Below are positions 1 through 42,688 of a DNA stretch of 42,688 bases, piece after piece. This stretch comes from Eubacteriales Family XIII. Incertae Sedis bacterium. Lineage in GTDB: Bacteria > Bacillota > Clostridia > Peptostreptococcales > Anaerovoracaceae. A program made the translations under genes and the position numbers. The stretch lies in contig JAISAW010000146.1 in assembly GCA_031266515.1 (NCBI GenBank), forward strand, positions 1 to 42,688, read 5' to 3'. Each line of letters opens with the position of its first letter. Within the stretch, counting starts at the first letter, position 1. The notes beneath the pieces are model-generated. The model had not been told where the DNA came from, searched no databases, and worked only from the letters and a program-made list of their open reading frames with translations.

Positions 1-226
1 AGAGGACGCCACACAGTTTTTTTATATATCGTCTTCAAATATTATACCCCCGCCCCAGCAAAATTAACATATTAAATGGAAGTGTCAGAACTATATACTT
101 ACGGATTATATTGTTTCCACATTTTGGGATTTTATATGGTATAATGATGAACGATGAATAGCATATACGTTTCAGTAGAAATATTATAAAAGAGGATGGT
201 ACGGTCTGAAGGACTATAAAATTTGG

Positions 227-604
227 ATGCCGCTCAAAGCACAAATCAATAATTCAGGAACCCATTTTGCAAGCATAGGCGGATTTAAGGAACGTGATAT
301 TTGGTGGGTACACATTGGAGAGAATGTCGGATTTGAAGAAGACGGAAAAGGCTCTGATTTCCTGCGGCCTGTTCTTGTTATGAAGAAATTCAACAAAAGG
401 CTTTTTTGGGGCATTCCACTCTCGACAACAACAAAGCGTGGCAAATATTACTATGAATTTACCGCGAGTGGGAAGAACAAAGTAAGCGTTGCCTTGCTCA
501 GCCAATTTAAACTATTTGATGCGCTCAGGCTGGTAAGCAAGTATGCGATGATCAAAAAAAATGACTATGAAGAAATTCGCGATACGCTAAAAGATTTATT
601 ATAA
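227..604 (+). CDS. PemK/MazF-family toxin-like protein (orphan; no antitoxin ORF recognised beside it)
   Basis: Reads RDIWWVHIGENVGFEEDGKGSDFLRPVLVMKKFNKRLFWGIPLSTTTKRGKYYYEF, the family core. The exact start is uncertain. Confidence 0.8.
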   Translation: MPLKAQINNSGTHFASIGGFKERDIWWVHIGENVGFEEDGKGSDFLRPVLVMKKFNKRLFWGIPLSTTTKRGKYYYEFTASGKNKVSVALLSQFKLFDALRLVSKYAMIKKNDYEEIRDTLKDLL

Positions 605-772
605 AAAGTTGCTCCGCTGCAGCGGAGCGATCCCGAGGGAATTTGTGTCTTTAATATAGCAAACTCAAAACCACTTTGTCAAATAATGTTCGTTCAAGTT
701 TCTGCGATGCCATGGGAACATCTAACAAAAACTTTACACTTAGTCGTTATAATCGGAGTAGTCGCCCTGCTT

Positions 773-875
773 AAAGACAGGGACTGACGCACAGAAACCG
801 CCAGTTGCTGAACTGACGGTTTCAAACCATTCGCTGGGGCGAGCCGCCATTCCAAAAGCGGCTGTCCCTTTATGT
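773..875 (+). other. Intergenic multi-stem structured element (candidate terminator or small RNA)
   Basis: Stem 794-806/811-823 (GAAACCGCCAGTT-gctg-AACTGACGGTTTC, one G.U). Stem 842-847/858-863 (AGCCGC/GCGGCT). Closing stem 779-784/864-869 (AGGGAC/GTCCCT). U-rich tail follows on the + strand. Confidence 0.5.
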
Positions 876-895
876 TTTTATTATACCGCGATGTT

Positions 896-2485
896 TCAGG
901 ATCTCAAGCGGTTTGCGGCGGCGGTTTGGAGCCGTATTTTTTCGGTGAGAGCGTCCGCACCGCTTCCATTGATCTGTCTGGCTTCGAGACGCCAGCTCCA
1001 ATTCATGCGGCTTACCGTACCGGGGGTATTGATGCGGGCATAGGATCCCAGGCCGAGCCAATCCTGCAATGGTATCATCGTACAGAAACAGGGGCTTTCA
1101 AGGGCGGCCGCTATCATGGCTTCGGGGAGAGATTCTTTTGACCTGGCATTCAAATATGATTTGGCGAAATCAATTTCCCCGATCCCGGCCCGGCCGAGCC
1201 AGCCTCTCAGCGTATCGTTGTCATGGGTTCCCGTATACATCACTGCCGCCTCTTCGCTGCTCCGCGGCAAATACTCGTTTGTTGGATCCCCGTCAAAGGC
1301 GAACTGCAGCACTTTCATGCCTGGGAAACCGCTTCGCCTGCGAAAACGCTTCGCGCCTTCCGACAGAAGCCCGAGGTCTTCCGCCACTATCATAAGCCCG
1401 GGGACAGATGCGTGAGCCATTTCAACAAAGGCATCACCCGGCCCTCTGCGCCACTTGCCGCCGCCGCGAGCGTCTTCGTCAACAACATCGTCTTTCGCGC
1501 CGTATTCATGTTCGCTGTGTTCCGTCCTCTTGTGTTCGCTGCCTTGCTCGCTGCTTTTCGTCCCTCTGTGTTCGCTGCGTTCCGCCTCTCTGTGTTGGAT
1601 TCGGGCATTTGCCTCATCCGCAGGGACGCTCCAAAAATCCCACAGGCCCCGGAAATGGTCTATCCGCGCCGCGCCGTACATGCGGGCCGCCTGCATCAGC
1701 CTGGCTTCCCACCAATTGAGTGCATCTTCACCCGCGCCCTCCCAGTCGTATACCGGGACATTCCATATCTGTCCCGTAGCGGAATAGGCGTCTGGCGGCA
1801 CTCCGGCTATAAGCGATGGCCTCCCGGTGGGGTCCGTTGCAAATATCTTTCTGTTAAAATGATAGTCTGCCGACTCAACGGATACGTACAGGGGCAGGTC
1901 GCCTATGAAGTCTACACTGTGTCGGCGCGCGAACTTTCGGAGCCTGTCCCACTGGCTGAAAAAGAAGTATTGGATTATCTTGATTTCATCTGAAATGGGA
2001 ATCGCTTCACGCGCTGCCTCATGATCAGCATATCCGTCAAGCCAATAGGCGCTCTCCTTCAAAAACTTCCTGAAGCCGCGCGCAGACCCGCCATCAAACC
2101 TGCTTGCTGCCGCCAGCAGCAGAGGCAGCTTCTCATCGCGTTGATAGAGATAGTCAACTCTGTTCATCTCCAAGCTTCCCTTCTCATATTTCTGCAGCTC
2201 ACTTTTTGTGATAAGCCCGTCTTCATGAAGCGGCCGCAAATCGATCAGATAAGGGTTCCCTGCAAAAGCGGAAAGCCCCTGGTAAGGGCTGCCGGTGTCC
2301 GCCACGGGTCCGGCCGGAAGTATCTGCCACAGGCTTTGGCCCGCCGTTTCAAGAAAAAGGATGAAGTCCTCCGCCCCCTTCCCGAGCGTCCCTATGCCGC
2401 CATGAGATGGCAGAGAGACAAGAGGCAGGAGTATCCCTGCCTGCCTGCCAAAATCTTTCATTCCTTCTCCGTGGTAGATAGCCAT
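896..2485 (-). CDS. malQ: 4-alpha-glucanotransferase (amylomaltase, GH77)
   Basis: MalQ motifs: LPSHGGIGTLGKGAEDFI, IGDLPLYVSVESADYH, DHFRGLWDFWSVPA, IVAEDLG, YTGTHDNDTLRGW. Contains a low-complexity insertion. Confidence 0.95.
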   Translation of the reverse strand: MAIYHGEGMKDFGRQAGILLPLVSLPSHGGIGTLGKGAEDFILFLETAGQSLWQILPAGPVADTGSPYQGLSAFAGNPYLIDLRPLHEDGLITKSELQKYEKGSLEMNRVDYLYQRDEKLPLLLAAASRFDGGSARGFRKFLKESAYWLDGYADHEAAREAIPISDEIKIIQYFFFSQWDRLRKFARRHSVDFIGDLPLYVSVESADYHFNRKIFATDPTGRPSLIAGVPPDAYSATGQIWNVPVYDWEGAGEDALNWWEARLMQAARMYGAARIDHFRGLWDFWSVPADEANARIQHREAERSEHRGTKSSEQGSEHKRTEHSEHEYGAKDDVVDEDARGGGKWRRGPGDAFVEMAHASVPGLMIVAEDLGLLSEGAKRFRRRSGFPGMKVLQFAFDGDPTNEYLPRSSEEAAVMYTGTHDNDTLRGWLGRAGIGEIDFAKSYLNARSKESLPEAMIAAALESPCFCTMIPLQDWLGLGSYARINTPGTVSRMNWSWRLEARQINGSGADALTEKIRLQTAAANRLRS

Positions 2486-2492
2486 GCGGATC

Positions 2493-4541
2493 TCACCTGC
2501 CTGTTTCCCACTTTATATCAAAGATGTCGCCTTCAAGCGGCCCCATCTCAATCTCAAACAATCCAGCTTCGGCTTTAAGCCGCTTACCGGTAAACACGCC
2601 GGCGGCCTGCGTCCATTCCCCGTCACGAAAGATCGCATTCGCCGTATCAGCCTTGCAATCGATGTCATGGCACAGATCGACGACTATGTGCTTTGATTCA
2701 GCCGATGGGTTTACCACTGTGAGCACGATGCTCTTTTCCGCAACGCCACCGAAAACATCCTCTCCGCAGGCAGTGCATCTCATTATCCCAAGTACCCCTC
2801 CGATCGTCGCATAGAAACGTACCCCTCCTGCGGCAAACGCCGGCCTTGACTTCCTGACCTCGCCGAGAGCCTTGTAGAAAGAAAGCATTTCCTCATCGCA
2901 AACCTTATAGGCCTTCCTGTTGAACGGGTCAAGCAGCCCGGTCATACCAACTTCGTCCCCATAGTAGATGGCCGGGATACCGGGAAGCGAGAACTGTATC
3001 ATGGCTGCGAGCCTCTGCCGCGCCGCGCCGCGCTCATAATCCCCGACGCTGATCTCCTCGTTTGCCTGTTCCTCCCTTGACATGTCCTTGCCTTCGTTCC
3101 CGGTGCTGAGCACACTCCTGGCCCGCGCCACGTCGTGGGAGGACAGCAGGTTCATAAGCGCATAGTACATCTCTTCCGGGTAGTTCAGCCGCTGGTTCAC
3201 GAGAAACCTCTTGTACTGCATGGCGTCAACGTCGCCGAGGATGTAGGCTATAGTCATGTCCCTGAACGGGTAGTTCATCACCGAGTCGAGGCCTTTTCCA
3301 AGCGCGTAGCTGCGCAGCTTGCCGTAGCTCTCCTTGGTGGTCGCATCCTCCCAGACTTCCCCTATGAGGAAAGTTTCGGGATTTTCGGCCTTCATGTTTT
3401 CCCTTATTTTTTCTATGACATGGTCAGGCAGCTCATCGGCTACGTCAAGGCGGTAGCCCGACGCCCCTCTCCTGATCCATGTCTTTACGACGCTGCCCTC
3501 TCCCTCAATCACAAAGTCTGACCAGCCAGGATTTTCCTTGTTTATGGCAGGCAGGCTGCCAAAGCCCCACCAACTGTTGTAACTCTCCGGCCAATCCGAA
3601 AAAACATACCATCCGAAATACGGGCTTTCCATGCTCTGAAAAGCGCCAAGGGTATCGTAGTGCCCAAACCTGTTGAAGTACACGCTGTCCTCCCCGGTAT
3701 GGGCGAACACCCCGTCGAGGACGACCTTCATCCCCGACTTTTCCGCATCGGCGATGAGCCGGCCGAAAGCGTCTTCGCCTCCGAGGATCGGATCGATTTT
3801 CAAATAGTCTCCGGTATTGTACCTGTGGTTTGAAGCGGATTCGAATATGGGGTTCAGGTAAATGATATCGACGCCAAGCTCTTTCAAGTAAGGCAATTTC
3901 TGCCTGACGCCTTCGAGGTCTCCGCCAAATATGTCGCAGGGCATATAGAACTCCTGCCCATGCGCCGCCTCGTACCGGGGCAATTCGTCCCAGCTTTCGT
4001 GCAGCGCAATCTCGCTTCGGCCTTTTTCCTGATGCCAGGCAAGCCCCTTTTTCATAGACTCCGGATCTCCCGAGGCAAACCTGTCAGGAAATATCTGATA
4101 CATTATCGCGTTCTTCGTCCAATCGGGGACGGTGAAATCCGGCTCGTACACGGTGATTTGGAAAGATGGCGGCGGATTGGGATAGAGCCTCCCCAGTCCA
4201 CTGTTCGGGCCTTGCTCAGCACCGTAGTACACGAGGCCGCCATTCTCGGTCTCCACTTCAAACCAATACCAGTAAACCCCTGCAGGCCACGGCAGGATAT
4301 ACCTGGTTTCATAAATCTCCGATTCCACTTTCAGCATCTCTGTGCGGTCGGTGCGGCCGCTGCCGCTTCGAAGCATCATGAGCGATACGCTGCCCGCTTT
4401 CACGCCCCGGACCGAAATGCGCAGACACACTTCGCTGCCGACCGGAACCGCGCCGACAGGCGAGCGGTAGCGCTTCTTCGTGCTGTCATGGACGACATTC
4501 TCATCCGAAACCGTGATATCGCCTACACTTATGTAATTCAT
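2493..4541 (-). CDS. Alpha-amylase family GH13 (neopullulanase/cyclomaltodextrinase-like)
   Basis: MYQIFPDRFASG, DGVFAHTGEDS, GYRLDVADELPD, IGEVWEDA and LLSSHDVARA motifs, with an N-terminal beta-sandwich-like region. Confidence 0.9.
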   Translation of the reverse strand: MNYISVGDITVSDENVVHDSTKKRYRSPVGAVPVGSEVCLRISVRGVKAGSVSLMMLRSGSGRTDRTEMLKVESEIYETRYILPWPAGVYWYWFEVETENGGLVYYGAEQGPNSGLGRLYPNPPPSFQITVYEPDFTVPDWTKNAIMYQIFPDRFASGDPESMKKGLAWHQEKGRSEIALHESWDELPRYEAAHGQEFYMPCDIFGGDLEGVRQKLPYLKELGVDIIYLNPIFESASNHRYNTGDYLKIDPILGGEDAFGRLIADAEKSGMKVVLDGVFAHTGEDSVYFNRFGHYDTLGAFQSMESPYFGWYVFSDWPESYNSWWGFGSLPAINKENPGWSDFVIEGEGSVVKTWIRRGASGYRLDVADELPDHVIEKIRENMKAENPETFLIGEVWEDATTKESYGKLRSYALGKGLDSVMNYPFRDMTIAYILGDVDAMQYKRFLVNQRLNYPEEMYYALMNLLSSHDVARARSVLSTGNEGKDMSREEQANEEISVGDYERGAARQRLAAMIQFSLPGIPAIYYGDEVGMTGLLDPFNRKAYKVCDEEMLSFYKALGEVRKSRPAFAAGGVRFYATIGGVLGIMRCTACGEDVFGGVAEKSIVLTVVNPSAESKHIVVDLCHDIDCKADTANAIFRDGEWTQAAGVFTGKRLKAEAGLFEIEMGPLEGDIFDIKWETGR

Positions 4542-4699
4542 ATTGCTAAAGCCCCTGTTTCATCCAGCCCCGCCCGCCCTTGCGCAGCCCGGCCGGAAAA
4601 CCCCTCGATCCTTCACTTGCCCGTATTGCTCCACCAACCAAAAACCCGCGCTTACTGGCGGCTATTTTGCCTAAGCATCCTCACATCCCAGGCGCGCCA

Positions 4700-7195
4700 C
4701 TAAACACAAGGTTTAGTTGACGGATCACTAATATGCCATATCTGCCCATCGTACTCCTCTATAGCGCGATCCGAAGAAAAGATGCCCGCGCTCAAAGCAT
4801 TTTTGACCGCTATCCTGTTCCACTTATCTCTGTCGGCATAGGTGTCGGTGAGGCCCCTGTATACTTTATCATACGATCTGAAATCGTAGAGCAAATAATA
4901 CTTATCCGGCTTCTCGCTACCGGCACCGCCGTAGATAAGCGCGTTCTTCGTATCGGTAAACTGTTTCGCCACCCGCAAGGTCCCATCGTCAAAGCTGTCG
5001 AGTATCCTCCGGATATCCCCGTCAAGCCCATATATCTCTTCCGGCCTGTAGCTCCCGTCCTTTTCAAGCCGGCTTATCTCTTCCACGCGTGCGCCAAATA
5101 TGAAAATATTGTCCTCGCCTACCGCCTCAGCGATCTCCACGTTTGCGCCATCCATTGTGCCGATGGTGACTGCGCCGTTCAGCATGAACTTCATATTGCC
5201 CGTGCCTGACGCTTCGAGCCCGGCAGTCGAGAGCTGTTCGCTGACCTCCGTCGCGGGGATCAGCAGCTCAGCTTCTGAGACACCGTAGTTCTCGATGAAC
5301 ACCACCTTCAAAACCCCGCTCACCTGCGGGTCGTTATTTACAAGGTCTGCAACGGCGAAGATGAGCCTGATGACCTCCTTCGCGCGGTAATACCCGGGGG
5401 CCGCCTTGGCACCGAAGATGAAAGTCGTGGGTGCTATGCCTTCGCCCCTTCCTTCCTTTATCATATGGTAGAGGTGCATTATGTGCATGACCTTCAACAG
5501 CTGACGTTTGTATTCGTGAAGCCTCTTTGCCTGTACGTCAAAGATGGTGTTTTCGTTTATTTCTATCCCCTGTGTCTTGAAGATGTGGTCGCGGTACCTG
5601 ATCTTGTTGTCGATCTTCATCTGCGCGAATTCTTCCAGGAAATCCTGATCTTCTGCAAACACAGCCATCTTCGAGTATTCCCTGTAGCGCTTCAAAAACC
5701 CGAGGCCTATCCTTTTTTCTATGAGCCTCGTAAATGGCTCGTTCGCCTTCGCCAGCCAGCGCCTCATCGTGATACCGTTAGTGATGCCGGTAAATTTGTC
5801 CGGGAAGATGACATAGAAATCGCGGAAGGTCGTAGTCTTCAGGATGTTTGCGTGGAGCTGCGAGACGCCATTCACCTTACCGCAAATCGCGATGCAGAGG
5901 TTTGCCATCCTGATCTCGCCTCCGTGAATGATGCGCATGTCCTCCATCTTTTCAAAGTCGCCCGGCCAATGCTGCCAGATGACGTCGCAGAACTTCGAAT
6001 CTATCACCGTTATGATCTTGTGTATCCTCGGAAGCATCTCACGAAACATCGGCTCGTTCCAACGCTCGAGCGCCTCACGCATGATGGTGTGGTTCGTATA
6101 GTTGAAAAGCCTGCCAACGATATCGATCGTCTCGTCCCATTCGAGCATTTCTTCATCCATGAGGATACGTATGAGTTCGGGGATGGCAAGCGTCGGGTGC
6201 GTGTCGTTGATCTGGACCGTGTAGTAGTCGGGGAGGGTTCGCACATCGCCGTGCGTCTCCTTGTGCCTGTTCACCATGAACTGGATGGAGGCTGCCGCAA
6301 AGAAATAGAACTGTTTCAACCTCAGCCTGCGTCCCTGCTCGTGGTTGTCTTCGGGGTAGAGCACCTGGCTGATTGCCTGCGCCAGCGCGCTTTCCTCTGC
6401 GGCTTTCGCGTAGTCGCCCCTGTTGAACCAGGAGAGGTCCAGCTCCGTCCGGGCTCTCGCTTCCCACAGCCTCAGGGTGGCCGGCGCTTTGCTGTCGTAG
6501 CCTATGACCGGCATATCGTACGGATAGGCCATGACGCTCGCGTAGTCTGTATGCTCTATCCTGAGTTTCCCGTCTTCCCAGTTTTCAGTGATTTTGCCGC
6601 CGTACCTGATTTCCGCCTTCTCGTCGGGCCTGGCTATCTCCCAGATGTTCCCGTCGTCAAGCCAGTTGTCGTCTATCTCTATTTGCTCTCCGTCGACGAT
6701 CTTTTGGCGAAACAGGCCGTGCTCATACCTGATGCAGCATCCGGTGACGGGCATGTCGAGAGTAGACAGCGAATCGAGGAAGCAAGCCGCCAGTCTCCCG
6801 AGCCCTCCATTGCCAAGGCCCGCGTCTGGCTCGTTTTCCTCCACTTCATCCAGGGAAAACCCCATCTCGCCGAGAGCTTCCTTAGCGTCGTCATAGATAC
6901 CCAGATTGATCAGGTTGTTTACGAGTGCCCTGCCCATGAGGAATTCGGCGGAGAGATAGTAGAGGCGTTTGCCGCCCTCTGCCTCAATCTTCTGTTCCGA
7001 GTCCGTCCAGCTGTCCATGATCCGGTCGCGCACGGCAAGCGAGAGCGCCTGGTACACTTCGTCGCTTTCGGCCTTGTCCGGCGTCAACCCAAAAGTGTGC
7101 CGTAGCTTTCCCGCGATTTCTTTTTTTATGGTATCTTTAACATTCGTTTCTGTCATCGTTGCTCCATCTTCAGAATACATATACTCTATACTCAT
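4700..7195 (-). CDS. glgP: Glycogen/maltodextrin phosphorylase
   Basis: NGGLGRLAACFLDS, QINDTHPTLAIPEL, EASGTGNMKFMLNGAVTIGTMDGANVEI. 831 aa. Confidence 0.97.
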   Translation of the reverse strand: MSIEYMYSEDGATMTETNVKDTIKKEIAGKLRHTFGLTPDKAESDEVYQALSLAVRDRIMDSWTDSEQKIEAEGGKRLYYLSAEFLMGRALVNNLINLGIYDDAKEALGEMGFSLDEVEENEPDAGLGNGGLGRLAACFLDSLSTLDMPVTGCCIRYEHGLFRQKIVDGEQIEIDDNWLDDGNIWEIARPDEKAEIRYGGKITENWEDGKLRIEHTDYASVMAYPYDMPVIGYDSKAPATLRLWEARARTELDLSWFNRGDYAKAAEESALAQAISQVLYPEDNHEQGRRLRLKQFYFFAAASIQFMVNRHKETHGDVRTLPDYYTVQINDTHPTLAIPELIRILMDEEMLEWDETIDIVGRLFNYTNHTIMREALERWNEPMFREMLPRIHKIITVIDSKFCDVIWQHWPGDFEKMEDMRIIHGGEIRMANLCIAICGKVNGVSQLHANILKTTTFRDFYVIFPDKFTGITNGITMRRWLAKANEPFTRLIEKRIGLGFLKRYREYSKMAVFAEDQDFLEEFAQMKIDNKIRYRDHIFKTQGIEINENTIFDVQAKRLHEYKRQLLKVMHIMHLYHMIKEGRGEGIAPTTFIFGAKAAPGYYRAKEVIRLIFAVADLVNNDPQVSGVLKVVFIENYGVSEAELLIPATEVSEQLSTAGLEASGTGNMKFMLNGAVTIGTMDGANVEIAEAVGEDNIFIFGARVEEISRLEKDGSYRPEEIYGLDGDIRRILDSFDDGTLRVAKQFTDTKNALIYGGAGSEKPDKYYLLYDFRSYDKVYRGLTDTYADRDKWNRIAVKNALSAGIFSSDRAIEEYDGQIWHISDPSTKPCV

Positions 7196-7893
7196 CTGAG
7201 TATTTCAACCGCTGCATCCGCACCATACCTCAGCCGCACGAAAGAGCCGCTGTTCCATCCATCCCTCATCCAGTCTGTGAGATCCGCTTCGTATATCCTG
7301 TTGTTGTCGAGGATCTTCACCTTCAGGTCGCTTCTGTCGTCAAGCCCTATCACAGTCACCCAGTGCCAGAGCTCGATCTGTGAATCTATCTTCCTGTTGC
7401 TCAGGAAACCGAGCGGCGACAGGTTCAAAAACGCGAGCGGCGCATTCATCCCAATCGAGCTTTTGATAAAGCCCCTGGCGTCCGCTATCATGCTTTCAGC
7501 GGCCTGCCTGCCCATTGGGGCTTCAGCTATCCTGAAGCGGTCGGCCTTCGCATCAGAGCGCACCGGCAGCCCCAGGTATCCAGCAAGCTCGTTGCTTCCC
7601 TTTATGAATGAAGGCGGCTGAAGGCCGAACTCCTTTCTGCTCCAATGAATATATTTACGAACAAGCTCCATGAAATTCATGTAGCCGGCCTTCGTATCGA
7701 GCTCTATGCCTTTCACATCCTCCGCGCCAGGCCCTGACCTGGTTTTAAGAAAATAAGCAAATATGTTCGCAGCGGTCGTCGCCCCGCACTCCGCGCCTCC
7801 GTCGCGCTCAAACCAGTATTGGTTGCCACCGTAAAGCTCTCCCCCCTCTATCGCAAAAACATTCTCATCAAGTACCATGGCGCTGTCCATCAC
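7192..7893 (-). CDS. Papain-like/C39-like cysteine-peptidase fold candidate
   Basis: ECGATTAANIFAYFL (Cys-helix pattern), LWHWVTVIGLDD (His) and ILDNNRIYEADL (Asn/Asp). Overlaps the glgP start by 4 nt (ATGA). Confidence 0.55.
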   Translation of the reverse strand: MMDSAMVLDENVFAIEGGELYGGNQYWFERDGGAECGATTAANIFAYFLKTRSGPGAEDVKGIELDTKAGYMNFMELVRKYIHWSRKEFGLQPPSFIKGSNELAGYLGLPVRSDAKADRFRIAEAPMGRQAAESMIADARGFIKSSIGMNAPLAFLNLSPLGFLSNRKIDSQIELWHWVTVIGLDDRSDLKVKILDNNRIYEADLTDWMRDGWNSGSFVRLRYGADAAVEILR

Positions 7894-7934
7894 CTTCCGT
7901 CAGTAAAACCCTTCGCCTGCAAAACTGCCGCGCG

Positions 7935-9383
7935 TCATCCGGAAATCATAGACCTGTATAAATCCCCGTACTCCACGGCAGGTTTGCCGAAACTGTTGTC
8001 CACAGACATCGCATTTCTGCGAAGCCCGCGAAAGACTATTTTATCACGATAGACGCCAAGCGCAGTCCTTATCGCAAACATCATATCATGTGCGTTGAGG
8101 CTTCCAAACGCAAATCCCGTGCTGCCATTGTCAAAGCCACCGTAGGGCCTTACAGTATCGACGAGTCCCCCTGTCTTTCGGACTATCGGCAGAGTGCCAT
8201 ACCTCTGGGCGATCATCTGCGAAAGCCCACAGGGTTCAAATTCCGACGGCATCAACAGGAAGTCCGACCCCGCATAGATACGGTGGGCGAGCGCTTCGTC
8301 ATAGCCGATCCACACTCCCGCCTTGCCCGGGTATTTGCCCGCGATATAGTTGAAAAAATCCTGGTATTCAGTGTCTCCGCTCCCCAACAGGACAAATCTC
8401 ATATCGAGGCTTTCGTCGCAGAGCAGCTCTTCGAGGGCGTACTTCACGAGGTCGAAGCCCTTCTGTGCGGTCAGACGGGAGACCATGCAGACGATGGGCG
8501 CATTTCTATCCCCTGTCAGCGAAAACTCCTTTCGCAGTGCATCCTTGCAAATCCGCTTGCCTCTCAAGTCAGTATCGGAAAAATTTGCCGCGAGGATTTC
8601 CTCGTGCTCCGGGTCAAAGTCGTCGGTGTCGATGCCGTTCAGTATCCCCCGCAAGTCACTTCTACGCGCCGACAATATGCGTTCCATCCCAAGGCCGTAC
8701 CAACCGTAAAGCAGCTCATTCGCGTAGTTCGGGCTTACTGTCGTGATCTTTTCGGAAAACGAAAGAGCTGCTTTCATCATATTCGCAGCGCCATCCTGCT
8801 CGATGTACAGCGGTGAATAATACCGGTCAGGGATCGACAGGAAATCGCGCATTAGAGCGAAGTCCATTTTTCCCTGAAAGGCGATATTGTGAATCGTGAA
8901 AAGCGTATGGGGGCCGCCCCCCTCGCGCCAGGCGTACTGCGTTTTCAGAAGCATGGGGACCATCCCCGTATGCCAGTCATTCAGATGCAGCACATCCGGC
9001 TCGAAACCGATCAGGGGCAGAGCCTCGCAAACGGCTTTGCAGAAATACATATACTGCTCGTTTTCCGCATCCCCTCCTTTGTAGACAGGCCCTCCGAAGT
9101 AGTCCTCGTTGTCGATAAAGTACGTCGGCACCCCATCGGATTCCATGTATTGGACGCCGAGGTAGGCTTCCCTCCAGTTCAGCCTGACGGAAGAGACGGC
9201 GAGCGTCTCGATCTCAGGCTGATACCGCGCCTTTATGGCCGAATGCTTGGGGATCATCACGCGCGCATCTATTCCGAGCGCGCGCAAAGCTTTGGGCAGA
9301 GCCCCGAGTACATCGGCAAGCCCGCCTGTCTTGACAAACGGATTTGCCTCCGCTCCAGCCAAAAGTATTTTCATTGATTTCAT
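7935..9383 (-). CDS. glgA: Glycogen synthase
   Basis: KTGGLADVLGALPKAL, HLNDWHTGMVP, GILNGIDTDDFDP, MVSRLTAQKGFDL, MPSEFEPCGLSQM. Start may be the internal Met at 9374. Confidence 0.97.
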   Translation of the reverse strand: MKSMKILLAGAEANPFVKTGGLADVLGALPKALRALGIDARVMIPKHSAIKARYQPEIETLAVSSVRLNWREAYLGVQYMESDGVPTYFIDNEDYFGGPVYKGGDAENEQYMYFCKAVCEALPLIGFEPDVLHLNDWHTGMVPMLLKTQYAWREGGGPHTLFTIHNIAFQGKMDFALMRDFLSIPDRYYSPLYIEQDGAANMMKAALSFSEKITTVSPNYANELLYGWYGLGMERILSARRSDLRGILNGIDTDDFDPEHEEILAANFSDTDLRGKRICKDALRKEFSLTGDRNAPIVCMVSRLTAQKGFDLVKYALEELLCDESLDMRFVLLGSGDTEYQDFFNYIAGKYPGKAGVWIGYDEALAHRIYAGSDFLLMPSEFEPCGLSQMIAQRYGTLPIVRKTGGLVDTVRPYGGFDNGSTGFAFGSLNAHDMMFAIRTALGVYRDKIVFRGLRRNAMSVDNSFGKPAVEYGDLYRSMISG

Positions 9384-9428
9384 AAATTTTTCTCATCCGC
9401 CTTGCCGCGGATAGCACACCCTACCTGG

Positions 9429-9586
9429 TACTCCGTTAACTCTAAAACTTGAGTAATCGCCGGTCTTTTTTCCGTAATCCTGCGTTGTCGTCGGTCACCG
9501 AAGCTACGGCTTCGCCTCTCTCCTCCGCCTTGTCTTACGAAAAAAATCCTCGGTGATTACGGACAAGTTTTAGAGTTAACGGAGTA
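9429..9586. mobile_element. MITE-like element with long imperfect terminal inverted repeats
   Basis: TACTCCGTTAACTCTAAAACTT (9429-9450) is perfectly inverted as AAGTTTTAGAGTTAACGGAGTA (9565-9586). Inverted similarity continues inward. CTGG flanks both sides (9425-9428, 9587-9590). No ORF inside. Confidence 0.65.
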
Positions 9587-9615
9587 CTGGCAGGTTTTCG
9601 AAATCACCAACGCGC

Positions 9616-10740
9616 CTACACCGTCCCCTGTTTTTTTATCACCATCGGGAACTCCGCATTGCCGATCAGCCTCGTCCCTTTGCGGACGCTCACATTCTTG
9701 TCGAGGATCACGTACTCAAGGTCGGAGCCTTCCCCTATTTCGGTCTCTTTGAACACTATACAGTTCTTCAGGACGACATTCGGCCCCACGTGCACATTAC
9801 GAAACAGCAGGGAATTTTTCACTTCACCCTCAATGATGCAGCCGTTGGCGATCAGGCTGTTTTTGACGACCGAATCTTTCATATACTTGGCGGGGACCGA
9901 ATCCATGACTCTCGTGTATATCCTGTTTTTCGACAAGAATATCTCACGCATGAGATCCTGGTCAAGCAGATCCATATTCACTTTGAAAAAAGAGGCTACG
10001 TCAAACAGAGTGCCTACATAGCCTTCGTGCTCGAAGCCGATGATCCTGAGCCGGTTCAAATTGTTTCTCAGCAAGTCCTTGGTGAATCCGAGTTCGCCTT
10101 TCGCGTAGCTCTCTTCCACCAGCAGGATCAGCAGATCCTTTCGTATGATGTAAGTCCGGAGGTCTCTGGCTTTCAGCCTCGTGTTCCTCGGATTGAATTC
10201 GATCACATTGATCCTGCCGTCCTCGCCGAAATCGAAAAATGTCTCTTCGTATCTGTCCGTATCCCCGTGCCTTCCTACGATATGGTAGAGCGCGGTGATG
10301 TCCGCGCCTGATTCGACATGTCGCCTCATCATATCGTCGAAGGCACCGGTAAACACATAGTCCACACTCGATATGATGCAGTATTCCTGTTTGGCGTGCA
10401 CGATGAAATCCATGCTGCTCTTCAGCGCTTCCACCTCGCCGCGGTAAGTGCCCGTGCTGCCCCTGACGGAGTACGGCGTTATGACTGTGACGCCATCGCT
10501 CTTGCGGGAGAGGTCCCACGACTTGCCACTCCCCAGATGGTTCATAAGCGAACTGTAATTCCTGCTTGCGATGACACCCACATTTCTTATCCCGGAGTTG
10601 ACCATATTTGAAAGCGGGAAATCTATCGCCCTGTATCTGCATCCTATAGGCAGCGCGCCGACAGCCCTCGAATCGACAAGCTCTCTCAAGTTGCGCCTTT
10701 CCACTCCACCGTTTATCAGCCCAAACGCATCACGAATCAT
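9616..10740 (-). CDS. glgD: Glucose-1-phosphate adenylyltransferase, GlgD subunit
   Basis: [45 protein letters not shown]. Paired with glgC. Confidence 0.95.
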
Positions 10741-11935
10741 GGCGCACCTCCTCTCCAGCTTCGACCCTGCGGCCTTTTTCGAGCGTCACCGATTTTCCGA
10801 TGGTGGTGATCCTTTTGTCTTCACCCGATTCGTGGTGGGCACCTATCACGCACTCTGCGCCGACGACCACTTCTTCGTCAATGATGCTCATGTTTACCGC
10901 CGCGCCTTCTTCTATCGTCGTATCTTTCATGATGATGCTGTCACGCACGACCGCGCCTTTGCCGACGATGACGCCCGACGACAGCACCGAATGCTCCACT
11001 GTGCCATAGATGCGGCAGCCCTCGCAAATGATGCTGTTGCTGATTTCCGCGCTTTCATCGATGAACTGTGGAGGATCGCTCCAGTTTCTCGAATATATTT
11101 TCCATGGGTCATCGTAAAGGTTCAGCGGCGGGAAGTCCGTGAGCAGCTCCATATTCGCTTCCCACAGGGACTCTACCGTCCCCACGTCTTTCCAGTATCC
11201 ACCGAAGTTGTATGCGTAGATCTTCTCGCCTGCCGCAAGCATCGCCGGGATAATATTTTTTCCGAAATCCCCTTCGCTGTCGGGGTCCTCCACATCTTTT
11301 ATCAAATACTTCCTTATGACATCCCAATTGAACGCGTATACGCCCATCGACGCGAGGGTGCTTTTCGGACGAAGGGGTTTTTCCTCGAACTCGACGATCC
11401 TCATGTCATCGTTGGCGTTCATGATGCCAAAACGCGAAGCCTCTTCCAGCGGGACGGAGATGACGGAAATGGTAGCATCCGCCTCTTTCTCTCTGTGGAA
11501 GTCTATCATCCATTTGTAGTTCATCTTGTATATGTGGTCACCCGACAGTATGACCAAGGTCTCGGGGTCATAGTGGTCAATGAAGTCGATGTTTTGGTAA
11601 ATGGCGTTTGCCGTCCCGCTGTACCATGCGCCGGACTTCTCCTTCACAAATGGCGGCAGCACGAACAGCCCGCCGTCCATAGTGTCCAAATCCCACGCGC
11701 TCCCTGTACTCAGGTAAGTGTTCAGTTCGAGAGGCCTGTATTGCGTGAGCACCCCCACCGTGTCGATATTCGAATGGGTACAATTTGACAACGGGAAATC
11801 AATGATGTGGTATTTCCCTCCGTAAGTCACGGCAGGCTTTGCCCTCGTAGCCGTCAGGACTCCGAGTCTGCTGCCTTGGCCGCCTGCGAGCAACATTGCA
11901 ACCGTGCGCTTCCTTCTCGCCATATTTTGCCTCAT
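10730..11935 (-). CDS. glgC: Glucose-1-phosphate adenylyltransferase, GlgC subunit
   Basis: [62 protein letters not shown]. Confidence 0.97.
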
Positions 11936-11996
11936 TTCTGCTAAATACCATTCCCGCTTCGGCCGCTTTCCCCCTGAGGATAGGCCGCAGGAATGC

Positions 11997-13907
11997 CTAC
12001 CGCCGTTTTCGCGGAGCCGGTAACACCGTGTAGTCGTAATACAGCGCCGAAAGCGGCGGTATATCCATCTCCGCCGAGTATTTCATGCCGTTTACTTCGT
12101 CGTCAGCCGAATCAATATTTTTGTGCGGGACCGTCTTGCCGCCGCCGCCATACTTTTCCTCATCGCTGCTAAGCAGCAATTTCAGACGTCCGCCCGCAGG
12201 CAGGGCGACTTTGTACCCCTTCGCTTCAAGCGGCAGGAAATTGAAAACACAGACGACCCGTTTTTCCCCGAAGCGGCGTTCGAACGCGAACACGCTGTTA
12301 CTGCTGTCATCTACGTTCAGCCAGCAAAACCCCTCCCATGAGAAATCGTCGCCGTACAGAGCAGGCCTCGACCTGTACAGCCAAAGCAAATCCCTGACAA
12401 AGAGCTTCAGTCCCGCATGCGAGTCGTACTCAAGAAGCTGCCAATCGAGCGGCTTTTCGTAGTCCCATTCGATGAACTGGGCAAATTCATCCCCCATGAA
12501 AAGCAGTTTTTTCCCAGGGTGCGCGTACATGAACGAATAGAGTGTGCGCAACGAAGCGAATTTTTCTTCATAGCTTCCGTACATCTTCTCGATCAGGGAA
12601 TGCTTCCCGTGCACCACCTCATCATGCGAGTAAGCGAGGATGAAATTTTCGCTGAAGGCATAGCTCATTGAGAAAGTCATCTTGTCGTGGGCACCTGCGC
12701 GGAAGTACGGGTCGATACCCATGTATTCCAGGGTGTCGTGCATAAACCCCAGGTTCCATTTGAAAGTGAAGCCGAGCCCTCCGTCGTAAGGCGGCCTTGT
12801 CACCAGCGGGAAAACAGTGGACTCCTCCGCTATCGTCATCATCCCGGGCCTCCCCGCGAGAAGCTCCGTATTCATGGCCTTCATGAAATCGATCGCTTCG
12901 TAGTCTATATTGCCGCCGTCCTTGTTTTTGACAAAATCCCCGGAGCGGCCGTAGTCGAGGTATATCACTGAACTGACCGCATCGACCCTGATCCCGTCCA
13001 CGTGGTAGACGTCGGTGAGCAGGCTCGCGGACGAAAGCAAGAAGCTCCTTACTTCCGGGCGGTTGTAGTTGAAAATATGGGTCCCCCATTGCGGGTGCTC
13101 CCTCCGGAGAGGGTTCTCGTGCTCATACAGCCAGCTTCCGTCAAACTTCGCCAACCCGTGGGCGTCTTTCGGAAAGTGCGCGGGCACCCAGTCCACTATG
13201 ACGCCGATCCCGTTCAGGTGCATGGTGTCGACGAAGTACATGAAGTCCTGTGGTACGCCATACCTCGACGTCACCGCATAGAACCCTGTCACCTGATAGC
13301 CCCACGACCCTCCGAAGGGGTGCTCGCTTATGGGCATCAGCTCCACGTGCGTGAAGCCCATCTCTTTCACATAAGCGGCAAGCTCATCCGCAAGCTCCCT
13401 GTATGTCAAAAATGTGTTTTCGCCTTTTCTCCGCCACGACCCTGTGTGCAGTTCGTATATGGAAACCGGCTCTTTCAGCACATTTTTCTTTTCCCTCGCC
13501 TGGAGGAACTCCCAGTCGCGCCATCTGTAGTCGCCCGTATCCCATACCTTCGAGGCGGTATCGGGCGGGATCTCCGCATAGTATGCGTAAGGGTCGGCTT
13601 TCATATGGGCGCACCCGTCTTCGCCGTGTATGAAGTATTTGTAATTGTCGCCCTTTTTCGCGCTGACGCCGTCCACCACCCACAGGCCACGGTATCGCCC
13701 CATCGGGCATGCGGTTTCTTCCCAATCGTTGAAATCACCCACGAGGCCCACAGCCCGGGCATTCGGCGCCCAAAGCACGAATCTCCATTTGCCGCTCTCA
13801 TCGGAGGAGTGGCAACCCAGCAGTTTGTAAGCATCAGCGGATGTCCCCGCATAGAATGCGTCTACGATCCCGTCATCAAGTTTGTATACGTCTGTTTTCC
13901 CAGGCAT
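11997..13907 (-). CDS. glgB: 1,4-alpha-glucan branching enzyme
   Basis: [81 protein letters not shown]. Confidence 0.97.
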
Positions 13908-13915
13908 GGCTACTC

Positions 13916-16027
13916 TTAATCCTCTTCACTGCTATTCGGTTTTTTCATCAGCCCTTTTGTACGCATTTTGTTGTCCAGGTTTTTTATCAGCCTTCTCGTA
14001 CGCATCCTGTTGAACCTCGCCCTGTACGCGATCATCTTTATTGACGCATCGCTGTATATCTCTTCGATCGCAAAATTCTCAAGCGTATTTATCTCTTTTC
14101 GTATCTCATCGGCGTCGTTATCGTCGATAAGCCCTGCGGATTGGTACCTGCTCAAATATTTGCGCTCAAGCTCGAAGCTCTTGAGAAGCTCTCTTTCGTA
14201 CTCGCTTCTCAAATGGGCGACATGCTCGGTATCCCCGAATGCGCGCTCCATGATCCTGTTCGTATTGTCGAGCCGCTCTTCGAGCAGCCTTGAAAGGATC
14301 CTTTCATATTCTACTCCGTACCTCGCTTCCATGATGCCTATCACTGCGCTCGTATTTTCCCAGAACATGGTCTGCAGTTTCGACACATCCACTTTCTCTC
14401 CGTAGCTGCGCATTTTTTCGAGCGGGGTCGTCCTGAATTTTTTGACATTGAGCGTGAGTTTCCGCCTGATCCTGTGAAACGGCGACCCTCGCTGCATCTC
14501 ATTGATCATGACCGCCATCTCGCTGTATGCTATGTATTCGACGATGCTGACGTCGCCATTTTTCAATTGGCGGTCAGACATCTTTTTTTCCTCCTCGAAA
14601 AACTCCTCCCTCATCTTGATATAGCGGGTCTTTTCCTCGGCGCGTGTTTCCGCGTCCTCCATCGACCTGATGCGCTTCTTTATATTTATGATCACGGACT
14701 CCGCGCTTATATCTTCGCTCATCTCCATCTCTTCCACCACGTCGTGGAGAATGGACGAGTGTATCTGGACTTTTTCGTCCGTCTTCTGAGCCGGCTTCGC
14801 TATGAGCGGCAGCGCGATCGACGAGATGATGAGCGAATACAGGATCGAAAAGGCCGTAATCAAAAGAAGGATATCCCTTTGAATGAACACCTCGCCGTCC
14901 GCAAGGAACATCGGCAGCGCGAAAGCCGTCGCAAGGCTCACCGTGCCCTTGACTCCAGACAGGGTCAGGATCATCCAGCTCCTGAACTTCTCTATCCTGC
15001 TCGACTCTTCGTCGGAAAAATCCTGCACCGCGAAAAATGTCCCGACCAGCCTCACCCCGAACAGGACAAGGGTCGTTATCGCCCCGATCCTGGCGGCGTA
15101 GGGGACTGTGTACTGAGGATTGCCCGCTACGCTCATGTATATACTCGGAAGCTGCAGCCCGAGCAGCAGGAAGATGAAGGAATTGAAACTCACATTCACC
15201 ATTTCCCACATGGATTTTTTGAACTGGGCAAACTCAGCTTCAAAGATTTCCAGGTTTCTTACCGAGAATGCCTGTCTCGACCCTGCAGTGACTGCGGCTA
15301 TGATCCCGGAAAAGCCGAGTGCTTCCGCTGCGTAGAAGCAGACGAAGGGCATGAGGATCTCAAGGAGCATAAAGGCTGCGGTATTTCTGATGCCGTACCT
15401 GTTGAGGAATTTCAGGCTTTGGCTCTTCAGGAAGCCGAGGATGAGGCCGACGAGCACACCGCCAAGGCAAAGTGCGATGAACTCAAGGCTGGCGTTGAGA
15501 ACGGAGAAAGCCCCCGTGACCAAAGCGAGCGCGGCAAAGTTGAAGCTGATGACGCCCGTCGCGTCGTTTATCAGCCACTCGCCTTTCAGCGCTGTCATCA
15601 CATCTTTGGGGATGGCGACCCTTCCGGCTACGGCATTGACCGCTATCGCATCAGTGGGGCCGAGTATGGCGCCAAGCGCAAAGCAGGCCGCAAGAGGAAT
15701 GCTCGGATCGAACAGGTTAAGCGCGAAGCCTATCCCGAATACCGTCAGAAACACCAAACCAAACACCAGGAAGACTACGCTCTTCCTGAGCTTCCACAGC
15801 GCGAAGAGATCAGCTTCTTCCGCCTCGCGAAACAGTATGGGCGCTATCAAAATACCCATGAACACCTCTGGCTCCAGATGGATCTCGACGTTGATCGGCG
15901 TCAGTGCGATGGCAACGCCAAGTGCTATCTGGATGATAGGAAGTGGGAGCTTCGGCAACGCGGAGTCAAGCAGATTCGACAGGATGATGGCGCCCAGCAT
16001 GACTATCGTGAATGTCGTTAGTTCCAT
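13916..16027 (-). CDS. CPA1-type Na+/H+ antiporter with long cytoplasmic C-terminal domain
   Basis: 12-TM-like N-terminal half with LGAILGPTDAIAVNAVAGR and GEWLINDATGVISF, followed by a charged helical tail. Confidence 0.88.
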   Translation of the reverse strand: MELTTFTIVMLGAIILSNLLDSALPKLPLPIIQIALGVAIALTPINVEIHLEPEVFMGILIAPILFREAEEADLFALWKLRKSVVFLVFGLVFLTVFGIGFALNLFDPSIPLAACFALGAILGPTDAIAVNAVAGRVAIPKDVMTALKGEWLINDATGVISFNFAALALVTGAFSVLNASLEFIALCLGGVLVGLILGFLKSQSLKFLNRYGIRNTAAFMLLEILMPFVCFYAAEALGFSGIIAAVTAGSRQAFSVRNLEIFEAEFAQFKKSMWEMVNVSFNSFIFLLLGLQLPSIYMSVAGNPQYTVPYAARIGAITTLVLFGVRLVGTFFAVQDFSDEESSRIEKFRSWMILTLSGVKGTVSLATAFALPMFLADGEVFIQRDILLLITAFSILYSLIISSIALPLIAKPAQKTDEKVQIHSSILHDVVEEMEMSEDISAESVIINIKKRIRSMEDAETRAEEKTRYIKMREEFFEEEKKMSDRQLKNGDVSIVEYIAYSEMAVMINEMQRGSPFHRIRRKLTLNVKKFRTTPLEKMRSYGEKVDVSKLQTMFWENTSAVIGIMEARYGVEYERILSRLLEERLDNTNRIMERAFGDTEHVAHLRSEYERELLKSFELERKYLSRYQSAGLIDDNDADEIRKEINTLENFAIEEIYSDASIKMIAYRARFNRMRTRRLIKNLDNKMRTKGLMKKPNSSEED

Positions 16028-16038
16028 TCATTTAATAT

Positions 16039-16068
16039 ATCATAATGCGGCGACAAAAACCTTGACAA
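16039..16068 (-). promoter_or_regulatory. Candidate promoter for antiporter (and possibly the glycogen locus)
   Basis: Minus strand TTGTCA (16068-16063), 18-bp spacer, TATGAT (16044-16039). Confidence 0.4.
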
Positions 16069-16093
16069 TCCGATGATTCTTGCAGAATATAAT
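16062..16093 (+). promoter_or_regulatory. Candidate argF promoter
   Basis: TTGACA (16062-16067). GAATAT at 16085-16090 with 17-bp spacing, or TATAAT at 16088-16093 with 20-bp spacing. Confidence 0.45.
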
Positions 16094-16167
16094 TAGATTG
16101 CAAAGATATTTTTATAATTTTGTGCATCTTGGGGCTGAGGTACGCCCCGTTATGAAAGGTAAAGAAT

Positions 16168-17160
16168 ATGACAATCAATCTGAAGGGTCGGAGTTTTTTA
16201 TCACTGAAGGATTTTAGCGGTGAGGAAATACGCTATCTTCTTGATCTGTCAAAGGATCTCAAAGCCAAAAGGAAGAGAGGCGAGCCCGGGACCTCACTCA
16301 GGGGCAAAAGCATCCTCCTGCTTTTTGAAAAAACTTCGTCGAGGACGAGATGTTCGTTCGAAGTGGCCGCCATCGAAGAAGGGGGCTACGCCACATATAT
16401 AGCCCCGGGCTCTTCGCAGTTCGGGAAAAAGGAGAGCATAGCGGACAGCGCACAGATTTTTGCCAGATACTATCATGGTATCGAATACAGGGGCTACGCC
16501 CAGAAAGTGGTGGAGGATCTTGCAAAATACAGCGGCATCCCTGTGTGGAACGGGCTCACGGACGACGAGCACCCGACACAGATACTCGCCGACCTTCTCA
16601 CAATCGAAGAAAATATCTCCAAGCCTCTTTCGGAAGTAAAGGTGGTCTTTTGCGGGGACATCAGGAACAATATGTCGTATTCGTGGATGTACGGCTGCGC
16701 CAAACTGGGAATGCACTACGTAGCCTACGGGCCGCCGGAGCTTGCGCCGTCACAGCCAGTGCTGGATCAGGCCCGGGAGATCGCAGAGGGCACGGGCGCA
16801 GTCATCGAGTGGGGATCCGACCCCTCGCTGCTCGCCGGTGCCGATGTAGTCTACACAGACGTATGGGCTTCAATGGGCGAAGAGGATCAGATACCGGAGC
16901 GGGCACGTCTTCTGAAGCCGTACAAGGTCACCGAAGAGCTGATGGCGGCGACGGGAAACCCTGACGTGGTCTTCCTGCACTGCCTTCCCGCCTTCCACGA
17001 TTTCGATACGGCGCTTGCCGCCGAACAAAAAGAACTCGGCCACGATATCCGCGAGGTGGACGACAAAGTCTTCAAGAGCAAAGCTTCCAAGGTGTTTGAT
17101 GAAGCCGAAAACCGCCTCCACACGATCAAAGCCATACTGGTGGCGACGCTGGGAGATTAG
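16168..17160 (+). CDS. argF: Ornithine carbamoyltransferase (or close transcarbamylase relative)
   Basis: EKTSSRTRCSFEVAA, HPTQILADLLTI, CGDIRNNM, VFLHCLPAFHD. Confidence 0.9.
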   Translation: MTINLKGRSFLSLKDFSGEEIRYLLDLSKDLKAKRKRGEPGTSLRGKSILLLFEKTSSRTRCSFEVAAIEEGGYATYIAPGSSQFGKKESIADSAQIFARYYHGIEYRGYAQKVVEDLAKYSGIPVWNGLTDDEHPTQILADLLTIEENISKPLSEVKVVFCGDIRNNMSYSWMYGCAKLGMHYVAYGPPELAPSQPVLDQAREIAEGTGAVIEWGSDPSLLAGADVVYTDVWASMGEEDQIPERARLLKPYKVTEELMAATGNPDVVFLHCLPAFHDFDTALAAEQKELGHDIREVDDKVFKSKASKVFDEAENRLHTIKAILVATLGD

Positions 17161-17177
17161 AGAATAAGGGCAGCTGG

Positions 17178-19040
17178 ATGACAATCAAGGACATTGCGGA
17201 GCTGGCAGGCGTTTCCGTCTCGACCGTATCCAAGATCATAAACGGGAAAGACCAGAATATTAAGAAACAGACGCGGGAACGGGTACTTGACATCGTCAAG
17301 CGTTATAACTACACACCTTACGCGTTCATTAAAAATATGGAACGCGGCAGAAGCTTTTTGCTGGGCTTGATATTAGACGCAGGCGACGCCGACGGCGCAT
17401 TCACGAACCGTTTCATCAAGACCGCGAACACGCACGGTTATCAGGTTGCCTTGTGCAGAAACGAAACACCGGAGGACGAACTTAAACATATAGCTTCGCT
17501 TTGCAAAAACGGGGTTGACGGCGTCGCGTGGCGGCCGTTTTCGGACGACAGCCGCGCACATGAAGCACATTTTCGGAAGAACCGGATTGTCTGCGCCACG
17601 CTGCCTGCCCCCGGCGAGGATGGCGGCATCGATTACGCAGATGCAGGATTTACGGCCGCGCAACTATTGGTCGAACAGAAGCACACAGGAATTGGTTATA
17701 TCGGGGATGAAAGCCGCTATTCGGAGCTTTATCTGCAAGGCATCCGGCGATACCTGTTCGAGAGCAATATCCCTTTCCGGGAAGATGAGCAGGTTTATCC
17801 GATGCAAGCAAACCTCTTCGGTTGGATCCAGCAGGCAAAACTGACAGCACTTATCTGCGCTTCGGAAGCGGCCGCATTGCGGATATACGATATGGCAAGG
17901 ATACAGCACTGTCAAATACCGGAGGAATTGTCCATCGTCTGCATAACCGGCAAAAACGCCGGAGAAACCCTCTATCCCGGCGTGACAAATCTGGCGGTTC
18001 CCTATGGCGCTTACGGACAGTATATTGCGGAAAAACTTATCGCACAAATCGAGGCAACCGGGGAACCGGCCTGTGCTTTCGTGTGCGAACCGCTCCGCCG
18101 CGACGGAAACTCCGTCGCCCCGCCAAAGTCCCCGGACAAAAATATCCTCGTCGTCGGCAGCATCAATATTGACGTTATGGTTCAAGTGACGTCTCCGCCG
18201 CAGATGGGTGCGGTTATCACTGCGGAGCATTGCGTATCGTTGCCTGGCGGCAAGGGGATGAACCAATCCGTCGCGGTCGCGAAATTGGGCGCAAGTTCGG
18301 CCTTGATCGGCAAGGTAGGACGGGATTATGACAGCATTCAAGTCTATGACTGCCTGCATGAGCACGGCGTAAACACACGCGGCGTTTCGGCCGACCGGAA
18401 ACGCGATACAGGGAAGGCGTATATATACGTTCAAAGAGATGGGGAGAGTTCCATCGTCATCTATCCCGGCGCGAACTATCTGCTGACCACGCATGATATT
18501 GAAGCACAAAAAGAATTGTTTGGGAACGCACGTTTTTGTCTGTTACAGACCGAAATCCCGATGGACGCCGTTTGCTTCGCGGCAGAACTGGCGAAGGCAG
18601 AGGGGGCGCTTACAATGCTGAAACCCTCAATGGCCGAGGCGTTGCCGGACGAATTATACCGCAAAATCGACTATTTCATGCCGAACGCACAGGAAGCCAG
18701 CCTGCTGTCGGGCGAGGCCGAACCCGAAAAACAGGCGGCATTCTTTCTGAAGAAAGGCGTTGGGGCCGTCGTCATAACGTTGGGGCACGTGGGCTGTTAT
18801 TGGCGGAGCTCCGGCAGCGACGGGCGGTACTTTCCTGCTTATGAGTTTAAGGCGGTGGATACGACAGGTGGCGCGGACGCTTTTATTGCGGCGTTCGCGG
18901 TAAAACTGGCAGACGGCGAGACGGCAGAACGCGCCATCGAGTACGCAATGTGCGCAGCAGGCTTTGCTGTTTCACGTCAGGGTACGGTGCCGGCAATGAT
19001 AGACAAAACCACGTTGGAACTGTATATGCGGAACGCCTGA
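17178..19040 (+). CDS. LacI-family regulator fused to a ribokinase (PfkB) domain
   Basis: N-term MTIKDIAELAGVSVSTVSKIING HTH plus a LacI sensor domain. From about residue 326: NILVVGSINIDVMV, LPGGKGMNQSVAVAKLGAS, DTTGGADAFIAAFAVKL. Confidence 0.93.
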   Translation: MTIKDIAELAGVSVSTVSKIINGKDQNIKKQTRERVLDIVKRYNYTPYAFIKNMERGRSFLLGLILDAGDADGAFTNRFIKTANTHGYQVALCRNETPEDELKHIASLCKNGVDGVAWRPFSDDSRAHEAHFRKNRIVCATLPAPGEDGGIDYADAGFTAAQLLVEQKHTGIGYIGDESRYSELYLQGIRRYLFESNIPFREDEQVYPMQANLFGWIQQAKLTALICASEAAALRIYDMARIQHCQIPEELSIVCITGKNAGETLYPGVTNLAVPYGAYGQYIAEKLIAQIEATGEPACAFVCEPLRRDGNSVAPPKSPDKNILVVGSINIDVMVQVTSPPQMGAVITAEHCVSLPGGKGMNQSVAVAKLGASSALIGKVGRDYDSIQVYDCLHEHGVNTRGVSADRKRDTGKAYIYVQRDGESSIVIYPGANYLLTTHDIEAQKELFGNARFCLLQTEIPMDAVCFAAELAKAEGALTMLKPSMAEALPDELYRKIDYFMPNAQEASLLSGEAEPEKQAAFFLKKGVGAVVITLGHVGCYWRSSGSDGRYFPAYEFKAVDTTGGADAFIAAFAVKLADGETAERAIEYAMCAAGFAVSRQGTVPAMIDKTTLELYMRNA

Positions 19041-19056
19041 TTATTATTCCCCTTTA

Positions 19057-19156
19057 AGATTTGTCGAATTCACACGTACACCGGAGATTTGCAACCTGAG
19101 CCGCGCTTGCTGCGACTCAGCTTCGTCTCGCAGCTACACAATTGCTGGACAAATCT
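19057..19156. terminator. Structured region between convergent genes (candidate bidirectional terminator)
   Basis: Outer arms AGATTTGTC (19057-19065)/GACAAATCT (19148-19156). Internal CTGAG/CTCAG and GCTGCGA/TCGCAGC pairings. Confidence 0.4.
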
Positions 19157-19166
19157 GAGCCAAATC

Positions 19167-19988
19167 CTAAGCCTCCATCATGCAACGGATGACATCCGCT
19201 TCCGTCAGGCAGACCTCGCCAAGTCCCATACTTATTGCCAATTGCAACGCGTACGGCGGTTCCAAATGCGCTTTTTTCAGCATCTCTGCGTCAGAAAAAA
19301 CCTCTTTTGCGCCGCCGTCAAGCAATTTTTCTCCTTCGTTGAACACAATTATCCGCTCGAAACATTCCGCCACAAAATCCATATCATGGATGATCGTCAT
19401 GACCGATTTCCCCTCGTCCCTCAGGAGCCGGATCACACGTTTCACCTTCTCCCTGCCGACATAATCCTGCGAGATCGTCGGTTCGTCCAAGATGATGATA
19501 TCCGTGTCCATCGCCATGACGGACGCAATACACAGCAACTTCTTGTCCGAAAGCGCAAGGTCATGCGGATTCGTGTCCAACTTGTCCGAAAGTTCCATGA
19601 TGTCAAGCGCACGCATTACGCTCTTTCGCGCCGCACCCTCGCCCATGCCTATATTCAGAGGGCCGAACATCGCCTCATCCATGACAGTCTTCTTAAACAA
19701 CTGGTCGTTCGGGTTTTGAAACACGAGGCCGATATTCCGGGCGAGCCTCGCGGCTGTCGTCCGGCTCACATCCTCCCCCATGACAGTAACCGCCCCACGA
19801 TTTGCCGTCAGCAACCCTTTGAGGATGCGGACGAATGTCGTTTTCCCCGCGCCGTTTTGCCCGATTATGGCCGTCGGGCGCTTGTCGATCTCAAGGCTGA
19901 TATCGCGCAGTGCGTACTTTTTGTCCGGATTCGGCCGTTTTCTGTCGTCCGGTTCATATGAAAACCACAGGTTTTGTACAGAAATCAT
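19167..19988 (-). CDS. ECF transporter energy-coupling ATPase (second)
   Basis: Walker A IGQNGAGKTTF and Walker B DIIILDEPTISQD. Start re-assigned to MISVQNLWFSYEP, overlapping the upstream stop (ATGA). Confidence 0.9.
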   Translation of the reverse strand: MISVQNLWFSYEPDDRKRPNPDKKYALRDISLEIDKRPTAIIGQNGAGKTTFVRILKGLLTANRGAVTVMGEDVSRTTAARLARNIGLVFQNPNDQLFKKTVMDEAMFGPLNIGMGEGAARKSVMRALDIMELSDKLDTNPHDLALSDKKLLCIASVMAMDTDIIILDEPTISQDYVGREKVKRVIRLLRDEGKSVMTIIHDMDFVAECFERIIVFNEGEKLLDGGAKEVFSDAEMLKKAHLEPPYALQLAISMGLGEVCLTEADVIRCMMEA

Positions 19989-20845
19989 CGTCTCGCCCCC
20001 AGTACGCGCGCCGCGCCCGCCAGCGTGACGGGATAGTACGCGCCTTCCTTTTTGCCCAGAGCCTTGCAGATATTTGTGTAAACCGGCGCGCATACGCCCA
20101 ATTCCGACAGGTCGTCCCGCGAGAAAACCTTTGCAGGCGTGTCGAACGCCGCCCGCTTTCCATCCTTCATCACGAGTATTTTGTCGCAATATTGGGCTAC
20201 CTTTTCCATCTTGTGTTCCACGATGACCACCGTCATGCCTTCGGCGCTCAATTCGTCCATGGCGGAAAACACTTCTTCGGTCCCCTGCGGGTCCAACTGC
20301 GAAGTCGGTTCGTCAAGCACGATAATGCTCGGGCGCATGGCGATAATGCCTGCGATGGCCATACGTTGCATCTGCCCGCCGGACAAGCTGAACGGGTTTT
20401 GATTACGGAAGGGATAAATATTCAACAGATGCAACGCGCGGTCAACTTTCTCGATCATTTCCGCGCGCGACAAGCCCATGTTCTCAAGCCCGAACGCCAC
20501 TTCCTCGTAAACGGTCAGTTTTGCACCCGTCACCTGCGTGAAGGGATTCTGAAACACGATGCCCACCTTCAACGCCGCTTCGCTGACGGTTGCGTGTTTG
20601 ATTTCCAAGCCGTCAACGATGACCCTGCCGCCGTATGTACCCTTGTAAAAATGTGGAGTCAAACCGACCAATGCCTGACAGAGCGTGGACTTCCCGGACG
20701 AGTTTCGCCCTATAACACCGATTTTCTCCCCTTCCTCGACCTCAAAGGAGATTTCGTCCAAGGCGAGCTGTTTCATCGCGGGATATCTATACTTGAGATT
20801 TTCCACAATCACCTTTTTCACAGCAAAACACCCCCTGCGCGCCAA
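19985..20845 (-). CDS. ECF transporter energy-coupling ATPase (first)
   Basis: IGRNSSGKSTLCQALVGL, FSLSGGQMQRMAIAG, IIVLDEPTSQLDP. Confidence 0.92.
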   Translation of the reverse strand: MARRGCFAVKKVIVENLKYRYPAMKQLALDEISFEVEEGEKIGVIGRNSSGKSTLCQALVGLTPHFYKGTYGGRVIVDGLEIKHATVSEAALKVGIVFQNPFTQVTGAKLTVYEEVAFGLENMGLSRAEMIEKVDRALHLLNIYPFRNQNPFSLSGGQMQRMAIAGIIAMRPSIIVLDEPTSQLDPQGTEEVFSAMDELSAEGMTVVIVEHKMEKVAQYCDKILVMKDGKRAAFDTPAKVFSRDDLSELGVCAPVYTNICKALGKKEGAYYPVTLAGAARVLGARR

Positions 20846-21594
20846 GCCACCGCCGAAACGGCTAACAGGACAAACAGGACTCTGTAGGCCATGGCATGGC
20901 GAAAATTTACAGCTTCGTTCAAGAATGATTTCTTGTTCTTCGCATCAAATGCCCGCACTTCCAGAGCCATTGCGCGTTCTTTCGTATTCATAAACGAATT
21001 GAGCACAACCGGGCCCAGCAGCGGCAAAAAAGCCTTTATACGTACGGGCAACGAGCCTTTTGTTTCAACGCCCCGGGCACGTTGGGCATCGGTGATGACA
21101 TCGATGGCGCCGGCCATATGCGGCACAATCTGAAAGATCGACATGATCACATAGCCGATGCGCGGGGAGAACCCGGCGCGGATCAGATCCTCGACGAGAT
21201 CCGAGGGTTTCGTCGTCAGGATGAGAATCAGAAAAGCGGCAACCATATCTGTCATGCGCATGATGATTTTAACGCCATTTATCATTCCTTCCGCGTAAAA
21301 ATGTATGCCGGAAATGGAAAATACGACCGTGGCGTTGTTGATGTTCGCCAACGCCTGTATCAGAAAGATCGTAATCATAATCAGAAACAGGCAGGCAAAG
21401 ACTGTGATTGCGTTTCTCAGCACTTTCCCGACCGCGAGAAGGATAAGGCTTACGGCAGCACATACAATGCTCACAGTCAAATCCTTCATCACGAACGGGA
21501 CAATGATGGCCGCAAAGATATAAAACAGCTTCGTGATCGGGTCTACCCGATGGATGAACGAATCACGTTCTACGTACAGGCTCAGCGATTTCAT
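20818..21594 (-). CDS. ECF transporter T component (EcfT)
   Basis: Multi-TM protein with DPITKLFYIFAAI near the N-terminus and a DAQRARGVETKGS Ala-Arg-Gly coupling motif. Sits next to two ECF ATPases. Confidence 0.9.
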   Translation of the reverse strand: MKSLSLYVERDSFIHRVDPITKLFYIFAAIIVPFVMKDLTVSIVCAAVSLILLAVGKVLRNAITVFACLFLIMITIFLIQALANINNATVVFSISGIHFYAEGMINGVKIIMRMTDMVAAFLILILTTKPSDLVEDLIRAGFSPRIGYVIMSIFQIVPHMAGAIDVITDAQRARGVETKGSLPVRIKAFLPLLGPVVLNSFMNTKERAMALEVRAFDAKNKKSFLNEAVNFRHAMAYRVLFVLLAVSAVAWRAGGVLL

Positions 21595-21640
21595 GATAAC
21601 CTTCCTGCTTCACGGGCGATTTGCAGACATCATTATGCGG

Positions 21641-22246
21641 TTAGAATTCCTCAACATCCGTATTCGTCTTATACAGTTGCAACAGATTTTTTGGCAAAGC
21701 CTTAAACAGGCCCCAGGCGATAATCACCGAAGCGATACTGTCGGGTATGCCTATGATGAGCGAATCTATGGTAGAAGCAAGCAGTACGGAATGCGTTTTC
21801 GCCAGAATAATGCCGTATGCCGCGTCGCCCCAGACATTGCCTGTCATTCCTTCCCAGAAGATGATGTTGATTGGCACGGATACGATGGTCGAGATGACGC
21901 ACATCACAAGCGCCAACACTATCACCCGCCAAAAGCTTTTCGTCCAACCGTAGTGCGCCATGACGCCTACGGTAACGCCCATCGCGACACTTGTGAGCGC
22001 GTAGGGAATGGATATCGGATCCTGGAACCCATAGATGACGTTATTCACCGCGCCTGCGATCGCGCCGATCCACGGTCCTGCAAGCATACTCGCCAGGATC
22101 GTGCCGATGGAATCCATCCATAAAGGCAGCTTCAACAGGCTCACCACCAATTTCCCGACAAAGTTAATACCTATTGCGGCGGGAATCAGTGCCAGCGATG
22201 CGGTCGTAAACCGCGGGGAAAAGGGGCTTTTCTTTTTTTCATGCAT
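21641..22246 (-). CDS. ECF transporter S component (substrate likely nucleoside/ribose by context)
   Basis: Small multi-TM protein, MDSIGTILASMLAGPWIGAIAGAVNNVIYG, adjacent to the EcfT/A/A' genes. Confidence 0.82.
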   Translation of the reverse strand: MHEKKKSPFSPRFTTASLALIPAAIGINFVGKLVVSLLKLPLWMDSIGTILASMLAGPWIGAIAGAVNNVIYGFQDPISIPYALTSVAMGVTVGVMAHYGWTKSFWRVIVLALVMCVISTIVSVPINIIFWEGMTGNVWGDAAYGIILAKTHSVLLASTIDSLIIGIPDSIASVIIAWGLFKALPKNLLQLYKTNTDVEEF

Positions 22247-22271
22247 CGTTATACCTCCATATCAATCCAAA

Positions 22272-23168
22272 TCAATACAAACGCTCTTTCACCAATTCAT
22301 AAAACTGTTCCTTATTCAATCCTTCTGCATACGCATAGAAAAAATCCCGCTCGGATTCCGGTTCAATTTCATATATATCCGTTTTGGACACGATGCTCCC
22401 CCGCGTCAAGGCACCGGACAGCTCGATCGTGTAATCGCCGCGACGCAGCCGCGCGACAGAGGGGTCAATGAGGTACGCAATCGGCAGCGCATCATGAAGC
22501 ATCAGTTTCCAACCCGTCGTTTCGCAATAAATTTTCGCGCCGCTACGCCAGTACGCCATACATTCGTTATCCGGAGGGCAGAGTTGTTCCAAAAATTCCG
22601 GCGTTACAAGCAGATGCTTCGTGACATCCAAGCCAAACATTTCAAGCCGCCCTGCGCCGTCCATTACAAGCCTTGCTGCCTCCGGGTCGCATTGCATATT
22701 CCACTCTGTCCCACCGCCCGCAAAATCCCCGCCCATAGCGACGACTCGAACACTCTTCATGATGTCGGGTGCCCTATAGAACGCCATGCCGAGATTTGTC
22801 ATTGGCCCCATCTCCACGATCGTCACATCCTGATACTCCGCCGCCGTCCGTATTATGAAGCCCACTGCGTCGTTTTCATCGCCTTCCGGCACACCTCGGT
22901 CATCCGGCAAAATTGCATATTGCACCGGCGATTCCTCATAAGGCAACCTTTCAATCAGCGGCCGGCCATAACCGCAGTGTACAGGGATATCGTTCCTGCC
23001 ATACCTGCGCAGCAAATCCAGAACCATCGCAGCGCGCTTCCGCGTATTGTGAAGCACCGTCGTAATTCCCAAAATCTCCAGCTCCGGGGAATGCAAGGAC
23101 ATGATGAGCGCCGCGGCGTCGTCCGCATCATCGCCCAAATCCGTGTCGATCAGAATTTTCGTCTTCAT
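22272..23168 (-). CDS. Inosine/uridine-preferring nucleoside hydrolase
   Basis: KILIDTDLGDDADDAAALI metal-binding N-terminus and VEMGPMTNLGMAF. Confidence 0.93.
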   Translation of the reverse strand: MKTKILIDTDLGDDADDAAALIMSLHSPELEILGITTVLHNTRKRAAMVLDLLRRYGRNDIPVHCGYGRPLIERLPYEESPVQYAILPDDRGVPEGDENDAVGFIIRTAAEYQDVTIVEMGPMTNLGMAFYRAPDIMKSVRVVAMGGDFAGGGTEWNMQCDPEAARLVMDGAGRLEMFGLDVTKHLLVTPEFLEQLCPPDNECMAYWRSGAKIYCETTGWKLMLHDALPIAYLIDPSVARLRRGDYTIELSGALTRGSIVSKTDIYEIEPESERDFFYAYAEGLNKEQFYELVKERLY

Positions 23169-23177
23169 GATTTTGCC

Positions 23178-24104
23178 TCATTTCTCATTCCATATCTCCG
23201 AAATTTCGTCGACTTCCTCCCGCGCAGGCATCGAGTTTTGGGTACCTGCACGCGTTACGGCTATCGACGCCGCGCGATTGGCAAAGGCGATTGCCCGCGC
23301 CTCGTCCATGCCCTCTGACAGTGCCACGGCAAAAGCGCCGTTGAAACAATCGCCCGCCGCCGTCGTATCGACCGCCCGCACTTCCCGAGCGGGGAAATAC
23401 GTGCAGGTACCGTCCGCCGACAGAAGTGCGCCCTTTCCCCCCAACGTGACAACGACCTTTCCTGCGCCTTTGCCGTTCAGGATGCAGGCGGCTTCTTCCG
23501 GCCGCATCGCCGCGTCGCCGCCGGCAAGGGTTACAGCTTCGTGCTCGTTCGGCGTCAAGTAGTCCACCAGTCGCAATATGTCTTCAGGAATGAATGTCGG
23601 CGCAGGCGCCGGGTTCAGAATGACCGTCTTCCCCATCGTCTTCGCCAATCGAATCGTGTTATAAACCGTGCTTTGTGGAATTTCCATTTGCAACAACACA
23701 TAATCGCAGTGCGCGATCATATCCTCATGTAACTGTATACGGGCGGTATCGCAGGTGTGATTGGCACCAGGCACAACGACGATACTGTTGCCGCCGCCAT
23801 CATCGACATAAATGACCGCAAGCCCCGTCGTCACGCCAATGACGCGGGAAATGCCGCTTTCGTCAACATTCATGGCTTTCAGCTCGTTTGAGAGTTTTGC
23901 TCCAAAAGCGTCGTCCCCGACGCAACCTATCATTGCTGTATCTCCACCCAGTTTCGCAACGGCGGCGGCTTGGTTGGCACCTTTCCCGCCCGGAAGATAC
24001 GTCAAGCCCCCGCCGTAAACCGTCTCCCCGGGAAGTGGCATGGATTTCACCCGAACCACCATGTCCATGTTCAAGCTGCCTACGACCAATATTTTTTTCC
24101 TCAT
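23178..24104 (-). CDS. rbsK: Ribokinase
   Basis: ILVVGSLNMDMVV, LPGGKGANQAAAVAKLGGD, DTTAAGDCFNGAFAVALSEG. Confidence 0.94.
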   Translation of the reverse strand: MRKKILVVGSLNMDMVVRVKSMPLPGETVYGGGLTYLPGGKGANQAAAVAKLGGDTAMIGCVGDDAFGAKLSNELKAMNVDESGISRVIGVTTGLAVIYVDDGGGNSIVVVPGANHTCDTARIQLHEDMIAHCDYVLLQMEIPQSTVYNTIRLAKTMGKTVILNPAPAPTFIPEDILRLVDYLTPNEHEAVTLAGGDAAMRPEEAACILNGKGAGKVVVTLGGKGALLSADGTCTYFPAREVRAVDTTAAGDCFNGAFAVALSEGMDEARAIAFANRAASIAVTRAGTQNSMPAREEVDEISEIWNEK

Positions 24105-24132
24105 GTATGCATTCCTTGCAACATTATGTACG

Positions 24133-24158
24133 AAACAATTTTCTTAAACTATTTTCCT
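24133..24158 (-). promoter_or_regulatory. Candidate operator: two tandem 13-mers
   Basis: + strand AAACAATTTTCTT (24133-24145) directly followed by AAACTATTTTCCT (24146-24158), just downstream of the -10 box. Confidence 0.45.
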
Positions 24159-24164
24159 AAAGAA

Positions 24165-24193
24165 ATTATAGCTATGGACTTTATCTCTGTCAA
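24165..24193 (-). promoter_or_regulatory. Consensus sigma70-type promoter for the rbsK/nucleoside hydrolase/ECF operon
   Basis: Minus strand TTGACA (24193-24188), 17-bp spacer, TATAAT (24170-24165). Confidence 0.75.
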
Positions 24194-24378
24194 GAATTAT
24201 TTGCAAAAATCCCCCATCCAGGCGGACGAGGGGTTGCTGGTCAACAGGTTCGAAGCACTGAGTGATATCGGTCTCTATCGCTTTACCCTATGACAACAAG
24301 AATTCCTCATGGTCATTGGGCTTCACCCTGTTTTTACGCCGCTTATCCGCTCGGCCATGCTTATACTTCTGATTTATA

Positions 24379-24418
24379 AAATGCTGGAACATGGTATTTG
24401 AGACCAGGTTTCAGCACT
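24379..24418. repeat. Palindromic repeat copy 1
   Basis: ATGCTGGAACATGGTATTTGAGACCAGGTTTCAGCA. Same core as copy 2, about 106 bp apart. Confidence 0.75.
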
Positions 24419-24483
24419 TTATATTATTCAGTATTGGTTGTTAATGTTGATATTTCAATAAATATGATTTTTGACAAATTTAT

Positions 24484-24526
24484 AATATGCTGAAACGTGG
24501 TGTCTGAGGCCGGGTTTCAGCATATT
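24484..24526. repeat. Palindromic repeat copy 2
   Basis: AATATGCTGAAAC...GTTTCAGCATATT, 13-bp perfect stem. Confidence 0.8.
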
Positions 24527-24578
24527 AAACACAACAATCTCCGTCCCTTTTGTGTTGGGAAGCGGGGGGATGGATGGG

Positions 24579-25076
24579 TCACCCGCCCTTTTCGTCTTTG
24601 AGCAAATCCCTGATTTCGGCGAGCAGCTCTGTCTCTGTCGGAGGCGGTGGTTCGGGGTCTTCCTTTTCCTTGTTTAGGTTGAAGGCTTTGTTGGATATCT
24701 TGACTACCGTGAAAATGGCAAGTGCTATGATGAAGAAGTTGAGGATTGCCTGGATGAAGGTGCCGTAACGAAGCACGTCAGTCGCCTCGGGCCCGAATTT
24801 CCATCCGAGCGAAGAGAAATCCTTTCCGGACGTGATAGCGCCGATAAGCGGCATTATGATATCGTTCACAAATGAGTTCACGATTGTGCTGAATGCAGCG
24901 CCTATCACTATACCTATGGCCATGTCCACGACATTGCCCCTGAGCGCGAATTCCTTGAATTCGTGTATGAACCCTTTGTTTTTTTTCATAGCCTCCCCTA
25001 CTATGCTTCCTGCTTTGTCTATGTGCTCCGTCAGCACTTTCTTTTTCATGGCTTCCGTATCTAAATTCAAATCCAT
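24579..25076 (-). CDS. mscL: Large-conductance mechanosensitive channel, possible N-terminal extension
   Basis: EFKEFALRGNVVDMAIGIVIGAAFSTIVNSFVNDIIMPLIG and C-terminal LLAEIRDLLK. Confidence 0.94.
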   Translation of the reverse strand: MDLNLDTEAMKKKVLTEHIDKAGSIVGEAMKKNKGFIHEFKEFALRGNVVDMAIGIVIGAAFSTIVNSFVNDIIMPLIGAITSGKDFSSLGWKFGPEATDVLRYGTFIQAILNFFIIALAIFTVVKISNKAFNLNKEKEDPEPPPPTETELLAEIRDLLKDEKGG

Positions 25077-25103
25077 ATATCGTTTTCTCTCAGCGACTTG
25101 GCG

Positions 25104-26261
25104 CTAATCCTCTATGTCGTCGATATCAAAAGGCCTTTCTTCACCTTCGACGTAACTTCCGTCAGGGCGGTCGGCACCCACTGTCTGGCCGTATATCTTG
25201 GTGCTTCGGCCCTCGTCTCCAGGGATGCCCATGGACTGGCCGTATATCTTCGTATTCGTGTCACCGCTCGAAGACGTATCCTTATAGCCTCTGATGTAGC
25301 CTTCCTGAGTACCTTCCGCGCGCCCCTCTTCCCTGATGCGCATCTCGCGTTGGCGTCTGGCTTCGGAGGCTTTTTTTCGCTGCAATTTTTCGTCTTCTTC
25401 CTTCTTTCGCCTGTAGGCAAACAGCATGATGACTCCGGCTACCGCCGCTATTATGGCTATGATGATGAGGATGAGCAGAGGCGTACTGATACCGCCTTCC
25501 TTCACTATGACGCCCAAGTTTCCTGTGAGGCCGCCGGCGGTGACCGTGATGGTCGCCTCGCCCTTATCCAAGCCCGTAAGCTCCAGGGTATCCGTCAGTG
25601 AAATCACATTTTCATCGCTTACGCTCCAATTAACTTTGGTATCGTCCGGGAGCTTCGACCCATCCGGCGACAGCGACATATCAAGATGGACCACATCATC
25701 GAGCTTTATTGAGATCTTCCCGTTTTTGACGGGATACCCCGACTCTTTGACGACGATGTTTATCGCGTCGGGCAGCCGGCTGTTTATCGTGATGACTACA
25801 GTATCCCTGACATCGCCGGCGGCTACGATGATCTCAGCAGCGCCGACACCTACCGCCTTGACGATCCCGTTCGTATCGATTGTCGCCACATTCGCGTCCG
25901 AAGTGGACCATATGACGCTCACTCCGTCGCCTGCGTTCCTGAGATCGTAGCTGAGGCTGATGGTGTCCCCCACGGTCATGCTCGACGGTGCCCCCTTTAT
26001 GGTGATCGACATCGCCGGCTCAGGTGTGGGCGTCGGGTCAGGGGTCGGAGTCGGATCAGGCGTGGGCTCAGGATCCGGTTCAGGGTCGGGATCAGGCTCC
26101 GGAGTCGGATCGGGGTCAGGCGTCGGGGTTTCACTTAAGATGATATTCCCGCCGGCTGTCTCCGCGAAAGTCGTAAAGGGCAATACGTATGCCGCAAGCA
26201 GGCTCAATACGAGCAATACCGCGAATACTATGAGCACTTTTCTGTTTGTTTTTCTGCTCAT
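25104..26261 (-). CDS. Membrane-anchored Ig-like (BIG2-type) domain protein with Pro/Asp/Glu repeat stalk
   Basis: Signal peptide, PTPDPDPTPEPDPDPEP stalk, Ig-like VIWSTSDANVATIDTNGIVKAVGVGAAEI, TM helix, charged tail with two TKIYGQ motifs. Confidence 0.85.
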   Translation of the reverse strand: MSRKTNRKVLIVFAVLLVLSLLAAYVLPFTTFAETAGGNIILSETPTPDPDPTPEPDPDPEPDPEPTPDPTPTPDPTPTPEPAMSITIKGAPSSMTVGDTISLSYDLRNAGDGVSVIWSTSDANVATIDTNGIVKAVGVGAAEIIVAAGDVRDTVVITINSRLPDAINIVVKESGYPVKNGKISIKLDDVVHLDMSLSPDGSKLPDDTKVNWSVSDENVISLTDTLELTGLDKGEATITVTAGGLTGNLGVIVKEGGISTPLLILIIIAIIAAVAGVIMLFAYRRKKEEDEKLQRKKASEARRQREMRIREEGRAEGTQEGYIRGYKDTSSSGDTNTKIYGQSMGIPGDEGRSTKIYGQTVGADRPDGSYVEGEERPFDIDDIED

Positions 26262-27775
26262 TCCTTCCTCCCTTCAAAAATCTCCGATACTGTTTTTTTG
26301 TCGTCGAACTCTATGGTTCTGTTTTTCAATATCTGGTAAGGCTCATGGCCTTTCCCTGCTATCACGACCACGTCCCCGGGACGCGCTGCCGCGATGGCTT
26401 TTGTAATAGCTTTTTTCCTGTCGGGCTCGACCCGATACTTACCTCCGGTCTTTTTGATCCCTTTCTCTATCATGCTTATGATAGCTTCCGGCTCTTCCGA
26501 CCGCGGGTTGTCCGAGGTTATGAAAGTGACGTCCGCTATACCTCCGGAAATCTCACCCATCGGCGCGCGCTTCGAAGGGTCGCGGTCCCCTCCGCAGCCA
26601 AATACGGATATGATCTTGCCATACGACGAATTTTGCCTTACGGTCCTGAGAAGGTTTTCCAGCGCACCCGCCGTATGTGCGTAGTCAACGATGGCTGTCA
26701 CGCCATCGCCCGACATCACGATCTCGTAGCGCCCCGGCACTTCGAGGTTTATCTGCCCGCCGGCGATGACATTCGCCACTTCATCTATATCTATCCCGAG
26801 CTGCAGGCAAATGCCTGTCACCGCAAGGATATTGTATACCGCAAACTGCCCCGGGATATCAAGTGACAATTCTCTCCGATATTCCTCCGCGCCGCTTCGG
26901 CCATCCCTCAGTACGAGATCAAAGATGACCTTGTCGTTCGAAAAAAGAAGGTTTTCCGCAGTGAGATCCGCCGAGACGTCAAGGATAGCAAAACGTATCG
27001 CTTTCTTTCCGATTGCTGCCGAAAGCATTTCAGTGGCGAAAGGGTCGTCTGCATTCACGACTACGCTCCGCGATAGAGGGAACAGCATTTTTTTTGAATC
27101 CCCATAGTCCTCCATCGTGCCGTGGTCGTCCATGTGCTCGGGGCTGATGTTTGTAAAGACCCCCACAGCGTACTCCATCGCCGACACCCTCTTCATCTTA
27201 AGCCCCATTGACGAGACTTCCATGACTACGTCTTTCGCCCCTTTTCTTCTCATGATATCGAGTATTTCGCCAAGCTCGATGGCTTCCGGTGTCGTCGGCG
27301 TCGTCCTGTTGACATCAAGCTCTTCACCTTCGAAGACGGTCCCGATGGTGCTGATAAGCCCGGTCTTGCGGCCGAGGGCAGACAGTACGCTGCTCAGCAT
27401 GGTAGCGACCGACGTCTTGCCGTTTGTGCCGGTGACGCCGATCAGGTTTGTATCCCTGTACGGATGCCCGTAAAAGTTATTCGCAAGGAGGGACAGGATA
27501 TTCTTCGTATTTCGCGTCTCTATCACAGTAGCCTGCCCAGGTGCCCCGCATCTGAAGACCTCATGCCCCTTTCGCATGATGGCCACAGCAGCGGCACCGA
27601 GTGCCACAGCTTCCTCAGCATAGTCATGCCCGTCCGAATTTCTGCCGGGCAGCGCGACGAACAGGTATCCCCGGTCGACCTTTCGGCTGTCGGATGCGAT
27701 GCCCGCTATATCAATATCAAGCGAGCCCGCTGTGATATTGCAATCTATCCCTTTAAGTACATCAGCTAATTTCAT
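26258..27775 (-). CDS. murE: UDP-N-acetylmuramyl-tripeptide synthetase (MurE)
   Basis: GVTGTNGKTSVATML, TTPEAIELG, VDYAHTAGALENLL, FGCGGDRDPSKRAPMGEI, TSDNPRSEEP. Confidence 0.95.
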   Translation of the reverse strand: MKLADVLKGIDCNITAGSLDIDIAGIASDSRKVDRGYLFVALPGRNSDGHDYAEEAVALGAAAVAIMRKGHEVFRCGAPGQATVIETRNTKNILSLLANNFYGHPYRDTNLIGVTGTNGKTSVATMLSSVLSALGRKTGLISTIGTVFEGEELDVNRTTPTTPEAIELGEILDIMRRKGAKDVVMEVSSMGLKMKRVSAMEYAVGVFTNISPEHMDDHGTMEDYGDSKKMLFPLSRSVVVNADDPFATEMLSAAIGKKAIRFAILDVSADLTAENLLFSNDKVIFDLVLRDGRSGAEEYRRELSLDIPGQFAVYNILAVTGICLQLGIDIDEVANVIAGGQINLEVPGRYEIVMSGDGVTAIVDYAHTAGALENLLRTVRQNSSYGKIISVFGCGGDRDPSKRAPMGEISGGIADVTFITSDNPRSEEPEAIISMIEKGIKKTGGKYRVEPDRKKAITKAIAAARPGDVVVIAGKGHEPYQILKNRTIEFDDKKTVSEIFEGRKE

Positions 27776-27805
27776 CTCTTTATTTTATCAAATTCCATAC
27801 GTTTA

Positions 27806-27859
27806 AAGCCTGTCAAATAGCAATATACTGTTTTTAGCCTGTTATTGTCTGACAAGCCC
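27806..27859. repeat. Imperfect palindrome abutting the purD stop codon
   Basis: Imperfect inversion of AAGCCTGTCAAATAGCAATA with TGTTATTGTCTGACAAGCCC. The right arm resembles the one at 39533-39554. Confidence 0.45.
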
Positions 27860-29134
27860 TTACTCACCGGAGTCGTATATCGCGCCTATATCATTTCTGT
27901 AACAGGCCCCTTCGAACGAAATACGTCCCACGCCTTCATAAGCCTTTGCGACAGCCTCCTCGTGCGATCCTCCACGTCCGACCACGCCTAGTACGCGGCC
28001 ACCGTCGGTCAACAGATCCCCGATTTCGCTTGCCCTCGTCCCCGCATGGAAAACAAGTGCGTCTTCCGGCAGGCTTCCGAGCCCCGAAATGATTTTGCCT
28101 TTTTCATAAGAGCCGGGATAGCCTCCTGACGCCATCACCACGCACACTGTGCGCAAGTCGTAGTCCCAGTCGATTTCCGTATCCGCAAGCCGGCCGTCTG
28201 CGACTGCAAGCATTATCTCCGCAAGGTCGGTTTTCAGCCGGGGCAGGACAGCCTGGGTCTCCGGGTCTCCAAAGCGATTATTGAATTCTATCACTTTTGG
28301 GCCGTCTTTCGTGAGCATAAGCCCCACGAAAAGTACACCGCGGAAGTCAAGGCCGTCTTTTTTGAACCCTTCGAATGTCGGGAGGAGTATCTCTTCGGCG
28401 ACCTTCAAATCCAGCTCATCCGAAAAAAGCAGGCTCGGCGAATAGTTTCCCATGCCTCCTGTATTCGGCCCTTCATCGCGGTCGAAAATCCGCTTGTAGT
28501 CCTGGGCTGATTCCATGGGTATGATCGAGCTCTCGTCGACAAAGCAGAGCACCGACGCTTCCGTGCCCCGCAGCAGCTCTTCGACCACCACGCGGTCGCC
28601 CGCGGCGCCAAACTCGCGGACGCCCATGATCTGCTTGATCCCCGCTTCGGCTTCCGCCCTGTCTTTGGCTATGATGACGCCTTTGCCAGCGGCAAGGCCA
28701 TCCGCCTTCAGCACCATCGGAAACCCGAATATACCGATATCCGCCATGAGCGAGTCCTTGTCCGTATACTCCCTGTAACGCGCGGTGGGTATGCCGTGCC
28801 TCTCAAGGAAACGCTTTGTGAAAGACTTGCTCGCTTCGAGCTGCGCGCATTTTTTATTCGGCCCGAATACTTTGACTCCAAGAGCTTCGAGCCTGTCAGT
28901 GATGCCCAGGGCAAGCGGCGTCTCGGGACCAATCACCGCGAGGTCCGGCAGCTCTTTCTCGGCCAGGGCCACGATCCCGTCCAGATCTTCGGCCTGCACC
29001 GGTATACAGCGGGCGATTTCCGCGATCCCTCCGTTGCCCGGCGCGCAGACTATCTCCGTCACGAGCGGGCTTTGTTTCAGTTTCCAGGCTATGGCGTGTT
29101 CACGCCCTCCGCCTCCGACTATCAATACTTTCAT
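27860..29134 (-). CDS. purD: Phosphoribosylamine-glycine ligase
   Basis: Start re-assigned to MKVLIVGGGGREHAIAWKL. GPNTGGMGNYSPS, EFNNRFGDPETQ. Confidence 0.96.
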   Translation of the reverse strand: MKVLIVGGGGREHAIAWKLKQSPLVTEIVCAPGNGGIAEIARCIPVQAEDLDGIVALAEKELPDLAVIGPETPLALGITDRLEALGVKVFGPNKKCAQLEASKSFTKRFLERHGIPTARYREYTDKDSLMADIGIFGFPMVLKADGLAAGKGVIIAKDRAEAEAGIKQIMGVREFGAAGDRVVVEELLRGTEASVLCFVDESSIIPMESAQDYKRIFDRDEGPNTGGMGNYSPSLLFSDELDLKVAEEILLPTFEGFKKDGLDFRGVLFVGLMLTKDGPKVIEFNNRFGDPETQAVLPRLKTDLAEIMLAVADGRLADTEIDWDYDLRTVCVVMASGGYPGSYEKGKIISGLGSLPEDALVFHAGTRASEIGDLLTDGGRVLGVVGRGGSHEEAVAKAYEGVGRISFEGACYRNDIGAIYDSGE

Positions 29135-29259
29135 CGTTATCGTTTGCCTCTTTTCCTTTGTCGCTTTGGATGTGCGCTTTTGTTGTGATGTTGCTTCGTA
29201 ACCCAGCTGCCGTTTCACTCCCAGAAATATCAACTTGCTTTGCCGTCGCTCAGCTCGAC

Positions 29260-30822
29260 TTAATGCTTGAAGTGCCTTATCCCCGAAAACACCATCGCTA
29301 TGCCGAGCTCGTTGCAGCGCCTGATCGATTCCTCGTCTTTAAGCGAGCCGCCCGGCTGAATGATAGCAGCGATTCCGGCCGCAGCCGCGGCTTCCACGCA
29401 ATCAGGGAAGGGGAAGAATGCATCCGACGCCATGACCGCGCCACTGAGGTCTGGAGCCTCTCCTTCGCGGTCGGGCCCTGCCAGGGCTATCCTCGCGGCG
29501 CCTATCCTGTTTGTCTGGCCCGGGCCTACGCCGAGGGTCATCCCGTCTTTCGCTATCACTATGGCATTGCTCTTGGCGTGCTTTACCACTTTCATCCCAA
29601 ACTTCATGTCTTCGAGCTGTTCTGCTGTCGGCTGCTTTTCCGTTACGGTTTCCAGTTCGGATTCTTCGAATATTTCGTTGTCTATATCCTGGATGAGAAT
29701 GCCTCCGTCGACTTTTTTGATATCGATACTGCCTGCCGGCGCTTTTTCCGCGATGGAAGCAAGTTCGAGCAGGCGTATATTTTTCTTCTGTGAGAGGAAG
29801 GCCAGTGCGTCTTCATCGAACGCAGGAGCTATCACTATTTCGACGAATATCTTTCCTATCTCCTCCGCAGTGGCGAGGTCGACAGGCCTGTTCGCCGCTA
29901 TTATCCCGCCAAAGATGGAAACGGGATCAGCCTCATAAGCCTTCATGTAGGCCTCATATATGCCAGGTGCCGTACCAACCCCGCAGGGGTTTGCGTGCTT
30001 CACCGCCACCACGGTGGGGGCGTCAAACTCCCGAAGACAGGCAATGGCGCCGTTTGTGTCGTTAATATTGTTGAATGAAAGCTCTTTGCCGTGCAACTGC
30101 TTTGCGTTCACTAGCGCCCCTGCCGGAGTCTGTACCTCCCGGTAGTACGCCGCCTTTTGGTGAGGGTTTTCACCGTAACGCAGATCCTGGATTTTTTCGT
30201 ACGTGAAAGTCGGAGCATCAGGAAGCGGCAGATCTTTTTCTTTTCTCAACCAGGACGCTATGAGCGCGTCGTAGGCGGCGGTATGCTCGAACACCTTGAG
30301 CGCAAGCCTGTATTTTTCATCATAGCCCAGCCCTTCGCCGCTTTTCAGACCCTCTATGACGGAAGCATAGTCGGCGGGATCGCACACGACGACCACGTCT
30401 TTGTGGTTTTTTGCCGCGCTCCTCAGCATGGTCGGGCCGCCTATGTCTATATTTTCTATCGCAACGGGAAGGGTCGTATCTTCCTTCAGTATCGTCTCTT
30501 TGAATGGATACAGGTTGATCGCTACGACATCTATCGGATCTATCCCGAGTTCCGATATCTGCTTCATGTGTTCGGGCCTGCCCCTCATGGCGAGTATCCC
30601 TCCGTGCACCGTAGGGTGCAGGGTCTTGACGCGGCCGTCGAGGCACTCGGGGAAGCCGGTGATCTCTGACACTCCGGTCACAGGTATCCCTGCGTCCGCT
30701 ATCGCCCTGCGCGTACCACCGGTGGATACGACTTCAAAACCCAGCGCTGCGAGGCTTCTCGCAAATTCGACGACTCCCGTCTTGTCGGACACACTGATAA
30801 GCGCTCTCTTCTTACTGACCAT
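29260..30822 (-). CDS. purH: Bifunctional AICAR formyltransferase/IMP cyclohydrolase
   Basis: KRALISVSDKTGVVEFARSL, STGGTRRAI, DLRYGENPHQKAAYY, KHANPCGVG, SDAFFPFPD. Confidence 0.97.
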   Translation of the reverse strand: MVSKKRALISVSDKTGVVEFARSLAALGFEVVSTGGTRRAIADAGIPVTGVSEITGFPECLDGRVKTLHPTVHGGILAMRGRPEHMKQISELGIDPIDVVAINLYPFKETILKEDTTLPVAIENIDIGGPTMLRSAAKNHKDVVVVCDPADYASVIEGLKSGEGLGYDEKYRLALKVFEHTAAYDALIASWLRKEKDLPLPDAPTFTYEKIQDLRYGENPHQKAAYYREVQTPAGALVNAKQLHGKELSFNNINDTNGAIACLREFDAPTVVAVKHANPCGVGTAPGIYEAYMKAYEADPVSIFGGIIAANRPVDLATAEEIGKIFVEIVIAPAFDEDALAFLSQKKNIRLLELASIAEKAPAGSIDIKKVDGGILIQDIDNEIFEESELETVTEKQPTAEQLEDMKFGMKVVKHAKSNAIVIAKDGMTLGVGPGQTNRIGAARIALAGPDREGEAPDLSGAVMASDAFFPFPDCVEAAAAAGIAAIIQPGGSLKDEESIRRCNELGIAMVFSGIRHFKH

Positions 30823-30845
30823 TGTTCACCTCTTTCTCTCAACCA

Positions 30846-31649
30846 TCATTTATAGACCGAGCCTCCTGAACATCCAAGCCTTTCAAAGACTTTGCCGATA
30901 GGCTCCCTTATGACCAGGCTTGCCCTGCCGTCATAGTCTGTGGGGCTCATGTTTATCAAGACAAGATCTTTTCCGCTGAAGTAATTCAGAAAGCCCGCCG
31001 CCGGGTAGACTACGAGCGACGTGCCGCCGACTATCATCAAGTCTGCCTTCTCTATCGCCGAAACAGCGCCCGCTATGACGGAGGAGTCCAATCCTTCCTC
31101 GTACAGCACCACGTCAGGCCGCACGATGCCGCCGCAGCTTTCGCAATAAGGCACGTACTTCGTATTTTTCCCGGGTGCACTGCAATGCTTTTCATCGAGT
31201 ATGTAACCGAGATCGTACGCTGCACCGCAAGACAGGCAGTAGTACCTCTGCCCCGACCCGTGTAGCTCATATATTTTTTTTGAGCCGGCTTTCTGGTGCA
31301 GGCCGTCAATGTTTTGGGTGACGATGGCGATGTCTTTGCCGGCTTTCTCAAGCGCGGCAAGGGCAAGGTGCGCGGGATTTGGCTTCGCTTCATCAAAAAC
31401 CAGGCTTTCCCTGTAGTAGCGATAAAACGTATCGGTATCGCCTGCAAAAAACGAATGTGACACCATCTCTTCAGGGCTGCGCCCATAATCAAGCCTGGCA
31501 TGGTACAGCCCTTTCTCGGAACGGAAATCCGGTATCCCGCTTTCGGTCGACACCCCGGCCCCGCCGAAAAAAACTATATGCCCGGCCTCGTCTATAAGCT
31601 TCCTAAGATCTTTTGCAGCGTCCATATCCGCCTCTTTTCTCATCCGCAT
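30846..31649 (-). CDS. cobB: NAD-dependent protein deacylase (sirtuin)
   Basis: FFGGAGVSTESGIPDFRSEKGLY, TQNIDGLHQKAGS, four Zn Cys (CLSC...CESC), GGTSLVVYPA. Confidence 0.94.
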   Translation of the reverse strand: MRMRKEADMDAAKDLRKLIDEAGHIVFFGGAGVSTESGIPDFRSEKGLYHARLDYGRSPEEMVSHSFFAGDTDTFYRYYRESLVFDEAKPNPAHLALAALEKAGKDIAIVTQNIDGLHQKAGSKKIYELHGSGQRYYCLSCGAAYDLGYILDEKHCSAPGKNTKYVPYCESCGGIVRPDVVLYEEGLDSSVIAGAVSAIEKADLMIVGGTSLVVYPAAGFLNYFSGKDLVLINMSPTDYDGRASLVIREPIGKVFERLGCSGGSVYK

Positions 31650-31762
31650 TATTGTGCCGCCAAACTATCAGCCGGGATGCCTTAGGAACTGTTTGGAAAT
31701 AACCTTTACATCCCAAGTGCACCACTAAACACGGGTGTTTAGTTGGCGACACAGTAAGATTA

Positions 31763-32104
31763 TTACATCAAAGTGATGCTGTCGATATAAAATTCTCTCC
31801 CGATGTCTGTCGGGCTGCCTTCGCCGCCGCATTCGGGGCACGAAAATTCAAAGGGCTTACGTACAAAAAGTGCGCCGCAGGAGGCGCACTTCAATTTGCT
31901 TTGCACTGTCTCTATTTCTATATTCGCGTCTTCGCACACAGTGCCACGACCCGCGATTTCGAAATACATCATGATGGATTCGCCTATGAACCCCGACCTG
32001 TCGCCGGCCACAAGCTTGATGTTCACTACTTTCGAAGCCGCTTCAGCAGCCGCTTTTTCGCAGGCAATTTTGATTATCTGCTGTACGGCCGGAAGTTCAT
32101 GCAT
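31763..32104 (-). CDS. hypA: Hydrogenase nickel incorporation protein HypA
   Basis: Start re-assigned to MHELPAVQQIIKIA. Zn motif CASC...CPEC. Confidence 0.9.
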   Translation of the reverse strand: MHELPAVQQIIKIACEKAAAEAASKVVNIKLVAGDRSGFIGESIMMYFEIAGRGTVCEDANIEIETVQSKLKCASCGALFVRKPFEFSCPECGGEGSPTDIGREFYIDSITLM

Positions 32105-32576
32105 CCGCCGGTTCGCCCTCCTGGGGTTCAGGGGTTTCAGCCTGCCCGGCCGATTCGGAATCGGTTTGCCCGAGAGAGGCTTCCGTGCTTGCTGGAGTTT
32201 CAAGCTGTTCCTCCGCGGCTTCCTCTTCGGCCTCCGGGGGCTCTTGCTTGTATGTATCCACCTGTTTGACCGTATCAGGGACGACATGGGTGTGTTCCGT
32301 CCAGAGGCAGTTCTTCATGCAGGTATCCACGCAGTACGAGCAGTAGACGCACTGCATGCGCTTTATAGTCCAGCTCTTTTCCTGGCGGTTCACTTCGATG
32401 GCGTCCGTCGGGCACTTGCGCGCGCAGAGGCCGCAAAAGATACAGGCGTCTATATCTATGCCTATCGCGCCTCTCAACGTATCCGGATATTCGCGGGGTG
32501 TGAACGGGTAGCCGTAGGTGCTCGGCTTGCCAAAAAGGCTTCTCAGTACGACTTTCCCCATGCTCAGAAATTTCAT
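32097..32576 (-). CDS. echF: Ech-type hydrogenase 2[4Fe-4S] ferredoxin subunit (EchF/NuoI-like), acidic C-terminal tail
   Basis: CIFCGLCARKCPTDAI and CVYCSYCVDTCMKNC. Position in the operon. Confidence 0.9.
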   Translation of the reverse strand: MKFLSMGKVVLRSLFGKPSTYGYPFTPREYPDTLRGAIGIDIDACIFCGLCARKCPTDAIEVNRQEKSWTIKRMQCVYCSYCVDTCMKNCLWTEHTHVVPDTVKQVDTYKQEPPEAEEEAAEEQLETPASTEASLGQTDSESAGQAETPEPQEGEPADA

Positions 32577-32580
32577 GCGC

Positions 32581-33663
32581 CTACCTCTCCGTGCAACTTA
32601 TACAGGGATCTATCGTAAGAATAAGGATGGGGACATCCGCCAACTGCGCTCCGGCAAGTGTCTTCACCATGGCCGGGATATTGGCATTGGTAGGAGTCCT
32701 GACCCTGATCCTCTTCAGGAACTTCTCGCCTGCGCCTTTGCTGTAATAATATGCTTCGCCTCGCGGCTGTTCGACTCTGGCAATATACTCACGCTCCGGG
32801 TTCCCTTTCACCGGGACGGATACCTCTCCGTCCGGGATGCGCTGTATCGCAGCTTTGATGAGTTCGATCGACTGAAACAGTTCCCTTATCCTGACCACGC
32901 ATCTGGCATGGGAATCCCCTGCAGTTTCGACACAAGGCTCGAAGCCAAGATCCACATAAAGCCGGTCTTTTTCTTCAAGCCTGACATCCATCCTCAGCCC
33001 GGAGCCTCTTGCCACAGGGCCTACTGCCCCGAGCGCGGCAGCTTCTTCCGCCGTGAGTACGCCGACTCCCTTGAGGCGGCTCCCCACACTGCTGTCTTCA
33101 ATGAAAACTTTCGCCAGCTCTTCGATCTCGGGGACGAGTTCGGTCAGCTTCCTCTCCATCAATGCAAGCGTATCCGCATCAACGTCACGCCGAAGCCCTC
33201 CCACTTTGCATACCGAAAAGATGACGCGCCCGCCGGTCGTCCTCTCAAACAGGTCAAGCACCGTTTCCCTGAGTTTCCAAGTATGCATATACAGGCTTTC
33301 AAAGCCAAAGCTGTCGGCGAGCAGGCCGAGCCACAGCAGGTGTGAGTGCACTCTGCCGAGCTCATGCCATATGAGGCGCAGGTACTCCGCGCGCTCCGGA
33401 ATCTGTATCCCCATATTCCCTTCAATCGAAAGGCAATAACCCATCCCGTGTCCGAAGCTGCAGATACCGCATATACGCTCAATGACGGAAACCATCTCCG
33501 GCCACTCGCGTTTCTCAACTAATTTCTCAAGTCCTCTGTGGATATAGCCTATCGACGGAATCGCCTCGACGACAGTTTCGTCTTCGAGAACAAGATCCAG
33601 ATGCACAGGCTCAGGAAGAACCGGATGCTGCGGCCCGAACGGTATGACGGTCCTCTTTGCCAT
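32581..33663 (-). CDS. echE: Group 4 [NiFe] hydrogenase large subunit (EchE)
   Basis: Start re-assigned to MAKRTVIPFGPQHPVLPEP. Ni ligand motifs RICGIC and C-terminal DPCISCTER. Confidence 0.93.
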   Translation of the reverse strand: MAKRTVIPFGPQHPVLPEPVHLDLVLEDETVVEAIPSIGYIHRGLEKLVEKREWPEMVSVIERICGICSFGHGMGYCLSIEGNMGIQIPERAEYLRLIWHELGRVHSHLLWLGLLADSFGFESLYMHTWKLRETVLDLFERTTGGRVIFSVCKVGGLRRDVDADTLALMERKLTELVPEIEELAKVFIEDSSVGSRLKGVGVLTAEEAAALGAVGPVARGSGLRMDVRLEEKDRLYVDLGFEPCVETAGDSHARCVVRIRELFQSIELIKAAIQRIPDGEVSVPVKGNPEREYIARVEQPRGEAYYYSKGAGEKFLKRIRVRTPTNANIPAMVKTLAGAQLADVPILILTIDPCISCTER

Positions 33664-34130
33664 CAGCCTTCTCCTCCTTCCTCTGCCTTTTCGCTCACTT
33701 GCCCTGTATCTGAGCCGGTTTCGTCCCCCATCTCGTCGTCCGACTGCAGGGCTTCGGGCGAGACGCGGGCTAAAAGGGGGTTCCACGGTGTTTTTTCGGC
33801 TGTGACGAAGTAGTTGCCGCCGAAGTCAAGCTGCAGGCCTTCAAAGACCACCCCGAATAGGTCGTGTATCTCGTTTTCATATACAAATGCGTACCCGTAC
33901 AGAAAGGTGATGCTCGGTATGCCGGGATCCTCCGCAGGGAGGACCACACGCACGTTACTCAAGTTGTTGCCCTTTTCGAAAACGTAAATGACTTCCACGT
34001 TCTCATCGGCCAGGTTCGCTATCATCACGCCGAGGCGCCAGCCTTCTATTTTGCGCTCCTGTACGAAGCCGAGAAGCCCGTCGGCCCCCAACGTCGTTAT
34101 ATTTTGGTTTTTCTCCGTTTGGCCGGTCAT
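33663..34130 (-). CDS. echD: Ech hydrogenase subunit D (NuoC-like)
   Basis: YAFVYENEIHDLFGVVFEGLQLDFGG. Overlapping starts and stops with its neighbours. Confidence 0.85.
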   Translation of the reverse strand: MTGQTEKNQNITTLGADGLLGFVQERKIEGWRLGVMIANLADENVEVIYVFEKGNNLSNVRVVLPAEDPGIPSITFLYGYAFVYENEIHDLFGVVFEGLQLDFGGNYFVTAEKTPWNPLLARVSPEALQSDDEMGDETGSDTGQVSEKAEEGGEG

Positions 34131-34588
34131 TCCGCCTGCTCTCCCTCTGTCACTGTCTCTCCCTTTGCCACTTTTTCTCTCTTTTCAGCCAACACAGCGA
34201 GCCCCTTGACGACGCCATCGATTATCGATTCCGGCCTTGCCGCGCATCCGGGGACATAGACGTCGACAGGTATGGCCTGGTCCGCGCCGCCGATGATATT
34301 GTAGCATTCCCTGAACACCCCGCCGGTACACGCACAGGCACCTATGGCGACCACCACTTTTGGCTGCAGCATCTCATCGTATATCTGCTGAACCACCGGC
34401 TTGTTTTGCTCATTCACCGAACCGGTGATGAGAAGCACATCCGCATGCTTGGGGTTCCCGCTGTTGATAATGCCAAAACGCTCAACATCGTACATCGGAG
34501 TGAGGCAGGCAAGCACTTCGATATCGCAGCCATTGCAGCTCGATCCGTCATAATGGATCACCCACGGTGATTTGGTAACGTACGCCAT
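34127..34588 (-). CDS. echC: [NiFe] hydrogenase small subunit (EchC/NuoB-like)
   Basis: SCNGCDIEVLACLTP, GACACTGGVF, VPGCAARPE. Confidence 0.93.
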   Translation of the reverse strand: MAYVTKSPWVIHYDGSSCNGCDIEVLACLTPMYDVERFGIINSGNPKHADVLLITGSVNEQNKPVVQQIYDEMLQPKVVVAIGACACTGGVFRECYNIIGGADQAIPVDVYVPGCAARPESIIDGVVKGLAVLAEKREKVAKGETVTEGEQAE

Positions 34589-34600
34589 GCTCCCTCCTTT

Positions 34601-35515
34601 CTAACTGAGCAGCTGGGAGGCATGCAGGTAGTAAAGCACCAGCAGGTTTGCGCCTCCGAAAATAATTGTGACCGCCCACGCGGATTTGAGGGTGAACTGC
34701 CACCTCATGCGCGCGTAGGTATTGTCTATGAGTATTTCCACGAAATACAGGAACAGGCAGACCACAATACCGAGCACCCACCAAAGCGGTGTGCCGTTCG
34801 CGAAGAACAGGAAGATGAACCCGAGGAAAATCACGTTTTCATACCAGTGCATCATCTCGATAGCCGCAAGCGTCCTGCCTGAAAACTCCGTAGTCAGCCC
34901 CTTCACAAGCTCCTGATGCATATGGTGGCTCATCGAAAGGTCGAACGGCGATTTTCTGAGTTTGATAGTAAATATGTACAGCACTCCGATGAACAGCCCC
35001 GCCAGATACGGGAATGCGACCGGCCCGCCCGATATGATCTCCGCCACACCAAAGCTGCCCTTTGCAAGGAAAAGCCCTATCGTCAGGAGGATGATCATCG
35101 GCTCGGTGCTCATGAGCTGCACGAGCTCCCTTTCCGCGCCTATCTGCGAATACGAAGAATTCGACGCGAAGCCTCCGAGGACCAACAGGATATCGGCCGT
35201 CGTCAGCGTGAAGATCACCATGAGCAGGTTGCCGCCTCCGAAGAAGAACACACCCGTTATGACACAGAAGATAAGCGATGTCATGATATAGAAATCCTGG
35301 CTGCCTCTCACGGTCGCCGGCTCCTTCTCCATCAGCTTGAGCACGTCATAGAAAGGCTGAAGGACAGGGGGCCCCTGCCGGCCTTGCATCCTCGCCGTGA
35401 TCTTGCGGTCGAATCCGGCGATCAGCCCGCCCACCAAGGGACCGCAGACGACGAAAACTGCGGCGGTGATCACCTGAAAATAGCTTATCTCGCTCCCATA
35501 AAACGATATCATCAA
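34601..35515 (-). CDS. echB: Ech hydrogenase membrane subunit B (NuoH-like)
   Basis: GPLVGGLIAGFDRKITARMQGRQGPPVLQPFYDVLKL. Confidence 0.93.
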   Translation of the reverse strand: MMISFYGSEISYFQVITAAVFVVCGPLVGGLIAGFDRKITARMQGRQGPPVLQPFYDVLKLMEKEPATVRGSQDFYIMTSLIFCVITGVFFFGGGNLLMVIFTLTTADILLVLGGFASNSSYSQIGAERELVQLMSTEPMIILLTIGLFLAKGSFGVAEIISGGPVAFPYLAGLFIGVLYIFTIKLRKSPFDLSMSHHMHQELVKGLTTEFSGRTLAAIEMMHWYENVIFLGFIFLFFANGTPLWWVLGIVVCLFLYFVEILIDNTYARMRWQFTLKSAWAVTIIFGGANLLVLYYLHASQLLS

Positions 35516-37593
35516 GAAAACCCTCCGCTTGCCAGCATCGTATAAAGAGCAAGTCCTATATACACGTAATAGGCGGCCACTGCCGCGAGGACCGCAGCGC
35601 TTGTGATAGTCCCCAGCCTCACCATACGGTCTTCCGGGAAAATATCATTCAAGTAGTAATTCCGGTTTTGGATATGGACTGTCTTTTGCATCGAACCCGT
35701 GTATGTGAGGTCGTCGCCTTTGCCGGCGCCAGCCATGTACAGGTGGGTATTCTTCTTCCTGCCCTTGCCGTAAAACAGCAGAGTCAGGATGATAAGCAGC
35801 AACACCATGACAACCATGATGATCATATTCCCTTTTGACAGAGCCGAGAGATCCCCGGTCGGGATCAAAGCGAAAGCAGAGTTCAGGTATGGGATAACGC
35901 TTCCATCGGATATCCACGGGAACGACACAGCCGTTATGATGGTGAGCAGCGCGAGGAAAGCATTGACAAAGGATTCTTCGAAGCTGACTGATTTTTCGAG
36001 GTTTTCCCTGTCCGGCATGACAGCGGTGAGCTTGCCCACCCATTTCGTCCACGCGAACAGAAATACTGCGGAGCCAAACGCGAGGAACATCACTATCCAG
36101 AAGTTGCCCGCTTCGACAAAGGCTTTCAAAGCCGCCCATTTTGACACGAGCATCCCAAACGGGGCAAGGAACATCGCTGCGCAGCCTATGATCATATAGC
36201 TCGTTATCTTCGGCAATTTTCCAAGCAGCCCGTCCATTTCCTCTATATCCTTGCTGCCAATCCGGTGCTCCACCGTACCTACGCAGAGGAAGAGGAGGCA
36301 CTTAGTGACTGCGTGGAAGATTATGAGCATGATGCCTGCCCAGACCGAAGCTTCTGTCCCGACCCCCGCGCAGGCGACGATCAAGCCGAGGTTGGCTATC
36401 GTCGAGTAAGCGAGCGCCCTCTTCGCGTTTGTCTGGGATATCATCGCAAGCGAAGCGAACAGGAAGGTGACGCCTCCGAGCATCACTGTCAGTAGCCCCG
36501 GGGTGAGGTTGATGGTCACAAGCTCAGACACTCCCAGAAGAGGTGCCAGCCTGATGATCAGGAATACGCCCGCCTTCACCATAGTCGATGAATGGAGCAG
36601 CGCCGATGTCGGGGCCGGGGCGACCATCGTGCCGAGCAGCCACGTGGAGAACGGCATCTGCGCCGCCTTTGTAGCGCCCGTCACCACGAGGAGGCCGACC
36701 ACCAGGTTGACGACGGGGTCCTGCCCGCCCATCGCTTTGTTGCCTACACCGTAGTCAAGCAGGCCCGACAGCGACAATGTGCCGATGCTTTCGTAAGAGG
36801 CCATCACGATGAGCGCAGTGATGAATGCTATCCCGCCTATCATATTGTAGGCAAGGGCTTTGAACGAATTCTTTATAGCGACTTCGTCCTTCGTGTATCC
36901 GATCAGGAAGAACGAGCAGATCGTAGTGCATTCCCAGAAAAAGAGCATCCATGAGAGGTTGTCCGATACCACCACCCCGAACATAGCCGAGAGGAATGCG
37001 AACATGACGAAGAAGAAAAACCTCCGTCTGTCGGGACGGCCCTCGTGGTCCGCATGCTCCTGGTCGTCCTTCATATAGCCAGCGGCGTGCACACAGACAA
37101 GCGAGCCTATGACGCCGATTATGAGGATCATGATGATTGAGAAAGAGTCGATCTTCACGAAAGAAAGAGTCGCCTCATGGGCGGCCTTTGACTTTGTGAA
37201 CTCAAACCACACGACGAGAGGGACCTGGATAAGCGTCAGTACCAAGGGGACTATCTTCCTGTACCTGACGCACAGGAAAATGATGATCGCCGAAAGCGCC
37301 ATCTCGAGGATGAACATCCCAAAGCTTACGTGCTCGCCGAGCTCCGATCCAGGGATGCCCGCGAAAAGCGAAAATCCGGAATCCGACGCTTCCCACAGCA
37401 CTATTGGCCCGCCTCCAAGGTAAATGACGGCAAAGACAATGGACAGAAGCGCGATGGCAGCCCCAAAGGTGAAGACCACGCCCCTTCTTATCGAATTATT
37501 CTTTACTATCAGGAGTATTATCGCCGCAACGAGCGGCATAGCTATCAGTAATGTTAGTAGCTCCAAATCTGTCTCCGGGTTCTCCTCAAACAA
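35512..37593 (-). CDS. echA: Ech hydrogenase membrane subunit A (NuoL/Mrp antiporter-like)
   Basis: SWMLFFWECTTICSFFLIGYT, PFSTWLLGTMVAPAPTSALLHSSTMVKAGVFL, AYSTIANLG. Confidence 0.93.
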   Translation of the reverse strand: MFEENPETDLELLTLLIAMPLVAAIILLIVKNNSIRRGVVFTFGAAIALLSIVFAVIYLGGGPIVLWEASDSGFSLFAGIPGSELGEHVSFGMFILEMALSAIIIFLCVRYRKIVPLVLTLIQVPLVVWFEFTKSKAAHEATLSFVKIDSFSIIMILIIGVIGSLVCVHAAGYMKDDQEHADHEGRPDRRRFFFFVMFAFLSAMFGVVVSDNLSWMLFFWECTTICSFFLIGYTKDEVAIKNSFKALAYNMIGGIAFITALIVMASYESIGTLSLSGLLDYGVGNKAMGGQDPVVNLVVGLLVVTGATKAAQMPFSTWLLGTMVAPAPTSALLHSSTMVKAGVFLIIRLAPLLGVSELVTINLTPGLLTVMLGGVTFLFASLAMISQTNAKRALAYSTIANLGLIVACAGVGTEASVWAGIMLIIFHAVTKCLLFLCVGTVEHRIGSKDIEEMDGLLGKLPKITSYMIIGCAAMFLAPFGMLVSKWAALKAFVEAGNFWIVMFLAFGSAVFLFAWTKWVGKLTAVMPDRENLEKSVSFEESFVNAFLALLTIITAVSFPWISDGSVIPYLNSAFALIPTGDLSALSKGNMIIMVVMVLLLIILTLLFYGKGRKKNTHLYMAGAGKGDDLTYTGSMQKTVHIQNRNYYLNDIFPEDRMVRLGTITSAAVLAAVAAYYVYIGLALYTMLASGGFS

Positions 37594-37774
37594 TGTCCGC
37601 GCAGGAATCCGTGCAAAACAACATAGCGATTTGCTTAAATCCTGTCTTACTCGATAATGTCCGCGCGATAATTCTTCTCTCTGCTCGTAATGTTATAGCA
37701 TAAAATGGTCGCAATGAAACCTCTTTTTTCGCCATCGTCTAATTTTCGCAATATTTAGATTTCGGGGAAGAGCG

Positions 37775-38680
37775 TCAGCCAGCCTTCTTCCCGGCGTCCT
37801 TGCCGGTACCGATCCTGAGCTGTGAGATGATGACCCCTGCGAAAATAAACGCACAGCCGACATAGCCGCGAAGGGTCATGGTCTCGCCAATCAGCACAGC
37901 CGCGCCGACAACGCCGAACAGGGCTTCAAGCGAAAACAGTATGGCGGCCCGGGTGGGCGGCACGTACTTTTGCCCCACCACCTGCAAGGTATAAGCGACC
38001 CCCGCAGACATTATCCCTCCGTACAGAAGGGCCACTATCCCGCCCTTTAATCCGGCGAAAGTGATCTCCTCGCCGAATGCCGCTATCGCCGTAGTCAGAG
38101 CCCCGCAGATGAAAAACTGCATGAACGACAGCTTCACAGGGCTTGAGACCTTTGCCACGGAGATATCGACGACGATGATATGAAGCGAAAAGAAAACTGC
38201 GCCTGTGAGCAGCAGTCCGTCGCCGAGGGAGAAGCTGCCAAAACCTTCTTTCATGCTTATGAGGTATATCCCCACCATCGACAGAGCCGCGCCGACCCAA
38301 AGCAAGGCCCCCGGGCGTTTGCCCCCGAATGCGCTGAAGATGGGGACCATGATGATATACAGGGCGGTGATAAACCCGGCCTTGCCTGCCGAATTGGTCA
38401 TGAGCAGCCCTACCTGTTGTATATTGCTCCCAGCGAAGAGCACACCTCCGCACAGCAGCCCGTATTTCAGCAGAGCCCTGGATTCCTGCCTGTCGGGCAG
38501 CTTCCTGTCCAGGACGAGTATGACGGGTATGAGCGATGCGGTCCCTATCAGAAATCTGACGCCGTTGTAGGTGAAAGGCCCCATGGTGTCCATACCGACG
38601 AGCTGGAACGTGAAAGCCACGCCCCATATCAGGGCCGTCAGGAAAATGCATATAGTGGCGCCAAACTCTTTTTTGTTCAC
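37775..38680 (-). CDS. EamA/DMT-family transporter
   Basis: Ten-TM duplicated EamA pattern; SLEALFGVVGAAVLIGETMTLRGYVGCAFIFAGVI. Confidence 0.9.
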   Translation of the reverse strand: MNKKEFGATICIFLTALIWGVAFTFQLVGMDTMGPFTYNGVRFLIGTASLIPVILVLDRKLPDRQESRALLKYGLLCGGVLFAGSNIQQVGLLMTNSAGKAGFITALYIIMVPIFSAFGGKRPGALLWVGAALSMVGIYLISMKEGFGSFSLGDGLLLTGAVFFSLHIIVVDISVAKVSSPVKLSFMQFFICGALTTAIAAFGEEITFAGLKGGIVALLYGGIMSAGVAYTLQVVGQKYVPPTRAAILFSLEALFGVVGAAVLIGETMTLRGYVGCAFIFAGVIISQLRIGTGKDAGKKAG

Positions 38681-38711
38681 CTGGCAAGTACCTCCCGAAA
38701 AAGTCGCGCCG

Positions 38712-39470
38712 TCAGAGTATGCTTCTCAGGAATTGCCGCGCCCTCGGATTTTTTGGGTTGCTGAAAAATTCCGACGGGGGCGCTTCTTCGGCGAGCTCTC
38801 CGTCGCACATGAAAATGACCTTGTTTGCAGCCTCGCGCGCGAAACCCATCTCGTGGGTGACCACTATCATTGAAGTCCCGCTTTTGGCAAGATCGCTCAT
38901 CACGGTCAGGACTTCTCCGACAAGCTCGGGGTCAAGAGCGCTCGTCGGCTCATCAAACAGCATGACTTCCGGCTCCATGGCCAACGCCCTGGCGATCGCC
39001 ACCCTCTGCTGCTGCCCACCAGAAAGCCTCGAAGGGTATTCGTCTGCCTTGTCCGAAAGCCCTACCCTGTCGAGCAGGGCATTTGCTTTTGCCTCGGCCT
39101 CTTTTGTGCTCATTTTTTTGACATTGATCGGCGCGAGCATGATGTTTTCCCGGGCGGTCTTGTGCGGGAAAAGGTTGAACCTCTGAAAGACCATGCCGAG
39201 CCTGAGCAGCATTTCCTTTCGCCTTTCGGAATTGATCTTTTCGACTTCCCGGCCTTCGCTTCGCTTCTCAAGAAGCTCGTCGTCAATATATATCTCTCCG
39301 TCAGTGATGGTCTCAAGGCCGCATAGCGCCCTGAGCAGCGTCGACTTGCCGGCACCCGACGGGCCGATCACCGCGATCACTTCCCCCTGCTCGGCGGTCA
39401 TCGACACTTTCCTCATGACTTCATTCGCGCCAAATGTCTTGCTTATTTCCACAGTGCGTATCAGCGACAA
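38712..39470 (-). CDS. Polar amino-acid ABC transporter ATP-binding protein
   Basis: IGPSGAGKSTLLRAL, LSGGQQQRVAIARALAMEPEVMLFDEPTSALDPELVGEV. Confidence 0.96.
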   Translation of the reverse strand: MSLIRTVEISKTFGANEVMRKVSMTAEQGEVIAVIGPSGAGKSTLLRALCGLETITDGEIYIDDELLEKRSEGREVEKINSERRKEMLLRLGMVFQRFNLFPHKTARENIMLAPINVKKMSTKEAEAKANALLDRVGLSDKADEYPSRLSGGQQQRVAIARALAMEPEVMLFDEPTSALDPELVGEVLTVMSDLAKSGTSMIVVTHEMGFAREAANKVIFMCDGELAEEAPPSEFFSNPKNPRARQFLRSIL

Positions 39471-39500
39471 CTTTCCATTTCTCCTTTACAGATCCGTTTA

Positions 39501-39554
39501 GGGTTTATCGAACAATAACATGTGAAAAATTGCATGTTATTGTTCGATAAGCCC
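39501..39554. repeat. 22-bp stem hairpin between permease and ATPase genes
   Basis: GGGTTTATCGAACAATAACATG-tgaaaaattg-CATGTTATTGTTCGATAAGCCC, one mismatch. Confidence 0.85.
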
Positions 39555-40214
39555 TTAGTCATAAATAGCGAATTTCTTCTCAAGTTTGTTGAAGATGATG
39601 GTGAAAAATCCAGTCATTATCAAATATATTATCATGGAAGGTATGTATACAAGCTGGCTCGCCTTGTTCGACGCTATCATCTTCGTCTGGAAAGTCAGGT
39701 CCGTCACGGCGATGATGGACACCAATGAGGTATCTTTCAACACCATGATGAATTCGTTGCAGATCGGCGGTATCATCCGCCGGTAGGCCTGCGGGATGAT
39801 GACCAGGCGCATGGCCTGGACGTATGACAGCCCGAGTGTGCGGCTGGCTTCCATCTGGCCTTTGTCTATCGACTCTATCGCGGCCCTGATGATCTCCGCC
39901 AGATACGCGGCCACATTCAGCGAAAACGCGATGAACGCCGCCATGAACCTGCTTTTGATCGTGAAAGCGGGGACGAGGTTTGGCAAGGCGTAATATATGA
40001 AAAACAATTGCATCAACAGCGGGGTCCCCCTGAAAAAGAATACATACGCTGAAGAAGGGTACTTCAAATACGGTTTGTGCGATATCTTTCCGAGCGCTAA
40101 AAATATGCTTATGGCAAGCGCGGCAAACACTGACGTCACAGTCAGCGCAAGCGTCCAGCCCGACGCCCTGACGAGCGCAGGCATCCAGTTTATTATTTGT
40201 TCTATGGCATTCAT
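39555..40214 (-). CDS. Polar amino-acid ABC transporter permease
   Basis: FFFRGTPLLMQLFFIYYALP, EIIRAAIESIDKGQMEASRTLGLSYVQAMRLVIIPQAYRRMIPP. Confidence 0.96.
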   Translation of the reverse strand: MNAIEQIINWMPALVRASGWTLALTVTSVFAALAISIFLALGKISHKPYLKYPSSAYVFFFRGTPLLMQLFFIYYALPNLVPAFTIKSRFMAAFIAFSLNVAAYLAEIIRAAIESIDKGQMEASRTLGLSYVQAMRLVIIPQAYRRMIPPICNEFIMVLKDTSLVSIIAVTDLTFQTKMIASNKASQLVYIPSMIIYLIMTGFFTIIFNKLEKKFAIYD

Positions 40215-40226
40215 GCTGTCTCACGC

Positions 40227-40257
40227 GCAGGGAAACCCGACGGGGCGGGTTCCCTGC
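40227..40257. other. Strong hairpin between SBP and permease genes
   Basis: GCAGGGAAACCCG (40227-40239)/CGGGTTCCCTGC (40246-40257), one bulge. Confidence 0.65.
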
Positions 40258-40357
40258 GTTCTATTTATATTCCTGTTTGTGTTCTTTTATATTGTAGTAT
40301 CTTGCAGCTTGCAGTGCGAACAGGCTCTTTCATACTGCGGTGCAATATGGGCCGTCT

Positions 40358-41215
40358 CTACGCTTCCGAGCCAATCGCGCTTTTCGTGACGATGCAAAGC
40401 GCGTTGCTGACGTATGGCTTGGTCAGGATATATTTCTCCTGGCGCTCGGGAGTGATCGAGACGGACGAGGCTATGATGTCATACTGGCCTCTTTCAAGGC
40501 CGGCGAAAATGCCGTCCCACGCAGTGTTTACGAACTCGACCTCAAGCCCGAACAGTTCGCCGAGCTTCTTCGCGAACTCTATATCAAACCCTATGTAAGT
40601 CTGCCCGTCGTCAGTCGTGTATTCCATCGGGGGATATCCGACTTCCGAGCCTACTGTCAATTTGCCGGGGGTGACCGTGGCGAAACCCGTCGGGATTTCA
40701 GGCAGCTCTTTCACATCCCTCACGCCTTCAGTGAGGTTTGTCCCAAACTCCTTGTTCGCAAGTGCTTCCATTTCGCCTGTGAAGTAGAGGGTGTCGATAC
40801 CTGCCTCTACCGCAGCAGCGAGCTCTGTGTTGCCTTTCGCGATGCAGATCCCCATGGGCTCCCCTTCTTCGTTGGTCCATGTGACCTCGTATTCGTCGCT
40901 GTCCCTTGTGTAGTAAGACGCTACCACATTGTCAACATAGACAGCTTCGACGCGGTCAAGCAGCAGGTCGTCAAAGCACTGTATCACCTTTTCGTACTCG
41001 TGCACTTCGATGCTGCCGTCGCCTTCCTCATTCATCTCGTTGATCGCATCGGCGGCGGTTGTGGCAGTCTGGACAGCGACGCTGCGGCCCGCAAAATCAG
41101 CAGGCGATGTGATCTGGGCTTTTTCCTCCCCGCCTCCGCCTCCTCCGCTGCACGACGCAAGGGTAAGCGTCGCGACCATCAAGACTGCGATAAGTATTGC
41201 TATTTTCCTCTTCAT
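40358..41215 (-). CDS. Polar amino-acid ABC transporter substrate-binding lipoprotein, apparently circularly permuted
   Basis: Lipobox LASC. SBP family-3 C-terminal half (SPADFAGRSVAVQTATTAADAI...GICIAKGNTELAAAVEAGIDTL) precedes the N-terminal half (GKLTVGSEVGYPPMEYTTDDGQTYIGFDIEFAKKLGELFGLEVEFVNTAWDGIFAGLERGQYDIIASSVSITPERQEKYILTKPYV). Confidence 0.9.
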   Translation of the reverse strand: MKRKIAILIAVLMVATLTLASCSGGGGGGEEKAQITSPADFAGRSVAVQTATTAADAINEMNEEGDGSIEVHEYEKVIQCFDDLLLDRVEAVYVDNVVASYYTRDSDEYEVTWTNEEGEPMGICIAKGNTELAAAVEAGIDTLYFTGEMEALANKEFGTNLTEGVRDVKELPEIPTGFATVTPGKLTVGSEVGYPPMEYTTDDGQTYIGFDIEFAKKLGELFGLEVEFVNTAWDGIFAGLERGQYDIIASSVSITPERQEKYILTKPYVSNALCIVTKSAIGSEA

Positions 41216-41298
41216 CAGTTGGCTCCTCCAATCACGCTCAAACAGATAAATTAGTAGTTCCTGCTTTTCGGGTAGTTGACCTGAAAATTAGATTCTTA

Positions 41299-41327
41299 AT
41301 TATATGCGATAAATGTACGCCGTGCAA
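41299..41327 (-). promoter_or_regulatory. Candidate promoter for the ABC transporter operon
   Basis: Minus strand TTGCAC (41327-41322), 17-bp spacer, TATAAT (41304-41299). Confidence 0.55.
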
Positions 41328-41394
41328 TGACGTTCGACACGAAAACGACGCGGAAATACCATAAAAATGTCATGGATGCCCGTAAATCACGTAA

Positions 41395-41431
41395 AAACGG
41401 CCGCACGCATGTCGCACGAGGCCGTTTTTTT
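41395..41431 (-). terminator. Rho-independent-type terminator, also U-rich on the + strand
   Basis: AAAACGGCC...GGCCGTTTTTTT around a GC-rich hairpin, downstream of the lipoprotein gene. Confidence 0.75.
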
Positions 41432-41478
41432 GTAGTTCGCCCGAAACTATCGCCGGGCTGCCAGCCCTGTCAATCCCG

Positions 41479-42231
41479 TCAGGCTGTCATCTCCTGATAG
41501 CTGCTCAGGTCGGCAGGGAAGTCTATCGTGATCCCTCCAATCTTGATATTGCCCATTTTGGTCTTCATCACCGTCTTTACATTTGTGCCTCCGATGGCCA
41601 TGTCAAATGTCATGTCCACCGAGTACTCCTGGATATTGCCGTCAGCATCGACAACCACAACGACGGTCGCATCGCCGAAATTCATATCAGGGCTTCTGCT
41701 TTCGCCTTCCTGGGCGAGGGCTTTGTTTACCTGGTCTTTGAAGGCGTCGCCCTTCACAACAAGCGTGGCTTTTTTGCCGCCGCTGGCGTCCTCCACCTTG
41801 GATGACTTCACGCTGCTTTTTGCAAAACTCTCGATCTTTGCTGACGCTCCTGACATAGCCTGTTCCGCGCTGAGCGCCTGCTTGAATTTACTGCCCATCA
41901 TTTCCATATACGCAAAACCGTCTTTGTAATACATGGTCAAATTGTTCTTCTGTCCTAATGAGTCCATCGCCGCCTGCATGTGCACTTGAATCTTGCCGCC
42001 ACTGCCTACCACCGATATGGGCCCTTCCATCGAGATGTTCATGTCACCGTCATTGAGGGCTTCTCTGGTCATCTTCATATCCAGAGTGAAGTCCATGCTG
42101 ACCGATTCGGCACCGTTGATCTTGTTTGCGGCTTCCTCATAAATCTTGTAAGCCCCTCCATCACTGCCGCCGCAAGCCGTAAAGGCAAGCACCATCGCAA
42201 ATAAAAGGATTACAGCCAATACCTTTTTCAT
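41479..42231 (-). CDS. Lipoprotein of unknown function (LppX/LolA-like beta-rich candidate)
   Basis: Start re-assigned to MKKVLAVILLFAMVLAFTACGGSDGG (lipobox FTAC). The body includes SVSMDFTLDMKMT and GNIQEYSVDMTFDM. Confidence 0.8.
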   Translation of the reverse strand: MKKVLAVILLFAMVLAFTACGGSDGGAYKIYEEAANKINGAESVSMDFTLDMKMTREALNDGDMNISMEGPISVVGSGGKIQVHMQAAMDSLGQKNNLTMYYKDGFAYMEMMGSKFKQALSAEQAMSGASAKIESFAKSSVKSSKVEDASGGKKATLVVKGDAFKDQVNKALAQEGESRSPDMNFGDATVVVVVDADGNIQEYSVDMTFDMAIGGTNVKTVMKTKMGNIKIGGITIDFPADLSSYQEMTA

Positions 42232-42364
42232 TTCCTCTCCTTCCCTTGTGAGATGCCTTCCCGGCGGAATGCCGCTGTAAATAATGCCAATGCTCACTTG
42301 ACTGGTCCCGAACGCCGAACCGCCGTCCGATACACGGGCCCGCCGCAGTATAGCCCCACAAAAC

Positions 42365-42405
42365 ATACTGCCGATGAAAATACCGTTTATTTTCATCGGC
42401 AGTAT
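42365..42405. other. Perfect 18-bp inverted repeat upstream of lipoprotein gene
   Basis: ATACTGCCGATGAAAATA-ccgtt-TATTTTCATCGGCAGTAT. Confidence 0.8.
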
Positions 42406-42688
42406 ATCACGCGCAAACCCTGTTTGCCCATGAAGGGTTAATCGAAAATTATCTATACTTAACCCATGGTCGATTGCCATAGTAAATGCGCCCCTGCGGA
42501 GAGCGAAGGGTTGTGTTAAGTCAGGCAAGCGCCTGTGTGCCATTTAATTGTGCAACCGGGGCTTCATCGCGGGGGGGGGTATCCCTGCCATACTCCCCCA
42601 TGGGGGAGCCGGCCGCATTTAGTCGTACAAGCCTTCGTTTTGGTGCAAAATATAAAAAGCGCCCTGCGCCCGTGCCATGCGCATAAAG

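Follow-up and report, generated by a model that had tools for sequence, protein, structure and literature searches.

What becomes of a substrate-binding protein (SBP) when the two parts of its chain are encoded in the reverse order, and by what route could such a gene arise in an otherwise ordinary transport operon? The question is raised by one open reading frame near the end of the window, by which we mean the whole stretch of 42,688 nucleotides of contig JAISAW010000146.1 that was analysed. The frame is intact and its product is a lipoprotein of family 3 of the SBPs, in which lobe 2 comes first and is followed by the returning lobe-1 segment, a linker and the lobe-1 N-segment, so that the normal order is reversed. 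The features on which the argument rests are the following.

40358..41215, minus strand: permuted family-3 SBP lipoprotein of 285 aa, P0001 (Pfam, PDB alignment, conservation, AlphaFold2)
41223..41229, minus strand: ribosome-binding site GGAGGAG, ahead of the ATG at 41215 (sequence)
41150..41215, minus strand: signal peptide and lipobox, residues 1-22 (sequence; Cys22 conservation; helix 4-19 in the model)
40889..41113, minus strand: lobe-2 segment, residues 35-109, normally after the N-segment, with T52/T53 and D95 (segment HMM, PDB alignment, conservation)
40736..40888, minus strand: returning lobe-1 segment, residues 110-160, normally the C-terminus (segment HMM)
40667..40735, minus strand: junction where the former C- and N-termini meet, residues 161-183, LTEGVRDVKELPEIPTGFATVTP region (C-termini of the sister proteins; clade conservation)
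40379..40666, minus strand: lobe-1 N-segment, residues 184-279, normally first, with R258 and the first hinge strand (PF00497 model 1-92, segment HMM, conservation)

The Pfam family PF00497 covers the whole protein in two stretches, in swapped model order and with 111.1 bits against a curated cut-off of 26.4, and a collinear full-length match in the normal order was not obtained. Residues 186-278 correspond to positions 1-92 of the model, and the N-terminal part, when taken alone, to positions 97-131. The two other PF00497 proteins that were found in the same genome are each collinear across the whole model. A phmmer search of the PDB gave the same picture, the best relative by sequence being AncQR (4zv1), which is again matched in two swapped stretches (residues 184-279 on 10-104, and residues 35-158 on 109-232 of the structure). 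The lipobox reads LASC, and its Cys22, the site of the lipid anchor, is nearly invariant among the permutants. The initial annotation had the frame, its coordinates and the mapping of residues on the DNA right, and its expectation that a Pfam search would return the halves in swapped model order was borne out. It had placed the end of the frame right after TKPYVSNALCIVTK; the region is the right one, but the frame continues for seven residues further (SAIGSEA). Its main proposal, a natural circular permutation with new termini at the hinge, agrees with the swapped Pfam and PDB stretches, with the order kept throughout the clade described below and with the AlphaFold2 model.

The window protein has company. 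In at least 13 further proteins of its clade, encoded in independent assemblies, the permuted order extends over the full length (at least 14 with the window protein), and 13 of them are collinear with it over about 245-280 residues at 49-63% identity. These close relatives, which include L001-L005, L014-L019 and L026, belong to several genera and all end within a few residues of one point, after IVVK, IVTK or IVTA. Their linkers follow, with small variations, the form T(E/A)G(V/L)RDV..(A/L)P.IP..F.T...G.L.VG. A way to read the history of this linker is provided by sister proteins in normal order (L006, L020 and L046), which are about 40-54% identical to the permutants per half where measured. 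These sisters end in GRDVTEGVR, GRDITEGVR and GSDITAGLR, precisely the sequence with which the permutants' linker begins; the later half of this linker is similar to the mature N-terminus of the sisters (for example LTITEGVLKVG, compared with FTTIQEGKLLVG). The short linker between the old termini that had been proposed at the outset can be recognized; the junction starts with the C-terminal sequence of the sisters. In separate trees of the N-half and the C-half the permuted clade adjoins one and the same sister group, as expected if a single gene had been duplicated and then trimmed. Both segments come from one parent group, their order is rotated and the old termini are joined; the frame at 40358-41215 is a natural circular permutant of a family-3 amino-acid SBP.

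Duplication is an established model for the origin of permuted proteins (PMC3320104), and the window protein is very probably a working permuted receptor of a polar-amino-acid ABC importer that was produced in this manner, by duplication, in-frame fusion and trimming. An ancestral SBP gene of normal order, located in the same operon, would have been duplicated in tandem and the copies then fused in frame. Trimming would then have spared the signal peptide and removed the N-segment of the first copy and, in the second, all that lay beyond the hinge strand. The resulting chain begins in lobe 2 and returns to lobe 1; a linker built from the former C- and N-termini then leads to the rest of lobe 1, and the chain ends on the hinge strand. 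Tandem arrangements of SBPs exist and favour the duplication step, namely a pair of neighbouring genes in genome G177 and a triple substrate-binding domain (SBD) in L136. Fission and fusion, or recombination between two different SBP genes, could lead to the same order in place of the duplication of a single gene. Other permuted proteins are known to have taken such a route (PMC3320104), and it would fit the finding that the duplicated parts have left no relic in the window, where we found none of the lost second lobe 2 downstream of the gene; likewise, a half-trimmed intermediate of the window clade was not found among the genomes searched. We nevertheless regard this route as unlikely, given the common sister group of both halves, a linker that begins with the sister's own C-terminus and the occurrence of tandem and fused SBD arrays in the family.

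Whether the rearranged chain would still make a receptor can be judged from its binding residues and its predicted fold. Among the permutants D95 is invariant, and T52/T53 and R258 are nearly so; the first three come from one of the swapped segments and R258 from the other. We take them to be equivalent to T121, D161 and R77 of the LAO-binding protein, which hold the amino and carboxyl groups of the ligand. Since the conserved ligand residues are drawn from both segments, the swapped pieces appear to reconstitute an ordinary amino-acid site. AlphaFold2 predicts a fold with a pLDDT of 89.2 and a pTM of 0.80, from an alignment of only 21 permuted sequences. The top PDB match of this model in Foldseek, which is order-dependent and not permutation-aware, is the tandem SBD1-SBD2 of GlnPQ (6h30); for many of the family's single-domain SBPs the match is confined to about 80 columns, at around 1-2 A. 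Another permutant, L059, aligns by sequence to 6h30 in one collinear stretch (residues 52-278 on 102-324 of the chain), which comprises the end of one domain and the start of the next. In other words, the permutants are collinear with the inner stretch of the GlnPQ tandem, which consists of the second part of SBD1 and the first part of SBD2 (6h30, PMC8025302), although GlnPQ has two complete domains in normal order fused to its permease, in contrast to the single, free-standing permuted domain of the window protein.

The fold also bears on the possibility that folding requires domain swapping, with permuted chains trading pieces of their lobes in a dimer or oligomer. Domain swapping does occur in the SBP fold, the arginine receptor TmArgBP being an example, but AlphaFold2 predicts a confident fold for the single chain, in which about 23 residues link the old termini, and we consider obligate swapping quite improbable.

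The reading as a receptor is in keeping with the genomic context. The ordinary permease and ATPase that the initial annotation saw next to the gene are indeed there, as judged by their matches to PF00528 and the HEQRo model and to PF00005, within the following set of neighbours.

40226..40258, minus strand: GC-rich hairpin between the SBP and permease genes, -22.8 kcal/mol
39555..40214, minus strand: amino-acid ABC permease (PF00528; HEQRo_perm_3TM above cut-off)
38712..39470, minus strand: amino-acid ABC transporter ATPase (PF00005)
37775..38680, minus strand: EamA-family (DMT) membrane transporter, fourth gene of the operon (conserved in permuted and normal-order loci)

The permease is of the HEQRo type (TIGR01726, 83.3 bits against a cut-off of 42.2), which marks the operon as that of a polar amino-acid ABC importer (PAAT). 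The order SBP, permease, ATPase is kept across the permuted clade wherever the sequence extends, usually with EamA next, and sisters in normal order are found in the same arrangement (L029 in G179 and L114 in G464 with EamA, L006 with permease and ATPase). Together, conservation and operon context support a function as receptor, by which the permuted SBP would be expected to close like a Venus flytrap on its amino acid and to dock on the neighbouring permease. Because the new termini lie at the hinge, the lipid anchor would join lobe 2 at its hinge end and not, as in the normal order, the far end of lobe 1. The hairpin possibly serves unequal expression of the SBP and permease genes. As to a riboswitch that might hint at the ligand, the window held no match to Rfam. 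Upstream, at 41479-42543, lies a lipoprotein-like frame with the lipobox FTACG and no Pfam match at 1e-5.

In order to place the window clade among its relatives, segment order was assigned by HMMs for three segments, the N-segment (N), lobe 2 (L2) and the returning lobe-1 segment (B). Four arrangements were found across the genomes searched, the normal N-L2-B and three permuted types. Type 1 (L2-B-N), to which the window protein belongs, is cut at the first hinge crossover. Type 2 (B-N-L2) is cut at the second one (L083, L108, L116-L134 and L135) and within one family, that of G493, occurs in about 20 of 200 genomes; its AlphaFold2 model (pLDDT 89.7, pTM 0.78, from a small alignment) matches amino-acid SBPs over about 170-230 columns in Foldseek. 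Type 3 (L086, L089 and L090, by HMM coordinates) is cut inside lobe 2, with the later half of this lobe first in the chain and its first half last. A permease adjoins every permutant whose neighbourhood was read, and in nearly all of them there is an ATPase as well. Fusions and tandems also occur. One permease is fused to two type-1 domains (L076, 598-2934), another to one (L141, 1108-2688), and a permease of 973 aa to three nearly identical SBDs in normal order (L136, 568-3486). The last is apparently a recent in-frame triplication, and a tandem array of this kind could be a source from which permutants are cut. In G177 two adjacent type-1 SBP genes (L003 and L032) precede a single permease and ATPase; the dN/dS of their linker is about 1.3, on only 23 codons.

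When 81 un-permuted sequences were placed in a maximum-likelihood tree, the permutation label needed 9 changes, at least 8 of them on well-supported branches, and in a tree of 84 sequences with all four arrangements 14; these counts are of changes and not of gains alone and, sampling having been done with permuted queries, frequencies are not readable from them. The window clade has one origin within the normal-order proteins (support 100/99 and 100/100). A single clade of all permutants is rejected by the AU test (p 6e-58 and 3e-102), and so is a clade of the window group plus L045 (p 7.6e-6), a permutant whose nearest relatives, L065 and L066, are in normal order. Two separate origins of type 2 are favoured by the tree, without significance in the AU test (p 0.144). 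These results support separate origins for the window clade and the other permutants in Bacillota, and a permutation that is recurrent and uses three or more cut positions, of which two lie at the hinge. One ancestral permutation followed by later returns to the normal order would be a rival account of all the permutants of the phylum; counts that include losses, the mixed composition of some groups and an AU test that by itself leaves room for repeated reversion all give it some latitude. Against it stand the rejection of one clade for all permutants, and of the window clade with L045, as well as the normal order being the rule among the solved relatives found, and we judge it very improbable. 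A wider proposal would be that permutation has taken place many times in the family-3 amino-acid SBPs of Bacillota, with cuts at either hinge crossover as well as within lobe 2, so that every rotation of the three segments occurs naturally, and that the shift of the lipid anchor, or of the fusion to the permease, to the hinge was itself selected. We put this forward tentatively and find it rather doubtful as a whole; if true, an anchor at the hinge may alter how the tethered receptor reaches its permease.

That the window order is an assembly artefact, or the frame a decaying pseudogene with scrambled halves, can be rejected as next to impossible even though the assembly is fragmented and 82% complete, because independent assemblies from many genera share the permuted order at full length, with intact frames, a conserved operon and purifying selection on both halves. 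Selection was measured on a close pair of other clade members, L001 and L002, where it is strongly purifying (dN/dS about 0.02 and 0.08 for the two halves), because comparisons of the window protein with its nearest relatives have a saturated dS. The initial annotation had named a collinear PF00497 match and a local assembly rearrangement as the findings that would speak against it; the match consists of two swapped stretches, and homologues with this order occur elsewhere.

Among ABC receptors, natural permutation has a precedent in the sugar receptors of cluster B, where we found one published case. TpMglB-2 (Tp0684) of Treponema pallidum, a sugar SBP classified as 'Type Ic / cluster Bc', is a natural circular permutant for which ligand binding and closure have been demonstrated, it has relatives in Gram-positive gut bacteria, and membrane anchoring was suggested by its authors as a possible reason for the permutation (PMC4990184). 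It resembles the window protein in being a naturally permuted, lipid-anchored ABC substrate-binding protein. The differences are in the fold and its crossovers, TpMglB-2 being a type I, cluster B sugar receptor with a fourth crossover and the window protein a type II, family-3 receptor cut at the first hinge crossover, and in the survival, for the latter, of close sisters with normal order in the same type of operon. With the canonical family-3 SBPs (PF00497; LAO-BP, GlnBP, TmArgBP, AncQR) the window protein shares the segments, the binding residues, export as a lipoprotein and the operon partners; what sets it apart is the rotated segment order, with the termini at the hinge. Engineered biosensors built from permuted or split SBPs demonstrate that the fold tolerates new termini; those are man-made, whereas the permutants described here occur naturally and are conserved. 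We found no report of natural permutants of family-3 amino-acid SBPs in the open-access literature and no solved permuted family-3 receptor by sequence search of the PDB.

It is rare to find natural circular permutants together with surviving sisters of normal order in the same operon; they amount to a natural experiment in which a protein was cut and rejoined at its hinge, repeated in Clostridia and their kin. As one family offers several origins and three or more cut positions, the tolerance of the fold to breaks in its backbone becomes directly testable, as do the route by duplication and trimming and the effect of the position of the tether on an ABC importer. The cut positions are naturally marked insertion sites that may help in the design of biosensors. 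For annotation, domain and structure searches that depend on segment order give permuted SBPs only partial scores. Among plasmid records, one place showed more than 80% query coverage, a fused substrate-binding/permease protein of Enterococcus that is probably a tandem like GlnPQ.
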